From Flavobacteriales bacterium (GTDB lineage: Bacteria > Bacteroidota > Bacteroidia > Flavobacteriales_F > PHOS-HE28): 64,000 bases of DNA. Below the pieces are notes generated by a model. That model was not told the DNA's origin, did not search any database, and saw only the letters and a program-made list of their open reading frames with translations. Every line of letters begins with the position of its first letter. Position 1 is the stretch's first letter. The position numbers and the translations under genes were made by a program. The stretch lies in NCBI GenBank assembly GCA_017987895.1, contig JAGNSU010000005.1, forward strand, positions 1-64,000. The letters are read 5' to 3'. This document shows, piece by piece, positions 1 to 64,000 of the stretch.

Positions 1-2431
1 GGCCCGCGCTGCGCAGGTTGTCGTTCATCGACGCGGTGCCGGTGTTGTAGGGGCCTTCCAGGAAGACTTTCGGAGCGACTTGCACATTGGGCTGGGTAAG
101 CGTGGGGATCAAGCACCAGCTGTTCAAGGTGCCCTCATCGGTGGTGGCCACATCCTGCACGCGCAGGATCCAGGAGCCCTGGAACACCTGTCCATTAAAC
201 CCGGCGAGCGAAACATCCGGGATCACGAAGAGGTTGTTCATCGGGCAAATGGCCCCCACGGCGCCGTTCGCGCCGGTCTGGTCGAACTCCACGATGATGT
301 TGTCGTTGTTGGTACACTTGGCCGCATTGATCAGGTTGATCACCGTACCGGTAGGACTCTCCAACGACACGCGCACATCGGCGGTGTAGGTGTGGGAAAT
401 GTTCACGTACACATTGAGGTCGGTGAGCGTGGCACCGCCCTGCGAGGGCACGACGATGGTATTGCTCGCGGTGGTATTGTCCAGGATGTTGGAAGTAGCC
501 GTGCTGTTGAAACTGGTGCAACCAACACCGGGCACATTGCAGTTGGCCACGATGCCGGTAAAGCTCTTGTCGCAAGAGGAGAACAGGTTATGCAACAAGG
601 AGACGGTCACCGCGGTCCCGCTCGGATAGGGGCCATAAGGACCGTAGGTGCCGGTGGCGTTCGCCGTGCCCACGGTAACGGGCGGATTAGCACCAGCGCC
701 GTCCGGATCAATCTGGATGGTGAGGCTTGTGGCACTTCCCATGGACGTTACATCCACGTTCACGTTGAACTGGGTCGTGTTCGAGCAAGTGGAGCTCACC
801 TGGGCCGAAGGCTGGGTGCATAGCGGCGGAGTGAAGGAGAACTCATAGATCCGCGTGGCCCAGTTGGTCGCAGGGTTGTATTGCGCCGTGCCCCAGAAAC
901 TACCCGTGGAAGGATCCACATCCAGCGAGTTGTAATCGCCGTAGCGATTGCTGCTGTTGGGGTTGGTGCCGGCTACAATGGTGGTCTCCGCGAAGGTCAT
1001 TTGACCCAATGCATCGCTGGCGCTGCGACCGGTGTAGCGGATGCCGGGATACACGCTGCTGCTGCTCACGTTGTAGGCCAGTCCGATATCACCGTTGGCG
1101 TTGATCGCGATATGGCCCATCCATCGGCTGGTGGCATCAGGCGCATACGTACCCTCCTGATGGATGGCCCAGGGGTTGGCGATGCCGATGCGGCGCAATT
1201 CGTACCACCGTATGGCGCCCTGGTTGCCTCCCACATCGGTGACGTGGTTGCACACGATGGCCTCGTGCGTGCCGAAATTGCGGTACTGCGCCCGGTTCAT
1301 GATCACTTCGCGCAGCGGATCCAGATTGGTAGTACTGCCTGGTTGATCGATGCACGAGAACGACGTGTAGCCGCATAGGTCCGTGTCGAAGGCGGTCGTG
1401 GTCATGAAACTGGGGCCTGCCAGCACACTGTTCGCCGGGGTGGTGAAATCCAGGGTGAGGGTCCAGATCTCCAGGCGATCGTTCGGGATCGTGCCGCTCC
1501 AGCCGTCGTCGGCCATGCGCATCACCATGGCGGGCGCACCGGCGGGCGGCGGGGCTCCACCGCTGAAGTTGATCGGGGTGGTGGCCTGGAAACCTATGCT
1601 GGGATAATCCGGCGTGGTGAAGCGCTGCGAGGTGGCGCTCAAGCCAGCCAACATCCGGGTACGGTCCAGCGCATAGATCGGGCACCCGGTGCCTTCATTG
1701 CTGGTGATGAGGTAGGCCGTGCTCCACACGGCGTACTTCGGATAATCGGGGAAACTGGGGGCGGTGAAACTGTACGCGTACCAAGTGCCCAGGGGATCGG
1801 CGGTGGTGCTCACGCACATCACCAAGCGGTTGCCGCTGGCGCTGAACTCGCTCATCAACCAGCGGTCCGCCAACGCATCGTACAGCACGATGGGATCACC
1901 GGCCCCACTGTAGGAGGTGATGCCGCCGATGGCATTGATGAAGTTGTCCAGGTAGGTCTGCGCACCCAGAGCCGCGCCGTTCTTGTCGAAGATCCTGAAG
2001 TACGAACCGGAGCCTCCATTGATCATCTGGATCACATGGTTCGGCCCCACGGAAAGGCAGGGGTCCGAAGGGTTGACACCGGTGTTCCCGATGCCGTTCG
2101 TGGTGAGGTCCAATGCACGGCCCGTGCTCCGCGTGCCGTGGGTCTTCTGCCAGACGGGATCTTCCCCGAGCGGTAGCGCCTTGGGGTTCACCTGCGGGTG
2201 CATGCGGCTCTCCTTGGTACCCGGTGGCTCTGGTTTCACCAGCCATCCGTGCTCGTCGCGCACCACTTCGTCGGCGAACACCCGGGTGCTGTCCCAATCG
2301 CGGTAGGCCGGGGTTTCGCCGAGGAGCTCGAGCTGAAGCACTTCGGCATTGTGGAGTTGGACGTACTCCTGAGCATTGGTGAGGCCGGTGATCAACAGGA
2401 GCGAAAGAAGAGCAAAGCGCGCACGGAACAT
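1..2431 (-). CDS. Secreted P-domain protein, probable T9SS cargo (C-terminus beyond window)
   Basis: Reading leftward from the ATG at 2431 the frame stays open to the window edge (about 810 codons seen). Residues 1-21 form a signal peptide (basic MFRAR, a leucine-rich core, then NAQ). The next part contains a motif CLSVGPNHVIQMING common in Bacteroidota surface proteins with propeller-like folds. Residues about 655-775 match a proprotein-convertase P domain (beta-sandwich; DLNVYVNISHTYTADVRV and a closing GSWILRVQDVA segment), which usually sits near the C-terminus of secreted proteases or adhesins. No protease catalytic domain is visible in the part seen. Export by T9SS is inferred from the family; the sorting domain itself would lie outside the window. 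Exact function unknown. Confidence 0.8.
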   Translation of the reverse strand, partial: MFRARFALLSLLLITGLTNAQEYVQLHNAEVLQLELLGETPAYRDWDSTRVFADEVVRDEHGWLVKPEPPGTKESRMHPQVNPKALPLGEDPVWQKTHGTRSTGRALDLTTNGIGNTGVNPSDPCLSVGPNHVIQMINGGSGSYFRIFDKNGAALGAQTYLDNFINAIGGITSYSGAGDPIVLYDALADRWLMSEFSASGNRLVMCVSTTADPLGTWYAYSFTAPSFPDYPKYAVWSTAYLITSNEGTGCPIYALDRTRMLAGLSATSQRFTTPDYPSIGFQATTPINFSGGAPPPAGAPAMVMRMADDGWSGTIPNDRLEIWTLTLDFTTPANSVLAGPSFMTTTAFDTDLCGYTSFSCIDQPGSTTNLDPLREVIMNRAQYRNFGTHEAIVCNHVTDVGGNQGAIRWYELRRIGIANPWAIHQEGTYAPDATSRWMGHIAINANGDIGLAYNVSSSSVYPGIRYTGRSASDALGQMTFAETTIVAGTNPNSSNRYGDYNSLDVDPSTGSFWGTAQYNPATNWATRIYEFSFTPPLCTQPSAQVSSTCSNTTQFNVNVDVTSMGSATSLTIQIDPDGAGANPPVTVGTANATGTYGPYGPYPSGTAVTVSLLHNLFSSCDKSFTGIVANCNVPGVGCTSFNSTATSNILDNTTASNTIVVPSQGGATLTDLNVYVNISHTYTADVRVSLESPTGTVINLINAAKCTNNDNIIVEFDQTGANGAVGAICPMNNLFVIPDVSLAGFNGQVFQGSWILRVQDVATTDEGTLNSWCLIPTLTQPNVQVAPKVFLEGPYNTGTASMNDNLRSAG

Positions 2432-2458
2432 GGACGGGACTTTTCTGGTTGAAGGCGG

Positions 2459-2466
2459 CAAAGGTG
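2459..2466 (-). promoter_or_regulatory. Putative -7 element of the P-domain gene
   Basis: Read on the minus strand this is CACCTTTG, one base from the Bacteroidota -7 consensus TAnnTTTG, placed 28 bp before the ATG at 2431. No convincing -33 element was identified. Confidence 0.35.
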
Positions 2467-2644
2467 AAGAGGTTCGGGGGCCGCGCGCAAGGACATTTGT
2501 CACGTTGGGGCCCGGTCTGGCGATGTTATCGGTTGCGAACGACCAAGCCCAAGTCCACAAGGACCAGGGGCCGTATCCGACCGACGGATCGCCGACCAGA
2601 AATACCCCATGGCTTGGAACCATACGGCCTAGGGTCGCTAGATC

Positions 2645-2713
2645 TTACTCCCCTGCCGCGATCCGCACTCCCTCGCTATGCGATGAGAACTCCGGCGCGT
2701 AAATACACGTCGC
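2645..2713 (-). pseudogene. Duplicate of the alpha-2-macroglobulin gene 3' end (last 22 codons plus stop)
   Basis: Read on the minus strand this stretch encodes YAPEFSSHSEGVRI preceded by ATCI and followed by AAGE and a TAA stop. The complete gene at 8968-15075 ends with the same core, preceded by AMCM and followed by VVGE and a stop. Counted by eye, 18 of 22 residues and 59 of 69 bases agree, with a perfect 23-bp run (2679-2701 versus 9002-9024). Similarity stops sharply at 2713. It is either the relic of a second copy or one boundary of an inserted segment: the five-gene operon lies exactly between the two copies, which have the same orientation. Confidence 0.8.
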
Positions 2714-2776
2714 CCGGAGGCTGCGTAGCAAAGCGCGCTGACCGGGGTCGCAATGGTGTCCCGCCGCCATCCGAAC

Positions 2777-2798
2777 ACCCCCCGATTTTCCGGGGGGT
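2777..2798. other. Strong GC hairpin upstream of the five-gene operon
   Basis: An 8-bp perfect stem (ACCCCCCG / CGGGGGGT) closes a 6-nt loop (ATTTTC). No T-tract follows on either strand, so it is not a classical intrinsic terminator. It lies 86 bp before the operon's first ATG, between the duplicated fragment and the first gene, and may be a boundary structure or a regulatory hairpin. Confidence 0.5.
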
Positions 2799-2884
2799 AC
2801 GGATCTATTACGCGACCATGCCGATACATTCGATCCACATCACTCTTTGAAGGCGAATAGTTCACACGCTATCCCACTGATAAC

Positions 2885-5800
2885 ATGAAAAAGAAAGCCA
2901 CACCATTATCGGGTCCATCGAAGAAGAAAGGCCCGGCGACCACCACAAAAGGATCTTCGGGCGGGTCCTTGAAAAAAAGCGGGACCCGAACCAAGGCGGG
3001 CAGCACTGGCGCGAAGGCTCGCAAGGGGCATCTTACTCCAGTGCTCGGAACACAAGGTGTTCGTGCCGCAACAGGGAACGACCGGTTGACACGCGCATTG
3101 GAGACCATCACCTTCACGAACAAGCGGGCCTTGGCGCGCACGATCAAAGGAGGCGAATTCCGGCACGTTGAACTCGCACCGGCGTTCCGCAGCGTGTTCC
3201 GCCGTAACAAGGACCACGCGGCCCGCCTGGCCGAGACCTATGCCACCAGCCTGAGCGATCGGCTCGCGCACAAGGAGCTCTTCCAACAAGCGGCACAGAT
3301 GCGTTCGCCCGAACGAAGAGCTCTTATCCTTGGCTATCGGAAGGCGGGACAAACACGGGGCGTGGTGCATGCCATCAGCCAGCTACCGCGTGCCCAAAGT
3401 CGGCGATTGATGCGCGACCTGGTGGTGAAGGAAGAAGACAAGAGCATCGACCAAAGCGCTCTGCGCGAAGTGCTCTATTGGCTTCGTGATGCGGGAGCGG
3501 AAGTGACCCGATTGAAAAAGGCGGACGGTGCGGCACGACGCAAAAGGGAGGACACGGACGAAGCGGTGGTGGAGTTCTTCGAGGACGTGGCCGATGAGAT
3601 CGCCAGCGCGATAAGCTCTGTGGTCGATGCGATAGAGGACATCGTGGGGGCCTTCGGTGAACTCCTTAGCGATGTCATCACATGGGCGGCCAATGAAGTG
3701 GCCAACCTCGTAACGGCTCTGTTGGAAGCAGGCAAGACCGTCTTGGACTTGGTGGTCTCCGCATTGGAGGTTGGAGCTGAACTGGTGAAGAAGATGATCC
3801 AGGCGCTGACCACGGTGGGAACGGCACTGTTCGCCATTCTGGATGCCGCGTTCACGCTCGCGAAAGATGCGCTGGTGACGGTCCTGAAGGCGATAGACAC
3901 TTTGGGGCGTACGCTCGGAGAATTGCTGGCGTACCTGGTGAATAAGACCGCCGACGTCCTTCGCCGCGCGGTCGAAGCGCTGCTCGAGATCGGGAAATCC
4001 ATCGGCAATATCCTGGCACAAGCCTTTGAGTTCGGCTTCACCTTGGTCCGCGGGTTCGTGCAGGCGTTGCTCGCCATAGGCCGTACCGTAGCTACCATTC
4101 TCGCGGCGTTGGTGACACGGCCCCTTTCTGTTTTCGACACGGCGATCCGCGCATTCCTCGACCTAGGTCGGTCCTTGTCGAGCATCTTCAACGAAGTGCT
4201 GACGGCCGGTCTGGACCTTGTCATGGAAGTGGCCCGCGCAGCGGTGCGCGCCGGAGCGGCGCTCATTGACCTTACCCAGTTCATCGCGAGTGCGGCGGTG
4301 GACGTGGTGACCAAAGTATTGGAGGGGGTGCTGGCCGCCGGCAAATTGTTCATCGATGTGGTGACGACCCTCGCGCAGCATGCCTTGGCCGCGGTGCAAA
4401 AGGTGGTGGCCGCCTATTTCGCGTTGGGCAAGTCGCTCCTCGGCCTGCTCAAGGATGTGTTCACCTTGGGCATGGGCTTGTTGAAAGCGGTGGTGAAGGC
4501 CGCTTTCGCATTGGGCAAAACCGTGCTGGAGTTCACGCGTTCCATGGTGGCGTTCACCTATCGCGTAGCCGCTCGTTTGGTGGAAGCCGCTTTGGAGGTG
4601 GGCACCGCGGTGGCCAAGATCCTGGAGGCGGTGGTAGGCGCCAGCTACTTCGTGTTCCGCAAGATCGTGAACGCTGTGCTCCAGGCCTTGGGCCCCGTAG
4701 GGGACATCCTGGGATTCTTGCTGGACCGGGGAGAGGACCTCGCCTCCGCGCTATGGCGTGAAGCGGCGCTCGCGATCCGGTTCGTGAAGGACGGGGTTGT
4801 GGAGATCCTCGATTGGGCGGCCGCTCAGACCGATGCCATCCTCGAAAGGACGATCCAACTCTGTGAGGATGTGGGTGCCGCGATCACGGAAGTGATCGAC
4901 TGGGCCATCGCCCGCGGGCAGGATACCCTCGAGTTGCTCGGTGGACTGTGGGAACGCGTGGGTAACTCCATACAATACGCGCTCAACTACCTCAAGACCG
5001 ATTTCCTCCCCGGCATCGCCAAGTTCGTCAAGGGTGCGCTCAGCATCGGCTTCGAACTGGCCAAGCTCGTGGTCTGGACCGTGGGCAAGGCCTACGAAGT
5101 GGCTCTGGAGGTTGTGCGCGGGGCGCTGATGGCCGGTGTGATCCTGATGGAACTGGTGATCGAATCGGTGAAGCACCCGGACCAAGTGGTACAGAACCTC
5201 GTGCGGGCGGCACGCCAGTTGGGCAACACTGTGAACACCGTAGTACAGGCGTTCGTGGATGCGGGCGAGGAGTTCCTGGACGAACTCGTGCGCACGTTCG
5301 TGGCCATCGGCGAGAACATTAAGGACATGTTGCTGGCCGTGCTGGAGATCTCCGCAGGCCTGCTCGGGACCGTGGTCATGCTCCTGATGAACATGCTCAA
5401 CGGGTTCCGGCCGCTCACGGCTGCGGAACGCGCCGATGCGCAGTTGGTCTTTGAGGATTCCGTGGACCTGGACCAGGTATACATCGCCACGGAGTCCATC
5501 ACCAACAGCATCATCTTCGGTGTTCAGGACTTCTTCAATGGACAACCTGCTGAATCTCGTGCCTTCGTCACCGGCAACCTCATCAATTTCAATGCGGGTG
5601 ACCCGCCTCATGATCGGCCAACGTTGATCCATGAAATGACCCATGTATGGCAGAACCAGAACGTGGGACCCATCTATCTGGCGCACGCCGTGGCCGATCA
5701 GGCCATTCTCGGTTCGGAGCCGGCATACAACTACGGCTACGATCATCCCAGCGCGAGCATCAATGTCCCAAACGCCAAATACGATGGTGGTTCGATAAGC

Positions 5801-6004
5801 GAGCCGCAAGGTTCGATCAAAGGGGAAGGAGGTGCTGCGGTCCTGGACGCCGCGACCGACCTGATGGATTTCGGTCCGGAGCAACAGGGGCAGATCATGA
5901 TGCAGTTCTTCGTGCGACAGGTGTTGTTCGGAGAAAGCGGTGCAACCCTGGCACCTTGGGAACGCCATGTCGAGTTCGCACGGAACAATCCGCAAGTTGC
6001 CTGA
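2885..6004 (+). CDS. Giant helical 29-residue-repeat protein with C-terminal HEMTH zincin/DUF4157-like domain
   Basis: 1039 aa, starting at the ATG at 2885. Residues 1-55 are a Lys/Thr/Gly-rich, probably disordered basic tail. Residues about 249-828 consist of twenty consecutive 29-residue units without indels, of the form A-L-L-x-I-G-K-[ST]-h..; for example ALLEIGKSIGNIL (nt 3977) and ALLAIGRTVATIL (nt 4064) start exactly 87 bp apart. They are strongly amphipathic and rich in Ala, Val and Leu. Residues about 850-1039 hold HEMTHVWQ (H916, E917, H920), resembling the HExxH-containing DUF4157 (eCIS core) or related zincin domains. No signal peptide is seen. It heads a five-gene operon whose next gene overlaps its end. 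The assignment to DUF4157 is by motif only; peptidase activity and any link to contractile injection systems are inference. Confidence 0.75.
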   Translation: MKKKATPLSGPSKKKGPATTTKGSSGGSLKKSGTRTKAGSTGAKARKGHLTPVLGTQGVRAATGNDRLTRALETITFTNKRALARTIKGGEFRHVELAPAFRSVFRRNKDHAARLAETYATSLSDRLAHKELFQQAAQMRSPERRALILGYRKAGQTRGVVHAISQLPRAQSRRLMRDLVVKEEDKSIDQSALREVLYWLRDAGAEVTRLKKADGAARRKREDTDEAVVEFFEDVADEIASAISSVVDAIEDIVGAFGELLSDVITWAANEVANLVTALLEAGKTVLDLVVSALEVGAELVKKMIQALTTVGTALFAILDAAFTLAKDALVTVLKAIDTLGRTLGELLAYLVNKTADVLRRAVEALLEIGKSIGNILAQAFEFGFTLVRGFVQALLAIGRTVATILAALVTRPLSVFDTAIRAFLDLGRSLSSIFNEVLTAGLDLVMEVARAAVRAGAALIDLTQFIASAAVDVVTKVLEGVLAAGKLFIDVVTTLAQHALAAVQKVVAAYFALGKSLLGLLKDVFTLGMGLLKAVVKAAFALGKTVLEFTRSMVAFTYRVAARLVEAALEVGTAVAKILEAVVGASYFVFRKIVNAVLQALGPVGDILGFLLDRGEDLASALWREAALAIRFVKDGVVEILDWAAAQTDAILERTIQLCEDVGAAITEVIDWAIARGQDTLELLGGLWERVGNSIQYALNYLKTDFLPGIAKFVKGALSIGFELAKLVVWTVGKAYEVALEVVRGALMAGVILMELVIESVKHPDQVVQNLVRAARQLGNTVNTVVQAFVDAGEEFLDELVRTFVAIGENIKDMLLAVLEISAGLLGTVVMLLMNMLNGFRPLTAAERADAQLVFEDSVDLDQVYIATESITNSIIFGVQDFFNGQPAESRAFVTGNLINFNAGDPPHDRPTLIHEMTHVWQNQNVGPIYLAHAVADQAILGSEPAYNYGYDHPSASINVPNAKYDGGSISEPQGSIKGEGGAAVLDAATDLMDFGPEQQGQIMMQFFVRQVLFGESGATLAPWERHVEFARNNPQVA

Positions 6005-6917
6005 GCGGCGACTCCTTCTAGCGGCGCCCAGGTCCTCCTTGGTGGATCTGGCGCCGTTACTGGAGGCCTACGCACGTAGCCACATCCGTGTGGAGGTGTA
6101 CGCCTATGGGAGCCGCATGCCGGATATGGAGCGGTTGGGCTCGGAGCGGACCGATATCGATGCCATGCTCTTGGCCGGCCCCCGCCGGTTCGCGCCGAGC
6201 AGTGTGTTACCCGGCCCATGCATCCGCACGGCGGGAGGCCGGTCCGTTCCGGCAGCGTGGCTCCCGATCACGGACAGCGCGGCGCTGTCTCGTTTTGCAG
6301 GCTGCGTGGCGCGCGTGCACGGTCGAGCGCGGCAGCAGACCGCCATGGCCTTACTGGGCCAATGGCATCCCAGGTACGAGCATCTCTCCGACCGCATTGA
6401 AAATTCTCTTCCCAAGAAAGTCCGATCGTTCCGATGGACGAGCGACGTGATCGGCAGAGAGGAAATGATCAGCGCACTAGGTTCTGGTCTGGGTGTAGCG
6501 ATGTACCTGGGGCATGGGCGGCCGAAGGGATGGGTGGGCTACTACGGCACGCGGAGCCACCATTTCGCAACGTTCCATGGCGAGCCCATCGGAGGTCTTC
6601 TTTCGCTCTGCTGCAACACCGCGAGCCGCAGGCGCACCGGTCTTTCCTTCGCCGAAGCGTTGCCGTTGATGGGTGTAGCAGCCTGTTCCTTCGGAGCCGT
6701 TTCGGCCACGTTGCATACCGACAACACACGATGGGCCGTGAGGCTTTGCGACGGACTGGCCCGGAAGGCCGCGTCCATTGGCGAACTGGTGGTCCTGTCC
6801 ACACCTCCGAACGCCACGGCCTCCGAACACTACCGGCTCATCGGCGATCCCCTGGCACCGGTAGCCGCTGGCCGATCGGGCGCACGAAAAGCGGCTACGG
6901 TGCTTACTTATCCTTGA
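5967..6917 (+). CDS. C25/caspase-fold peptidase-like protein without secretion signal
   Basis: 316 aa from the ATG at 5967; an in-frame ATG at 5940 would add nine residues, and both overlap the upstream gene (end 6004). The C-terminal half has the landmarks of the gingipain/C25 and CHAT caspase-like fold: a hydrophobic strand ending in the His motif YLGHGRPKGW, then LLSLCCNTAS carrying the candidate nucleophilic Cys about 32 residues later, and a closing YRLIGDPLAP that resembles the conserved YNLLGDP end of C25 peptidases. Known C25 enzymes are usually exported by T9SS, but this one lacks both a signal peptide and a sorting domain, so it should be cytoplasmic. It ends 1 nt before the acyl carrier gene. 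The fold call is moderate; activity and substrate are unknown, with the large repeat protein as an obvious candidate. Confidence 0.65.
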   Translation: MSSSHGTIRKLPERRLLLAAPRSSLVDLAPLLEAYARSHIRVEVYAYGSRMPDMERLGSERTDIDAMLLAGPRRFAPSSVLPGPCIRTAGGRSVPAAWLPITDSAALSRFAGCVARVHGRARQQTAMALLGQWHPRYEHLSDRIENSLPKKVRSFRWTSDVIGREEMISALGSGLGVAMYLGHGRPKGWVGYYGTRSHHFATFHGEPIGGLLSLCCNTASRRRTGLSFAEALPLMGVAACSFGAVSATLHTDNTRWAVRLCDGLARKAASIGELVVLSTPPNATASEHYRLIGDPLAPVAAGRSGARKAATVLTYP

Positions 6918-6918
6918 G

Positions 6919-7167
6919 ATGATCGAAGAGTCCGCGATCGTCGACTGGCTCCGTCAGGAACTTCGGACCGTGAAGCCGAAACTCGCGCGCCATCCGGAGC
7001 TAGGGGAGCATTTCAAAACCGACCTCGCCTTCGATTCTCTCGAGCTTGTGGAATTGGTGGCCCGGATCGAACAGCGCTATGGCCTCATGATCCCCGATAG
7101 TGCCTTGCCCGCTTTCATCTCCTTGGAGGCCACGGCTAAGTACATCGCCGGGCGCCTCGCCACATGA
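6919..7167 (+). CDS. Acyl carrier protein
   Basis: 82 aa, a small acidic four-helix carrier. The phosphopantetheine attachment motif FDSLELVEL places the modified serine at Ser40, followed by the typical helix-III region GLMIPDSALPAF and an LEATAKYI end. It starts 1 nt after the peptidase-like gene and overlaps the ketosynthase start (ATGA at 7164-7167), so the three are translationally linked. The location, beside a ketosynthase pair rather than fabD/fabG, suggests a dedicated carrier and not the housekeeping AcpP. No phosphopantetheinyl transferase is nearby, so the cell's general one would have to activate it. Confidence 0.9.
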   Translation: MIEESAIVDWLRQELRTVKPKLARHPELGEHFKTDLAFDSLELVELVARIEQRYGLMIPDSALPAFISLEATAKYIAGRLAT

Positions 7168-8318
7168 ACCCGGATCGCGGAACCATCGTGATCACGTCAA
7201 TGGGCGTTGTTTCGCCATTGGGGAACACGCCTGAGGACCTTTGGGAACGGATCCTCAGTGGCACTTCATCCGCACAGCCATGGCCGGACCTTGAACGTGA
7301 AGGTTTCCGAAGTACCACGGCATGTCGTGTCAGCGACCTGGATACGCCGCTCCACCAACGCGGACGCCTGCTCGCCTTGGATGCCGCAAAGCAAGCAGTG
7401 GACGGGCTCGGATGCCCACTCCCGGAGGACCTTGGTGTTTTCATCGGCAGCACGCTCGGCGAGAGCAGCGCGTTCGAGGATGCCGCGCGAGGTGGTCCTT
7501 TCCACGGTCACGAACACACGGTCAGCGCGTTCACCGGTGCTCTCCGCGATCACTTCGGGGCGATGGGACCGTCACGTTCCATCGCCACGGCATGTGCTGC
7601 GGGGAACTACGCCGTCGGTGCCGCGGTTTCAGCACTTCGCAATGGGCATACATCCATGGCCATGGCGGGCGGTGTGGAGCCGTTCTCCCGCATCGCCATG
7701 CTAGGGTTCAGTAGGTCCCGTGCGATGGCGGAACACCAGTGCCGGCCGTTCGATGCGGAAAGGAGCGGCATGTTGCTCGGAGAAGGTGCGGCGATCTTCA
7801 TCCTGGAACGGGCCAACGACGCTCTGGCGCGCGGAAAGCGGCCGCTCGCCGAAGTGGTATCGCTCGGGATCACCTGCGATGCTTACCACCCCACCGCTCC
7901 GGAACCAAGTGGAAGTGGCATGCTCCGCGCCATGCGTGAGGCGTTGCTCCTGGCCGGTACCGATCCTTCGCAGGTGGATTGGGTGAACGCTCATGGAAGT
8001 GGAACGTTACTCTCGGACAGCGCCGAGGGTCGCGCGCTGCGTTCGTTGTTCGGTCCACGCCTACCCTTGATAAGCGGCAGCAAGGGTGCTTTGGGTCACG
8101 CCCTTGGTGCCTCCTCCGCCATCGAACTCGTCCTTTGCGTGCAAGGCCTCCTTCAGCAGATCGTTCCCCCTACCGCCGGGCATCGCCAGGTGGATCCAGC
8201 GATCGACATCGCCTGCACAACGGCAGCGACCCCGCATGAGGTCAACGTAGTGATGAACAACGCGTTCGCCTTCGGCGGTATCAATTCGACCCTGCTCTTG
8301 CGCCGATGGATGGACTGA
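7164..8318 (+). CDS. Beta-ketoacyl-ACP synthase (FabF/KAS II-like)
   Basis: 384 aa with a complete thiolase-fold ketosynthase. Catalytic Cys144 lies in TACAAGNYA, His277 in NAHGSGT and His312 in KGALGHALGAS; the glycine-rich end NAFAFGG is present. It condenses acyl groups with malonyl-ACP, presumably using the carrier protein encoded just upstream, with which it overlaps by 4 nt. It is slightly shorter than FabF (about 410 aa). The next gene encodes a truncated ketosynthase-like protein, an arrangement recalling ketosynthase/chain-length-factor pairs of aryl polyene and type II polyketide loci, but no ketoreductase, dehydratase or acyltransferase is nearby. Confidence 0.92.
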   Translation: MNPDRGTIVITSMGVVSPLGNTPEDLWERILSGTSSAQPWPDLEREGFRSTTACRVSDLDTPLHQRGRLLALDAAKQAVDGLGCPLPEDLGVFIGSTLGESSAFEDAARGGPFHGHEHTVSAFTGALRDHFGAMGPSRSIATACAAGNYAVGAAVSALRNGHTSMAMAGGVEPFSRIAMLGFSRSRAMAEHQCRPFDAERSGMLLGEGAAIFILERANDALARGKRPLAEVVSLGITCDAYHPTAPEPSGSGMLRAMREALLLAGTDPSQVDWVNAHGSGTLLSDSAEGRALRSLFGPRLPLISGSKGALGHALGASSAIELVLCVQGLLQQIVPPTAGHRQVDPAIDIACTTAATPHEVNVVMNNAFAFGGINSTLLLRRWMD

Positions 8319-8947
8319 TGCACATAGCCGCTTCTGGCCATGGCCAGGTGAATGGAGTGGACGAGCCTGGAACGATGGCCGCTATCGCAGCGCAGGTGCA
8401 TCATCTATTTCACGACGATCCCTTTCCGGACCGCACCGGCCTGATCGTTGTTTCGTCCAACGCGGGCGTACGCCCCGCGCTTCAGTTCTGGTCGCGGGCA
8501 CTGGAACAAGGATTGGCGTTCGCAAGTCCGGAGCTCTTTCCGTGGACACTGGCTAATGCACCTTGTGGTTGGCTGGCGCGACACTTCCGGATCACCGGTC
8601 CGAATTTCACGTTCATGGGGAACGCCGCTGCATTGGCCGCTGCTATGGATGAAGCTGCGGACCTCCTTATCCCAGGCCGCATGCATGACGTGGTCGTGAT
8701 CGCGCTGGATAGTGGCGATGCCGCACAGGCACCGACCACGTTCGCCGGGATCCGCCTCACCAATGAGGCCACCGGTCCTGCTCTGCGACATGCCAGGGAT
8801 GGGACCACCACTGGCCAGCCAGAAGGATCATCAAGCGCATTGCTCGGCGCGATCATCACATCACTTCAGGCCGGCATCGAACATCGGGTCGTGCTCGACG
8901 AGAGCGTCCTTGATCTAGTGCTCGGTATCGGGACATCGACTCGTTGA
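8318..8947 (+). CDS. Truncated ketosynthase-like protein (chain-length-factor-like)
   Basis: 209 aa from the ATG at 8318, which overlaps the upstream stop (TGATG); an ATG at 8306 would add four residues. It resembles the N-terminal half of ketosynthases (Ketoacyl-synt_2 type): an LIVVSSNAG strand, then HFRITGPNFTF followed by GNAAALAAAMDEA where active enzymes carry the nucleophilic Cys. No Cys is present at that position and the C-terminal histidine half is missing, so it cannot be a complete condensing enzyme. Family members act as non-catalytic partners of a full ketosynthase, for example in aryl polyene pathways. It ends 20 bp before the convergent alpha-2-macroglobulin gene. Confidence 0.7.
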   Translation: MHIAASGHGQVNGVDEPGTMAAIAAQVHHLFHDDPFPDRTGLIVVSSNAGVRPALQFWSRALEQGLAFASPELFPWTLANAPCGWLARHFRITGPNFTFMGNAAALAAAMDEAADLLIPGRMHDVVVIALDSGDAAQAPTTFAGIRLTNEATGPALRHARDGTTTGQPEGSSSALLGAIITSLQAGIEHRVVLDESVLDLVLGIGTSTR

Positions 8948-8967
8948 TCGCGCAACGGCAGCTCCGA

Positions 8968-9036
8968 TCATTCCCCCACCACGATCCGCACACCCTCGCT
9001 GTGCGATGAGAACTCCGGCGCGTACATGCACATCGC
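8968..9036 (-). repeat. Right-hand copy of the alpha-2-macroglobulin 3'-end repeat
   Basis: These are the last 22 codons and stop of the intact alpha-2-macroglobulin gene. They match 2645-2713 at 59 of 69 positions counted by eye, in the same orientation. Together the copies enclose the five-gene operon. Confidence 0.8.
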
Positions 9037-12000
9037 CGTGGTGATCCCATTGCTGAAGTCGCCCGCATGCGTGACGCGCAGGGTGTACTCGAACAGGTGC
9101 GTGCCGGCCGGGATGCGGTCGAAGAAGAAGTTCATGCTCGCATCGCGGATGCTCTGGTAGTACCCGAGCCCACCCTTCCACTGGTAGCCGCTCAAGGCCT
9201 CGGTGGGTTCCAGACCCGCGGCGCGCAGGTCTTTCAAGTGGACATAGTCCACCGGTCGATCGGTGCGTAGCTCGATGCGGATGGTGAGTTTGTCGCCCGC
9301 TTTCAGCTTTCGTGTCCCGTCCAATTCCACGAGTTGCGGACCCGCATCCGTCTGCTCAGTGAGCATCACCTGCTTCTTGATGCGGAACGGACTTTCATGC
9401 TGCGTGATCTTGTCCATCCGCTCGAAGTACTGCCAGTGCAGCGCTCCCCAACTGGGTTTGTTAGCTCCGCTGGTAATGAAAACCTCCGCGAGAGCGGGTT
9501 TGATCTCGTCCGCCGTCCAACTCTTTTCGAAGGCCCCAGTTCCTGCTTCCGCGTTCGCGGCGGGGATGGTCACATCGCCCACCTTGATCACCGGCGCTTG
9601 ATCCTCCGTGAGCCAGTCGCTTCCGGTGAGCAGCAGTGCGTAGCAGGCCTCGGCGGTGGCCTTGGTGGTCTTCCAATCGGTGGTCTGCTTCAGCTTGAGC
9701 AAATGCGTGCGCAAGGCGTTCACGCTGGCCTCATCCTTGGCCACTTCGTGGAAGGCCTCGATCATCAACGCATGCGTTTCGGTCGGGTAGCTCCACCAGT
9801 CCATGCCGCTGCGGAAGTCCTTCCAATACATGCCGAGTTCCTCGCTCTGCACGGCACGTTGGCGCACACTTTCGATGATGAGCGCCGCCGTGGTGTGATC
9901 GTTCATGCGATGTAGTAAGAGCGCGATCATCGCCTGCTCCTGCAAGCCGTACTTCAACCACTCCTTCGCGATCCGTTGCTTATAGAACTCCACGGCGGTA
10001 TTCGTGCCACCGGTGATCGGCCAACGACGGAAGAAGGAACGCGCGTACAGGTATTGGATCTCGCCGTAGCCCGGCATGTACTTGTCCAGGTCGTCCTTCT
10101 TCAGGTCGCGCTGCAGGCGCTTGAACTCGCGGTCCACGTCCGTGTCCAACCACTGCACGGCGCTGCGCAACATGCGCTGGGTTTCGCCATCCTCGCGCAG
10201 GTCCGCCGCTTTCAATTGTTCCAAGTGACCGAGGCCGGCCACGATGTGCTGCGTGATCCATCGGCTCTCCCGCATGCCGGTCCACCAGGGCCAAGCGCCG
10301 CTCGGCAGTTGCATGTCGCGCAACTTCTTCAGCGCGGTCGCTTCTTCAGCGGCCATGCGCTTCAGGTCGAAGAGCAGGGCGATGCGTTCCTTCCGTTCGC
10401 GATCGTTCCGCGCGTTCACCACCCAGGGGGTTTCGGCGAGAAGGATGTTCTTCAGATCCTGGTTCTTCTCTAACGCGCTCGCGAAGGCATCCGGTCCAGC
10501 GGCCTTCCACTTCACGAAGACCTTCTTGATCGCCGGGCGTTCCTCGACGATGTGCGTGGCGAGACGGTTCGCATAGTAGCGGCTAAAGACCTGCTCCGCG
10601 CATTCGTGCGGGAACTCCATCAGGTAGGGCAACGCCTGCACGGCATACCACGCGGGGTTCGGCGCGTACTCGAGCTTCAGGCTTTGGCTGCGCAATGTGG
10701 TGCTCGTGTTCGCTTTCAACTTCTCCAATGTGAAGGTCTTCGTGCCCGCTTTGCTGATCCATAGCGGAAGGCTCTCGGTGACGAGCAACTTGTCGGTCAA
10801 CACCGGGAGCATGCGCTCTTCGCCATCCGCAGCGACGATGGTGCTCATGGGTCCCGCCTTGCTGCGCGCGGTGATGCGCACGCCCGCGGCATCCACGCCT
10901 TCCGGCACGATGACGGACCATTGCACCACTGCGCTTTCACCCTGCGCGGCGATGAAGACTTGATCGCCGACCTGCACGCCGAACGACTTGTTCAGCGATG
11001 CGTTCGTGAACGGATCGAAAAGCTCCAACGTCGCAAGGCCTTCCGCCCTTCCCGCTTCCACCAGGTTGATCTTTGCAGTGAGCGCGATGCGATCACCTGA
11101 GCGCAGGAAGCGCGGCAGGTTCGGCACCACCATCAACGGTTTTTGTGTGATGGTCTCCTTGGTGAACTGGGCCAACATCAGGTCCTTCGTATGCCCCACG
11201 CCGAACACGCGCCAACGCGTGAGCGCATCGGGTGTGGTGAAGCGGAGCACGAAACTGCCGTCGCGCTCGGTGAGCAGGTCGGGGAAGAAGAAGGCGGTTT
11301 CGCGGAAGTCGGAGCGGATGGTTGGTGGTTGTTGGTTGTCAGTTGGCGGTGGAGCGGGATCCTCGGGTTTGGCTTCGCCCTTCTTGCTCGGTTCTTCCTC
11401 GCCCGCCTTGTCGCCATCCATGGCTGGCACCATCCCTGGTACCGCCTGCGCAGCGTTCCCTTCGCGCAGCACGGTTGCCCCATCCATCATCATCATCACC
11501 GACTCCGCTCGCGCACCCCGCAAATACATGTAACCGTAAGGCTCGGCGAAGCCATACGTGTTCAGGAACGGGTAGGTACGCGATGCGCCCGGTGGGCCTT
11601 GCACTTCGCGGTAGAGCATCTGGCCATATGCCGCACCGAAGGGCTCCGCGCGCGACCAACCGAAGCGTGCATCATTGCGGCCCCAGATGCTCATGCTCCA
11701 GTCGTGCGGCACGAAGTGATCGAGCGATGCATCGTACATGCCCGCGAGCAATTGCGCGGTGACCTGTTCGCCCTTCGGCCCTTTCAGCTTCAGGCGCCAC
11801 TCTTCCTTATCACCGGGTTGCAACTTGTCGCGGAAGCTCATCCACTCCACCTGCAGTTGCTTGTTCGTCCAGGGCACGTCGATCCAGATCGTCTCGCGAT
11901 GCGCGCGGCCACGCTCCACGCATAGCAGATGCACGGCGAAGCCGCCACGATCGCTTTCGAGCACGGGCAGTTCGACGCGCTGTTGCCCCTTGCTCAGGAT

Positions 12001-15000
12001 GAAACGTCGGCTCACCGCGATCACGCCGTCGCGTTCCACTTCCATCAGCACGCGCGCATCTGGCAAGACAGAGCTAAGCAGGAGCACCGCCTTCTCGCCG
12101 GGTTCACAGGTGGTGATCACCGGTTCCGAATGGAAAGCCGACACGAAGCCCGTGTTCTGGATCGCGGTGTCGTAGACGCTGATCACTTTCCGCGCCTTCA
12201 CGTCGCGGCCATCGGCGTCCTTCACGGTCACTTCGATCGCATAGCTGCCGACCGGCCACGCGTCCACCCCAGCGAGCGATAATGGTTTGCCGTTCGCGCG
12301 ATGTTGCGCGCGTTGGAACACGGTGTTCGCTACAGGCCAGGAAAGCGGATCATCCTCGTTGGCGTAGACATCCTGCGGGAAACGTTGGGCATGTTCCTCC
12401 TGGGTGAGCACAAAGCGATCGGGGCGGTCCCACAAGCGATCGCGCAAGGGGATCGAGGGTACCTGAAGTTGCGCGATGGTGATGTCCATCGGCACATCCA
12501 CCTCTTCGCCGTTCAGGTTGCGCACGCGCACATCGAGGCTGTCGGTGCGTTCGCGGTCGATCGCCTCGCCAACGTTCAGCGCGATATCGATGCTGCGGTA
12601 TGCGAGGTTGAGGCTCGTGGTGCCCTGTTGCGTTTCACCGGTGATGTCGGTGGCATTGGCCTCCACTGTGTAATAGAAGGTGGGATCCGCATCGCGCGGG
12701 AAAGCGATGTCCGCCAATGCGGTGAACGTGATCGAGAATTTCCCTTGTGCATCGCACGCGCTCGTGCCGCTCGCGATCTCCGTTTCCTGTCCCCACGGCA
12801 ACCCGCGCCATCCGAAACCGCACCACCACGGCATCCGTGCGCCGCGCTTCACCGTCCACTGCACCTGGGCACCATCGAGCGGAACGCCGGCATAGCTCTT
12901 CGCCACACCGCTCACCAGCACTGGCTGCTCCAACTTCGGTTGCCCGGAGATGGGATCGAAGACCACTTCGAAAGTGGGCCGCTTGTACTCTTCCACCTGC
13001 ACGGTGCGGCTGCCATGTTGCTCTTCGATGCGCATGGATCCGGTGAGCGCACCCACCGGCGTTTTGAACGAGCCTTTGAACGATCCGAAGGCATCGGTCT
13101 TCACCTTCAGCGAATCGATCAACTCGCCATTCACATCATAGAAGTTGACACGCGTCGCATAGCCAGCTTTCACTTCCGTGGTCTTGCCACGTTTCACCGA
13201 AACGATGCCCTTGAAGAAGACCTCCTGCCCGGGCCGGTATATCGCGCGGTCCGTGAACAGGAAAGTGCGCAACGAATCGACCACACCTTGTTCACCACCC
13301 CACCACGCATAGCCGTGGTTTGTGGTCCACTGATCATCGCCCTGCTCCAAGCGGATCGCATAGCGACCGTTCGCACCAAGCAGTTTCGGCGAAGGCCGTC
13401 CCTCCACATCGGTGATCGACTCGCCCATGCGCAACAGTTCTTGCGCGCGCTGGTTGTCCGCGAAGAGGATCACCTTCACGCCGGGTTGTGGCACGCCGGT
13501 CCAGCGGTCGAGGACCAAGAGATCCAACTCGTTGCGCACACGACGCTCCACCAGGCTGAGGCGCGTGACCTGCACGGGTGTATGGGCGATCACATCGCGT
13601 TTCGCGGTGAATTCCGCTGCATTGCTGATCAAGATGGAATACCGGCCCAGCGGCAATGCATCGATGGGAAGTTCGGTGAGATGCTCGTTCAGATCACCGT
13701 CGTCGGGAAGATCCACGCTCCATTCGCGCAGCGGCTTCTGCTGCGTGAGCCAGAGGCCGTGGTCATGGTCCCAGCGCCGTTCGCGTCCCAATTCTTCGGG
13801 ATCCTTCACCACGCGCAACCAAACGCGCGAGGTGTTCGTGTAGCGCACCGCGACCTTGAACGCCTGGTCCGGCGGGGTGGCGGTCTCGCATTGCACGTTC
13901 ACCGTGGGTTGCTCTAGGGCGAACTTCAGCGCGGCGGCCTGTTGCGCACCGAACGAGCCGGGGAACTTCGCGATCGCCTCGTTGCAGAGATCGCGCGCGG
14001 TGCGTTTCTCGTTCTTCCAGGCATCGCCCGCCAGGCGATCGTACTTCACACTTTGCTCGTGGTGCCATTGGGCGATCACGGTGGTCACCTCACTCCAACA
14101 GCTATCCTCGGGCACGCGCGTGCGCAACTTCTCCAGGGCCGCGAGGTAGAGCGAGTCCTTGTCCGGTAGCACGCTGTGGGCATGCACATGAGCGAGGCGC
14201 GATAGGATCGCATCCACCAGCGCATCGGGACGATCGTCGCTCATGTGCGCCAACTCCAATTGCTGTTGCAAGCGCAAGGCCTGGAACTCCCAGGCGGTGC
14301 TGTCGCGATGCCGCAGCGGCTTGTACACGAACTCCTCGAACAGGGCGAACTGCCGCGGATCGTCCAAACGGAAACGCCAGGCGGGTTCGGCGAGGCGGGT
14401 CTCGGAATTGGCGAATAGCGCTACCGCGCGTTGGCCGACCACATCGAACACCGTGGGTCGCAGGGCGATGCCCGTGCGTTGCTGCGCTGTAGGCAGGTTC
14501 GGATCGAAACGCAGCAACTCGCCGAGGTCACCGGTGGGAATGCGCAGCAAACTGTCGCGCGGTTCCAACGAGGCCTGTGCGTGCAACAACACGCGCGCCA
14601 TGAAGGCGCGTTGCGACCAGGTGGCCGGGTCGGCGGCATTGTCTTCCAAGTTGGTACGCTCCAGGATCCTCCAGCGGTCCTGCTGGTAGGTGTTCCACCA
14701 ACCTTCCGCCAGCACACTGTGCAGCAAGGGCACCAGCGGCACTTCGTTCCCGGCGGCGTGCAAACTGTCCGTGGTGCGCTCCAGTTCCGCTAGCACCATG
14801 TAGGCATCCGCGCCGGTCATTTGCTTCAACTGCCCGCGAAGCAGGTAGGCCTTGAAGCGCGCGCGCCAATCCTCGGGCGCGGTCGCCTCTTGCAGAATGC
14901 GCTCCGTGCCTTCGAGCGCGGTGGCGTACTGGCCGATGCTCATCAAGCTGTCCACACCGGCCCAGCGCGGGTCGGCGCTGCGCATCGGCGCCTCCACCAC

Positions 15001-15075
15001 TTGCTTGTTCGTACCGCAACCGGGCACCAAGGCGATCACCAACATCGCCCAAGCCATCGTTCTCACAAAGCGCAT
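8968..15075 (-). CDS. Alpha-2-macroglobulin family lipoprotein with thioester motif
   Basis: 2035 aa. The N-terminus is a lipoprotein signal with lipobox VPGC (ALVPGCGTNKQ), so it should be anchored in the envelope. Macroglobulin-like domains follow, with the family hallmarks YRPGQEVFFKGIVS and VEEYKRPTFEV, then a Pro/Glu/Lys-rich linker (around nt 11300-11420), and after FFFPDLLTERDGSFVLRF the complement-like half. The thioester motif CAEQ is intact (Cys1492 within FPHECAEQ), suggesting covalent trapping of foreign proteases, as proposed for YfhM-type bacterial macroglobulins. Unlike E. coli yfhM no pbpC lies next to it. It is transcribed toward the five-gene operon and ends 20 bp from it; its last 69 bp are duplicated at 2645-2713. 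Confidence 0.93.
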   Translation of the reverse strand: MRFVRTMAWAMLVIALVPGCGTNKQVVEAPMRSADPRWAGVDSLMSIGQYATALEGTERILQEATAPEDWRARFKAYLLRGQLKQMTGADAYMVLAELERTTDSLHAAGNEVPLVPLLHSVLAEGWWNTYQQDRWRILERTNLEDNAADPATWSQRAFMARVLLHAQASLEPRDSLLRIPTGDLGELLRFDPNLPTAQQRTGIALRPTVFDVVGQRAVALFANSETRLAEPAWRFRLDDPRQFALFEEFVYKPLRHRDSTAWEFQALRLQQQLELAHMSDDRPDALVDAILSRLAHVHAHSVLPDKDSLYLAALEKLRTRVPEDSCWSEVTTVIAQWHHEQSVKYDRLAGDAWKNEKRTARDLCNEAIAKFPGSFGAQQAAALKFALEQPTVNVQCETATPPDQAFKVAVRYTNTSRVWLRVVKDPEELGRERRWDHDHGLWLTQQKPLREWSVDLPDDGDLNEHLTELPIDALPLGRYSILISNAAEFTAKRDVIAHTPVQVTRLSLVERRVRNELDLLVLDRWTGVPQPGVKVILFADNQRAQELLRMGESITDVEGRPSPKLLGANGRYAIRLEQGDDQWTTNHGYAWWGGEQGVVDSLRTFLFTDRAIYRPGQEVFFKGIVSVKRGKTTEVKAGYATRVNFYDVNGELIDSLKVKTDAFGSFKGSFKTPVGALTGSMRIEEQHGSRTVQVEEYKRPTFEVVFDPISGQPKLEQPVLVSGVAKSYAGVPLDGAQVQWTVKRGARMPWWCGFGWRGLPWGQETEIASGTSACDAQGKFSITFTALADIAFPRDADPTFYYTVEANATDITGETQQGTTSLNLAYRSIDIALNVGEAIDRERTDSLDVRVRNLNGEEVDVPMDITIAQLQVPSIPLRDRLWDRPDRFVLTQEEHAQRFPQDVYANEDDPLSWPVANTVFQRAQHRANGKPLSLAGVDAWPVGSYAIEVTVKDADGRDVKARKVISVYDTAIQNTGFVSAFHSEPVITTCEPGEKAVLLLSSVLPDARVLMEVERDGVIAVSRRFILSKGQQRVELPVLESDRGGFAVHLLCVERGRAHRETIWIDVPWTNKQLQVEWMSFRDKLQPGDKEEWRLKLKGPKGEQVTAQLLAGMYDASLDHFVPHDWSMSIWGRNDARFGWSRAEPFGAAYGQMLYREVQGPPGASRTYPFLNTYGFAEPYGYMYLRGARAESVMMMMDGATVLREGNAAQAVPGMVPAMDGDKAGEEEPSKKGEAKPEDPAPPPTDNQQPPTIRSDFRETAFFFPDLLTERDGSFVLRFTTPDALTRWRVFGVGHTKDLMLAQFTKETITQKPLMVVPNLPRFLRSGDRIALTAKINLVEAGRAEGLATLELFDPFTNASLNKSFGVQVGDQVFIAAQGESAVVQWSVIVPEGVDAAGVRITARSKAGPMSTIVAADGEERMLPVLTDKLLVTESLPLWISKAGTKTFTLEKLKANTSTTLRSQSLKLEYAPNPAWYAVQALPYLMEFPHECAEQVFSRYYANRLATHIVEERPAIKKVFVKWKAAGPDAFASALEKNQDLKNILLAETPWVVNARNDRERKERIALLFDLKRMAAEEATALKKLRDMQLPSGAWPWWTGMRESRWITQHIVAGLGHLEQLKAADLREDGETQRMLRSAVQWLDTDVDREFKRLQRDLKKDDLDKYMPGYGEIQYLYARSFFRRWPITGGTNTAVEFYKQRIAKEWLKYGLQEQAMIALLLHRMNDHTTAALIIESVRQRAVQSEELGMYWKDFRSGMDWWSYPTETHALMIEAFHEVAKDEASVNALRTHLLKLKQTTDWKTTKATAEACYALLLTGSDWLTEDQAPVIKVGDVTIPAANAEAGTGAFEKSWTADEIKPALAEVFITSGANKPSWGALHWQYFERMDKITQHESPFRIKKQVMLTEQTDAGPQLVELDGTRKLKAGDKLTIRIELRTDRPVDYVHLKDLRAAGLEPTEALSGYQWKGGLGYYQSIRDASMNFFFDRIPAGTHLFEYTLRVTHAGDFSNGITTAMCMYAPEFSSHSEGVRIVVGE

Positions 15076-15110
15076 CCGTTCATGGCGTTTGTAAGTGGAA
15101 CGCCGGGGGG

Positions 15111-15118
15111 CAAAGGTC
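15111..15118 (-). promoter_or_regulatory. Putative -7 element of the alpha-2-macroglobulin gene
   Basis: On the minus strand GACCTTTG, one base from TAnnTTTG, 36 bp before the ATG at 15075. The rest of the 162-bp gap to 15237 shows no other recognisable feature. Confidence 0.35.
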
Positions 15119-15237
15119 GGGTGCGCGGAAGTACTTCACACCGTGCATTGTGCGGTGCCGCAATGTCTGAGTACACCTATTGAGGCGGCGTTCGGGAGTC
15201 ACAGAGTTCCACCGAGCTTTGAAGTACCGATTAGAGG

Positions 15238-16083
15238 ATGGATTCAAGTAAGTCGCACAGCTTCGATGATGGGTCAGAGATCCATCACTATATCCCTAAG
15301 TACTTCATTCGCGGCTTCGCCGATGAGAAGGGAATGGTTTGGATGTATGACAAGAGGACAGCACGATTTCACGGATCCAAAGCACCGAAACAGGTGTTCT
15401 ACGAACCATCGGGTAACGCTGCGTACTGGGGAGCCCAACGCAATACCCTTCCTGAGATGGCCTTCAAACAAGTTGACGACCTTCAGGCAAACCGGATTAA
15501 GGACTTCCTCGCCTTACCACACGAAGAGGTATCCGAGAATCTTCACGGATATCTGTCACAGCATATGATGCTCCAGTACCTGAGGGTGCCGAAGAACAAA
15601 GGCAAGTTCGAGGAGCTCTATCGCAACATGCCGAAATGGTCAGCGATTCTTCCTGATCGTCCGCCGCAGTCACTTACAGCTCCGAATGACGGAACTTTCA
15701 AGCGCACCAGTCGGGCATTTCTTTCAGACATGTTCTTACGAGCACTCTTAGAAATCGACAAGGGGCCTTGGAGGTCAAGGATCTATGAACATGGGACGGA
15801 CGGCATCCTTGTGCTAACCGATAACCCTGTTGTCTATTTGAACGACCCAATCACCACCCTCGATTTTATGGGCCCTTGTATGATGTCCGTATCACAAAGG
15901 CGCCTCTATGTTCGAGGCGACTTCCCAGTTCCAATCACACCCCTGGAAACATTGGTCCTGTACAACGTGATGGCAATCGAGCAAGCTGAAAGGCTTATCT
16001 GCGCGTCAAGCCAACTCTTTTTGCGGCAAGCCGTTGAGGCTTGGACCATCGCCAGAAAACTAGTCGCGGAACGTTCTAGCTGA
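15238..16083 (+). CDS. DUF4238 domain protein, probably acquired
   Basis: 281 aa. The N-terminal IHHYIPKYFIRGFAD followed by VWMYDKRT is the signature of DUF4238, a family of unknown function found sporadically, often near mobile or defence genes. The central ILVLTDNPVVYLND and late PLETLVLYNV segments also fit. No signal peptide or membrane segment is visible. Its base composition is visibly more AT-rich than the flanking genes and its codon choice differs, which together with its isolated position points to horizontal acquisition. The function cannot be inferred further. Confidence 0.8.
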   Translation: MDSSKSHSFDDGSEIHHYIPKYFIRGFADEKGMVWMYDKRTARFHGSKAPKQVFYEPSGNAAYWGAQRNTLPEMAFKQVDDLQANRIKDFLALPHEEVSENLHGYLSQHMMLQYLRVPKNKGKFEELYRNMPKWSAILPDRPPQSLTAPNDGTFKRTSRAFLSDMFLRALLEIDKGPWRSRIYEHGTDGILVLTDNPVVYLNDPITTLDFMGPCMMSVSQRRLYVRGDFPVPITPLETLVLYNVMAIEQAERLICASSQLFLRQAVEAWTIARKLVAERSS

Positions 16084-16135
16084 GATTCATCGATTCACGG
16101 CATGGATATCCATCGCGTGACGTTCAAGGTGAACC

Positions 16136-17200
16136 TTAAGCAAACCTCCCCAAATCCACCTCCGCATCCAGCGGCTTGCCTTCGAGCAAATGCTCCAGCA
16201 GATGTTGCGCGCACCACGGCGCGAGCAACACGCCGCGCGAGCCGAGTCCGTTGAAGACCGCCTGGTGCGGGGCAATGCTGCCGAGCAGCGGACGCCGGTC
16301 GATGGCCGTGGGGCGCACACCCGCCCAATGGTCCACCACGTTGAAGGGCGTATCCTCGTCGGGTTCGAGGGGCGTGCGCAGCAGCAACTTGCGCAAGCGC
16401 GCCAACAGCTCTTCGCGTGCTTCGGTGGTGGGGCCGCTCCACACATTGTCCCAATCGTAGGTGCTGCCCACGCGGTAGTTATCTCCGCCGAGCGGTAGGA
16501 TGAATCCGCCGCGATGCACGAGCACGCCGAGGTCGAGGCCGGGCAGGCGCACCGTGATGCGTTCGCCGCGCACCGGCACCAGGCCGGTCATCGGTTTGAA
16601 GGGACCGGCGCTCCACACCAGCAGGGGTGCACTCAGGCCGTGTACCTCCACGCCGTTCGGCAGGGATCGCACATCCGCCGGTTCCACGGTGCGTTCGTGC
16701 AGCGCGCCTTGTTCCTTCCACCACTTGCGGTAGGCATCGAGCAGGCCCACCACATCCAACCAGGCGGCGCGCTTCACCTGGCCATGGCCATAGGGTTGGT
16801 CCACGCGCTTGAGGCCGGGATCCTGGCTCTGTTCATCGCTGAGGTAGTGGCTTACCTCGGGATCGTTCATGCGCACGCGCCACTCCCCGGCCTCCTTTGC
16901 GCTGGGGAAGATCTTGATGAGCGGGATGGGATGCCAGTACTCCTTGCCGAAGCGCAGACCGGCCTCGCGGTAAAAGGCGCCGGCGATGGGCAGCAACTCA
17001 GGCGCGCGCCAACTGAGCACGGTGCGGCGCATGGAGACGGGGTTCACCAGGCCGGCGGCCACATGGCTGGCGCGGCCTTCCTTCGGCACATCCAGAATGG
17101 CCGTGCGCAGGCCGCGGGCGATGCAGGTATCGGCCAGCACCGAACCGGCCAGGCCCTGGCCGATGATCAATACATCGTGTGTGAAAGCGGAAGTGGACAA
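16136..17200 (-). CDS. FAD-dependent oxidoreductase of the D-amino acid oxidase family
   Basis: 354 aa. The N-terminal VLIIGQGLAGSVLADTCIARG is a Rossmann dinucleotide-binding motif, followed by AAGLVNPVSMRR. The C-terminal WAGVRPTAIDRRPLLGSI and GLGSRGVLLAPW are typical of the DAO/glycine oxidase/MnmC-C group, which oxidise amines or amino acids with FAD. The substrate cannot be told. The frame opens with TTG at 17200; no ATG precedes the Rossmann motif, so a TTG start is likely. A CATCTTTG (minus strand, 17205-17212) lies only 4 bp upstream, so the message may be nearly leaderless. It lies 19 bp downstream of the receiver gene on the same strand and may be co-transcribed. Confidence 0.85.
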   Translation of the reverse strand: MSTSAFTHDVLIIGQGLAGSVLADTCIARGLRTAILDVPKEGRASHVAAGLVNPVSMRRTVLSWRAPELLPIAGAFYREAGLRFGKEYWHPIPLIKIFPSAKEAGEWRVRMNDPEVSHYLSDEQSQDPGLKRVDQPYGHGQVKRAAWLDVVGLLDAYRKWWKEQGALHERTVEPADVRSLPNGVEVHGLSAPLLVWSAGPFKPMTGLVPVRGERITVRLPGLDLGVLVHRGGFILPLGGDNYRVGSTYDWDNVWSGPTTEAREELLARLRKLLLRTPLEPDEDTPFNVVDHWAGVRPTAIDRRPLLGSIAPHQAVFNGLGSRGVLLAPWCAQHLLEHLLEGKPLDAEVDLGRFA

Positions 17201-17219
17201 GGAGCAAAGATGCGGCGGA

Positions 17220-17579
17220 TCAGGCCGCGAGCAGTCGCTCCATGCGATCGATCAGCTCCTCCTGGTCGCAGGGCTTCTGCATCAGCTCGTTCGCACCGGC
17301 GTTCTGGACCGCGGCGAGCAGGTGGGGTTGGTCGTAGGCGGTGAGCACGATCACGGGCACCTGGATGCCGCGGGCGCGGAGATCCTCCACGAGGGACAGA
17401 CCATCCACATGCGGCAGGCCGATGTCCACCACGATGAGCTGTGCGGGCGTGGTACGCAGGGTGAGCTCCAGTTCCAAGCCGTTGGCAAGGGCGGTGACCT
17501 GCCAGCCAGCAGCGCGCATGCGGTGGGCGAGCACGGCCCGCACCAGGGCATCGTCTTCGAGCAGGATCACGTGAGGCAT
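17220..17579 (-). CDS. Stand-alone response-regulator receiver protein (CheY-like)
   Basis: 119 aa, a single receiver domain without an output domain. The acidic pocket (LLEDDALV), phospho-acceptor Asp in VVDIGLPHVDG, the LTA switch threonine and the QKP lysine are all present, so it should be phosphorylatable. No histidine kinase is adjacent; the nearest in the window is at 44463-48089. It precedes the FAD oxidoreductase by 19 bp on the same strand. The palindrome array begins about 44 bp upstream of its start and may influence its transcription. Confidence 0.9.
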   Translation of the reverse strand: MPHVILLEDDALVRAVLAHRMRAAGWQVTALANGLELELTLRTTPAQLIVVDIGLPHVDGLSLVEDLRARGIQVPVIVLTAYDQPHLLAAVQNAGANELMQKPCDQEELIDRMERLLAA

Positions 17580-17622
17580 GGGAGCGGGGTTATTCCGTTC
17601 CTACGGGATAGAGCTGTTGCGG

Positions 17623-17659
17623 GTTCGCGAGCGTCCGTCTTCGGCGCGAAGCGATCTTT
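17623..17659 (+). repeat. 37-bp direct repeat, left copy
   Basis: Identical over 37 bp to 18443-18479. It begins with a half-site of the palindromic box gttcgcgag and ends with gcgaagcgatcttt, the start of the 170-bp unit. The two copies flank the 170-bp array and the GIY-YIG gene like the ends of an element. Confidence 0.8.
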
Positions 17660-18124
17660 AATTGGTGCGGAGGGGGGTGCGTGGAGGAAGAGGAACCTAC
17701 ACGGATCCAACGAGATCGCTTCGGACCCTCGAAGACTCGGGATCCTCGCGAACCCGGGTGGAAATTGACCGCGTTCGCGAGGATCAGCTCCGAGGGCGTA
17801 AGCCGGAGGAGATGGCCGAAGCGATCTTTAATTGGTGCGGAGGGGGGTGCGTGGTCGAAGAGGAGCCTACACGGTTCCAGCGAGATCGCTTCGGACCCTC
17901 GAAGACTCGGGATCCTCGCGAACCCGGGTGGAAATTGACCGCGTTCGCGAGGATCAGCTCCGAGGGCGTAAGCCGGAGGAGAAGGCCGAAGCGATCTTTA
18001 ATTCGTGCGGAGGGGGGTGCGTGGTCGAAGAGGAGCCTACACGGTTCCAACGAGATCGCTTCGGACCCTCGAAGACTCAGGATCCTCGCGAACCCGGTTG
18101 GAGGGTGATCCTCGCGAACCCGGG
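17648..18124 (+). repeat. 170-bp tandem repeat, about 2.8 copies, with nested inverted boxes
   Basis: Units start at 17648, 17818 and 17988 with gaagcgatcttt. Within a unit, box A' (ccgaagcgatct) pairs with box A (agatcgcttcgg, for example 17883-17894), and box B (gatcctcgcgaac, 17911-17923) pairs with B' (gttcgcgaggatc, 17943-17955) across 19 nt, so each unit can form two hairpins. Copies 1 and 2 are nearly identical. Copy 3 diverges after box B and has a second box B (18107-18119) 15 bp downstream of the first. Repeats of this design resemble REP/BIME-type palindromic elements. Confidence 0.9.
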
Positions 18125-18139
18125 AGTTATTTTGTGCAG

Positions 18140-18439
18140 ATGGAACGCGGTGGCTGGATCTACATCATGACCAATAGGCCCAACGGGGTGCTCTACATCG
18201 GCGTTACCTCGGACCTGGTTCTACGTGTCCATCAACACAAGACCAAGTCCTTTCCAGCGGCGTTCACTGCTCGGTACAACCTGGACAAATTGGTCTACTA
18301 CGAAGGCTTCGACAACATTGACGCTGCGATGGAGCGGGAGCACCAATTGAAGGCGGGCTCACGGAAGAAGAAGATCGCATTGGTGGAAGCCTTCAACCCG
18401 GAATGGAAGGACTTAGCTGATGCGATCTCACATCTCTAA
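18140..18439 (+). CDS. GIY-YIG nuclease family protein inside the repeat array
   Basis: 99 aa from the ATG at 18140. The sequence WIYIMTNRPNGVLYIG carries the paired GIY (here YIM) and YIG strands; the conserved Arg follows in LVLRVHQHK and the metal-binding Glu in AMEREHQLK. It belongs to the small single-domain URI/YhbQ-like group, which cleaves DNA or is of unknown role. The gene starts about 20 bp after the last box B of the 170-bp array and its stop is followed within 4 bp by the second 37-bp direct repeat, so it is enclosed by repeats on both sides. This suggests the nuclease moves with, or acts on, the palindromes; that is inference. Confidence 0.88.
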   Translation: MERGGWIYIMTNRPNGVLYIGVTSDLVLRVHQHKTKSFPAAFTARYNLDKLVYYEGFDNIDAAMEREHQLKAGSRKKKIALVEAFNPEWKDLADAISHL

Positions 18440-18442
18440 CGC

Positions 18443-18479
18443 GTTCGCGAGCGTCCGTCTTCGGCGCGAAGCGATCTTT
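18443..18479 (+). repeat. 37-bp direct repeat, right copy
   Basis: Perfect duplicate of 17623-17659, beginning 4 bp after the GIY-YIG stop codon. It continues into a fourth, more diverged 170-bp-type unit (from 18468) that runs into the 49-bp array. Confidence 0.8.
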
Positions 18480-18533
18480 GATCGGTGTGGAGGGAACGTG
18501 CGTGGACAAATAGGAGCCTACACGGTTCCGACG

Positions 18534-18668
18534 AGATCGCTTCGGACCGCAGAGCCGGATCCTCGCGAACTCGGGTTGGGGCAGATCGCTTCGGACCGCA
18601 AAGCCGGATCCTCGCGAACTCGGGTTGGGGCAGATCGCTTCGGACCGCAGAGCCGGATCCTCGCGAAC
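18534..18668 (+). repeat. 49-bp tandem repeat, about 2.8 copies
   Basis: Units start at 18534, 18583 and 18632. Each joins box A (agatcgcttcgg) to box B (gatcctcgcgaac) through a shorter linker, then a cgggttggggc spacer. The same boxes occur in the 170-bp units, so this is a condensed version of the same element. The last box B (18656-18668) ends 4 bp before the rseP stop codon. Confidence 0.9.
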
Positions 18669-18672
18669 GCGC

Positions 18673-19998
18673 TTACAGCTTCCCGCTCAGCCACTTCACC
18701 ACATCGTTCCCGTTGGCGAAGAGCAGCAGGCCGAAGAGCAATACCATGCCCACGAGTTGGGCGTACTCCAGCACCTTTTGGTTCGGCGCACGGCGGAAGA
18801 TCATCTCGTAGAGCAGGAAGACCACGTGACCACCGTCCAGCGCGGGGATGGGCAGGATGTTCATGAAAGCGAGCACGATGCTGAGGAAGGCGGTCATCTC
18901 CCAGAAGCGCTGCCAATCCCAAGTGGGTGCGAATAGGCTGCCAATGGCGCCGAAGCCACCCATCTGCTTCACGCCGGTGGAACTGAAGAGCAACTTCAAG
19001 GAGGAGACGTATCCGCTCAGAGTGCTCCATCCATAGTCGATACCGGCGGGAATGGACTCCGCGAGCGTAAAGCGCTCCTTGGCGAAGGTGAAGTAGGTCT
19101 CCGGCGAACGATTGCCGACACCGATCAAGCCGGCCTCATTGATCTTCACCGGCACCACGAGGGTGTCGCTGCCGCGCAGGACCATGAGCTGCGCCTCTTC
19201 ATCCTTGTGTTCGGCCACCGCTTCGCGGAACTGCGCGAAGTAGGGCGTGGACGTTCCGTTCACACCGATCAAACGATCGCCTTTGCGCAGGTCGCTGTCC
19301 TTCGCGGTGCCCTCGGGCAGCAGCGTGTCCACGAAGAAGGGCACGCAGGGTGTGAACAGGGTCTTCTCATTGCGGTCCAGGATACGGTCCGCGATATCGG
19401 TGCCCAGCACCACCTGTTCCTGCCTGCCGTCGCGCTCCACGGTAAGGATGCGCGCATCGTGGATCAGAATGGCTTTGGCCACATCCTCGATGGTGGCAAC
19501 CTTCTCGCCTTCCACGGCCACGATGCGATCGCCATCGCGCAAGCCTTCCTCTTTGAGCAACGCGCTGGGATGCAGACCATAGGTGGCGCCCTCCAAAGGC
19601 AGGTAATCGCGGCCCCAGGTGTAGAGCACGCCGATGTAGATGAGGAAGCCGAGCAAGAGGTTCACCGTAACACCGCCCACCATGATGATGAGGCGTTGCC
19701 AGGCGGGTTTGCTGCGGAACTCCCACGGCTCGGGGGGCTTGGCCATCTGGGCCTTGTCCATGCTCTCGTCCACCATCCCGCTGATCTTCACATAGCCACC
19801 GAGCGGGAGCCAGCCGATGCCGTACTCGGTGTCGCCGATCTTCTTCTTGAAGAGCGAGAACCAGGGATCGAAGAAGAGATAGAATTTTTCGACGCGCGTT
19901 TTGAACCAACGCGCCGGAATGAAGTGGCCTAGCTCGTGCAGCACCACGAGGATGCTGAGGCTGAGGATGAGCTGTGCGGCCTTGATCAGGAATTCCAT
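18673..19998 (-). CDS. rseP: RIP metalloprotease RseP (site-2 protease)
   Basis: 441 aa, an intramembrane zinc protease that releases sigma or regulatory factors from membrane anchors. The zinc motif HELGH is at residues 21-25 in the first membrane segment. PDZ-like segments follow (EEGLRDGDRIVAVEGEKV and LRKGDRLIGVNGTSTP), and the C-terminal motif NILPIPALDGGH supplies the third ligand. Length is normal. Its start overlaps the end of dxr by 13 nt, the common dxr-rseP arrangement, implying co-transcription. The stop codon directly abuts the 49-bp repeat array. Confidence 0.96.
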   Translation of the reverse strand: MEFLIKAAQLILSLSILVVLHELGHFIPARWFKTRVEKFYLFFDPWFSLFKKKIGDTEYGIGWLPLGGYVKISGMVDESMDKAQMAKPPEPWEFRSKPAWQRLIIMVGGVTVNLLLGFLIYIGVLYTWGRDYLPLEGATYGLHPSALLKEEGLRDGDRIVAVEGEKVATIEDVAKAILIHDARILTVERDGRQEQVVLGTDIADRILDRNEKTLFTPCVPFFVDTLLPEGTAKDSDLRKGDRLIGVNGTSTPYFAQFREAVAEHKDEEAQLMVLRGSDTLVVPVKINEAGLIGVGNRSPETYFTFAKERFTLAESIPAGIDYGWSTLSGYVSSLKLLFSSTGVKQMGGFGAIGSLFAPTWDWQRFWEMTAFLSIVLAFMNILPIPALDGGHVVFLLYEMIFRRAPNQKVLEYAQLVGMVLLFGLLLFANGNDVVKWLSGKL

Positions 19999-21149
19999 AC
20001 GGGCGCCCGTTCGTGGGCGAGGCGGCGGGTTTCAGAGTCGGAGGCCATCAGGTCCTCCAAGGTGGGATGTGGAACAAAGGTCGACTTGGCCAGACAGTGC
20101 TCTATCAGGTCGCTCATGCCGAGGAAGCTGATCCGGTCCTGCAAGAACAGTTCCACGGCCACCTCATTGGCAGCGTTCAGAACGCAAGGGGCATTGCCTC
20201 CGCGCTTCATCGCATCCAGCGCCAGCGCCAGGTTTTGGAAGGCTTCGAGGTCCGGTTTTTCGAAGGTGAAGGCGGCATACGCGGCAAAGTCGAAGCGCGG
20301 CCAATTTGTCTGGATCCGATGGGGATAGGCCAGCGCGTAGAGGATCGGCAGCTTCATGTCAGGCAGGCCCAGCTGGGCCTTCATGCTGCCATCGCGGAAC
20401 TGTACCAGGCTGTGGATGATGCTCTGCGGGTGTACGATGATCTCCACCTGTTCGGGCTTCAGCGCGAAGAGCCACTTGGCCTCGATCGCCTCCAAACCCT
20501 TGTTCATCAGGCTCGCGCTATCGACGGTGATCTTGGCGCCCATGTCCCAGTTGGGATGCTTCAGTGCCTGCGCCTTGGTCACCAGCTCCAGTTCGGCACG
20601 GCTGCGGCCGCGGAATGGACCCCCGCTGGCTGTGAGCACGATCTTCTCGATCGGGTTATGCCACTCGCCGACAAGACACTGGAAGATGGCGCTGTGCTCG
20701 CTATCCACGGGATAGATGTCCACCTCCTTGGCGCGCGCGGCCGTGGTGACCAACTCGCCAGCCACCACCAAAGTTTCCTTGTTGGCCAGGGCGATGCACT
20801 TGCCCGCTTCGATCGCCGCGAGCGTGGGGCGCAGGCCCGCGTAGCCCACCATGGCGGTGAGCACGATGTCGATGCCGTCCATGGCGACGCATTGCGCGAT
20901 GGCCTCCTCGCCGCCGTATACCTTGATGCCCTTCGGAAAGAGCGCATCCTTCACGCGGCCGAGTTGTGCGGTATCGCCGATCACCACGGTGTTCGGCTTG
21001 AAGGCGAGCGCCTGCTCGATCAGCAGGTCGGCGTTGCGGCCTGCCGTGAGCAACTCCACAGCGAAGTGCTCGGGTTGCTCGCGCACCACGTCCAAGGCCT
21101 GCGTCCCAATGGAACCAGTGGAACCGAGGATGGCGATGCGTTTGACCAT
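19986..21149 (-). CDS. dxr: 1-deoxy-D-xylulose-5-phosphate reductoisomerase
   Basis: 387 aa. It converts DXP to MEP with NADPH, the committed step of the non-mevalonate isoprenoid pathway. The N-terminal ILGSTGSIGTQALDVV is the NADPH-binding motif, and LANKETLVVAGELV, PVDSEHSAIFQCL and ASGGPFRGR form the substrate and metal site. GAKITVDSASLMNKGLE is also conserved. Length is typical. It overlaps the downstream rseP by 13 nt and is preceded by a GATCTTTG promoter-like element. Confidence 0.97.
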   Translation of the reverse strand: MVKRIAILGSTGSIGTQALDVVREQPEHFAVELLTAGRNADLLIEQALAFKPNTVVIGDTAQLGRVKDALFPKGIKVYGGEEAIAQCVAMDGIDIVLTAMVGYAGLRPTLAAIEAGKCIALANKETLVVAGELVTTAARAKEVDIYPVDSEHSAIFQCLVGEWHNPIEKIVLTASGGPFRGRSRAELELVTKAQALKHPNWDMGAKITVDSASLMNKGLEAIEAKWLFALKPEQVEIIVHPQSIIHSLVQFRDGSMKAQLGLPDMKLPILYALAYPHRIQTNWPRFDFAAYAAFTFEKPDLEAFQNLALALDAMKRGGNAPCVLNAANEVAVELFLQDRISFLGMSDLIEHCLAKSTFVPHPTLEDLMASDSETRRLAHERAPVWNS

Positions 21150-21180
21150 GAGCTATGGGCGGGGCCCTGCGGACGGGGCG

Positions 21181-21188
21181 CAAAGATC
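21181..21188 (-). promoter_or_regulatory. Putative -7 element of dxr-rseP
   Basis: Minus-strand GATCTTTG, one base from TAnnTTTG, 32 bp upstream of the dxr ATG. It also overlaps the last codons region before the upstream gene's stop (21193), fitting a separate promoter for dxr-rseP. Confidence 0.4.
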
Positions 21189-21192
21189 GGGG

Positions 21193-22146
21193 TTACCGGC
21201 GGTCGGCCGCTGCGCGGCGCAAACGATCATTGATCGCCCGTCCCAGGCCCACCTCGGGGAATACTTCAGCTACGATCACTTCGCAGTCGCTGGCATCCAA
21301 AGCCCGCAGGGCCCCAAAGAGATGGCGGGCGGCTTCGGAAAGATCTCCGGAGGGAGAGAGCACCTGGCAGTGAGAAGTACGATATGAGGTCTGGAAGCTG
21401 ATAACACCGACCGATCTGCTTGCGAACCGTTGCAGCAGCGCGGGTACCTCGCCCATATACACTGGCGTGCGCGGGGCGTAGTGGCTCTCCAACATGCCCG
21501 GCGCAACGGGACGTTCCGTGGAAACCCGCTGGTGCAACGGGCCTGTGAAGGGTTCCAGGTCTTCTTGCTTCACCCCCCCTTGCCGCAACAGGCTCCACGA
21601 CCCTGCCCCGTTCCATGCGAGAATGGTGCTTTCCACACCCACGGCGCAAGGGCCACCATCCAGGATATAGGGGATGCGCTCGCCCAGCTGATCGGCCACA
21701 TGCTGTGCGGTGGTGGGGCTCACATAGCCGAACGGATTGGCGCTCGGCGCGGCCAGGGGAAAATCCAGCAAGGCGAGCAGCTCCTGCGTGAGCGGATGAG
21801 CGGGCATGCGCACGGCTACGGTGTCCAGGCCGCTCGTCACCAGATCAGGCACCTCGGGCCGTTTGGGCAGTACCAGCGTGAGCGGTCCGGGCCAAAAGCG
21901 GGCGATGAGCGGCCCGGCGGCGGCGGGGACAATGGCAACCCGCTCCAACTGGGCCCGGTCCCGCACATGCACGATCAAGGGGTCGAAGGCTGGGCGCTGC
22001 TTGGTCTCGAACACGCGCACGACGGCGGCTTCGTCGAAGGCGTTCGCCGCCAGGCCATAGACCGTTTCGGTGGGAATGGCCACTAATTGCCCCGCGCGCA
22101 GCAGGCGCGCGGCTTCCAGAAGGTCGGTACCGATCAAGGCGGTCAT
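21193..22146 (-). CDS. L-threonylcarbamoyladenylate synthase (Sua5/TsaC type)
   Basis: 317 aa from the ATG at 22146; the frame is open 40 codons further but that part is not conserved. The YrdC domain is at residues about 8-200, with KPTETVYG-like IPTETVYGLAANAF, KQRPAFDPLIVHV, WPGPLTLVLPK and the SANPFGY loop. It makes threonylcarbamoyl-AMP from Thr, bicarbonate and ATP for tRNA t6A37. The C-terminal Sua5 domain, about 100 residues (APGMLESHYAPRTP onward), makes it the long Sua5 form rather than short TsaC. It lies 44 bp upstream of dxr on the same strand. Confidence 0.93.
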   Translation of the reverse strand: MTALIGTDLLEAARLLRAGQLVAIPTETVYGLAANAFDEAAVVRVFETKQRPAFDPLIVHVRDRAQLERVAIVPAAAGPLIARFWPGPLTLVLPKRPEVPDLVTSGLDTVAVRMPAHPLTQELLALLDFPLAAPSANPFGYVSPTTAQHVADQLGERIPYILDGGPCAVGVESTILAWNGAGSWSLLRQGGVKQEDLEPFTGPLHQRVSTERPVAPGMLESHYAPRTPVYMGEVPALLQRFASRSVGVISFQTSYRTSHCQVLSPSGDLSEAARHLFGALRALDASDCEVIVAEVFPEVGLGRAINDRLRRAAADRR

Positions 22147-22159
22147 GGCGGAACGGGCG

Positions 22160-22167
22160 CAAAGATG
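22160..22167 (-). promoter_or_regulatory. Putative -7 element of the Sua5 gene
   Basis: Minus-strand CATCTTTG, one base from TAnnTTTG, 13 bp before the ATG at 22146. It implies a very short leader and supports the 22146 start over the upstream in-frame ATG at 22266. Confidence 0.4.
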
Positions 22168-22251
22168 CGGTGAGGGGCTCCCCACCTCAGGCAAAAGCAT
22201 CCGATCCGGAGCAAGATCTTTGGCCGAAATAGCAAGATCCACGCACAATGC

Positions 22252-22269
22252 CCCGTGAAAACTCACGGG
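22252..22269. other. Perfect hairpin in a divergent intergenic region
   Basis: CCCGTGA and TCACGGG form a 7-bp stem with a 4-nt loop (AAAC), midway between the divergent Sua5 (-) and giant cargo (+) genes. No T-tract follows. It could be an operator or a leader structure; no regulator is suggested by the sequence. Confidence 0.35.
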
Positions 22270-22344
22270 TAGGGAAACTTCGAGCGGTGCGGTACAACAG
22301 GGATATTTGACGGCTTGTCGGCGTCATGCCGCATTGCGATAGCC

Positions 22345-25300
22345 ATGCGCGCTCATCTCCTTCTGATCTGTTCTCTGCTCGCGTGGGGTGGGGAGGTGAT
22401 GGGGCAGTGTTCGGCGACAGCGCCATGGGATGGCAACGACTATTGCCCAGGATCGATCTTCCTGAACACGAACTATGGCGGTGGTACGGACTCGGTCCAC
22501 TGGACATCGGTGCCCGCCTTGGTGTTCAACAATGCCTCGTTGCTCGACCCCACGATCACTGGGCCGCCATCCACCACGACGATCACTTACACCCTGACAG
22601 TGGCGCTGTTCGACAATGGTGTGCCCTGCGGGAGTGAGCAGTTCACCGTCACTATCAACGAGATCACCAATGCGGGGCTTACCGCCATATACAATGGCTC
22701 CCCGCTGGTGCAAGTGTTCGATTACGGGAGCGCACTGCCCACATTCGTGATCTGTGAGGACCCGCCACCGGCGAACGCCCCGATCACCTTCAATGACAAC
22801 TCTTCGCCGGGAGGGGCTGTTTTCGTTTCCGCCATCTGGGGCAATACGGGGAACACGAACGCGCCACCCACCACGCAGAATTTCACACCTGGCCTGGATA
22901 CCGTACAATACGTGGTGGAGGACCCGCAAAGCGGATGCACCGACACGGTGACCTACGGGGTGCTGATCGGAGAGGACATCATTTTCGATTTCTCGTTGGG
23001 CACAGTAGCGGCAACTCAGGGAACCTGCGCTCCAGCTCAAGTATCCTTCGAACTGGACGCCATTTCCGGATACTACCCCGGCATGGTGTTCTATGTCGCG
23101 TACAATTATCTGGGCCTGGTCACGACGGACACGATCATCCCGAACGCGTTCCCCTATGTGTTCACCCACACGTTCCCGGTTTCGTCCTGTGGGTTCAGCT
23201 TCCTGGGTTTCCAGAACACGTTCGCCGTCCAGGTCGAAGGGGCGTATGGCTGCGCCACGAACAACAATCCGGTCAATTTCACGGCGAACATCCAGGTATC
23301 TGAGCCTCCGGTCGCAGGTATGTACTCGAACGACGACGAGTATTGCGTTGGGGAGACCGCCTATTTCTACAACCAAAGCACCGGAGAGTGGATCGATGGG
23401 ACCAACTCCTGCGGAGGACCGAATTTTCTATGGAGCGTCAGCCCGGGCACCAATGGCGTGGAGTGGACAACTACCCTTGCGAACCTGGGGAGCAACAATG
23501 GTTTTCCGGCGATCCCGGACCAGTGGACGAGCGGTGCGGATCCCCTGCCCGTGGTCTTCAACCAACCCGGCACCTACACGGTGCAGATCACCGCAGGTGG
23601 CAACGAAGATTGTCCTATTACACAAGAGGCTGTGACCGTATGCGTCGAACCCGAGTTGGTGCCCACGTTCAACCACAGCAATCCGGGCCTGTGCGTGCCG
23701 CAAACCGTGTCGCTTACCAACACCACGAACCTCACGGACAACTGTTCAGTGACGTGGAATTGGGTGGTGACATCAAGTGCATTGAGCTGCGGAAGCACTG
23801 GCATAACGACATGGTCGGCCGGCAATGCGAACTCCTTCTCGCCCACGCTCTCGGTAACACAACCAGGAACCTACACGGTGACGCTACAAGCGACGAATTC
23901 TTGCGGCACGGAGAGCAGCGTTCCATATGTATTCACTGTAGGCGCCCCTCCGACGGTCACATTGAACCCCTTCATCAATCTCTGCGCTGGAGGTGGCGCG
24001 AACCCACAAGCGACGTTCACTGCGTGTGGGACACCGATCACGGGCTACTCTTGGACATTCCAGAACGGCACACCACCGAACGCTGTCGGCCAGATCCCCG
24101 GTGCCGTGAGCTTCGCCATCGCAGGCGTCTTCGACATTACTGCCACGGCCACCAGCGCTTGTGGGCCGGGCAGCCAAACCGGCACCATCACCGTGTATGA
24201 CATTCCCCCGGCAAGCGGTGTGCCCGCGGGCCCGATACAAGTCTGCGAGGGTGATCCTCTGAGCATCACTGCCACGAACGACCCCGGCGTAACCTTCACT
24301 TGGACCTCGCCGACAAATGCGACCTACAACACGGCTACAGTGAACTTCCCGAACGCGACCCCCGCGGAGGATGGGATCTGGACGGTGGTGGGGACACTTG
24401 GCGTTTGCCCTGGACCTCCGACCACTGTGGAGGTAGTCGTGATCCCGGCTCCGCCGGTCACCGCGAACGCCGCGCCAACCTCTTACTGCATCGGTGGAAG
24501 CAGCACCCTCACCGCCAATGGTGCGGGCAACTATGTATGGACGGATCAGAACAACGTGCAAGTGGGTGTGGGCAGCCCGATCAATGTCGCACCCACGACA
24601 ACCACGACCTATACTGTTGAGGGTGATGTAGGTGGCTGCCCCGGCACCGACGATGTGACCGTGACGGTCTTCCCATTACCGATCGTGGACGCGGGTCCCG
24701 ACATGACCCTGTGCGATCAACCGACCGCGGTCACGTTGCAGCCGATCACCGCCGGAGGTACGTGGGACTTGCCCGTGGTCGGAGGTCAGTTCACCCCGAA
24801 CGGACAGGGCACGTTCACCCTGTACTATGACTACATCGATGGGAACGGTTGTTCCAACACTGATTCGATCTCGATCACCGTGGATCCGCCGCCGCTGCCT
24901 GTCACGGCGGCGCCGGATACAACTATCTGTTTGAACAGTGGGGGACTTCAACTCACGGCCACGCAACCCAACGGCGTTTGGAGCGGGCCGGTGTGGGTGA
25001 ACGGATCCGGCCTTTTCACGCCGGGCGCGATCGGTGTGTTTGCCGTGAACTACCAGATCGGTACCGGCTCCTGCGCCACGGAAGATGACGTGACGGTGGA
25101 AGTGGTGAACGGCGCGAACGTGAACGCCGGGCCCGACTTCAGCGTATGCGCCAACGACCCGGTGGTGCCTTTGGTGCCCAACCTGCAACCCGGCACGTGG
25201 ACCGGCACAGGGCTCACGTTGAACGATGAGTTCGACCCTGTAGCGGCCGGACCCGGCATCCATATCCTCCAATACACCTACAATGATGCTAACGGATGTG

Positions 25301-28300
25301 TGATCGTGGACGACGTTATCGCCACAGTGGATCCGATCCCTTCTATCACCCTGGCTTCGGATACGCAGTTCTGTGTGACCCCCACCGCCCAACAGATCTT
25401 CCACACCCCCACCGGCGGCACCTGGAGCGGACCGAACGTGGATCCTATCACCGGTGCATACACACCGAACAATGTGACCCCACCGAACGATCCGGACACG
25501 CTTTACTATACCTACACCGATGCGAACGGATGCACCAACAGCGACAGCATCGCTGTAACGGTGACCGTGCCACCCTTCACCGCGTGGGCGGGTAATGACA
25601 CGTCAGTGTGTGTGTTCGATCCGCCGTTCCCGCTCATCGGCGATGGACTTGGTGGGGATTGGACCGGACAACATGTGATCCCTGGCTACGCGTTCGATCC
25701 GCAAGTGGTCGGCACTTTCACGCTCACTTACTCCGTGGGGACGGCCAGCTGTACTACCACCGATCAAGTGGACATCACTGTGGATCCCTTGCCGGTGCTG
25801 AACGTAGGCTTGGACACGGCCGTGTGCGTGAGCGACCCGCCTTTCGTGCTGTGGGCCACGCCTAGCGGTGGCAGTTGGCAACCTACCGCCTACTTGCAAG
25901 TCAACGGCACCTTCGATCCGGCGCTCGCCACCGTAGGATCGCTCTCTCCTTGTTGTTACGACTACACCGATCCTAACACGGATTGTAGCAACAGCATTTG
26001 CCGCAATGTGCTCGTGAACGATCTGCCCACGGTGCTGATCCAGGACACCATCGCCTGTGCAGGTGTGCCCATCACCTTTCAGAACTTCAGTACCACACCG
26101 GCCAGTTACGCTTGGGACTTCGGCGATAACGTGGGCACTTCCACCTTGCAGTTCCCCACATACACCTACAATGCTCCCGGCACCTACACCGTGCAGCTCA
26201 TCGTCACCAACGGAGCGAACTGTGTGGACAGCGCCACGGCGATCGTCACGGTGGATAGCATTCCCTTGGCGCAGGTGGACTGGACCCCGATCGATACCTG
26301 TGGTGATGGCGTGGTGGAGGCATTGAACTTGAACATCGTGCCCGGGGCAGCCCACGAATGGTCGGTGAACGGGAGCGTGATCAGCAATGTGGACCAACCC
26401 GCACCCTTTGCGCTAGTAGGTCCCATCCTCAGCGACACGACTTATCACATTGAGTACGAACAGAGCAACTACTGCGGTAGCACCATCGCCGACATCACCA
26501 TCACCTTGCATCCACTGCCTGTGGCCAGCTTCGGCACCGACCAACTGATCTACTGTTTGGCGGATACGGTCTTCATCGGCAACGACAGTTATGGTCTGGT
26601 GGATTCCGTGCAATGGACCCTGGGCGACGGCAGCACCAGCCAGGAGGATGATGTCGTGTGGTTCCATCAGTACACGGTGGATTCCACCTATACGATCATA
26701 CAAGAGGTGTACAACGAATGCGGCGCGGACACGGCGACCTTCACCATTACCGTCCTTCCCAATGAGGTCACCGCGTTCTTCAACACCGACACTGTGATCG
26801 GATGCGCGCCGCTCACAGCCACCTTCACCAACTTCAGCGATGGTGATACCGCGAGCATCTGGTACTTCGGGGACGCGAACAACAGCACCAGCACCTCCAC
26901 GAACACGGGCTTCACCTACACCGATCCCGGCAGCTATACCGTGATGCTAGTATCTTACGGCTGCGGGATCGACACCGCGTACCAACAGATCGACGTGCTC
27001 GCGTTACCTGTGGTCACCACACAGAACGATACCACGATCTGCCTCGGCGACCCGATCACTTTCAGCGCCACGGGTGCGGGCATTGTGGGATTGGTCTGGG
27101 ACTTCGGCGATGGCACCTTCGATTCGATCCCCTCACCCACCCATACCTACGCGGCTGCGGGGACTTATGAAGTGATCCTCAGCGTGATCAGCAACATCAC
27201 CCTCTGTCCTTCCGCCGATACGATCAACGTCACGGTGGTCACTGCTCCGGTCGTGGCCATGACCGCTACGGATAGTGTCGTGTGCGCTGGCGAGAGCATC
27301 GACTTCAACAGCAATGGTACCACGGGCAACAACCTGATCCATGACTGGACGCTGGACGGCACGACCTTCTCCTTCCAGAGCGACCCACCGCCGCAGAGCT
27401 TCGCTGCGCCAGGCACATACACCATCGCATTGCTGATCACCGATCAACTCACCGGATGTGGTGACAGTATCGCGATGCAGATCGTGGTGAACGAAATGCC
27501 GGCGGCCAGCTTTACGCTCGATCCGGTGGATCCTTGCGGCGATCCAGCGTTCATCAACGCGACGAGCACGAGCACACCCGCAGGCGCACTGACCCACTGG
27601 TTGATAAACGGCACCTATGTGGGCAGCGGACCCTCGTGGCAACAGAGTTGGACCACACCTGGCCAACACACCATCTCGGTGGTCGCGGAACTTCCGGGTT
27701 GCGCGGACACCGCTACCACCGCGTTCGTGTTGCACATATTGCCCGAAGCCGACTTCGAGCTCGGGCCTGCCTGCCTCGATCAACCTCTGGCGGTAACGGA
27801 CCTCAGTGTGAACGCGATATCCTGGTGGTGGTACTTCAATGGTGCGCAGGTGAGCACGGCCCAGACCACCGTTTCACTGGTGCCGACCCAGCTAGGCACA
27901 GACACCGTAACGCTCACAGTGAGCAGTGCCGAAGGCTGTCGGGACAGCGCCTGGGTGGTGGTGACGGTACACCCCACGCCGGAAGCGCGCATGGAAGTGC
28001 ATGTGGAAGCGGACTGCCAGACCATCACCATGCAGGCGACCCCAGTGCCGTTGGCCAGCTATCTATGGACCGTGGACGGGGTTCCCTACTCCGAAGAAAT
28101 GGGGACCGTGTACCTCTACGATGCGAACGTCACCACCACGATCACCATCACCCTCACCGTGACCAGCGTCGATAGCTGCGTGGACCCCGTGAGCGTGACA
28201 CGCGAAATACCCGCCTGCGTGTTCGTACCGAACTCCTTCACTCCGAACGGGGATGGCAACAATGACATGTTCGCACCGGTGATCCTGCCGGCGCAACGGT

Positions 28301-28488
28301 TCCGCACGTTCCGCGTCTTCAACCGCTGGGGTGAAGTCGTCCATGAAGCGACCGGCACCTTGATCCCTTGGGACGGCTCCTACGGTGGTCGTCCTTCGCC
28401 GGATGGTGTATACCCATGGCAGGTGGAATACGTCGACGTGGGTGGTGCACCTGACCGACGCGTCGGGCATGTCACATTGTTGCGCTAG
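22345..28488 (+). CDS. Giant PKD/Ig-like repeat protein with gliding-motility C-terminal domain (T9SS type B)
   Basis: 2047 aa from the ATG at 22345, which is followed directly by a signal peptide (MRAHLLLICSLLAWGGEVMGQ); an ATG 30 bp upstream would bury it. The body is a chain of beta-sandwich modules. Many end in ITVDP- or VTVDS-type strands, and several are clear PKD domains with WDFGD or YTYNAPGTYTVQL motifs (for example near nt 26100-26250 and 27090-27240). The C-terminal about 90 residues, beginning VPNSFTPNGDGNNDMF and including FNRWGEVV and WDGSYGGRPSPDGVY, are the CHU_C gliding-motility-associated domain that routes proteins through T9SS as type-B cargo. It is probably a surface adhesin. 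The T9SS component PorW/SprE is encoded at 33154-35796. Confidence 0.93.
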   Translation: MRAHLLLICSLLAWGGEVMGQCSATAPWDGNDYCPGSIFLNTNYGGGTDSVHWTSVPALVFNNASLLDPTITGPPSTTTITYTLTVALFDNGVPCGSEQFTVTINEITNAGLTAIYNGSPLVQVFDYGSALPTFVICEDPPPANAPITFNDNSSPGGAVFVSAIWGNTGNTNAPPTTQNFTPGLDTVQYVVEDPQSGCTDTVTYGVLIGEDIIFDFSLGTVAATQGTCAPAQVSFELDAISGYYPGMVFYVAYNYLGLVTTDTIIPNAFPYVFTHTFPVSSCGFSFLGFQNTFAVQVEGAYGCATNNNPVNFTANIQVSEPPVAGMYSNDDEYCVGETAYFYNQSTGEWIDGTNSCGGPNFLWSVSPGTNGVEWTTTLANLGSNNGFPAIPDQWTSGADPLPVVFNQPGTYTVQITAGGNEDCPITQEAVTVCVEPELVPTFNHSNPGLCVPQTVSLTNTTNLTDNCSVTWNWVVTSSALSCGSTGITTWSAGNANSFSPTLSVTQPGTYTVTLQATNSCGTESSVPYVFTVGAPPTVTLNPFINLCAGGGANPQATFTACGTPITGYSWTFQNGTPPNAVGQIPGAVSFAIAGVFDITATATSACGPGSQTGTITVYDIPPASGVPAGPIQVCEGDPLSITATNDPGVTFTWTSPTNATYNTATVNFPNATPAEDGIWTVVGTLGVCPGPPTTVEVVVIPAPPVTANAAPTSYCIGGSSTLTANGAGNYVWTDQNNVQVGVGSPINVAPTTTTTYTVEGDVGGCPGTDDVTVTVFPLPIVDAGPDMTLCDQPTAVTLQPITAGGTWDLPVVGGQFTPNGQGTFTLYYDYIDGNGCSNTDSISITVDPPPLPVTAAPDTTICLNSGGLQLTATQPNGVWSGPVWVNGSGLFTPGAIGVFAVNYQIGTGSCATEDDVTVEVVNGANVNAGPDFSVCANDPVVPLVPNLQPGTWTGTGLTLNDEFDPVAAGPGIHILQYTYNDANGCVIVDDVIATVDPIPSITLASDTQFCVTPTAQQIFHTPTGGTWSGPNVDPITGAYTPNNVTPPNDPDTLYYTYTDANGCTNSDSIAVTVTVPPFTAWAGNDTSVCVFDPPFPLIGDGLGGDWTGQHVIPGYAFDPQVVGTFTLTYSVGTASCTTTDQVDITVDPLPVLNVGLDTAVCVSDPPFVLWATPSGGSWQPTAYLQVNGTFDPALATVGSLSPCCYDYTDPNTDCSNSICRNVLVNDLPTVLIQDTIACAGVPITFQNFSTTPASYAWDFGDNVGTSTLQFPTYTYNAPGTYTVQLIVTNGANCVDSATAIVTVDSIPLAQVDWTPIDTCGDGVVEALNLNIVPGAAHEWSVNGSVISNVDQPAPFALVGPILSDTTYHIEYEQSNYCGSTIADITITLHPLPVASFGTDQLIYCLADTVFIGNDSYGLVDSVQWTLGDGSTSQEDDVVWFHQYTVDSTYTIIQEVYNECGADTATFTITVLPNEVTAFFNTDTVIGCAPLTATFTNFSDGDTASIWYFGDANNSTSTSTNTGFTYTDPGSYTVMLVSYGCGIDTAYQQIDVLALPVVTTQNDTTICLGDPITFSATGAGIVGLVWDFGDGTFDSIPSPTHTYAAAGTYEVILSVISNITLCPSADTINVTVVTAPVVAMTATDSVVCAGESIDFNSNGTTGNNLIHDWTLDGTTFSFQSDPPPQSFAAPGTYTIALLITDQLTGCGDSIAMQIVVNEMPAASFTLDPVDPCGDPAFINATSTSTPAGALTHWLINGTYVGSGPSWQQSWTTPGQHTISVVAELPGCADTATTAFVLHILPEADFELGPACLDQPLAVTDLSVNAISWWWYFNGAQVSTAQTTVSLVPTQLGTDTVTLTVSSAEGCRDSAWVVVTVHPTPEARMEVHVEADCQTITMQATPVPLASYLWTVDGVPYSEEMGTVYLYDANVTTTITITLTVTSVDSCVDPVSVTREIPACVFVPNSFTPNGDGNNDMFAPVILPAQRFRTFRVFNRWGEVVHEATGTLIPWDGSYGGRPSPDGVYPWQVEYVDVGGAPDRRVGHVTLLR

Positions 28489-28522
28489 CGAACAAGCGGG
28501 CGCGTACCTTGGTTCTACTGCA

Positions 28523-29131
28523 ATGAGACATCTTCTCGCCACGATGTGTGCCTGTGCGTTCACGTGTTCGGTCTTTGCCCAGGACATGACCCCGTTCAAC
28601 GACTTCAACATGGAGCGGGACCGCATCAGCAAGAACAGCATGCTGGTGTTGGGTGGCTGGAGCATAGCCAACATGTTGGCCGGTGGTATCGGCATGGCCA
28701 CTACACCCGGCAAGAGCGAAGCGAACTACTTCCACCAAATGAACCTCGCCTGGAACGTGGTGAACCTTGGCATCGCCGTGCCCGCGTATTTCGGCGCACG
28801 TAAGCGGATGCGCACGCCTTCCACCCTGGACATCCCGAACACCTTCGAGGCGCAGCGGAAAGTTGGGGCCATTTACCTGATCAACTTCGGACTGGACTTC
28901 CTGTATGCGGGCGGCGGCCTGTGGATGTGGGAGCACGGCCGCAGCAACTCATTGGACAAGAACAGCGGGATGCTCCAGGGCTATGGCACCTCATTGATCC
29001 TCCAAGGTGGCTTCCTCTTGGTGTATGACCTGGCCAACTACATGGTGCATGCCAGGCACTGGAAGAAGAAGCGCGCGGGTATGTGGGATCAGCTCCAGTT
29101 CAACGGAACGACGATCGAGTATACTTTCTGA
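28523..29131 (+). CDS. Small membrane protein with signal peptide (DUF6992-like)
   Basis: 202 aa from the ATG at 28523; the frame is open further upstream but overlaps the preceding gene, and 28523 begins a signal peptide (MRHLLATMCACAFTCSVFAQ). After it come about four hydrophobic segments (SWSIANMLAGGIG-like, NVVNLGIAVPAYFGA, AIYLINFGLDFLYAG, LILQGGFLLVYDL), with basic loops between. The pattern resembles a Bacteroidota-specific family I recall as DUF6992; the family name is uncertain and its role is unknown. A TACCTTGG near 28505 could be a weak -7 element. Confidence 0.7.
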   Translation: MRHLLATMCACAFTCSVFAQDMTPFNDFNMERDRISKNSMLVLGGWSIANMLAGGIGMATTPGKSEANYFHQMNLAWNVVNLGIAVPAYFGARKRMRTPSTLDIPNTFEAQRKVGAIYLINFGLDFLYAGGGLWMWEHGRSNSLDKNSGMLQGYGTSLILQGGFLLVYDLANYMVHARHWKKKRAGMWDQLQFNGTTIEYTF

Positions 29132-29163
29132 GGTCGATCGGCACCGGTGCCATCCATGGGGCA

Positions 29164-30669
29164 TCACCCCAAGCCTTCGACATACCGCCGATCGTTCGCC
29201 AAGCGCGGCATCTTGCTCTGCGCATCGTTCATACCACGTTGATCCATCCATGAAGCGAACCCTCCGCGCAGCACAGGGGTGATCACCAGCGGCCGTAGCA
29301 CCTTGCCGGTGATCAGGTCCTTGTAGTAGGGGTTGCGCTTCTGCAGCGCATCATCCATGCGTGCAGCGAAGCGGGCGGGATCGACCGGCGGTGCTGCGAA
29401 CTCGATGAACCACTCGTGGTACGGCAGCCCTTCCGTTGGTGCCAGTTGGGGTGCCACGGTGAACTCCGCCACCTCGCAGGGTTGCTCGAACATGGCGTCC
29501 TTCAGGGCACCCTCCACTTCTTCGGCGATCACGTGTTCACCGAAAGCACTTGTGAAGTGCTTTGTGCGGCCGGTAACGACAATGCGCGGTGGGGTAAGCG
29601 AAACGAACTTGATCGTATCCCCTATCTCGTAGCCCCAGAGTCCCGCGTTGGTGTAAAGCACGAGCGCGTACTGCACACCGACCTGCACCTCGGCGATGGA
29701 GATCACCCGGCTCTTATGAGGTCCCGGTTCGCTCCCGCGCAAGGCTGACCCGTCGACCGGGAGGAACCCGAAATAGATCCCATTGTCCAGCACGAGCAGT
29801 AGCCCCTCCTCGTTGCTCTTGTCCTGGTAGGCGATGAAGCCTTCGCTCGCGGGGAACAGCTCAACGCTGGGCACGCTGCCCCCGATCAACGCCTCCATGC
29901 GATGGCGATAGGGCGCGTAGTTCACGCCGCCATGAACGAAGAGCGAGAAATTGGGGAAGACCTCCTTCACCGTTGCCTTTCCGGATCTTGCCAAAAGTCG
30001 CTCGAAGTACATCTGCACCCAGGCGGGGATCCCGCTGATCAAGCGCATGTCCGCGCGCATCGTTTCGCCCACGATGGCCTCCACCTTCGTTTCCCAATCC
30101 GCGAGGCTGTTCGTGGCGAACGACGGCAAACGGTTCTTCAACAAATAGGCGGGCACATGATTGGCCACGATGCCGCTGAGCCTGCCGGTAGGGATCAGAC
30201 CTTTCTTGTCGAGCACGGGACTGCCCTGTAGGAAGATCATTTTACCGTCCACGAAATCCGCGCTTCGGCTGTGCGCGATGTACGCGAGGAGCGCGCGGCG
30301 CGCACTGCCGATATGATTGGGCAGTGAACTCCGCGTGATGGGGATGTACTTGGCCCCGCTCGTTGTTCCGCTGGTCTTGCACAGGTAGAGCGGCAGTCCT
30401 GGCCACAGCACATCCTTCTCCCCTGCGATGATCCGGTGGATGTACGGCTCGAACCCTTCGTAATCACGCAACGGTACCGCTTGTACAAGCCCGGCATGAT
30501 CATGCACTTGATGCAGTCGATGCTCTTTTCCGAAGGCCGTAGCTCCTCCGAACTCCACAAGCGAGCGCAGCATACCGAGCTGCGTGCCGACGGGATCCAT
30601 AGCGCGTCGCATCACCGCGTTCGTCACGATGCGGGCGTAGGGCTTGGCGAGGAGCGACTTGAAGCTCAT
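29164..30669 (-). CDS. GH3 auxin-responsive promoter family protein
   Basis: 501 aa. GH3 proteins are adenylating enzymes of the ANL superfamily that in plants join amino acids to hormones; the bacterial substrates are unknown. The ATP-binding P-loop-like motif CKTSGTTSGAKYIP is present, followed by LFPASEGFIAYQD and LYTNAGLWGYEIGDTIKF, all characteristic. The C-terminal swivel domain includes VVTGRTKHFTSAFGEHV. Bacteroidota commonly carry one such gene. It follows the M23 peptidase gene on the same strand with 70 bp between, a gap occupied by a strong hairpin. Confidence 0.93.
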   Translation of the reverse strand: MSFKSLLAKPYARIVTNAVMRRAMDPVGTQLGMLRSLVEFGGATAFGKEHRLHQVHDHAGLVQAVPLRDYEGFEPYIHRIIAGEKDVLWPGLPLYLCKTSGTTSGAKYIPITRSSLPNHIGSARRALLAYIAHSRSADFVDGKMIFLQGSPVLDKKGLIPTGRLSGIVANHVPAYLLKNRLPSFATNSLADWETKVEAIVGETMRADMRLISGIPAWVQMYFERLLARSGKATVKEVFPNFSLFVHGGVNYAPYRHRMEALIGGSVPSVELFPASEGFIAYQDKSNEEGLLLVLDNGIYFGFLPVDGSALRGSEPGPHKSRVISIAEVQVGVQYALVLYTNAGLWGYEIGDTIKFVSLTPPRIVVTGRTKHFTSAFGEHVIAEEVEGALKDAMFEQPCEVAEFTVAPQLAPTEGLPYHEWFIEFAAPPVDPARFAARMDDALQKRNPYYKDLITGKVLRPLVITPVLRGGFASWMDQRGMNDAQSKMPRLANDRRYVEGLG

Positions 30670-30680
30670 TGTTCAGGAGC

Positions 30681-30730
30681 AGGGGCAGGGGCGGGCGCAG
30701 CAACGATCGGTCGCTCCTGCGCCTGCCCCT
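30681..30730 (-). other. Long GC-rich hairpin between M23 and GH3 genes
   Basis: A 9-bp arm AGGGGCAGG (30681-30689) pairs with CCTGCCCCT (30722-30730), and an inner CGCAG/CTGCG extends the stem beyond a 6-nt bulge. In the direction of transcription (leftward) it is not followed by T-rich DNA. It may attenuate or separate expression of the two genes. Confidence 0.5.
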
Positions 30731-30739
30731 TGGCGTTCG

Positions 30740-31624
30740 TCATTGGAAAACCATGTACGCCTGCGGATCGATGCTCTCGCCGTTCAACCAAAGCTCGAAA
30801 TGCAGATGCGGGCCGGTGGTCAGTTCGCCGCTGTCACCTACGATCGCGATCGCCTCTCCGGCCTTCACCTTTTCACCCACCTTCTTCAACAGCACACTGT
30901 TGTGTTTGTATACGCTCACCAGGTCCCCGCGGTGCTGGATCTGGAGCACATGGCCACCGTCCGTGGTCCAGGAAGCAAGGGTGACCGTGCCATCCATGCA
31001 GGCTTTGACGGCCTCGTTGGCCTTGGCCACCACGTCGATCCCGAAATGTCCCGCGCGCCGTTCGAACGTGCTGGTCACGATGCCGCGTAAGGGGGGGAAC
31101 AAGAACATGCCAGCGAGTTCCCGCCCGGCGGGCGCGTTCACCTGGCCTTCGGAAAGCGCGTACGCCTCCTGTTGTTGCACTTTGGCGCGAAGCAAGCTGT
31201 CCTTGAGGCCTGGAGCGAGATCGGCGGCGGTGGGCATCTGTTCCACGCGGGCGGTGGTCAGGGTGCTGTCGGACGTTATTTCTCCGCTGAGCACACGGCG
31301 CAGATTGGCCAGATAGAGCTCCTGGTCGGTGAGGCGCAGGGCGATGGAATCGGCGAGCACGGTGCTGCGGTAGGCGTTCCGCTTCGTTTCCTGGTCGGCA
31401 TAACCGGGGATGTAGCGCTTCAGCGGAGTGAAGACGATGACGGCGGTGACCAACGCCCCATGCAATGTGAAGGCGGCGATGGCGAGCAGGAGCACGTTGA
31501 GCCGGGAGAGCCGGATGCTGAAACGCTCTTCGAAGGTACGGTCGTTGATGAGCAGCAGCCGGTACTTGCTTTTCAGTTTGCGAAGGACCCGTTCGCGCTT
31601 CGGGGGATCGGGTGCTGCGGCCAT
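30740..31624 (-). CDS. M23 family metallopeptidase (membrane-anchored)
   Basis: 294 aa from the ATG at 31624; the longer frame overlaps the divergent gene. The cytoplasmic N-terminus contains KLKSKYRLLLINDRTFEERF, a stretch often seen in Bacteroidota M23 proteins, followed by one membrane segment (LLLAIAAFTLHGALVTAVIVF), then a helical periplasmic linker. The LytM/M23 domain is C-terminal with complete zinc ligands: His and Asp in GHFGIDVV and the HLHFE motif. It should cut peptidoglycan cross-bridges. A minus-strand GATATTTG element lies about 7 bp upstream of the start. Confidence 0.92.
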   Translation of the reverse strand: MAAAPDPPKRERVLRKLKSKYRLLLINDRTFEERFSIRLSRLNVLLLAIAAFTLHGALVTAVIVFTPLKRYIPGYADQETKRNAYRSTVLADSIALRLTDQELYLANLRRVLSGEITSDSTLTTARVEQMPTAADLAPGLKDSLLRAKVQQQEAYALSEGQVNAPAGRELAGMFLFPPLRGIVTSTFERRAGHFGIDVVAKANEAVKACMDGTVTLASWTTDGGHVLQIQHRGDLVSVYKHNSVLLKKVGEKVKAGEAIAIVGDSGELTTGPHLHFELWLNGESIDPQAYMVFQ

Positions 31625-31686
31625 CACGGACAAATATCGCGGCTCACGGGGCACACGTCGGTGACGCATGTAATTTCCGGGCTTCG

Positions 31687-33126
31687 ATGGCACAGAGCAC
31701 CCGTGCGTTCAACTGGCTGGTGATCGGCATCTGCGCCGCATTGTTACTGCCGGGCCTGGTGCGTGAGGGCATGTTCATGGACGGCATGCTCTACACCGTG
31801 GTGGCGCACAATCAGGCGAACGGCTTCGGCACGTTCTGGGCTCCACGCTTCAGCCAGGTCGGCGTCGCTGGCATGGCCATCTTCCACGAGCATCCACCGC
31901 TGGCGTTCGGCCTGCAGGCCTGGTGGTTCCGGGTCCTGGGGGACGGGTTCTTGGTGGAGCGGCTCTACTGTCTTGCGACCGCGTTGATCACGATGTTCCT
32001 GATGGTGCGGCTCTGGCGGGAATGTGTGCGCGAACACCCGTCGCTGCGTCCGCTGGGGGGATGGCCGTTGCTCCTGTGGATCATCGTGCCACAGGTGTTC
32101 TGGTGTTTTCACAACAACATGTTGGAGAACACGATGGCGGTGTTCGTCACAGCGGCGGTGCTCCAGGTGGTCCTCGGCATGTCGGCCGCCTGGGCGATGC
32201 CTGCCGTCATCGCTGGCGTCTTCGTTTTTCTCGCGAGTTTCACCAAGGGCGTGCCCGGGCTCTTCCCGCTGGCCGCCCCGGTCCTTTTGTGGTCCGCGTC
32301 GCGGAACGTTCATTCCTTTCGGCGCGCCCTGTTGATCTCCTTGGTGATGGGCACGGTGGTGGCCGCGAGCTACCTGCTGCTCTGGCAATGGCCGGATGCC
32401 CGTGGCAATTTGGAGCCCTATGTGAACGGACGCCTGCTGCACCGCATCGATGCCCAGCATACGGTGGAACATCGCTGGCGGATACTTGCCGACCTATTGG
32501 CCTCGCAGGTCGGTCCTTTGGTCCTGGCGGGAGCGGTGTTCTTGTTGGGCCGACGAGCGCGGACCGAACGTCCGCCGGACCCATTGAAAGCCACGGCGAT
32601 CGGCATGTTCCTGATCGGGCTCAGCGGCGTGGCCCCGATGATGTTGACCCTGGTGCAGAAATCGTTCTACAGCGTACCGGCGTTCCCCATGATCGCCACT
32701 GGACTGGGATTGCTGAGCGCCCACGGCCTGCGTGGTTTGCTGGATCGTCTCGGGGAGCGCCACGCGTTGACACAGCTGGTTCGGTACACCGGCATCGCAG
32801 CCTTCGGGGCGGCCCTGGTCCTTTCGGTGTTCCTGTTCGCCAAACCCGCGCGTGACGCGGACCTTCTCGCTGACGTGGCCGCCATCGGTGCGTCGGTGCC
32901 GGCAGGCAGCTTGGTGGATCTGCATCCGGACCTCTGGAACGAATGGAACCTGCAGGGCTACCTCATGCGGTACCACGCGATCTCCCTGGATGATAGGGGG
33001 AACCCGTATGCCTGGTCCATCGGTCCGAAGGGGGCCCCGCCGCCGCCGGGATACGTGGATAGTGGCGTTCTTCTTCGAGAACTTGCGCTGTACCGGTCCG
33101 ACGCAGCTTCCCGGGGGATGAAATAA
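31687..33126 (+). CDS. GT-C family glycosyltransferase (ArnT/PMT-like membrane protein)
   Basis: 479 aa from the ATG at 31687; upstream codons overlap the divergent M23 gene. The first loop after transmembrane helix 1 carries the acidic motif FMDGMLYTVVAHN, followed by IFHEHPPLAFGLQAWWF, as in the ArnT/dolichyl-phosphate-mannose mannosyltransferase superfamily that uses polyprenyl-phosphate sugars. About ten hydrophobic helices follow. The acceptor (lipid A, protein or glycan) cannot be told. It is followed by the PorW/SprE-like gene after 27 bp. Confidence 0.85.
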   Translation: MAQSTRAFNWLVIGICAALLLPGLVREGMFMDGMLYTVVAHNQANGFGTFWAPRFSQVGVAGMAIFHEHPPLAFGLQAWWFRVLGDGFLVERLYCLATALITMFLMVRLWRECVREHPSLRPLGGWPLLLWIIVPQVFWCFHNNMLENTMAVFVTAAVLQVVLGMSAAWAMPAVIAGVFVFLASFTKGVPGLFPLAAPVLLWSASRNVHSFRRALLISLVMGTVVAASYLLLWQWPDARGNLEPYVNGRLLHRIDAQHTVEHRWRILADLLASQVGPLVLAGAVFLLGRRARTERPPDPLKATAIGMFLIGLSGVAPMMLTLVQKSFYSVPAFPMIATGLGLLSAHGLRGLLDRLGERHALTQLVRYTGIAAFGAALVLSVFLFAKPARDADLLADVAAIGASVPAGSLVDLHPDLWNEWNLQGYLMRYHAISLDDRGNPYAWSIGPKGAPPPPGYVDSGVLLRELALYRSDAASRGMK

Positions 33127-33153
33127 CTTCGCCCGTTCGTAGTTGAAGCTCCC

Positions 33154-35796
33154 GTGATCCGCGTTCCACCCCTTCGCCCGGCCATCTGGCTGTTGGTAGC
33201 CCTCGTCGCGGCCGGATGTTCCAAGAACAAGGACCGCTTCACGAGCCGGGCCTACCATCGTCTCACGGCCCGTGACAATGGCTGGTTCAACGCGAACGAG
33301 AAGCTGAAGGAGACCGTGAAGGGCATTGAGAAAGCCTTCGTGGACGACTTCGACGAGGTGTTGCCCATTTTCGTGTACGGCACCGAAGCCCAGGCCAAAG
33401 GCGCCGGCGCCGATCTGGAGAAGTGCATCGAGAAGTGCTCGCTGGTGATCGAGCGGCACTCCATGGACATCAAGGGTGAGGAGCGCAACAAATGGATCGA
33501 TGACGCCTACTTCGTGATAGGGCGTTCCTACTTCTACAAGCGGGCCTACTTCGATGCGCAGCGCACGTTCGATTATGCGGGCCGCCGCTTCAAAGGGCAG
33601 AACCGCCAGTTGGAAAGCAAACTTTGGCTCGCACGGACATTGATCCAGACCGAGCAGTACGCGCGTGCTCAGAGCGTGCTCGATGAAGTGCGCGAGATCA
33701 AGAAGTTGCCGAAGCGCTTCCCCCACGATGAGTTGGCCGTCATCCAAGCCGACCTGGACCTGAAGCGCGGCAAAGTGGATGATGCGATCATCAACCTGGA
33801 GCGCGCGGTAGAGATCACCAAGGGCCGTAACGAGCGCGTGCGCTGGACCTTCATCCTGGCGCAACTCTACCAAGTGAAAGGGCAGGACGAGAAGTCGATC
33901 GCGGCCTACAAAGCCGTGACACGTATGAACCCGCCTTACGAACTGGCCTTCCATGCGCAAGTGTTCCAAGCCATGGCGTTCGATCAAGGCGATAGCAAGA
34001 AGCTGCGAAAGATGCTGGTGCGCATGTTGCACGACGACAAGCATGTGGACCACTACGACATGATCCACTACGCGCTGGCGGGGATCGATCTGAAAGAGAA
34101 CAAGGACAGCAGCGCGGTGGCGCACTTGAAGAAGAGCGCCTTGGTGAGCACCACCGACACCCGTCAGAAAGCCAAAACCTGGCTACGCCTGGCGGATCTC
34201 TACTTCGATGACCGCGCTTACCCGGATGCGCAACTCTACTATGACAGTACCACGACCCTGCTCGCCGAAGCCCACGTCCGCTACGAAGAAGTAAAGACGC
34301 GTGCGGAGGTGCTCGGGGAACTCGTCGAGCAATTGAACATCATCTCCCGGGAGGATAGCCTGCAGGCCCTGGCGGGCATGGACCCGAACGAGCGGGAAAA
34401 GGCCATCCAGAAGATCATCCGCCAACGCGAACGGGAAGAGGAGGACAAGGCCGAAGCCGAAGCCGCCGCGCGGGAAGCCCTGGAGAACGGCACCGCCGCT
34501 CCTGCCAAACCCGCCACTCCGGTGGCGACCGGGGATCGTGGCGCTTGGTACTTCTATAATCCCCAACAGTTGAGCCGCGGTCTGGCGGAGTTCAAGAAGA
34601 AGTGGGGCAACCGCGCTTTGGAGGACGACTGGCGCCGCAAAGACCGGAGCGGCAGCGCGGTGGCCGGCGCTGAAGACCCCGACGAAGAGACGGAAGAGGA
34701 TCCGACCGCCGAGAAAGAGGAGGAAGGCGAGCCCGCGTGGAAGGACCCCGCGTTCTATTCCAAGGACATCCCCGGCGACACGGCAGCGATCGAAGCCTCC
34801 AACGGCCGTATCTGCGAAGCGATGTACCGCTCCGGCATGATCTACAAAGAGAAGCTCAAGGATGTGGACAACGCCATCGAGAGCTTCGAGGTACTGAACA
34901 ATCGCTTTGACGAGTGCCGCTACACTCCAGAGAGCCACTACCAGCTGTACCGCATCTACCTGGCCCGGGAAAAAAGCGGTGGCTTCATGGACTTCGGCGG
35001 CAGTTCGTCGCAGGCCTACGCGAACATCATCCTGGAGCGCTGGCCGGACAGCGAATTCGCACGATTGGTGCGCGACCCTTCCTTCCTGGAAGCGGGTGAA
35101 GCGCGTCGCCTGGTAGAATCGGCCGAGTACGACCAGTTGTATCGGGAGTACCGACAGAGGAACTACCTGCTGGTCATCAGCACAGCCAATCAAGTGATAG
35201 CGAACGAGCCGAACAATCACCTCTTACCCAAGTACCATCTGCTGAAGGCCATGGCTGTGGGTGGCACGCATGAACTGGGCGCGTTCCGCATCGCCCTCAA
35301 CGAAGTGAAGGACAAATTCCCCGATACGGACGAGGCCAAAGCGGCGATCGACCTGCTGGCCGCTTTGGACAAACAGGCTGGCACAGCCCAGGCGAACGAT
35401 GGCAAGGGACCCGCCCCCGCCAGTACGTTCCGTGTGGACCAGGGTCCGCATTACATCGCCTTGATACACCCGAACGAGGCCGGGGATGTGGAAGGGGTGA
35501 AGACCAAGATCAGTGACTTCAACCAGCGTTACTATCCGGATCGTAACATTCTGGTGGAAAGCACCATCTTGAACAGCGACCAGCAGGTGGTGCTTTTGCG
35601 CCTGTTCGACGACCTTCCAGCTGCTATGGCTTACTACCAGCAGTTCCTGAGCGATATTGGTATGCTCGCCGGGGTGAACGATCAAGGGCATGACATCTTC
35701 GCCATCAGCCCTGACAACTACGCCCAACTCTTCCGCAACAAGGACGTCGATGCGTACGCCTCGTTCTTCACCAAGAACTACCTACCGGGCGAATGA
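33154..35796 (+). CDS. PorW/SprE-like TPR lipoprotein of the type IX secretion system
   Basis: 880 aa with a GTG start at 33154. The signal peptide ends in lipobox VAAGC, so it is an envelope lipoprotein. Tetratricopeptide helices fill residues about 60-440 and 560-760, interrupted by an acidic/alanine-rich segment (about 420-530, with many Glu and Asp). The start SKNKDRFTSRAYHRLTARDNGWFNANEKL resembles SprE/PorW (about 870 aa), a periplasmic component needed for T9SS secretion and gliding in Flavobacterium and Porphyromonas. Four T9SS cargo genes elsewhere in the window agree with this. Other core T9SS genes (porK-N, sprA) are not here. Confidence 0.85.
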   Translation: MIRVPPLRPAIWLLVALVAAGCSKNKDRFTSRAYHRLTARDNGWFNANEKLKETVKGIEKAFVDDFDEVLPIFVYGTEAQAKGAGADLEKCIEKCSLVIERHSMDIKGEERNKWIDDAYFVIGRSYFYKRAYFDAQRTFDYAGRRFKGQNRQLESKLWLARTLIQTEQYARAQSVLDEVREIKKLPKRFPHDELAVIQADLDLKRGKVDDAIINLERAVEITKGRNERVRWTFILAQLYQVKGQDEKSIAAYKAVTRMNPPYELAFHAQVFQAMAFDQGDSKKLRKMLVRMLHDDKHVDHYDMIHYALAGIDLKENKDSSAVAHLKKSALVSTTDTRQKAKTWLRLADLYFDDRAYPDAQLYYDSTTTLLAEAHVRYEEVKTRAEVLGELVEQLNIISREDSLQALAGMDPNEREKAIQKIIRQREREEEDKAEAEAAAREALENGTAAPAKPATPVATGDRGAWYFYNPQQLSRGLAEFKKKWGNRALEDDWRRKDRSGSAVAGAEDPDEETEEDPTAEKEEEGEPAWKDPAFYSKDIPGDTAAIEASNGRICEAMYRSGMIYKEKLKDVDNAIESFEVLNNRFDECRYTPESHYQLYRIYLAREKSGGFMDFGGSSSQAYANIILERWPDSEFARLVRDPSFLEAGEARRLVESAEYDQLYREYRQRNYLLVISTANQVIANEPNNHLLPKYHLLKAMAVGGTHELGAFRIALNEVKDKFPDTDEAKAAIDLLAALDKQAGTAQANDGKGPAPASTFRVDQGPHYIALIHPNEAGDVEGVKTKISDFNQRYYPDRNILVESTILNSDQQVVLLRLFDDLPAAMAYYQQFLSDIGMLAGVNDQGHDIFAISPDNYAQLFRNKDVDAYASFFTKNYLPGE

Positions 35797-35830
35797 TCTT
35801 GGGCGGCATCGGATAAGTACCTGAGGCTGT

Positions 35831-35838
35831 TATCTTTG
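35831..35838 (+). promoter_or_regulatory. -7 element of the bactofilin/ATP synthase region
   Basis: TATCTTTG is an exact match to the Bacteroidota -7 consensus TAnnTTTG, 26 bp before the bactofilin ATG at 35865 and 34 bp after the preceding stop. No good -33 element was found at the expected spacing. Confidence 0.55.
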
Positions 35839-35864
35839 ACCCATCCACTGGAACCCAGGAGGCC

Positions 35865-36326
35865 ATGTCGATCTTCCAACCCGATAAAAAGACCGAACCC
35901 ATGAACAAGGCAGCGGAGCCGGTGAACACCGGAAAGATCAACAGTATCATGGAGGGCACCTCCATCGAGGGTGAGATCCGATCGGACAGCAACATCCGCA
36001 TCGACGGCCGCGTAAAGGGCATCGTGAACGCGAAAGGCCGCGTGATCGTGGGCCAGAGCGGTGTGATCGAAGGCGAGGTGATCTGCCAGAGCTCTGATAT
36101 CGAGGGCACCGTGATCGGAAAAGTGAATTGTCAGGACCTTCTGAGCCTGAAGGCCACGGCGAAACTGCAAGGGGACATCAACACCAAGAAACTGGCCATC
36201 GAGCCCGGCGCGGTGTTCACGGGCAATTGCAGCATGGCAGGCGGTGTGGTGAAGGAGATGGATCCCATGCGGCTGAGCACATCGGGGAACGCCACCCGCG
36301 TGGAGCCGGTGCAGGCCACGCGATAA
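35865..36326 (+). CDS. Bactofilin (polymer-forming cytoskeletal protein)
   Basis: 153 aa. The disordered N-terminus is followed by a right-handed beta-helix of short repeats (IDGRVKGIVNAKGRVIVGQS, VIEGEVICQSSDIEGTVIGK), the DUF583/bactofilin fold, starting at residue about 25. Bactofilins assemble into filaments at the inner membrane and help position cell-wall or envelope enzymes. A bactofilin just ahead of the ATP synthase genes is a common Bacteroidota arrangement. The next gene begins 18 bp downstream. Confidence 0.93.
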   Translation: MSIFQPDKKTEPMNKAAEPVNTGKINSIMEGTSIEGEIRSDSNIRIDGRVKGIVNAKGRVIVGQSGVIEGEVICQSSDIEGTVIGKVNCQDLLSLKATAKLQGDINTKKLAIEPGAVFTGNCSMAGGVVKEMDPMRLSTSGNATRVEPVQATR

Positions 36327-36344
36327 ACATTGGCGGAAAGCCCC

Positions 36345-36737
36345 ATGGCGAAAAGTCGGCGCACCGCCGTACTTCCCGTCCTTCTGTTCAGTGTTCTTTG
36401 TACAGGGGTAACGTGGTACACACTGCGCCTGCTTTCTGTCGTTCTCACTTGGCCCTTCGCCGTGATGCTGGTATGGTTCGCGACCGTGACGCTCGCATTA
36501 CTGCTCTGGCAGGAGCGTGCCGTAGGGGCTGACCTTCGCCCCTTCATGCGTCGGTTCATGGCCGGGCTTGTCATCAAGCTGCTCGGTTCGCTGGTACTGC
36601 TCTTCGTATTGATGCGGATGGTGCCGACCGAGAGCGTGAAACCGATGGCCGTTTCCTTCGCGCTGCTCTATCTCGCCTATCTCGGCTTCGGCACAGCGCG
36701 GCTCGTGGGTAGCATGCGCCAACAAACACGCCCATGA
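36345..36737 (+). CDS. Small four-helix membrane protein at the head of the ATP synthase genes
   Basis: 130 aa from the ATG at 36345; a TTG 15 bp upstream is possible but less likely. Four hydrophobic segments are evident (VLLFSVLCTGVTWYT, WPFAVMLVWFATVTLALLL, LVIKLLGSLVLLFVLMRMV, FALLYLAYLGFGTARLV). Position and topology suggest an AtpI-like assembly helper for the c-ring, but I see no diagnostic motif. Its stop overlaps the start of the atpZ-like gene (ATGA at 36734-36737), so the two are translationally coupled. Confidence 0.7.
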   Translation: MAKSRRTAVLPVLLFSVLCTGVTWYTLRLLSVVLTWPFAVMLVWFATVTLALLLWQERAVGADLRPFMRRFMAGLVIKLLGSLVLLFVLMRMVPTESVKPMAVSFALLYLAYLGFGTARLVGSMRQQTRP

Positions 36738-36976
36738 AGCTGGACGACGGCATCGATAAGGAAGAGCTCGAGGAGGTCACCGGCCCGGCCAAGAGCTATG
36801 CACGGTATGGCGCCCTCGGCATCCAGATGGTGGCCTTCCTGGCCGTCGGGGTGATCGGTGGTCGGTGGCTGGATGGGAAGTTGGCGTGGAAATTCCCCCT
36901 CTTCACCTTGCTCGGGGTCGCCTTCGGGCTCGTGGGTTCGCTTTGGTTCCTATTCAAAGAGGCCCAACGGAAGTGA
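36734..36976 (+). CDS. AtpZ/AtpI family protein
   Basis: 80 aa with two transmembrane helices. The first contains ALGIQMVAFLAVGVIGGRWLDGKL and the second FPLFTLLGVAFGLVGSLWFL, separated by a short loop, matching the small AtpZ (putative F0F1 accessory, Ca/Mg transporter-like) family. Members are encoded upstream of atpB and help assemble or stabilise ATP synthase. It overlaps the preceding gene by 4 nt and precedes atpB by 86 bp. Confidence 0.85.
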   Translation: MKLDDGIDKEELEEVTGPAKSYARYGALGIQMVAFLAVGVIGGRWLDGKLAWKFPLFTLLGVAFGLVGSLWFLFKEAQRK

Positions 36977-37025
36977 TCCGGGGACCGCGTTGCGCACAGC
37001 GTTCCCGTCGTATGCCCACGACTGC

Positions 37026-37033
37026 TACATTTG
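37026..37033 (+). promoter_or_regulatory. -7 element upstream of atpB
   Basis: TACATTTG matches TAnnTTTG exactly, 29 bp before the ATG at 37063. It lies inside the codons that a start at 37012 would add to atpB, favouring the 37063 start. Confidence 0.5.
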
Positions 37034-37062
37034 CGGCCGCAAACAGGGGTACCCCCTCCTCG

Positions 37063-38223
37063 ATGTCACTGAAAGCCCTGCTTCCCAACACCTTGCTGTT
37101 GCTCGGCACCCTCCTTTTGGGTCCGGCTCTGGCGCAAGAGGGGGCTCATGCCGATCCGGACACGTTGGTGGCGCAGCCTCATGGTGCTGTGGCCGGACAC
37201 GAGGTGGCGGAACACACATCCTCCGCGCACACCCCGGAGAAGTTCAATGCCGGGAAGCTCATCATGGAGCATATCGGCGATGCGCATAGCTGGCATTTGT
37301 GGGGCCACACGAGCCTGCCGCTCCCGGTGATCCTGTGGACAGACCAAGGCGTGGAGTTCTTCAGCAGCGGCGAGCTGATGGACGAGCATCACCAACCCGT
37401 CGCGTACCAAGGCGCGCACTATACCTATCTGCTCGAACACGAGAAGATCCACGCGGTACACGTCGATGGCACAGTGAACGAAGCCGCCCAGGTGACCGAC
37501 CTGAGCCTGACCAAGAACGCCGTCACATTGATCGCGGCCTGCGCTCTCTTGCTCGTGGTGTTCGTGGGCATGGCGCGTGGCTATGCGCAACGCGGCGTGA
37601 GCGCCCCGAAGGGTCTCGCGAAATTCCTGGAGCCCATCATACTCTTCGTGCGGGATGACATCGCCAAGAGCGCGATCGGCGAGAAGCATTATCAGCGCTT
37701 CCTTCCCTATTTGCTCACGTTGTTCTTCTTCATCTGGTCGCTCAACCTCATCGGACTGATCCCCATTTTCCCTTTCGGCGCCAACGTGACTGGCAATATC
37801 GTGACACCCTTGGTGCTGGCCGGGATCACTTTCTTGATCGTGACGTTCGTTGCCAACAAGCACTACTGGCGGCACATCTTCGCCATGCCCGGCATTCCGG
37901 TGCCCGTGCTCGTCATCCTCACGCCGATCGAGATCATGGGGCACTTCATCCGTCCCATCGTGCTCATGGTGCGATTGTTCGCGAACATCATGGCGGGCCA
38001 CATCGTGCTGCTGGTGTTCTTCTGCCTCATCTTCATCTTCAGCAAGAACGGCGAGTCGCTCATCGGCGGCTATGCCACCAGCCCCTTCGCGTTGGCGTTC
38101 ACCATCTTCATCAACTGCCTTGAACTGCTTGTAGGCGCGCTGCAAGCCTACGTCTTCACGCTGCTCACCAGCATCTACATCGGCACGGCCGTGGCCGGTG
38201 GGCATGACGATCATCACCACTAG
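37063..38223 (+). CDS. atpB: F0F1 ATP synthase subunit a
   Basis: 386 aa from the ATG at 37063. The N-terminus is a cleavable-looking signal sequence (MSLKALLPNTLLLLGTLLLG then PALAQ) followed by a His-rich periplasmic stretch, an extension typical of Bacteroidota subunit a. Five membrane helices follow; the essential arginine lies in VLMVRLFANIMAGHIVLL, and the C-terminal helix contains FINCLELLVGALQAYVFTLL. It forms the proton half-channels against the c-ring. An in-frame ATG at 37012 exists but would place the promoter-like TACATTTG in the coding region and hide the signal sequence. Confidence 0.95.
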   Translation: MSLKALLPNTLLLLGTLLLGPALAQEGAHADPDTLVAQPHGAVAGHEVAEHTSSAHTPEKFNAGKLIMEHIGDAHSWHLWGHTSLPLPVILWTDQGVEFFSSGELMDEHHQPVAYQGAHYTYLLEHEKIHAVHVDGTVNEAAQVTDLSLTKNAVTLIAACALLLVVFVGMARGYAQRGVSAPKGLAKFLEPIILFVRDDIAKSAIGEKHYQRFLPYLLTLFFFIWSLNLIGLIPIFPFGANVTGNIVTPLVLAGITFLIVTFVANKHYWRHIFAMPGIPVPVLVILTPIEIMGHFIRPIVLMVRLFANIMAGHIVLLVFFCLIFIFSKNGESLIGGYATSPFALAFTIFINCLELLVGALQAYVFTLLTSIYIGTAVAGGHDDHHH

Positions 38224-38514
<291 letters not shown>

Positions 38515-38604
38515 AGCGGGCACCTACAGGGTGGTTCCGACGCCGCGCGGTGCGCGACGCGGTCCGGCAAACCCTAGGCACCCGGGTCCATAACCTTCTC
38601 GTCC

Positions 38605-39105
38605 ATGGAACTCGTAACCCCCCCCATCGGCCTCCTCTTCTGGATGTGCCTTTCGTTCGGCATCGTGGTTTGGCTGCTGGCCAAATACGCGTGGAAACCG
38701 ATCCTCGGCAGCGTGTCCCAACGCGAGCGCTCCATCGAAGACGCGTTGAACGAAGCGAAGAAGATGCGCGAGGACATGGCCCGCATGAGCGCTGGCAATG
38801 AAGAGTTGATGCGCCAGGCCCGCGAAGAACGCGAAGTGATGTTGAAGGAAGCGCGCGACATCCGCGACCAGGAGATCGCGGGGGCCAAGTCCAAGGCGAA
38901 AGCTGAAGCCGAAGCATTGCTGGGCCGTGCGCGTGAGGACATCCGGAACGAGAAGAACGCCGCCATCACCGAGATGAAGAACCAGGTGGCCGAGCTGAGC
39001 GTGACGGTCGCCGAGATCATCCTCCGTGAGAAGCTCGGCAGCGAAGCCGCACAGCATGCGCTGGTGGACAAGGTGATGAAGGACGCGGACCTGCGCAAGT
39101 CATGA
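38605..39105 (+). CDS. atpF: F0F1 ATP synthase subunit b
   Basis: 166 aa. One N-terminal membrane helix (IGLLFWMCLSFGIVVWLLA) is followed by AWKPILGSVSQRERSIEDAL and a long charged helix that forms the peripheral stalk dimer. It overlaps atpH by 4 nt (ATGA at 39102-39105). The 90-bp leader before it can form a GC-rich stem (CCGCG/CGCGG near 38544-38565), which may tune the stoichiometry between c and b. Confidence 0.95.
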   Translation: MELVTPPIGLLFWMCLSFGIVVWLLAKYAWKPILGSVSQRERSIEDALNEAKKMREDMARMSAGNEELMRQAREEREVMLKEARDIRDQEIAGAKSKAKAEAEALLGRAREDIRNEKNAAITEMKNQVAELSVTVAEIILREKLGSEAAQHALVDKVMKDADLRKS

Positions 39106-39662
39106 TCATCGCTCCGGTCGCCTACCGCTACGCCAACAGCTTGCTGCTGCTCGCCACGGAGCATGGCACACTGGAAGGCACCCAGGCGGATATGCGCTTG
39201 GTGGCGGCTACCTGCGCCAAGGAACACGAGCTGATACTGCTGCTGAAAAGCCCGGTGGTGAAACCGGACAAGAAAGACCGCATCCTGGACCTGGTCTTCG
39301 CCGGCCAGATCGGCGAAGTGACCGCGAAGTTCATCAGCATTTTGGTGCGCAAGGGCCGTGAAGCGTTGCTGCCCGATGTCGCTGCCGCCTTCACGGAATT
39401 GTACCGCCACCAACAAGGGCTCATCACCTGCGAAGTGCGCAGCGCGGTTCCGCTCAGCCCCGAGGCACGCAAGCGCGTGCAGGAAATGGCGGCCAGCAAA
39501 TTCCCTGGCAAGTCCATCACGCTTTCCGAAAAAGTGGATCCCGATCTGATCGGCGGCATCGTGATCCGCGTCGGCGACGAACAATTGGACGCCAGCGTCA
39601 GCCGTCGCCTCCATGACCTGCGTCGTGAATTCTCCAAGAACCCGTACATCCCCGCGATCTAA
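39102..39662 (+). CDS. atpH: F0F1 ATP synthase subunit delta
   Basis: 186 aa. The N-terminal helical domain starts IIAPVAYRYANSLLLLA, typical for delta/OSCP, and the C-terminal part has LIGGIVIRVGDEQLDASVSRRL, the conserved signature. It links the peripheral stalk to the catalytic head. It overlaps atpF and is followed by atpA after 12 bp. Confidence 0.95.
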   Translation: MIIAPVAYRYANSLLLLATEHGTLEGTQADMRLVAATCAKEHELILLLKSPVVKPDKKDRILDLVFAGQIGEVTAKFISILVRKGREALLPDVAAAFTELYRHQQGLITCEVRSAVPLSPEARKRVQEMAASKFPGKSITLSEKVDPDLIGGIVIRVGDEQLDASVSRRLHDLRREFSKNPYIPAI

Positions 39663-39674
39663 TAGCCCAAGGCC

Positions 39675-41255
39675 ATGGCCGAAGTGAAACCCGCCGAAGT
39701 GTCGGCGATCCTCAAACAAGAACTCGCCGGTTTCCGCAGTGAAGCGGAATTGGAAGAGGTCGGTACCGTGCTGCAGGTCGGTGATGGCATCGCCCGTATC
39801 TACGGATTGAAAGGTGTGCAGAGCGGTGAGCTCATCGAGTTCACCAACGGCCTGCGCGCCATCGTGCTGAACCTGGAGGAGGACAACGTGGGGGCGGTAT
39901 TGCTCGGCCCCAGTGTAGGTATCAAGGAGGGCGATACCGTGAAGCGCACCAAGCGCATCGCCAGCATCCGCACTGGTGAAGGCATGGTGGGACGCGTGGT
40001 GAACACCTTGGGCGAACCCATCGACGGCAAAGGCCCCATCAGCGGCGAACTCTTCGAGATGCCCTTGGAGCGCAAGGCGCCCGGTGTCATTTACCGCGAA
40101 CCCGTAAAGGAGCCGCTGCAGACCGGCGTAAAGGCCATCGACGCGATGATCCCCATCGGCCGAGGGCAACGCGAGCTGATCATCGGCGATCGCCAGACGG
40201 GAAAGAGCACGGTGGCCATCGACACGATCATCAATCAACGCGAGTTCTTCGACGCTGGAAAACCCGTGTACTGCATCTATGTGGCCATTGGCCAGAAGGG
40301 TTCCACCGTGGCCGGCACGGTGAAGACCCTGGAGGAGAACGGCGCCATGGCCTACACCACGGTGGTGGCCGCCAACGCGAGCGATCCCGCACCGATGCAG
40401 TTCTACGCACCCTTCACAGGTGCCGCCATCGGCGAGTATTTCCGCGATACCGGCCGACCCGCACTGATCGTATATGATGACCTTTCCAAGCAAGCGGTAG
40501 CCTACCGCGAGGTCTCGTTGCTGTTGCGCCGTCCGCCAGGACGGGAAGCCTATCCGGGTGATGTGTTCTACCTGCACAGCCGCCTTTTGGAGCGCGCCGC
40601 GAAAGTGACCGCTGACCAGACCGTGGCCGAGCAGATGAACGACCTGCCCGCTTCGCTGAAAGGGAAGGTGAAAGGTGGTGGTTCGTTGACCGCTCTGCCG
40701 ATCATCGAAACACAGGCAGGTGACGTATCCGCCTACATCCCCACCAACGTGATCTCGATCACCGATGGGCAGATCTTCCTGGAGAGCAACCTCTTCCTCA
40801 GCGGTGTGCGCCCTGCCATCAACGTGGGTATCAGCGTGAGCCGCGTGGGTGGCAACGCGCAGATCAAGAGCATGAAGAAGGTGGCCGGAACGTTGAAGCT
40901 GGACCAGGCGCAGTACCGCGAACTGGAGGCCTTCAGCAAGTTCGGCTCCGACCTGGATGCCGCCACCAAGTCCGTTCTGGACAAAGGCGCGCGCAACGTG
41001 GAGATCCTCAAGCAAGGGCAGAACAGTCCGATGCGCGTGGAGGAGCAGATCGCCATCATCTACTGCGGCACCAAGGGTTTGCTGAGCAAGGTGCCGGTGA
41101 AGAACGTGAAACAGTTCGAAGCCGAGTTCCTTACCATGCTCCGCAACAAGCACAGCGATGTGCTGGCCGCCTTGAAAAAGGGCGATTATAACGACCAGAT
41201 CACCGGTACGCTGGAGAAGGTCGCTGCGGACCTGGTGAAGAGCCTCGACAACTAG
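39675..41255 (+). CDS. atpA: F0F1 ATP synthase subunit alpha
   Basis: 526 aa. The P-loop GDRQTGKST is at residues 171-179, followed by the family motifs [15 protein letters not shown] and [21 protein letters not shown]. The alpha subunit binds nucleotide without catalysis and contributes the arginine finger to the beta subunit (in [17 protein letters not shown]). Length is typical. No beta or epsilon gene follows atpG; in Bacteroidota these usually lie elsewhere. Confidence 0.98.
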
Positions 41256-41275
41256 GATCGCGAAGCGCGCAGCAG

Positions 41276-42160
41276 ATGGCCAGTCTGAAAGAGGTACGCA
41301 ACCGGATCGTCTCGGTCAACAGCACCAAGCAGATCACGGCCGCCATGAAAATGGTGAGCGCCGCCAAGTTGCGTCGTGCCCAGGACGCCATTGTGCGCAT
41401 GCGTCCGTACGCCGAGAAGTTGCAACGGATCCTAAGCAATGTGAGCGCCTCACTGGATAGCAACGAGGGTGTTTACAGCCAGCAGCGCGAGGTGAAGAAG
41501 GTGCTCTTCGTAGCCATCGTCAGCAACCGTGGTCTTGCCGGTGCCTTCAACACGCAAGTGTTCCGCCTGATCCGAAAAGCGGCCGCTGATGCAAAGGCCC
41601 AGGGTGTTGAGGCCACCGTGCTTCCCATCGGCAAGAAGGCCTTGGACGCCTACCGCCGCACGCCGCTCTTCAACACTGAACTCCCGAGCGACCTCGCCCG
41701 GTTGTTCGACGGATTGAACTTCGACAAGGCGGCTCCGATCGCCGAGCTCATCATGGCGAAGTTCGCCGAGGGTAAGTACGACCGCGTGGTGCTCTTTTAC
41801 AATAAGTTCAAGAACGCCGCCACGCAGATCACCACCGAAGAGCAATACCTCCCCGTATTGCCGCCCGATCCCTCGACGGCGAAGGACAGCACATCGAAGG
41901 TGGACTACATCATGGAGCCGGATCGGGCCACCATCGTGCAGGAGATCATCCCCAAGAGCCTCAAGATCCAGCTCTACAAAGCACTGCTGGACAGCCATGC
42001 CGCCGAGCACGGCGCCCGCATGACGGCCATGCACAAGGCCACCGACAATGCCGATAGCCTGTTGAAGGAGCTGAAGCTCACCTACAACAAAGCGCGGCAG
42101 GCGAGCATCACCAACGAGATCCTGGAGATCGTCGGTGGGGCGGAAGCACTGAAGGGTTAG
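41276..42160 (+). CDS. atpG: F0F1 ATP synthase subunit gamma
   Basis: 294 aa, the central rotor shaft. The N-terminal coiled-coil helix (LKEVRNRIVSVNSTKQITA then AMKMVSAAKLRRAQ) and the C-terminal helix (HGARMTAMHKATDNADSLL then YNKARQASITNEILEIVGGA) are both present and highly conserved. It starts 20 bp after atpA and closes the cluster. Confidence 0.97.
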   Translation: MASLKEVRNRIVSVNSTKQITAAMKMVSAAKLRRAQDAIVRMRPYAEKLQRILSNVSASLDSNEGVYSQQREVKKVLFVAIVSNRGLAGAFNTQVFRLIRKAAADAKAQGVEATVLPIGKKALDAYRRTPLFNTELPSDLARLFDGLNFDKAAPIAELIMAKFAEGKYDRVVLFYNKFKNAATQITTEEQYLPVLPPDPSTAKDSTSKVDYIMEPDRATIVQEIIPKSLKIQLYKALLDSHAAEHGARMTAMHKATDNADSLLKELKLTYNKARQASITNEILEIVGGAEALKG

Positions 42161-42421
42161 ACCAGCTTAGCGTTCCATCTGGTTCGCTTGGGCCAGGCCG
42201 TTCGATAGATCGGCTGGTAACCGCCTAGGCATACTGGTTCCGACATCAATACTTGAATATCAGCCGACTACGCGTGCTGGACAGATGCTTCCGTTGTCGA
42301 CCAAGTGGTTGTTTTTTCCGACAAACGACCGAATTGTGCCGACGACCATTGACACGAGGCCTGTGATCCGCAAAGATTTGCCGCACTTGAACAGCGGGCC
42401 TCCGCCCGTTCGAACGGACCG
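42161..42421. other. 261-bp intergenic region after atpG
   Basis: It separates atpG from a T9SS cargo gene. There is no clear intrinsic terminator. Near its right end a short hairpin CGGGC/GCCCG (about 42395-42408) and a perfect 12-bp palindrome CCGTTCGAACGG (42406-42417) lie immediately before the next ATG. No gene is visible. Confidence 0.6.
42406..42417. promoter_or_regulatory. Perfect 12-bp palindrome before a cargo gene start
   Basis: CCGTTCGAACGG ends 4 bp before the ATG at 42422 and overlaps a small upstream hairpin. It could bind a dimeric regulator or mask the start region; neither is proven. Confidence 0.35.
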
Positions 42422-44257
42422 ATGCGGCACCACCTCACCCTTTTCTACGCGCTGCTCCACCTTGGGCTTGCCGCGCAGAACGGTCCTGCAGGTGTGGGAA
42501 CCGCAGCTAACAACGTGCTCTGGCTAAGAGCGGACAACGGCGTCAACCAAACCGGTGGTTTCGTGGATACGTGGAACGACCGCTCCGGTAACAACAACCA
42601 CGCGGCGTTCGCGGTTGGCCAGCCTGGACAAAGACCTGCGGTGGTAGCGGGCTCTCAAAACGGCTATCCTACGATAGATTTCGATGGGATCGATGATCAA
42701 CTTCTCGTTCCCGATCAGAACAATTTGGACCTCACCGGTTGGGACTTCTTCATTGTGAACGCGGTGGACGCGGCCAAGAGCAACAACGTATGGTTCAGCA
42801 AGGGCAGCAGCACGCAGTGCAACTACGGCCTGTGGAGTACGGCCACCAACGCGCTCCAACTTCCCATCTACGACATCTGGACGCTTTTCAGCGCACCCAC
42901 CACGATGGCCAATGTGACCGGCCCGGCGTTCACTCTGGAGCAGTATACGAACAATGTGATCTTCGGATTGTTCCCATCCAGGACAGTCTATAGGAACGGA
43001 GTGAACATCTATTCGGATGTGAATCTTTTGCAGCTGCCTCAGACGAACAATCAACCCTTGCGCATCGGCAACGCCACGGGTGCCACTGGTTGGAACCTGG
43101 ATGGTGATATCGCCGAGGTGATCATGTTCAACAATCGCGTGAACACCGCGCACCGCTATTTGATCGCCAACTACCTCGCGGCGAAATACGGGATGGCGCT
43201 CGGCGCGAACGAGATCTATCAAATGGACGATGTCGCCAACGGCAACTACGACCACGATGTCGCTGGTATAGGAAGGGTGGACGCGAACAACCTGCAGATC
43301 GATTCCCGTGGCACCGGCATCGTACGCATTTACAATGCCACCAGTCTCGGCAATAACGAGTTCATGATGTGGGGGCACGATAATGACATTCTCGGTACCT
43401 GGGGTTCAGTGGATCTTCCTCCGGGTATCCAGGGGCGCTGGTTCCGCACATGGCGCGTGAGTGAACTCAATGCCACGGCCAGCAGCGCGGTGGATGTCGG
43501 AACCGTCACCATGGAGTTCGACCTCACCGGGATCACCCCGATCACCACTTCCGATATCCGATTGCTGGTGGACACGGACAACGATGGGATCTTCGCCGAT
43601 GAGACGCCCATCGGTCCGCCGATCGCAGCGGGCGGGAACATCTACCGGTTCACGGGCGTCACCCAACTCGCGAACGCGCGAAGGTTCACGTTGGGCACGA
43701 TCAACACCTATCAAACCCCATTGCCAGTGGAGCTGGTCCGTTTCGACGCGGAGGCCGTGCCCCCGACAGGCATAGAGCTCACCTGGTCGACCGCCACTGA
43801 AATGGACAATGACCACTTCCTGGTGCAACGCTCGAGCGACCTTCTGGAATGGTTGCCGATCGGACAGGTGGATGGCCAAGGCACCATCCTCCAACCGACC
43901 GACTATTCCTTCTGGGACAAGGAACCCTTGCATGGCGCGTCCTACTATCGTCTTCTACAAGTTGATCATAACGGCGAACGGGAACCATCCGCCGTGCGCG
44001 GCGTGACCTGGACGCAGGCGTCCTCCCCACGCGTAGTGCCCAACCCAAGCAATGGCCAATTCGCGCTGCGTCTCGAACCCGCGCTCCCATGCATGGTCCA
44101 AATGGTGGATGCGTCCGGCCGTGTGGTATGGTCGAGCCGAACTCCCATGACGGGCCTGGTGACCATGGATCTTGGTCACCTTCCCGCAGGCACTTACACC
44201 GCGATCATTGGCAATGATCGGGCGCATCTGACCGAACGCGTGGTCATAGAACACTGA
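42422..44257 (+). CDS. LamG-like secreted protein with T9SS type-A sorting domain
   Basis: 611 aa. The signal peptide is MRHHLTLFYALLHLGLAAQ. Residues about 30-250 resemble the concanavalin/LamG-like fold, with VLWLRADNGV, WNDRSGNNNHA and DGIDDQLLVPD segments, then GDIAEVIMFNNRV and HRYLIANYLAAKYG, as often seen in Bacteroidota surface proteins. A second module follows (GIVRIYNATSLGNNEFMMWG). The C-terminal about 75 residues, starting VVPNPSNGQFALRL and including GRVVWSS and LPAGTYTAII, are a type-A T9SS sorting domain. It is likely a cell-surface or secreted glycan-binding protein. Confidence 0.9.
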   Translation: MRHHLTLFYALLHLGLAAQNGPAGVGTAANNVLWLRADNGVNQTGGFVDTWNDRSGNNNHAAFAVGQPGQRPAVVAGSQNGYPTIDFDGIDDQLLVPDQNNLDLTGWDFFIVNAVDAAKSNNVWFSKGSSTQCNYGLWSTATNALQLPIYDIWTLFSAPTTMANVTGPAFTLEQYTNNVIFGLFPSRTVYRNGVNIYSDVNLLQLPQTNNQPLRIGNATGATGWNLDGDIAEVIMFNNRVNTAHRYLIANYLAAKYGMALGANEIYQMDDVANGNYDHDVAGIGRVDANNLQIDSRGTGIVRIYNATSLGNNEFMMWGHDNDILGTWGSVDLPPGIQGRWFRTWRVSELNATASSAVDVGTVTMEFDLTGITPITTSDIRLLVDTDNDGIFADETPIGPPIAAGGNIYRFTGVTQLANARRFTLGTINTYQTPLPVELVRFDAEAVPPTGIELTWSTATEMDNDHFLVQRSSDLLEWLPIGQVDGQGTILQPTDYSFWDKEPLHGASYYRLLQVDHNGEREPSAVRGVTWTQASSPRVVPNPSNGQFALRLEPALPCMVQMVDASGRVVWSSRTPMTGLVTMDLGHLPAGTYTAIIGNDRAHLTERVVIEH

Positions 44258-44438
44258 GCGTGGTAGCGGATCCTCGCTCGGTGCATTCTGCGTGGGCGCG
44301 GACCTGGAGCCCCTCTGATGTACCTGGATAGGAGCGTTCCGGTGATCGCTCGTTGCGAAAGCTCGGCACCTCTTGCGGGTGATCCCATTGAGGACCAGCG
44401 CACGTCATCGCCGGCCTGGTGCGTGCGTATTTTGGCGC

Positions 44439-44460
44439 GGGCCTAGAGGCCGACAGGCCC
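44439..44460 (+). promoter_or_regulatory. Hairpin directly before the NtrY-like kinase start
   Basis: GGGCCT (44439-44444) pairs with AGGCCC (44455-44460) around a 10-nt loop, ending 2 nt before the ATG at 44463. In the mRNA it would occupy the ribosome landing site and could restrict translation. The rest of the 205-bp gap (44258-44462) shows nothing else I recognise. Confidence 0.4.
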
Positions 44461-44462
44461 AC

Positions 44463-47400
44463 ATGCGTCGCATCTTTCTCCCCTTCCTTCTCGGAGCTGT
44501 GTTGTGCGCCCTGTCATGGGGGCTAACGGGACCCGATGACGATGCGGTTCTGGCCACGCGCACCGAACGACTTCAGCAGGCCGTGAACAAAGCGGCCAGT
44601 GCCCTTCGGGCCCAGGTCCGATCGGTCGCTGCGGATCTCGATGCCGAAGGCCTCGACAGCCTGATCCACAGGCAAGGGGATCGATTGATGGATACCCGCA
44701 CCGGAGTGGAACTTTTCGTGTTCCGTCATGACTCCCTGGTATTCTGGACAAGCCGAGCCCCGGCGGAAGGTGGACCGCTCTATCGGGATGTGGCCGGTCA
44801 TGCGCAACTCCCGGATGGGACATATCTCCATGCCGAGGTGAACAACGGCCCTTATCGCATCCATGGACTGCGCTTGGTCTGGTATGCTCCACCTATCGAG
44901 AACCGCTACCTAACGAAGGGCTTCTCACCCGGTTTGGGGTTGTTGCACGGGCTTGTGGCCGAGCCTGGTCCGGGGCTTGGTCCGGTAGTGCGCGACGGCG
45001 AGGGCCAAGTGATGTTCCGAACGGCATTGCCGGACGAACCGGGGCCTGGGGGAGGTTGGCCCATCGTTCGTTCCCTGCTGCTGCTGCTCGGGACATGCCT
45101 CGTTGTCGTTGCTTTCTGGCGCACCTCCATGCGACTTGCCGAGAAAACGAACGTCACTACCGGGGTACTTGCTTTCCTTGGCGTTCTTCTTCTGGCCCGT
45201 TGGCCTGGATTGACCTACCGCACCTTCCCGGACCAGGACACTTTTACCCTTTTCGATCCGGTCCTGTATGCCACGTCCTTCCTTTTCCCCTCGCTTGGGG
45301 ACTTCCTCCTGAACGCAGGGCTTTTCTTGTGTCTCGTGCTCTTCGTCCGAAGCGCATTGCACGGGCCCCTTGTTGCGGCTCCACGCGTCGGGCATTTCTG
45401 GAACATCGCATGGCTCGCCGTCCTGCTCGTGGTCGCAGCGTGGCTTACCGGACTGGTACAAGGCCTGGTTACCGACAGCCGGCTCGAACTCGACCTCCAA
45501 CATGTCGAGGGCTTCGATCCCTACAGCGCGCTTGCTCTCTGCGGCGCGGCCATCTTCTTTGGGGGATGGTGTTTGTTGGCGGATACCTGGGTCCGTTCAT
45601 TGGCCCATACGTTACCGATGAAGTATGTGGTGGGGGTAGCACTACCCATGCTCTTGTTCTCGATCGCGCTGCACCATTGGGCGGGCGTGTTGGATACGGT
45701 GCATGTGCTCTGGCCATGGCCCTTGCTCGCCGTGGCGTACTTCGGACGGGTACACCGGCTGGGATTCGCTGAGGCGGTACTGGCCCTGGCGGTGCTCTCG
45801 GCGTTCACCGCCCACCTGCTCACGCGGTCGGTGCGGGAAAGGGAGGAACGGCAACGCACGGCCGTGGCCGAACGCCTGCTGAGCCAGGAGGATCCGGTGG
45901 TGGAGCAGATGTTCCGGGAACTCGCTCCTCAACTGCGCACCGATCCGATCCTGTATGCTTCGCTCACGGACTCGATGCCTTGCACCGCCGCTGACCTGGA
46001 CCGCTTGGTGCGACAAGAACGCTTCTCTGGCTATTGGGAGCGCTACGACGTTCGGCTCTATGCTTTCGGCACCGACGGAATTCCGCGATGCGCCACGGAT
46101 GCCACACCACCTTTCATCGGGTCCGGCGCCTTGTCCATTCCGGGCCGCTCGGTGGCCATCACCGACATGCCCGATCTGCATGTGGAGCATGGTGCGGACA
46201 AGCGTCCCTTCTACCATGCCCGCGTAGCGATCATGCCGGCGGACACACTGGGACCTGCCCAGCTCATCGTCGAACTCCATCCGCGCTTGGTGCCGGAAGG
46301 GCTCGGCTTTCCGGAGTTGCTGCTGGCCGGTAGCGACCCGCTCGACCAGCGCATCGACCGCTACGATCGTGCACGCTACGAGAGCGGGCAACTGGTGGAA
46401 GGGTCCGGGGCAACGGTGTTCCCCCTGCACTGGGACCCGGTGCGCACGGCACCCGTAAAGGTCGCCGATCATGCCCTCATCCCCTACGGAGACCCCGCAG
46501 GATCGCTCTTGGTGCTGAGCGTCCCAGAGGTCACCTGGGTGGACAAAGCCACGGGGTTCAGCTACCTCTTCGCCTTCTTCAGTCTGTTGTTCGTGCTGGT
46601 CTTCGGCGTCGTCGCCGTGGTCCGGAACCGCGGGCTTCCGTCGGTGAGCATCGCGGGGAAGGTCCGCCTCGCCTTGGTTTCGTTCACTGTGATCGGGCTG
46701 GTTTTCTTCGGTCTTGGTACACAGCGTCTCCTCAGCGGTTCCTATGCCGAACGAAGCACTGCGGCGCTGGTGGAAAAAACCCGCTCCGTTCATGTCGAAC
46801 TGCAGCGCAGATTGGATGGCACGGCGCCGCTAGCAGGTGACCGTAACGCGTATCTGGACCATGTGCTGGGGCGCCTCAGCAATATCTTCTTCACGGACAT
46901 CCACGTTTACCGCCGCGATGGCCAGGTGTTGTCCTCCTCGCGGCCGCAACTGTTCTCCGCTGGGTTGCTTGGACGACGGATGGACCCCGCCGCGTATCTC
47001 GAATTGGCGATCCGCGGTTCGAACATGTTCGTGCATGAGGAAGCCCTGGGTAAGGCCGTACACCGCGCGGCCTATATGCCGCTGCGCGACGACCGCGGCG
47101 TTCTGCTCGGCTATCTCGGTCTGCCCTCCTTCGCCGACCAAGCCCAACAGGACCGCGATCGCGCCGCCGTGTATGTGGCTGTTGCCAACCTCTTCGTGCT
47201 GCTCTTCGCCCTCAGCGTGCTGGTGGCGGTGTTCATCAGCAACTGGACCACGCGACCATTGGATGTGCTGAAGGAGAGCCTGCGTCGTGTGGCGCTCACC
47301 GGGGCGAACGTGCCACTGCGGTACCGGGGGCAGGATGAAGTAGGCCGACTTGTGGAAGTGTACAACAGCAAAGTGGAGGAACTGCGCGAAAGCGCGGAGA

Positions 47401-48089
47401 AGCTCGCGCGCAGCGAGCGCGAGAGCGCCTGGCGCGAAATGGCGCGGCAGGTGGCGCACGAGATCAAGAACCCGCTCACCCCGATGAAATTGAACGTGCA
47501 GCACTTCCAACGCACCTGGGACCCCGGTGCGAGCGACGCACGCGAACGCCTCGACCGTTTCACCACCGCGCTGGTCCAGCAGATCGATGTGCTGGGACGT
47601 ATCGCCGGTGAGTTCTCGCACTTCGCACAGATGCCGCCCGCCCGACCCGAGCCCCTGGACCTGCGCGACGTGGTCTCCGCAGCGATCGGTCTGTTCCACG
47701 GTCACCCGAACGTGCATTTGACGCTCGATGCGAGCGGCCCTATCCCGGTCCTTGCCGATCGCGAGCATCTGTTGCGTGTCTTCAACAACCTGCTCCAGAA
47801 CGCGCTACAGGCGATCCCGAACGATCGCGACGGATCGGTCCGTGTGGTGCTTCGGCGAGAGCATGGACAGGCCGTCGCCGAAGTGCGCGACAACGGGACC
47901 GGCATCGCGGATGATGTTCGCGACCGCATCTTCACCCCCAGCTTCACCACCAAGACCAGCGGCATGGGCCTGGGTCTGGCCATGGTGAAGCGGATGGTGG
48001 AACAGGCCGGCGGAACCGTGCGCTTCGAGACGCGCGTGGGGGAAGGCAGTACGTTCTTTCTCACCCTACCGCTCGAAATGCCTCATTGA
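44463..48089 (+). CDS. Very large NtrY-like sensor histidine kinase
   Basis: 1208 aa from the ATG at 44463, which starts a membrane segment (MRRIFLPFLLGAVLCALSWG). The N-terminal two thirds alternate multiple membrane helices with extracytoplasmic stretches; a further helix (LFVLLFALSVLVAVFISNW) precedes a HAMP-like linker. The kinase core has the H-box AHEIKNPLTPMKLN with phospho-acceptor His999, N-box NNLLQNALQAI, G1 RDNGTGIAD and G2 GMGLGLAMVKRM, typical of the NtrY group. NtrY proteins are usually about 700-770 aa, so this sensory part is unusually large. No response regulator is adjacent; a stand-alone receiver lies at 17220-17579. Confidence 0.93.
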   Translation: MRRIFLPFLLGAVLCALSWGLTGPDDDAVLATRTERLQQAVNKAASALRAQVRSVAADLDAEGLDSLIHRQGDRLMDTRTGVELFVFRHDSLVFWTSRAPAEGGPLYRDVAGHAQLPDGTYLHAEVNNGPYRIHGLRLVWYAPPIENRYLTKGFSPGLGLLHGLVAEPGPGLGPVVRDGEGQVMFRTALPDEPGPGGGWPIVRSLLLLLGTCLVVVAFWRTSMRLAEKTNVTTGVLAFLGVLLLARWPGLTYRTFPDQDTFTLFDPVLYATSFLFPSLGDFLLNAGLFLCLVLFVRSALHGPLVAAPRVGHFWNIAWLAVLLVVAAWLTGLVQGLVTDSRLELDLQHVEGFDPYSALALCGAAIFFGGWCLLADTWVRSLAHTLPMKYVVGVALPMLLFSIALHHWAGVLDTVHVLWPWPLLAVAYFGRVHRLGFAEAVLALAVLSAFTAHLLTRSVREREERQRTAVAERLLSQEDPVVEQMFRELAPQLRTDPILYASLTDSMPCTAADLDRLVRQERFSGYWERYDVRLYAFGTDGIPRCATDATPPFIGSGALSIPGRSVAITDMPDLHVEHGADKRPFYHARVAIMPADTLGPAQLIVELHPRLVPEGLGFPELLLAGSDPLDQRIDRYDRARYESGQLVEGSGATVFPLHWDPVRTAPVKVADHALIPYGDPAGSLLVLSVPEVTWVDKATGFSYLFAFFSLLFVLVFGVVAVVRNRGLPSVSIAGKVRLALVSFTVIGLVFFGLGTQRLLSGSYAERSTAALVEKTRSVHVELQRRLDGTAPLAGDRNAYLDHVLGRLSNIFFTDIHVYRRDGQVLSSSRPQLFSAGLLGRRMDPAAYLELAIRGSNMFVHEEALGKAVHRAAYMPLRDDRGVLLGYLGLPSFADQAQQDRDRAAVYVAVANLFVLLFALSVLVAVFISNWTTRPLDVLKESLRRVALTGANVPLRYRGQDEVGRLVEVYNSKVEELRESAEKLARSERESAWREMARQVAHEIKNPLTPMKLNVQHFQRTWDPGASDARERLDRFTTALVQQIDVLGRIAGEFSHFAQMPPARPEPLDLRDVVSAAIGLFHGHPNVHLTLDASGPIPVLADREHLLRVFNNLLQNALQAIPNDRDGSVRVVLRREHGQAVAEVRDNGTGIADDVRDRIFTPSFTTKTSGMGLGLAMVKRMVEQAGGTVRFETRVGEGSTFFLTLPLEMPH

Positions 48090-48194
48090 TCGACACGACC
48101 GGAGGTGAACATCGAACTGTGTACAATGGCATATGACCGCACGGGAGATCGGGGAACCTCAAGCGGCATCTTCGGGGTATCCATCCCAGCGGCC

Positions 48195-50843
48195 ATGCGC
48201 AAACACCTCGTCCTCTTCTGTGGCCTACTACCCACACCTTATCTGCTTGGCCAAGCACCGGGCATTGCCTGGCAGCACGCTCTGGGCGGATCGGCCACCG
48301 ACGAAGCGAAGGATGTGGAACAGACCGCTGATGGCGGATCCGTGATCATAGGGTCCACGCAATCGACCAACGGCGACGTCACGGGGCTCCATGGCGGAAC
48401 TGATATCTGGGTAGTGAAGCTCGATGCATTGGGCGCGCTCGTATGGCAGAGGACGCTTGGCGGGTCCGGCTACGACTACCCCGGAGCGATATCCCCGACG
48501 AGCGACGGGGGTTACATCGCAGTGGGGAGGAGCAGCTCAACCGATGGGGATGTGACAGGCAACCATGGCGGAACTGCTGATGCCTGGGTGGCGAAGCTCG
48601 ATACCGCTGGCAATATCCAATGGCAGCGCTCGCTCGGTGGTACGTTGAGCGATTGGGGCTACGACGTACTGCCGACCAACGACGGAGGCTACATCGTCGC
48701 TGCGAGCACATACTCAAGCGATGGTGACGTAACCTTCATCCATGGTTACGAGGATGCCTGGCTCATTAAGCTGAATGCCCTTGGAGACATTGTCTGGGAA
48801 CGCACCTATGGAGGCTCCCTCTATGAAAGTGCGAAAGCTGTCCGGCAGACGATCGATGGAGGTTTCATCCTTGCGGGATATACCCAATCCACTGACGGTG
48901 ATGTGGTGGGTAACAATGGTTGGCGGGACGCCTGGGTGGTGAAAGTGGATGGCACCGGCAACATCCAATGGCAGGCGTGCTACGGCGGCACGCAGATGGA
49001 GGACTTTGGATCGTTGGCCACCACCTCAGATGGTGGTTACATCCTGGCAGGGAACGCCGCATCCGAGGATGGGGATGTGGTGGGCTGGCATCCCGGTTAC
49101 ACCTGCGGAAGCCCGCATGAGGATGGATGGATAGTGAAGATCGATGGCAGCGGATCACTCGAATGGCAGCGGTGCCTGGGAGGTCTCAGTTTTGAATCCA
49201 TGATGGACGTTCAGCAAACACCGGATAACCGTTTCGTGGTCGCAGGGGTGGCCGGATGGTTGGATGGCGATGTGGAGACCAATCTTGGGGGCAACGACTA
49301 TTGGGTGTTACAGTTGGATCCTTCCGGCAATATCGACTGGCAAACATCCCTGGGAGGCTCCAGCAGCGAGACGCCCGGTGCCCTCGCTCTGCTGGACGAT
49401 GGCGGTATTGAGATCGTTGGATCCACGGGCTCAACGAACGGCGATGTGACCGGACATCATGGGGGCCTCGACATCTGGGCGGTGAAACTCACGGGCGAAT
49501 ACAACACCATTACCGGCACGCTCTTCTGCGACATGAACAGCAACGGTGCACAGGATATGGGCGAGCCACCCATACCCTACCGCGGTGTGCAGACGATCGG
49601 AACGGGCGAAGTCACCTGGTCGAGGCAGGACGGTACGTACCACCTCGTGGTGGCCGGGGACGGCAACTTCGATATGGAAACTATGGCCATTCCCAACTAC
49701 AGCAGTGCTCCAACCACACATTCCGCAGCGTTCACAGGTTTCCAACAGACCGACGCCGCCAACGACTTCGCGTTGCAGCCCACCGCAGCGGTCAATGATC
49801 TCACCGTGGCCATCACGCCTTCCTTCGCTTTCCGGCCTGGTTTCTCAGCGCAGTATTCCATCCACTACAGCAATGTCGGCACCACTGGGCTCGCACCCAC
49901 TTTGGTCTTCCAGCTCGATCCGAACTTCATTTTCGACCACGCCTCCGTAGCCCCCGACGCGGTCACCGCTGATTCCATCGTGTGGATGCCTGGAACCGTA
50001 CAACCGTTCGAGGGTGCAACCATCACGGTGTACGGCACGGTGGATCAGAACGCCCCGCTCGGCTCCACGATCGCTTCCTCCGCGAGCATCGCACCCCTCA
50101 TCGATGATGTGGAGCCCAGCAACAACTCCGCGACGTGGGATGTGACCGTCATCGGATCGTACGACCCCAACGACATCATCGTGGACCGCGCCACGGTGGA
50201 GCCCGCCGAGCTGGTCGACCCTCCTTACCTCAACTATGCGATCCGCTTTCAGAACACCGGCACGGACACGGCCTTCACTGTGCTCGTGGAAGACATACTT
50301 CCACAAGAACTGCAGTTCAGCACCTTCCAGTTCGTGGCCGCTTCCCATCCCATGGAGATCGCCTACAACGCCAACAGCAAGCGACTTTCCTTCCGCTTCG
50401 ACAACATCCTGCTGCCCGACAGCAACACCAACGAGGAAGCGAGCCACGGTTACGTACACTACCGGATCAAGCCGCTTTCCTCGCTCACGCTGGGCGATTC
50501 CATCCTGAACCAGGCGGCCATCTTCTTCGACTACAATTCACCGGTGTTCACCAACACCGCGCATACGGTGATCGAGGCGGCCACAGCGATGGCAGGAGCG
50601 ATGCCGACCGATGATCTCTTGCTCTACCCCAATCCAGCGCGAGGTTCGGTACGGGTGAACTCAATTACCGCTGATCCACACGCGATGATCGTCGTTGCGG
50701 ATGTCACTGGCCGCGAACTGCTGCGGGATAGGATGACCGGCACCACGCAGACCCTCAATGTCATTGACCTGCCGCGTGGTGTGTACATGGTATCTCTGCA
50801 CACAACGAACGGAGAGCGAACGCAGCGTTTAGTGCTGGAGTGA
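48195..50843 (+). CDS. Beta-propeller-like repeat protein with T9SS type-A sorting domain
   Basis: 882 aa from the ATG at 48195 (signal peptide MRKHLVLFCGLLPTPYLLGQ); upstream in-frame codons are unlikely. About eight repeats of roughly 58 residues follow, each with WQRxLGGS, a DGGYIxxG strand, STDGDVTGxHGG and DxWVxKLD, probably blades of a beta-propeller. Residues about 440-800 hold a carboxypeptidase-regulatory-like segment and a conserved-repeat domain with SYDPNDI and AIRFQNTGTDTAFTV, then FFDYNSPVFTNTA (DUF7619-like). The C-terminus from LLLYPNPARGSVRV to RLVLE is a type-A T9SS sorting domain. Its ligand is unknown. Confidence 0.9.
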   Translation: MRKHLVLFCGLLPTPYLLGQAPGIAWQHALGGSATDEAKDVEQTADGGSVIIGSTQSTNGDVTGLHGGTDIWVVKLDALGALVWQRTLGGSGYDYPGAISPTSDGGYIAVGRSSSTDGDVTGNHGGTADAWVAKLDTAGNIQWQRSLGGTLSDWGYDVLPTNDGGYIVAASTYSSDGDVTFIHGYEDAWLIKLNALGDIVWERTYGGSLYESAKAVRQTIDGGFILAGYTQSTDGDVVGNNGWRDAWVVKVDGTGNIQWQACYGGTQMEDFGSLATTSDGGYILAGNAASEDGDVVGWHPGYTCGSPHEDGWIVKIDGSGSLEWQRCLGGLSFESMMDVQQTPDNRFVVAGVAGWLDGDVETNLGGNDYWVLQLDPSGNIDWQTSLGGSSSETPGALALLDDGGIEIVGSTGSTNGDVTGHHGGLDIWAVKLTGEYNTITGTLFCDMNSNGAQDMGEPPIPYRGVQTIGTGEVTWSRQDGTYHLVVAGDGNFDMETMAIPNYSSAPTTHSAAFTGFQQTDAANDFALQPTAAVNDLTVAITPSFAFRPGFSAQYSIHYSNVGTTGLAPTLVFQLDPNFIFDHASVAPDAVTADSIVWMPGTVQPFEGATITVYGTVDQNAPLGSTIASSASIAPLIDDVEPSNNSATWDVTVIGSYDPNDIIVDRATVEPAELVDPPYLNYAIRFQNTGTDTAFTVLVEDILPQELQFSTFQFVAASHPMEIAYNANSKRLSFRFDNILLPDSNTNEEASHGYVHYRIKPLSSLTLGDSILNQAAIFFDYNSPVFTNTAHTVIEAATAMAGAMPTDDLLLYPNPARGSVRVNSITADPHAMIVVADVTGRELLRDRMTGTTQTLNVIDLPRGVYMVSLHTTNGERTQRLVLE

Positions 50844-50850
50844 TCCACGC

Positions 50851-50884
50851 CTTGTCCGGCACTGCGGTGGCCGGGATACTTTTG
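50851..50884 (+). promoter_or_regulatory. Promoter of the enoyl-CoA hydratase gene
   Basis: An exact -7 element TACTTTTG (50877-50884) is preceded at the expected distance by CTTG (50851-50854), one base from the -33 consensus TTTG. It lies 33 bp before the ATG at 50918. Confidence 0.55.
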
Positions 50885-50917
50885 AGGACCCTTCGCGGCG
50901 AAGGGTGAACCCGACCC

Positions 50918-51706
50918 ATGAGCTACCTGAACCTTTTGATCAACGATGCGGAAGGCATCCGCACCATCACCATCAACCGACCGCAGCAGCTCAACGCGCT
51001 GAACCGCGACACGATCGATGAGCTCGATCGCGCCTTGAGCGAGGCGGATGCGGACAAAGGCGTGCGCGTGATGATCATCACCGGCAGCGGGGCCAAGGCC
51101 TTCGTCGCTGGGGCGGACATCAAGGAGTTCGCGCACTTCTCCGTGGAAGAAGGCAAGGCCTTGAGCGCCGACGGCCAGCGCAAGCTCTTCGACCATGTGG
51201 AACGCATGAGCAAACCAGTGATCGCCGCCGTGAACGGCTTCGCCCTCGGCGGCGGTTTGGAACTAGCCATGGCCTGCCACTTCCGCGTGGCGAGCCAGAC
51301 CGCCAAGTTCGGTCTGCCAGAGGTCTCGCTAGGCGTGATCCCCGGGTACGGCGGTACGCAACGGCTCGCGCGTTTGGTGGGCAAAGGGAAAGCTCTGGAG
51401 ATGACCCTGATGGGCAACATGGGTTTCGATCCTGCGGAAGAGGCCCTGCAATGGGGGCTGGTGAACCACGTTGTACCACCGGACCAACTGCTCTCCACCT
51501 GCCAGGAGCTCGCCAGTAAGATCGCACGCAACAGCCCCACCGCCCTCGCCGCCGCCATCCGCGCGGTGAACGCCGGCTACGAGCCCGGCGTGAACGGCAT
51601 GCAACGCGAGATCGAGGAGTTCGGCAAGTGCTTCGGCACGCCTGATTTCAAGGAAGGCACCAGCGCGTTCATGGAGAAGCGGCAGGCGAACTTCATGGTT
51701 GCGTGA
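50918..51706 (+). CDS. Enoyl-CoA hydratase/isomerase family protein
   Basis: 262 aa crotonase-fold enzyme that hydrates trans-2-enoyl-CoA in fatty-acid beta-oxidation or related pathways. The oxyanion-hole strand AFVAGADIKEFA is followed by GFALGGGLELAMACHFRVAS and LPEVSLGVIPGYGGTQRL. Both catalytic glutamates (LELAMA and LPEVSL) are present, supporting true hydratase activity. Its stop overlaps a GTG start of the next gene (51703-51706). Confidence 0.95.
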   Translation: MSYLNLLINDAEGIRTITINRPQQLNALNRDTIDELDRALSEADADKGVRVMIITGSGAKAFVAGADIKEFAHFSVEEGKALSADGQRKLFDHVERMSKPVIAAVNGFALGGGLELAMACHFRVASQTAKFGLPEVSLGVIPGYGGTQRLARLVGKGKALEMTLMGNMGFDPAEEALQWGLVNHVVPPDQLLSTCQELASKIARNSPTALAAAIRAVNAGYEPGVNGMQREIEEFGKCFGTPDFKEGTSAFMEKRQANFMVA

Positions 51707-52185
51707 TCCAATATCAACCTCGGTATTTCTCGGTCGCTATCCACTTGGTCGTTGTGGCGATCAGCTTCCTCGCCTGCGGCTTCTCGGCTCGGGTAGGACT
51801 ACAGGATGAGGGAGGCATGCGGCTCTTCTTATGTTTTGTTGCATTCTTCATGCTCTTACTAGGGTATGTGCACGCCGTACCCTTGTTCCTTTGGCCATGC
51901 GCGATCACTCTTGACCGGGATGCTGGGAGGATCACCTTTTGCTATTTGCTATTCCAAAGGACGATAGCTCTCGAACGACTTGAACGATGTGCGGTCAGTG
52001 AAGCGCTGAATCGATATCCCTATCAGACTTACTTACTTCATGTCAAGGGCGGAGGGGTCATCACACTGTCCGACTTGACCATTTCACAGTTCCCGGGACC
52101 CTTCGCTTACAGCATCGGACTGGATGTAACTGAGCGGCGGCCTCGTTTCATTCCGGGATTCGGTTGGTTGTCCCAGATAAAATGA
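51703..52185 (+). CDS. Small two-helix membrane protein, unknown function
   Basis: 160 aa, GTG start overlapping the preceding stop (GTGA). Two N-terminal hydrophobic segments (FSVAIHLVVVAISFLACGF and RLFLCFVAFFMLLLGYVHAV) are followed by a soluble part with alternating strands (ITLDRDAGRITFCYLLF, YLLHVKGGGVITLSDL), a layout like bacterial PH-like membrane proteins, though no diagnostic motif is seen. Its base composition is more AT-rich than that of its neighbours. Its stop overlaps the flippase start (ATGA at 52182-52185). Confidence 0.75.
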   Translation: MIQYQPRYFSVAIHLVVVAISFLACGFSARVGLQDEGGMRLFLCFVAFFMLLLGYVHAVPLFLWPCAITLDRDAGRITFCYLLFQRTIALERLERCAVSEALNRYPYQTYLLHVKGGGVITLSDLTISQFPGPFAYSIGLDVTERRPRFIPGFGWLSQIK

Positions 52186-53654
52186 GCGTCCTCCGCAAAC
52201 TCGCCGGGCAAACGGCCATCTATGGGCTGAGCAGCATCGGTGCGCGCTTCCTTAACTACCTGCTCACGCCGCTCTATACGAGCAAAGGCGTGTTCCCACC
52301 TGCGGAGTATGGCGTGATCACCGCGCTCTATGCGTGGACGGCCTTGCTCAACGTGGTGCTCACCTACGGGATGGAGACCACCTTCTTCCGCTATGCCAGC
52401 AAGGATCCCAACGGCGCGCCACGGGTGTATTCCACCGCTACTTGGGCGCTGAGCATTTCCTCTTCCGTGTTCGTGGTGCTTGGTTCCTTGTTCGCGTGGC
52501 AGATCGCCGGAGGCATCGGCTATCCTGGTCATGGTGTGTCGGTGCTCATGCTGGTGCTGATCATCGGCATCGACGCAGCGACCGCAGTGCCTATGGCGCG
52601 TTTGCGCCAGCAGGGACGCGCGTGGCGTTTCGCGGCGGTGAACATCATCAACGTGCTGGTGAACATCGCGCTCAACGTGTTCTTCCTGGCCTACTGCCTG
52701 CCGAAGTACAACGCCGGTGAAACCAACGCGTTGATCGACGCCGTGTACGATCCGGCCTTCGGCGTGGGCTACGTCTTCCTCGCGAACCTGATCAGCAGCG
52801 GCGTGAAATTCCTTCTGCTTGTTCCAGAGTGGCCGCCGATCAAGTTAGGTATCGACAAGCAATTGCTCCGGCCGATGCTCGCCTTCGGCGCGCCGCTGTT
52901 GCTGGCAGGACTTGCCGGCATGATCAATGAGACCGCCGACCGCGTGCTGATGAAACACCTTCTGCCTGCGGATATCGCTGACGAGCAGATCGGGATCTAC
53001 GGCGCGTGCTACAAGCTCGCCATCCTGATCACACTCTTCATCCAGGCGTTCCGCATGGGCGCGGAACCTTTCTTCTTTAGTCACGCGAAAGAGAAGGACA
53101 GCAAGCACACGTTCGCGCACATCATGAATGTCTTCGTAGCCGTGTGCATGGGCGCCTTCCTGCTGGTGATGCTCTTCCTCGACCTGTTCAAGTGGTTCAT
53201 CCCGAACCCGGCCTACCACGAAGGGTTGCGCGTGGTGCCCATCCTGATGTTGGCCAACGTCTTTCTCGGCATCTACTACAACCAAAGCGTGTGGTACAAA
53301 CTGACGGACCGAACGCGCGCTGGCGGCACCATCGCGCTGATCGGCGCGGTGATCACGCTGGTACTGCTCTTCGTGTTGATCCCGCGCATGGGCTATATGG
53401 GCGCGGCGTGGACCACGCTCGCCTGTTATGCGAGCATGGCGATCATCAGTTACGTCTGGGGGCAACAGCACTACCCGATCCCGTACAACGTGAGCCGCAT
53501 GCTGGCCTACATGGCGGGCGCGGTGTTCCTGTGGTGGGCGGCGGAACAGCTTCCGTTGGATGGCGTGCTGAAATACGCGGTGCGCGGTGTGCTGCTCCTC
53601 GGCTACACCGCAGTGGTCTGGCGAAAAGAGCGCGGCCCGTTGTGGCGCGCATGA
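52182..53654 (+). CDS. Polysaccharide flippase (Wzx/MOP superfamily)
   Basis: 490 aa from the ATG at 52182, which overlaps the previous stop; an ATG 18 bp upstream is less likely. The N-terminal KLAGQTAIYGLSSIGARFLN and LLTPLYTS are typical of Bacteroidota oligosaccharide flippases. Twelve to fourteen hydrophobic helices follow, including RPMLAFGAPLLLAGLAGMIN. It would move lipid-linked sugars across the inner membrane for O-antigen or exopolysaccharide. No glycosyltransferase cluster surrounds it here. Confidence 0.9.
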   Translation: MSVLRKLAGQTAIYGLSSIGARFLNYLLTPLYTSKGVFPPAEYGVITALYAWTALLNVVLTYGMETTFFRYASKDPNGAPRVYSTATWALSISSSVFVVLGSLFAWQIAGGIGYPGHGVSVLMLVLIIGIDAATAVPMARLRQQGRAWRFAAVNIINVLVNIALNVFFLAYCLPKYNAGETNALIDAVYDPAFGVGYVFLANLISSGVKFLLLVPEWPPIKLGIDKQLLRPMLAFGAPLLLAGLAGMINETADRVLMKHLLPADIADEQIGIYGACYKLAILITLFIQAFRMGAEPFFFSHAKEKDSKHTFAHIMNVFVAVCMGAFLLVMLFLDLFKWFIPNPAYHEGLRVVPILMLANVFLGIYYNQSVWYKLTDRTRAGGTIALIGAVITLVLLFVLIPRMGYMGAAWTTLACYASMAIISYVWGQQHYPIPYNVSRMLAYMAGAVFLWWAAEQLPLDGVLKYAVRGVLLLGYTAVVWRKERGPLWRA

Positions 53655-53667
53655 CCGAACGGAGCGT

Positions 53668-55158
53668 TCAATGCTCCACGACGAAGCGAGCGGCGCTCCT
53701 GCCCGCATCGGTCACCACGACCAGCATGTAATGGCCCACGCTCAGATCCTGCACGTCGATCACGATAGGTCCTGGCCGCGCCCGGACCCGTCGCACGACG
53801 CGCCCCACCGGATCGAACACCAGTAGATCATCGCGAAGCACCTGATCGGATGGAATTCGAACGTTGATCTCTTGTGTTGCGGGATTCGGATAGATCTCCA
53901 GCGAGAGAGCCTGGCTTCCGGCTCGCGCTATCTGCGTGAAGAAGCCGAGCGTATCCGCAGGAATGAACAATTTCGGCGGTGCTGATCCGGAGAAGCAATC
54001 CTTCGTTCCGTAGGCCAGGTAACCGGTGGGCGTAAGGAGAACGCTCGACCCCATATCGTAGAGCGAATCACCATGCAAGCGGGACCACAGGCTGTCACCG
54101 GCGGAAGAAAGCAAGGTCACACACAGTTGCTGCTTGTCGGGCGATTGGTAGGTACCCACAGTTCCCACGGTGAGGTAGGTGCTATCCGGCAACGCCACGA
54201 CGTCCATCATCTTCTGGTTGTAGATCCTGTCCCACAGGATGGTGCCGTTCGTGTCGGTGCGCAGGATCCGGGAGGAGGTGTAGTCGTAGTTGGCGAGCAT
54301 CAACAAACCGTCGTCCAGGGTGGTGATGATGCGACGTGTGGTCTTTTGCAATGTGTCCGACAAGAGCACCATGCCTGCCTGGTCGCCATCTTCCGTGAAC
54401 CGGAGGAGGTACAAAGCCAGGTGATCCTGGCCCACGGTATCGAGCACCGTGGAGAACACATGCCGCCCCGAGGTGAGCGCGGGACAGCCGATGTTGTCGT
54501 AGTAATAAGTGCCCAGCGGCTGGTTCTCGATGCTCACGGTGGTCCCCGCATTGGTCAAGGTGTAGTCCTCGAACCAGGTCGGTGGCACGTAGCCGATCTG
54601 GATGTTCGGCTGCTGCGTATCCAAGGCGAGGAGATGGATCTCCTGGTTGGCGGTCTCCCAGACATCCGCGAGCGAACGTGAGCAGGGCTGGTCGTATTGA
54701 TGCCACCACAGTATGTTGCCGGATTGGTCGATCTTCAGTGCGAAGAGCTGCGCCATGGGCAGGGCTGCGACAGCCATTCCGCAATAGGTGTAGGAAGATT
54801 GCGCCATTCCAGCGATCAGCGTATTCCCATCCATCAGATCGATCACGTGCGTGATCCCCGTTGGCTTGATGGAGTCGATGCGCTGTGTCCAAAGCGTATC
54901 GCCGCTGGGCTCGATCTTCACCAGGTAGGTGGCGATCGCCCAATCCTCGAAGGGGGTTCCGCTTCCCTGGGTCCAAGCCCCATGGATGCTTCCGCACAAC
55001 AAATAATTCCCGTCGCTGGTCTGGTGCATGGTGTGCGCATAGACCCGATGGCCGGTATAGGGGTACTGGTTCTGCCAATCGACCCATTGGGCGGACACCG
55101 CCATGGAGGCCAGAACGGCCAAAAGGAAGGATGCACGTCGCAGCATAGAGATCGCCAT
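53668..55158 (-). CDS. Secreted propeller-like protein with T9SS type-A sorting domain
   Basis: 496 aa from the ATG at 55158; an internal ATG at 55146 would give an equally good signal peptide ([20 protein letters not shown]). The body contains repeated strands of the type [33 protein letters not shown] and [12 protein letters not shown], suggesting a beta-propeller similar to the protein at 48195-50843. The C-terminus from [16 protein letters not shown] through [12 protein letters not shown] is a type-A T9SS sorting domain. It is convergent with the flippase gene with 13 bp between them. Confidence 0.88.
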
Positions 55159-55250
55159 GGAAGATCGTTTCGGACGAAGCTAGCCGCTTGCGCCGTTCAG
55201 CTATCGCCTCTTCGACTGACCTTTGTGAACAGATGACCAGCAGATCTGAA

Positions 55251-55688
55251 ATGCTCCCTGTTCGCATAACGAACAAGGGCAAACATCCATTCCCACGCTA
55301 CGCCACCGAGCACAGTGCCGGCTTGGACCTCCGCGCGAACTTGGAGACCGAGATCACCCTGCCCCCCGGCCAACGCGCGCTGATACCCACCGGCCTTATT
55401 TTGGAGCTACCCGAAGGCACCGAGGCGCAGATACGTCCGCGCAGTGGGCTGGCCTTCAAACACGGGGTCACGGTGCTCAATGCGCCGGGCACGATCGATG
55501 CGGATTACCGCGGCGAAGTGGGCGTGCTGCTGATCAATCTGGGACAGGAGCCCTTCGTGGTGAAGGACGGGGAACGGATCGCGCAAATGGTGGTGGCACG
55601 GTACGTGCGCATCACATTCGAGGAAACTGCGGACCTTCGCGCCTCGGAACGCGGGGAGGGTGGCTTCGGCCACACCGGCACCCGCTGA
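55251..55688 (+). CDS. dut: Deoxyuridine 5'-triphosphate nucleotidohydrolase
   Basis: 145 aa from the ATG at 55251, which aligns with the usual N-terminus of the family ([18 protein letters not shown]); ATGs at 55188 and 55233 give nonconserved extensions. All five motifs of trimeric dUTPases are present: [39 protein letters not shown] and the C-terminal [11 protein letters not shown] that closes on the nucleotide. It hydrolyses dUTP to dUMP. It is followed by a nucleotidyltransferase after 14 bp. Confidence 0.97.
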
Positions 55689-55702
55689 GCGAACTGACCG
55701 GC

Positions 55703-56710
55703 ATGAAGATCATCGTACCGATGGCGGGTATGGGCAAACGGATGCGTCCGCATACCCACACCACCGCCAAGCCCCTCCTCCCGATCGCGGGCAAACCCAT
55801 TGTGCAACGCCTTGTGGAGGACCTTGCCGCCGTGGCCGGGGAACCTGTGGAGGAAGTTGCCTACATCGTACACCCTTCCTTCGGCAAGAAGGTGGAAGAA
55901 CAACTGGTGGGCATCGCGAAAGCCATCGGGTCGAAGGGCACCATCCACTACCAGAACGAGGCGCTCGGAACGGCCCATGCCATCCTCTGCGCGGCGCCAG
56001 TGCTGAACGGGCGCGTGATCGTGGCCTTCGCCGATACGCTCTTCCGCGCCCAATTGAAATTGGACAAGGACTGCGACGGCGTGATCTGGGTGAACAAGGT
56101 GGAGGACCCCAAACCTTTCGGTGTGGTGAAGCTGGACGACAAGGGCATCATCACCGAGTTCGTGGAAAAGCCGCAGACCTTCGTGAGCGATCTGGCCATC
56201 ATCGGCATCTACTACTTCGCCGATGGGGAATACCTCCGCAAGGAGATGCAGTTCCTCATCGACAACGATATCAAGGACAAGGGCGAATACCAGCTCACCA
56301 ACGCCATGGAGAACATGAAGCGCAAGGGTGCGCGCTTCAAGGCCGGCAGCGTAGATGTGTGGATGGACTGCGGCAACAAGAACGCCATGGTGGACACCAA
56401 CACCAAGGTGCTCGGCTTCCTGAAAGGCGACAAGTCGTTGATCAGTCCGAGGCTGAAGAAGGAGAACAGCGTGGTGATCGAACCCTGCTTCATCGGGGAC
56501 GAGGTCACCCTGACCAACAGCGTGGTGGGCCCCAATGTGAGCATCGAGAAAGGAAGCACCGTGACGGGCAGTGTGGTGCGTAATTCGATCCTTCGGGGGG
56601 ATGTACGTGTACAAGATGCCGTGCTTGACAACTGTATGCTCGGTGAAAGCGTTGTGTACCACGGCCACGCTGCCGACCTTAGCGTGGGCGACCACGGCAC
56701 CGTGGCCTGA
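55703..56710 (+). CDS. Sugar-phosphate nucleotidyltransferase
   Basis: 335 aa. The N-terminal IIVPMAGMGKRMRPHTHTT then AKPLLPIAGKP is the nucleotide-binding signature of RmlA/GlgC-type pyrophosphorylases, which make NDP-sugars for glycan synthesis. Further motifs are EALGTAHAILCA and FADTLFRA (metal-binding Asp), and EFVEKP. The C-terminal part from PCFIGDEVTLTNSVVGPNVS has left-handed beta-helix hexapeptide repeats. Exact sugar and nucleotide are uncertain. It lies 12 bp before the TPR lipoprotein gene. Confidence 0.93.
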   Translation: MKIIVPMAGMGKRMRPHTHTTAKPLLPIAGKPIVQRLVEDLAAVAGEPVEEVAYIVHPSFGKKVEEQLVGIAKAIGSKGTIHYQNEALGTAHAILCAAPVLNGRVIVAFADTLFRAQLKLDKDCDGVIWVNKVEDPKPFGVVKLDDKGIITEFVEKPQTFVSDLAIIGIYYFADGEYLRKEMQFLIDNDIKDKGEYQLTNAMENMKRKGARFKAGSVDVWMDCGNKNAMVDTNTKVLGFLKGDKSLISPRLKKENSVVIEPCFIGDEVTLTNSVVGPNVSIEKGSTVTGSVVRNSILRGDVRVQDAVLDNCMLGESVVYHGHAADLSVGDHGTVA

Positions 56711-56722
56711 TCCCACCCGCTG

Positions 56723-58498
56723 ATGCTCCCTCTCCGCCCCGCTCTCCTTCCGCTGCTCGCCGCGTTGATCATGGGCTGCGGTGGTGCGCGCCCGGTGGCG
56801 GACAAGCCTACGGAACGGGCACTTTCCGAACCCGGCGATCATGTGCAGGCCAGCGACAAGCGCGCCCAGGTGATGCGCGTCTTCATGGACGCTACGCAGG
56901 CGCGATTGAAGGGCGAGTACGGCAAAGCCTCGGCGCTCTACGATCAATGCCTGAAGATGGATCCGGCCAACCACGCGGCCATGTTCGAACTGGCCAAGCT
57001 GCTGCACATGCAGCAGCGGCCGGCCGAGGCCCTTCCGCTCGCCAAGCAAGCGCGCAACCTCGACAAGGACAACATCTGGTACTACTTCCTGCTCGCCGAC
57101 CTCTATGGCCAGTACGGCCAGTCCGCGGAAGCGGCGCAGGTCTATCGGGACATATTGGAACGCTGGCCCGAGCGGCACGAGGTGCGCTTCCAACTGGCGC
57201 ATACCCTGGCCGTGGCAGGCCGCACCGACGATGCCCGAAAGGAGTTCGAGGTGTTGCGCCAACAATTGGGGAACACCGAAGAAGTGGTGATGCAGGAGTA
57301 CGGCATGCTGGCGAACAACGGCGAATTGGAGAAGGCCGAGCAAGTGCTGAAGCAAGCGTTGAAGGACGATCCGGAAAACGTGAGCTACCTGGGCATGTTG
57401 GCCGAACTCTACGACGAGATGGGGCGCAGTGAAGAAGCCCTCGCGCTCTACCAACGCGTTTTGGTGAAAGACCCCGACGACAGCATGACGCGGCTCGCCT
57501 TGGCCGAACACCACTACGCCAAGAACGAGATGGATCCGGCGTTCGAACAACTTGGCCTGGCGTTCGCGGATCCCGATCTGGACGTGGATCCCAAGATGCA
57601 GGTGTTGCTCGGTTTCTTCGAGATGACCAGCGGACAGGGCACCGCCGCCGAAGATCAAAAAGCACTGCTGCAGCGGTGCTACACCTTGATCGACGTCCTG
57701 GAAAAGACACACCCCGACAGCGGCAAGCCACCAAGCATCCGTGGCGATTTCCTCATGCGCGATGGCCGCACCTCCGAGGCGCGCGATGCGTTCCGCAAAG
57801 CGCTGGAGCACGAAAAGGACAAGTACCCGATCTGGATGCAGGTGCTGCAGCTCGACCTCCAAGCGAACGACTATCCCGGGCTGAAGACGGATGCTACCGC
57901 TGCGATCGAACTATTTCCCACCAGCCCGGAGCTTTTCCTGTTCCAAGGCATTGCCTGCTCACAATTGAAGGAACACGAGCAGGCCATCGAGGCTTTGGTG
58001 ACCGGACGCGACCTAGTGGTGGACAATGACCCCTTGCTCGCGCAGTTCTGGACCAGTTTGGGCGATGCCTACAACGTGGCCCAGCGGTTCGACAAAAGCG
58101 ACGAGGCCTTTGAACAAGCCCTGAAATTGGACCCGAAGAACGCGACCACACTGAACAACTACGCCTACTACCTCAGTGTGCGCGGCGAGAAGCTCGAACG
58201 TGCCAAAGAGATGAGCGCCCTCTCGAACCAACTCGCCCCAGGCCAGACATCGTTCGAGGACACCTATGCCTGGGTGCTCTACAGGATGGGGAAGCATGCG
58301 GATGCGCGGACCTGGGCGGAAAAGGCGCTGGCCAGCGGTGGCAGCACCAGTGGCGAAGTGGTGGAACACTATGGCGACATCCTTTACGCGCTCGGTGATC
58401 AGGCCGGGGCGGTGGAACAATGGCGCAAAGCGCAGCAGTTGGGCGGTGCCGGGGAGCAGATCGACCGCAAGGTGTCCGAAGGCAAACCCGTTCCTTGA
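56723..58498 (+). CDS. TPR-repeat lipoprotein
   Basis: 591 aa. The signal peptide ends in lipobox LIMGC, so it is lipid-anchored. Nearly the whole mature part is tetratricopeptide repeats of 34 residues (for example AFVEPF-free units such as KASALYDQCLKMDPANHAAMF-like and AFEQALKLDPKNATTLNNYAY). Such proteins are scaffolds for envelope complexes. It is followed by a DUF4292 lipoprotein and an EnvC-like protein, the order seen in many Bacteroidota, so a shared envelope role is likely. Confidence 0.9.
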   Translation: MLPLRPALLPLLAALIMGCGGARPVADKPTERALSEPGDHVQASDKRAQVMRVFMDATQARLKGEYGKASALYDQCLKMDPANHAAMFELAKLLHMQQRPAEALPLAKQARNLDKDNIWYYFLLADLYGQYGQSAEAAQVYRDILERWPERHEVRFQLAHTLAVAGRTDDARKEFEVLRQQLGNTEEVVMQEYGMLANNGELEKAEQVLKQALKDDPENVSYLGMLAELYDEMGRSEEALALYQRVLVKDPDDSMTRLALAEHHYAKNEMDPAFEQLGLAFADPDLDVDPKMQVLLGFFEMTSGQGTAAEDQKALLQRCYTLIDVLEKTHPDSGKPPSIRGDFLMRDGRTSEARDAFRKALEHEKDKYPIWMQVLQLDLQANDYPGLKTDATAAIELFPTSPELFLFQGIACSQLKEHEQAIEALVTGRDLVVDNDPLLAQFWTSLGDAYNVAQRFDKSDEAFEQALKLDPKNATTLNNYAYYLSVRGEKLERAKEMSALSNQLAPGQTSFEDTYAWVLYRMGKHADARTWAEKALASGGSTSGEVVEHYGDILYALGDQAGAVEQWRKAQQLGGAGEQIDRKVSEGKPVP

Positions 58499-58507
58499 TC
58501 CCGTGCC

Positions 58508-59410
58508 ATGGCGCAGCGAACCCATAAGGGGGCAGTTGTGCTGCTGGTCGGCGTGGTTCTCGCCTCATCGGCATGCCATCCCCTCCAAAGCGTCATCCAC
58601 ACAGATCGCGTGCTTCCTCTCCGTTCCTGGGAGAAAGTGCTGGAACGCGCGGTGGCAGCACAGCCGGTCCCGGTACGCTACTATGCCGCCAAGGTCGATG
58701 TCGACCTGAAACTGCCGGAAGGCGATCGCTCTTTCAAGGGCATCATTCGCTCCGTCCAGGATAGTGCATTGTGGTTGAGCGTGGTGCCGGCACTGGGTAT
58801 TGAGGCCGCGCGGGCGCTGATCACTACCGATTCGACGAAGTTCATGGACCGGTTGCACGATACTTACTTCCTCGCAGGGCGCGATAGTGCGCGCGCCCGC
58901 TTCGGCTTGGACCCGGACCTGGCCTTGTTCCAGGACGCGTTGCTCGGCCGCGCCATCGGATTGGATCCTACGGAAAAGTACCGGGTGGACCGCGAGGAAG
59001 GCTTGTACGTTCTTACGAGCAAAGAGAGGCGCCGCTTCATCCGCGCTGCGGAAGATCTCCTACCCGAAGACACGCTCGCCGGGGATCGGGACATGCCCGA
59101 ACGACGCCTGGAGCGCACTTTGCGTCGGGCCGAGGTGCGCGAGGCCGTGGTGCTGCGCTACTGGATCGAGCCGGACAGCTTCCGGGTGGTCCGGGTACGA
59201 GTAAGCGACTTGGTACACGATCAACATGCCGATGTGCGTTATGAGGACATCGGAGGCGAGGATCGGCCACCGCTACCCCACCGCATCTCGCTTTCTTTGT
59301 CCGACCCTGCCCGCCATGCTTCCGGCACCCTTCAATTGCACCGTGTCGAGACCACCGGTCCGCTCAACCTGCCGTTCAAGGTCCCCGAGAAGTTCGTTCC
59401 GATGGAGTGA
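58508..59410 (+). CDS. DUF4292 family lipoprotein
   Basis: 300 aa. A hydrophobic N-terminus ends in SSAC, a lipobox. The mature part has the DUF4292 pattern: RYYAAKVDVDLKLPEGDRSF, then IIRSVQDSALWLSVVPALGIEAAR and DSTKFMDRLHDTYFLA, recalling the LolA/LolB-like outer-membrane lipoprotein carrier fold. It is conserved in Bacteroidota next to TPR and EnvC-like genes. Function is not established; a role in envelope assembly is inferred from the neighbours. Confidence 0.9.
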   Translation: MAQRTHKGAVVLLVGVVLASSACHPLQSVIHTDRVLPLRSWEKVLERAVAAQPVPVRYYAAKVDVDLKLPEGDRSFKGIIRSVQDSALWLSVVPALGIEAARALITTDSTKFMDRLHDTYFLAGRDSARARFGLDPDLALFQDALLGRAIGLDPTEKYRVDREEGLYVLTSKERRRFIRAAEDLLPEDTLAGDRDMPERRLERTLRRAEVREAVVLRYWIEPDSFRVVRVRVSDLVHDQHADVRYEDIGGEDRPPLPHRISLSLSDPARHASGTLQLHRVETTGPLNLPFKVPEKFVPME

Positions 59411-60611
59411 GCGCGCTGGCGCTATCGCTTTGGCGCTGCTGATGATCCTTCCCGGTCCTGCGCAGGACCGCAAGGCGTTGGAGAAGAAACGGGATGCCCT
59501 GGACAAGCAGATCCGCACCACCAACACACTGCTCGAGCAGGCGCAACGGGAGCAGAAAAGCACCCAGAAGCAGCTGGTCCTCCTGAACGAACAACTGCGT
59601 GCCCGGCAGGAGTTGATCGCCACACTGGGTGGTGAGGTCCACCAAGTGGAACAGCGCATCGCCGAGGACGAGGCGGTGGTGCGCGCGCTCAGCGACGACC
59701 TGGTGCAGCTCAAGGAAGAATACGGACGAATGCTCCAGTACGCCTATCGCAACCGCAGCTCCTACGATCGACTTAGTTATCTCTTCGCCGCCGAGAGCTT
59801 CGCCCAAGCCTACAAGCGCGGCCGCTATCTGGACCAACTGGCCGAGCACCGCAGACAGCAAGCGGACCAGATCGTTGCGACCCAGGTCTCCCTCCAAGCG
59901 AAGATCGACGAACAGAAACGTCGTCGGGAAGAGAAGACCACCCTGCTCAGCGCACAACAACAGGAACGTGCGCGGCTGGACAAGGACCGCGATGGACAAC
60001 AAGCGGCGTTGGGGACACTGAAGAAAGAAGAGAGCCGCCTGAAGGAGACCCAGCGCAAGCAGGAACGCCAGCGCACCGATCTCGACCAAGCCATCCGCAA
60101 AGCGATCGAAGCGGAGATCAAGGCGCAGCAGAAGGCGAGCGGCGGCAAGACGGGCGGGCTGTCATTGACGCCTGAGGCGCGCGAGTTGAACGCGGACTTC
60201 GAAAAGAACAAGGGCAAGCTGCCCTGGCCGGTGGAGAAGGGGGTGATCACGGCACGTTTCGGCAAACAGCCACACCCGGTGCTCAAGGGCATCACGATCG
60301 AGAACAACGGCGTGGACATCACCACGGAGAAAGGCGCTGCGGTGCGCGCGCTCTTCCGCGGCGAGGTGAGCAGTGTGATCGTGATCCCCGGCGCCGGCAA
60401 AGCCGTGATCGTGACCCACGGGGCCTACCGCACCGTGTACAGCAATTTGCGTGAAGTGAGCGTGACCAAGGGCCAGAAAGTGGAAACCAAGCAGAAGGTG
60501 GGCGTGGTGCTCAGCGAGGAGAACACGAGCACCGCGCATGTGGAGATCTGGAAGGTGACCGCCGAGGGTTTGATCAAGGTGGATCCAGGGCCCTGGCTGG
60601 CCCAGCCGTAA
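59316..60611 (+). CDS. EnvC-like murein hydrolase activator with degenerate M23 domain
   Basis: About 431 aa; the start is uncertain because it overlaps the DUF4292 gene. ATG 59316 is given; ATG 59226, GTG 59343 and TTG 59430 are in frame. A hydrophobic segment (GAIALALLMILPGPAQ) is followed by a long coiled coil (residues about 50-290) and a C-terminal LytM/M23 domain. There the first zinc motif reads NNGVDI (His replaced by Asn) and the last STAHVEIWK keeps only part of HxH, so the site cannot bind zinc normally. This matches EnvC, which activates amidases during cell division instead of cutting peptidoglycan itself. Confidence 0.88.
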   Translation: MLPAPFNCTVSRPPVRSTCRSRSPRSSFRWSERAGAIALALLMILPGPAQDRKALEKKRDALDKQIRTTNTLLEQAQREQKSTQKQLVLLNEQLRARQELIATLGGEVHQVEQRIAEDEAVVRALSDDLVQLKEEYGRMLQYAYRNRSSYDRLSYLFAAESFAQAYKRGRYLDQLAEHRRQQADQIVATQVSLQAKIDEQKRRREEKTTLLSAQQQERARLDKDRDGQQAALGTLKKEESRLKETQRKQERQRTDLDQAIRKAIEAEIKAQQKASGGKTGGLSLTPEARELNADFEKNKGKLPWPVEKGVITARFGKQPHPVLKGITIENNGVDITTEKGAAVRALFRGEVSSVIVIPGAGKAVIVTHGAYRTVYSNLREVSVTKGQKVETKQKVGVVLSEENTSTAHVEIWKVTAEGLIKVDPGPWLAQP

Positions 60612-60884
60612 CGGCCCGTTCGCCGATCGGCCGGAACGTATCTCAAAAGTGCTTTTGGAAGCGAGCGAGAGGTATTCCGCGATCAGGCGAGGCGCCGGAA
60701 ACGAGCATGGTCGGTCTCCTACGCGCCATAGCCGCTTCGGCGACGGAGCCGTGCTCTGTGAGGTTCCGGCAACGAAGCATGGGCGCGGAACGCTCGAGCG
60801 CAGCCTAAAAGGCGTTCTTGAGATACGCTCTACCTTCGCTGCGGCTTCCGGTCTTCGCACCATCGGTCCGGCAAGCCTTCCAAC
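60612..60884. other. 273-bp intergenic region before tatA
   Basis: No gene is evident. It contains a palindrome CAAAAG/CTTTTG (60644-60657), an imperfect direct repeat (ccggaaacgagcatgg at 60695 and ccggcaacgaagcatgg at 60766), and an inverted repeat GAACGC/GCGTTC (60788-60793 and 60812-60817). A near-consensus -7 element TACCTTCG lies at 60831-60838, 46 bp before the tatA start. Confidence 0.5.
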
Positions 60885-61046
60885 ATGGGCAAGCTCGGTG
60901 TTACGGAGATCATCCTCATCATCCTCGCCATTCTGTTGTTGTGGGGCGGTAAGAAGATCCCCGAGCTCATGCGCGGCCTGGGCAAGGGCATGCGGGAGTT
61001 CAAGGACGCGCAGAAAGGCGAACCTTCCTCGGAAGAGAAACCCTGA
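60885..61046 (+). CDS. tatA: Twin-arginine translocase subunit TatA/E
   Basis: 53 aa, short for the family but complete: an N-terminal [18 protein letters not shown] membrane helix, the hinge [15 protein letters not shown], an amphipathic helix ([10 protein letters not shown]) and an acidic tail ending EEKP. TatA forms the variable-size pore for folded proteins bearing twin-arginine signals. No tatB or tatC is adjacent. It is followed 21 bp later by gatA. Confidence 0.93.
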
Positions 61047-61067
61047 TCGCCCGGCCCCAAGCCGCCT

Positions 61068-62477
61068 ATGCATACCCCACGGACCTTTCGTGAGGCTAAG
61101 GATCTTCTTACCTCGGCCAGTACCTCGGTCACCGCGTTGACCGAAGGGGCCCTTGCACACGCGCGCAAGAAGCAGGATCTGAACGCCTTCCTGGAACTTT
61201 TCGATGAAAGCGCCCTGGCCCAAGGCGCCCGGGTGGATGCCCGCATGAAGGCCGGTGACGCGGGGCCGTTGGCCGGGCTGGTGCTGAGCATCAAGGACAA
61301 TATCTGCTACAAGGACCATCGGGTAGGGGCTTCGAGCCGCATCCTGGAAGGGTTCACGAGCCTCTACAGTTCCACCGTGGTGGAGCGGCTCCTGGCCGCC
61401 GATGCGGTGATCCTGGGCCGCACCAATTGCGATGAGTTCGCGATGGGCAGTAGCAATGAGAACAGCGCCTATGGCCCGGTGATGAATCCCTTGGACCCCT
61501 CGCGCGTGCCTGGCGGTTCCAGTGGTGGTGCCGCAGCGAGCGTGGCCGCCGGCATCGTGCATGCCGCATTGGGAAGTGATACCGGAGGGAGCATCCGCCA
61601 GCCCGCATCGTTCACCGGAACGGTGGGCTTCAAGCCGACCTACGGTCGTGTAAGCCGTTATGGGTTGATCGCGTTCGCCAGCAGCTTCGATCAGATCGGC
61701 CCCTTCGCCCACTCCGTGGATGATGCGACGGCCGTGTACAACGCCATCGCGGGTCCGGACCGGCACGATAGCACTACGAGCCAGCGGCCAGCTCCGCCGA
61801 TCGCGCTCGACCATCCTGGCAAGTTGCGGATCGCTTACTACAAGGAGTGCGTGGAACGGCCTGGCGTGGCACCCGCCGTGCGCGAAGCCATGACCGCATT
61901 GGTGGACCGCCTGAAGAAGGAGGGGCATACGGTGGAACCGGCCGATCTGCCCATGCTCGACCACCAGGTGCCCACCTACTATATCATCGCCACGGCTGAG
62001 GCCAGCAGCAACTTGGCCCGCTTCGATGGCATCCACTACGGGCATCGCAGCGCCAGGGCCAAGGGGGTGGAAGAGACCTACCGTTTCAGCCGGAGCGAGG
62101 GTTTCGGCCCCGAGGTGCAACGCCGCGTTCTGCTCGGCACATTCGTATTGAGCGCCGGCTACTATGACGCCTACTATGGCCAGGCCCAACGGGTGCGGCG
62201 GCTTATCCGCGAGGCCACATTGCGCACGCTGAACGATCACGACCTGATCCTGCTCCCCACGAGCCCAATGACGGCCTTTGAGCGCGGCGCGCTCAGCGAG
62301 GATCCGATCGCCATGTACCTTCAGGACATCTTCACAGTGCAGGCCAACCTGGCCGGTGTACCCGCCATTAGCGTACCGCTCGGTACAGATGCTGCAGGCC
62401 TGCCCTTCGGGGCCCAGCTTATGGCCGCACCCTTTGCCGAGGAGGTGCTACTGCGCGCGGCCAAGCATCTCTTCTGA
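61068..62477 (+). CDS. gatA: Aspartyl/glutamyl-tRNA amidotransferase subunit A
   Basis: 469 aa, an amidase-signature enzyme. The Ser-cisSer-Lys triad is complete: Lys76 in LSIKDNICY, the cis-serine at 151 in VPGGSSGGAA and the nucleophile Ser175 in GSDTGGSIRQPAS. It releases ammonia from glutamine for converting Glu-tRNA-Gln (or Asp-tRNA-Asn) in a complex with GatB and GatC, which are not in the window. Length is normal. It follows tatA on the same strand. Confidence 0.95.
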   Translation: MHTPRTFREAKDLLTSASTSVTALTEGALAHARKKQDLNAFLELFDESALAQGARVDARMKAGDAGPLAGLVLSIKDNICYKDHRVGASSRILEGFTSLYSSTVVERLLAADAVILGRTNCDEFAMGSSNENSAYGPVMNPLDPSRVPGGSSGGAAASVAAGIVHAALGSDTGGSIRQPASFTGTVGFKPTYGRVSRYGLIAFASSFDQIGPFAHSVDDATAVYNAIAGPDRHDSTTSQRPAPPIALDHPGKLRIAYYKECVERPGVAPAVREAMTALVDRLKKEGHTVEPADLPMLDHQVPTYYIIATAEASSNLARFDGIHYGHRSARAKGVEETYRFSRSEGFGPEVQRRVLLGTFVLSAGYYDAYYGQAQRVRRLIREATLRTLNDHDLILLPTSPMTAFERGALSEDPIAMYLQDIFTVQANLAGVPAISVPLGTDAAGLPFGAQLMAAPFAEEVLLRAAKHLF

Positions 62478-62493
62478 CCGGGGTTCCAAGGAG

Positions 62494-62502
62494 TTATCCA
62501 CA
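62494..62502 (+). promoter_or_regulatory. Consensus DnaA box
   Basis: TTATCCACA matches the DnaA-box consensus TTATnCACA exactly, in the gap between gatA and the DUF177 gene. An imperfect mirror follows (CCACAG, then CTGTGG). A single box does not make an origin; it may be a regulatory or titration site, or chance. Confidence 0.4.
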
Positions 62503-62526
62503 GCCTGTGGGATCCGTGCGATCCGC

Positions 62527-62534
62527 TACATTTG
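62527..62534 (+). promoter_or_regulatory. -7 element of the DUF177-rpmF-plsX genes
   Basis: TACATTTG matches TAnnTTTG exactly and lies 28 bp before the DUF177 ATG at 62563. The same octamer with identical flanks (gctacatttgc) precedes atpB at 37026-37033. Confidence 0.55.
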
Positions 62535-62562
62535 CCGTTCGTTTCCGCAAGGATCGCCTGCC

Positions 62563-63081
62563 ATGGACGCGCTCCAGGACCATACCATCCACTTCACCGG
62601 ACTGAACGACGGCCTCCATGCCTTCCAGTTCGACCTGGACAACGCCTTCTTCAAGGCTGCGGCCGATGAGGAATTGGAGGGTGGTAAGGCACAAGCGACG
62701 GTGCAGTTGGACAAGAACCCGAGCATGCTTGTGGCCGATATCCGGATCACCGGTGCGGTGGACGTGCTGTGCGACCATTGCAATGCGCCGCTCGCCTACC
62801 CGGTCGATGGTCACCTGCGCGAGGTCTTCCATATGAACCGGCGGCAGAACTTCGAAGGGGATGACGAGGTGATCGGCTTGGATCCGGATGATCATGCCAT
62901 TAATCTCAGCCATTCGTTCTACGAGTGCATCCGGCTGGCCTTGCCGATCCGCCGCGTACACCCTGCGGGCCAATGTGACCCGATCGTGGACGCCTTGCTG
63001 GCCCGCCAGCAACAACAAGATCCGAACACGGGGACCGACCCACGCTGGGCCGCCCTCAATGCTCTAAGAGCTCAACGCTGA
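62563..63081 (+). CDS. DUF177 (YceD-like) protein
   Basis: 172 aa from the ATG at 62563. The family marker is a CxxC pair (DVLCDHCNAPL) followed by FHMNRRQNF and, further on, a third Cys in PAGQCDPIVDAL; these may bind zinc. YceD/DUF177 genes almost always sit directly upstream of rpmF and plsX, as here, and have been linked to 23S rRNA processing in plants and bacteria. It is 20 bp before rpmF. Confidence 0.92.
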   Translation: MDALQDHTIHFTGLNDGLHAFQFDLDNAFFKAAADEELEGGKAQATVQLDKNPSMLVADIRITGAVDVLCDHCNAPLAYPVDGHLREVFHMNRRQNFEGDDEVIGLDPDDHAINLSHSFYECIRLALPIRRVHPAGQCDPIVDALLARQQQQDPNTGTDPRWAALNALRAQR

Positions 63082-63101
63082 CCGCGTAAACCCGCAAGCC
63101 G

Positions 63102-63293
63102 ATGCCAAATCCGAAGCGCCGACACTCGAAAACCCGCACCATGAAGCGCCGCACCCACCAGGGCGCCGGTTTGCCTACGGTGAGCAAGGACCCGAACACC
63201 GGGGAGATCCACCTGCGCCACCGTGCCTACAAAGTGGGCGAAGACCTCTACTACAAGGGGCGCGTGGTAGTTAGTGGCACTACAGCCGAGTAA
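63102..63293 (+). CDS. rpmF: 50S ribosomal protein L32
   Basis: 63 aa. The highly basic start PNPKRRHSKTRTMKRRTHQ is typical of Bacteroidota L32, and the C-terminal part lacks the zinc cysteines found in some other phyla, which is normal in this lineage. It lies between DUF177 and plsX in the widespread yceD-rpmF-plsX order, coupling ribosome and phospholipid synthesis. Confidence 0.96.
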   Translation: MPNPKRRHSKTRTMKRRTHQGAGLPTVSKDPNTGEIHLRHRAYKVGEDLYYKGRVVVSGTTAE

Positions 63294-63332
63294 ACCCCGG
63301 TTCCTGACCACACACCGTCCTTGCCAGCCACG

Positions 63333-64000
63333 ATGAGGATCGGACTGGACATCATGGGCAGCGACCATGGGCCGCAAGTGCCCGTGCAGGGTGCCGTTAT
63401 GGCCGCTCGTGAACTTCCTGCCGGGGTCAGGCTCGTTCTTATCGGTGATCCCGTGTCCATCGCGGCAGGCCTGGCCCAAGAGGATGCCGATCCCGCAGGT
63501 TTTGACATCGTTCCGAGCGTGGACGATATCACCATGCGCGACAGCGCTACCAAAGCGCTCCAGACCAAGCCACAGAGCAGCATCAGCTTGGGCTTCGGCA
63601 TGTTGAAGACAGGGCAACTCGATGCCTTTGCCAGCACCGGCAACACCGGCGCGATGCTGGTAGGCTCCGTGCTCAGTGTAAAAGCCATTCCAGGGGTGAT
63701 CCGGCCTGCGCTCTGCTCGCTGGTGCCCAAGGAGAGCGGCCGTTATGGGATCCTGTTGGACGTAGGGGCCAACGTCGATTGCAAGCCCGATGTGCTACAG
63801 CAGTTCGGCTTGCTGGGTGCGCTGCTGGCCCAGCATGTGTACCATATCGCCGATCCGAAGGTCGCCCTCCTGAACATCGGCGAGGAAGAAAAGAAAGGCA
63901 ATGCCGTGACCCAGGCGGCATACGGCTTGATGAAGGAATGCGGCCAATACACCTTCGTCGGGAACATCGAAGGGCGCGACCTTTTCAATGACAAGGCCGA
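63333..64000 (+). CDS. plsX: Phosphate acyltransferase PlsX (C-terminus beyond window)
   Basis: The ATG at 63333 opens a frame that runs to the right edge (about 222 codons seen). The N-terminus RIGLDIMGSDHGPQVPVQGA and later ASTGNTGAMLVGSV and YGILLDVGANVDCKPDVL are the standard PlsX motifs. The enzyme makes acyl-phosphate from acyl-ACP for phosphatidic acid synthesis. It follows rpmF by 39 bp; fabH commonly comes next in this operon, outside the window. Confidence 0.95.
   Translation, partial: MRIGLDIMGSDHGPQVPVQGAVMAARELPAGVRLVLIGDPVSIAAGLAQEDADPAGFDIVPSVDDITMRDSATKALQTKPQSSISLGFGMLKTGQLDAFASTGNTGAMLVGSVLSVKAIPGVIRPALCSLVPKESGRYGILLDVGANVDCKPDVLQQFGLLGALLAQHVYHIADPKVALLNIGEEEKKGNAVTQAAYGLMKECGQYTFVGNIEGRDLFNDKA

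What the first reader, a model, noticed from the sequence alone, without database searches (positions are those of the whole stretch)
2885..8947. Five-gene operon joining a giant repeat protein, two peptidase-like domains, an acyl carrier and a ketosynthase pair
Seen: five plus-strand genes with 1-nt gaps or overlaps, so one transcript. They encode a 1039-aa helical repeat protein with HEMTH, a C25/caspase-fold protein with His and Cys in place, an ACP with Ser40, an intact ketosynthase and a cysteine-less ketosynthase half. Known: ketosynthase/chain-length-factor pairs build acyl chains; C25 and zincin domains are peptidases. Inference: a dedicated acyl chain made on the ACP may modify the repeat protein, which is then matured by the peptidase. 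I know of no described system with this combination.
Basis: partly seen in the sequence, partly recalled or inferred. Interest (0 to 1): 0.88.

Follow-up and report, generated by a model that had tools for sequence, protein, structure and literature searches.

The report
Peptidase effector gene cassette with acyl-chain enzymes
A Bacteroidota genome (by its relatives, perhaps Flavobacteriales) carries a recently inserted five-gene unit that couples a very long rod-shaped, toxin-like zinc peptidase with a second peptidase of the gingipain/separase type and a minimal acyl-chain-making trio, a combination found in no other genome sampled here.

Summary
Five tightly packed plus-strand genes lie at 2885-8947, and every catalytic residue checked is in place. 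ORF1 is best read as effector-like. About 620 residues form an amphipathic helical rod (gapless 29-residue repeats, hydropathy period 3.625 = 29/8), capped by a zinc peptidase domain of the VgrG2b/Tpe1 kind (HEMTH plus the third ligand Glu999). The same cap ends eCIS cargo proteins in two other Bacteroidota genomes. ORF2 is a full peptidase C25 domain without an obvious signal peptide; its model best matches gingipain K and separase. ORF3-5 are an ACP, an intact ketosynthase and a half-size chain-length-factor-like partner, as in ApeO-ApeC.

The block is an insert. A 66-nt repeat of the neighbouring macroglobulin gene's 3' end flanks it, the empty site is seen in congeners, and 44 congeners lack ORF1 and ORF5. 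No other genome sampled carries the set. ORF2 has no match in 395 Bacteroidota, and eight other loci with the zinc-peptidase domain have no ACP, ketosynthase or C25 gene nearby. The acylation-plus-maturation model is therefore plausible but has no comparative support. No sheath or T6SS gene was found in this genome. Verdict: new variant of a known effector kind, with an unexplained acyl-enzyme attachment.

The parts
2649..2714 (-). Left copy of a 66-nt direct repeat: leftover 3' end of the macroglobulin (A2M) gene, still reading ...YAPEFSSHSEGVRIAAGE*
   Evidence: 88% identical to 8972-9037; found as a protein match
2778..2799 (.). GC-rich hairpin ACCCCCCG-ATTTTC-CGGGGGGT between the left repeat and ORF1
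   Evidence: read directly from the sequence; function unknown
2885..6004 (+). ORF1, 1039 aa: Lys-rich tail (aa 1-65), helical domain (66-215), amphipathic rod (216-835), zinc peptidase domain (836-1039)
3683..4726 (+). Twelve gapless 29-residue repeats (aa 267-614), continuing in degenerate form to about aa 817
5390..6001 (+). VgrG2b/Tpe1-type metallopeptidase domain; HEMTH at 5630-5644, third ligand Glu999 at 5879-5881
   Evidence: 6h56 by sequence and by fold; alignment A1; active site per PMC6899460
5967..6917 (+). ORF2, 316 aa: peptidase C25 domain without obvious signal peptide; His183 (6513-6515), Cys216 (6612-6614)
6919..7167 (+). ORF3, 82 aa: acyl carrier protein, Ser40 at 7036-7038
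7164..8318 (+). ORF4, 384 aa: intact ketosynthase (Cys144, His277, Lys307, His312)
8318..8947 (+). ORF5, 209 aa: half-size ketosynthase-like protein without active-site Cys (chain-length-factor-like); alternative start 8306
8972..9037 (-). Right copy of the 66-nt repeat: present 3' end of the A2M gene
8968..15075 (-). Neighbouring A2M (bacterial alpha-2-macroglobulin) gene, the insertion target; not part of the unit
   Evidence: conserved in congeners
2..2431 (-). Neighbouring P-domain protein gene on the other side; not part of the unit
   Evidence: directly next to A2M in four congeners

Best explanation
A horizontally acquired effector cassette. SHOWN: one block of five packed genes, inserted at the 3' end of the A2M gene. 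SHOWN by sequence: ORF1 is a long amphipathic helical rod ending in a zinc peptidase domain of the VgrG2b/Tpe1 kind, with its ligands intact; ORF2 is a complete C25 peptidase domain, probably cytosolic; ORF3-5 are ACP, ketosynthase and half-size partner. INFERRED: ORF1 is a toxin-like effector whose rod inserts into, crosses or lies along a membrane and carries the peptidase to its substrate. INFERRED: ORF2 cuts ORF1, probably freeing the peptidase cap or the rod. INFERRED, weakest: the ORF4-ORF5 pair makes or transfers a specific acyl group on ORF3, which is used to lipidate ORF1 or otherwise make it membrane-active. Delivery is unknown: no sheath or T6SS gene was found in this genome.
For: Zincin: 6h56 (VgrG2b effector domain) is the only PDB hit by sequence (E 0.008) and the only credible one by fold (prob 0.99). 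H, E, H and the later E are invariant in alignment A1, matching H935/E936/H939/E983 of VgrG2b. The same cap plus a helical stretch stands behind an eCIS core domain (E 1e-33), next to a CIS tape-measure gene, in G115 and G266. Rod: 29-residue gapless repeats and coherent 3.625 period. ORF2: Pfam C25, invariant His/Cys against other C25 domains, gingipain K then separase as best folds. KS pair: ORF4 and ORF5 each best match a different chain of one PDB entry, 9s5h. Insertion and somewhat different codon use.
Against: The set is adjacent in no other genome sampled. Eight other loci with the zinc-peptidase domain lack ACP, ketosynthase and C25 genes nearby, so the acyl part is not a general companion of such effectors. 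No acyltransferase, reductase or thioesterase is in the unit. No sheath or T6SS sheath gene was found in this genome, which is 92% complete. No immunity-like gene is seen. ORF1 lacks the N-terminal eCIS core domain of the eCIS cargo proteins. Structure models are of modest confidence (pLDDT 59 and 57).
Confidence: 0.4

Rival explanations
1. Two modules on one insert: ORF1-2 act as effector and protease, while ORF3-5 make an independent small acyl product (a minimal type II PKS like the condensing core of aryl polyene or cispentacin/coronafacic acid clusters), using host fatty-acid enzymes for the rest.
For: ORF3-5 resemble known biosynthetic trios: ApeO-ApeC has a half-size CLF, AmcB/F/G share ACP, KS and a motif-less partner; ORF4 groups with aryl-polyene-type KSs; a full cluster of that kind exists in a congener (L151).
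Against: Genes are tightly packed with ORF1-2 and lie in the same insert; no ligase, reductase, dehydratase or thioesterase in the unit.
Confidence: 0.25
2. A protease-triggered suicide or defence module: ORF2, a clan CD protease like some that cut bacterial gasdermins, cleaves ORF1 and frees a membrane-active rod or the peptidase cap, killing the host cell; the ACP-KS trio senses or supplies acyl chains.
For: Clan CD protease next to a large hydrophobic amphipathic protein; island-like insertion absent in congeners. The parallel with bacterial gasdermin operons is recalled, not tested.
Against: No PADLOC defence family hit; no gasdermin fold tested; no sensor domain seen.
Confidence: 0.15
3. 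ORF1 is not a toxin but a lipid-coating or scaffold protein (apolipoprotein- or phasin-like) that carries the acyl product of ORF3-5; the peptidase domains process it.
For: Phasin_2 just above its cut-off; coherent 3.625-residue period as expected of a lipid-facing amphipathic helix.
Against: The zinc-peptidase cap is shared with VgrG2b and eCIS cargo; such periodicity alone draws helical families, since the reversed rod matches tape-measure profiles too.
Confidence: 0.12
4. Chance assembly or a decaying island with no joint function.
For: Combination unique in the sample; ORF5 is half-size.
Against: All five reading frames and all catalytic residues checked are intact; overlapping starts; half-size CLFs are functional in ApeO-ApeC.
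Confidence: 0.08

Closest known systems
VgrG2b C-terminal metallopeptidase / Tpe1-Tpi1 T6SS effector family (PMC6899460)
   Same: Peptidase domain: HExxH motif, later Glu ligand, best PDB match by sequence and fold
   Different: No VgrG spike, no T6SS found in the genome, no immunity-like gene; longer insert between HExxH and Glu; fused to a 620-residue rod
eCIS cargo proteins with eCIS core (DUF4157) domain
   Same: Two such proteins in other Bacteroidota end in the same zinc peptidase and carry amphipathic helical repeats
   Different: ORF1 has no N-terminal eCIS core domain above cut-off; no sheath gene found in the genome
Tape-measure-related CIS effectors Tme and Sle1 (PMC11126660, PMC13277306)
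   Same: Long helical, partly hydrophobic protein with a C-terminal functional domain
   Different: Homology to tape measure proteins is not shown here: the reversed rod sequence matches them too; no CIS sheath gene found
Peptidase C25 (gingipains); separase
   Same: Catalytic His and Cys, whole-domain alignment, best fold matches
   Different: Free-standing, no obvious signal peptide; the C25 proteins compared here are long and apparently secreted
ApeO-ApeC (aryl polyene KS-CLF, PMC8358021) and AmcF-AmcG with AmcB (cispentacin, PMC10698177)
   Same: ACP, intact KS and a partner lacking the active-site Cys; half-size partner as in ApeC
   Different: No other biosynthetic genes; ORF4 is a long branch not clearly within either family

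Membership tests
VgrG2b/Tpe1 metallopeptidase effectors | HExxH plus downstream Glu ligand | tested here: met
   H916/E917/H920 and E999 invariant in A1; VgrG2b residues
VgrG2b/Tpe1 metallopeptidase effectors | Sequence/fold relation to the VgrG2b domain | tested here: met
   6h56 E 0.008, Foldseek prob 0.99 but E 0.016 and TM 0.41 on a pLDDT 57 model
VgrG2b/Tpe1 metallopeptidase effectors | Adjacent envelope-targeted immunity protein | tested here: not met
   none of the four following genes is of that kind
T6SS or eCIS cargo | Delivery machine in the genome | tested here: not met
   no PF04984 and no PF05943 in a 92% complete genome; incomplete assembly and divergent systems not excluded
eCIS cargo (DUF4157) | eCIS core domain | tested here: not met
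   only a sub-threshold match on the zincin itself (16.4 vs 22 bits)
Tape-measure-related effectors | Homology of the helical region to phage tape measure proteins | tested here: inconclusive
   PHROG hits to E 9e-16, but the reversed sequence also hits (4.7e-12) and the shuffled one does not
Peptidase C25 | Profile match with catalytic His and Cys | tested here: met
   Pfam PF01364 26.7 bits vs cut-off 23; H183 and C216 invariant
Peptidase C25 | Proteolytic activity | not testable with these tools
   needs an assay
Type II KS-CLF pair (ApeO-ApeC kind) | Intact KS next to half-size KS lacking Cys, plus ACP | tested here: met
Aryl polyene cluster | Full set of KR, DH, ligase, second KS | tested here: not met
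   absent from the unit
Site-specific integrated element | Repeat flanks and own integrase | tested here: inconclusive
   66-nt flanking repeat at a gene 3' end and an empty site in congeners; no integrase among the five genes

The most novel reading that the evidence does not exclude
An effector class in which a dedicated ACP-ketosynthase-CLF trio supplies or transfers a specific acyl group onto a giant rod-plus-metallopeptidase protein, which a co-encoded C25 protease then cuts to activate it.
Probability: 0.2. Interest if true: 0.8.

Novelty: new variant of a known kind. Interest (0 to 1): 0.55.

Why it matters
If the acyl trio acts on the effector, this would be lipid activation of a large bacterial protein by a dedicated polyketide-type condensing pair, paired with a gingipain/separase-like processing protease, with all parts in one 6-kb cassette. 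Even without that link, it shows a VgrG2b-type peptidase cap on a separate rod protein in a genome where no injection machine was found, and marks a gene 3' end that has been duplicated around inserts in at least two species.

Tried and rejected
1) Orthologous operon elsewhere: not found. KS scan of GTDB contigs gave 24 KS loci, none with ORF1/ORF2-like genes (the ORF2 query was in a wrong frame, but searching 15 of those genomes with the right ORF2 also gave nothing). ORF2 in 395 Bacteroidota: only this genome. ORF2 in 284 genomes of the phylum of a Polyangiaceae MAG: only distant C25 domains. Plasmids, phages and viral contigs: nothing. 2) Direct homology of the rod to phage tape measure proteins: not accepted as proven, because the reversed sequence also matches. 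3) Phage or plasmid origin: no support. 4) Known anti-phage system: no PADLOC hit. 5) G055 hit to the rod (L004): only helical-composition similarity, not pursued.
Full report
OBSERVATION. The five plus-strand ORFs are real. ORF1 2885-6004 (1039 aa), ORF2 5967-6917 (316 aa), ORF3 6919-7167 (82 aa), ORF4 7164-8318 (384 aa), ORF5 8318-8947 (209 aa; or from 8306). Junctions: 38-nt overlap, 1-nt gap, 4-nt overlap, 1- or 13-nt overlap. A single transcript is inferred from this spacing; the promoter/terminator scan found nothing above expectation.

ORF1. Pfam gives a marginal Phasin_2 hit and a sub-threshold eCIS_core hit on the C-terminal region. PDB sequence search finds one chain, 6h56, the VgrG2b effector domain (E 0.008); both share HEMTHVWQ and a later EQQG stretch. 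In VgrG2b, H935/E936/H939 and E983 form the zinc site (PMC6899460). In alignment A1 of ORF1 with six other domains, the two His, the Glu between them and the later Glu (ORF1 E999) are invariant. The AlphaFold2 model of this domain is of modest confidence (pLDDT 57, pTM 0.61), yet its only credible PDB match is again 6h56 (prob 0.99, E 0.016, TM 0.41).

The same domain in other genomes. In G115 and G266 it ends proteins that carry an eCIS core domain (E 1e-33) and 11/22-residue helical repeats, and lie next to a CIS tape-measure gene. In G236 it follows a helical stretch (L111); in congeners G009 and G044 it follows a short one (L115, L116); G270 has a short form (L114). Two further weak hits came from the phylum of G490. 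None of these eight loci has an ORF2-, ORF3-, ORF4- or ORF5-like gene within the fetched flanks.

The rod. Residues 267-614 are twelve 29-residue units with no gap, and the pattern continues in weaker form. Identity at lag 29 is 0.222; 2000 shuffles reached at most 0.139. Hydropathy has one sharp period, 3.625 = 29/8 residues, over 620 residues. PHROG tape-measure profiles match (best 9e-16), but the reversed rod matches as well (4.7e-12) and a shuffled one does not: the match reflects amphipathic periodicity, not proven descent. Known CIS effectors Tme and Sle1 are described by their authors as tape-measure-related proteins with C-terminal functional domains; ORF1 looks like that kind without membership being shown.

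ORF2. Pfam Peptidase_C25, 26.7 bits over a cut-off of 23. Alignment with C25 domains fetched from the phylum of G490 keeps the catalytic His183 and Cys216 and covers the whole domain, including the N-terminal subdomain. The model (pLDDT 59, pTM 0.67) best matches gingipain K (E 2.4e-4) and then separase. The start shows no obvious signal peptide by eye; no predictor was run.

ORF3-5. ACP with Ser40; ketosynthase with Cys144, His277, Lys307, His312; ORF5 aligns with the first half of ketosynthases and has no Cys at the active-site position. ORF4 and ORF5 find different chains of the same PDB entry as their best match (9s5h). A half-size CLF that keeps mostly the first thiolase fold is known from ApeC (PMC8358021). 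AmcF-AmcG of cispentacin synthesis is another KS with a motif-less partner (PMC10698177), and ORF4 matches the AmcF model over its length, below its cut-off. In a 48-row tree ORF4 joins aryl-polyene-type KSs with support 94/86, but on a long branch. No close ORF4 relative appeared in 395 Bacteroidota.

INSERTION. A 66-nt direct repeat (88% identical) flanks the block: 2649-2714 and 8972-9037. The right copy is the 3' end of the A2M gene; the left copy still encodes that gene's last residues. In congeners G007, G023, G026 and G033 the P-domain gene lies directly beside A2M, with about 200 nt between, as an empty site. ORF1 and ORF5 gave no orthologue in the 44 congeners searched. Congener G019 has its own duplicated A2M 3' end about 1 kb away. 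On average the five genes use fewer GC-ending and fewer locally preferred codons than their neighbours, though the ranges overlap. No integrase is among the five genes.

DELIVERY. No contractile-sheath (PF04984) or VipB (PF05943) match in this genome, 91.86% complete. Immunity-like genes are not seen in the block.

READING. The strongest statement is that this is an effector-like cassette: rod plus VgrG2b-type peptidase, with a co-encoded C25 protease and an ACP-KS-CLF trio, in one insert. That ORF2 cuts ORF1 and that the trio lipidates ORF1 are inferences; the second is the weakest, since no other locus with the zinc peptidase has such a trio and no acyltransferase is present. The main rivals are two unlinked modules on one insert, a protease-triggered suicide module, and a lipid-scaffold reading of ORF1.

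CAUTIONS. Genome samples were partial and single-sequence queries reach only so far; absence here means absence at that sensitivity. Its phylum is taken as Bacteroidota from the character of its relatives, and any order-level placement is my inference.

Noticed in passing
window 2649-2714 and 8972-9037; L049/L066 (G019): The 3' end of the A2M gene is duplicated around an insert here, and separately duplicated in congener G019, which suggests a recurrent insertion site.
   Followed up: partly
window 2778-2799: Perfect 8-bp GC hairpin with 6-nt loop about 85 nt upstream of ORF1.
   Followed up: no
window 15238-16083: DUF4238 gene beside A2M with the lowest GC3 (0.58) of the resident genes compared, possibly another recent arrival.
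   Followed up: no
L112, L113 (G115, G266): eCIS core proteins with tryptophan-rich 11/22-residue helical repeats and a VgrG2b-like zinc peptidase at the end, beside a CIS tape-measure gene.
   Followed up: partly
L115, L116 (G044, G009): Congeners carry a short protein with the same zinc-peptidase domain after a helical stretch, at another place.
   Followed up: partly
L151 (G013): A congener has what reads as a full aryl-polyene/dialkylresorcinol-type cluster with its own 220-aa half ketosynthase.
   Followed up: partly
L026:7071-9233: In a Desulfobulbaceae genome a ketosynthase and an ORF5-like half ketosynthase are fused into one 721-aa protein.
   Followed up: no
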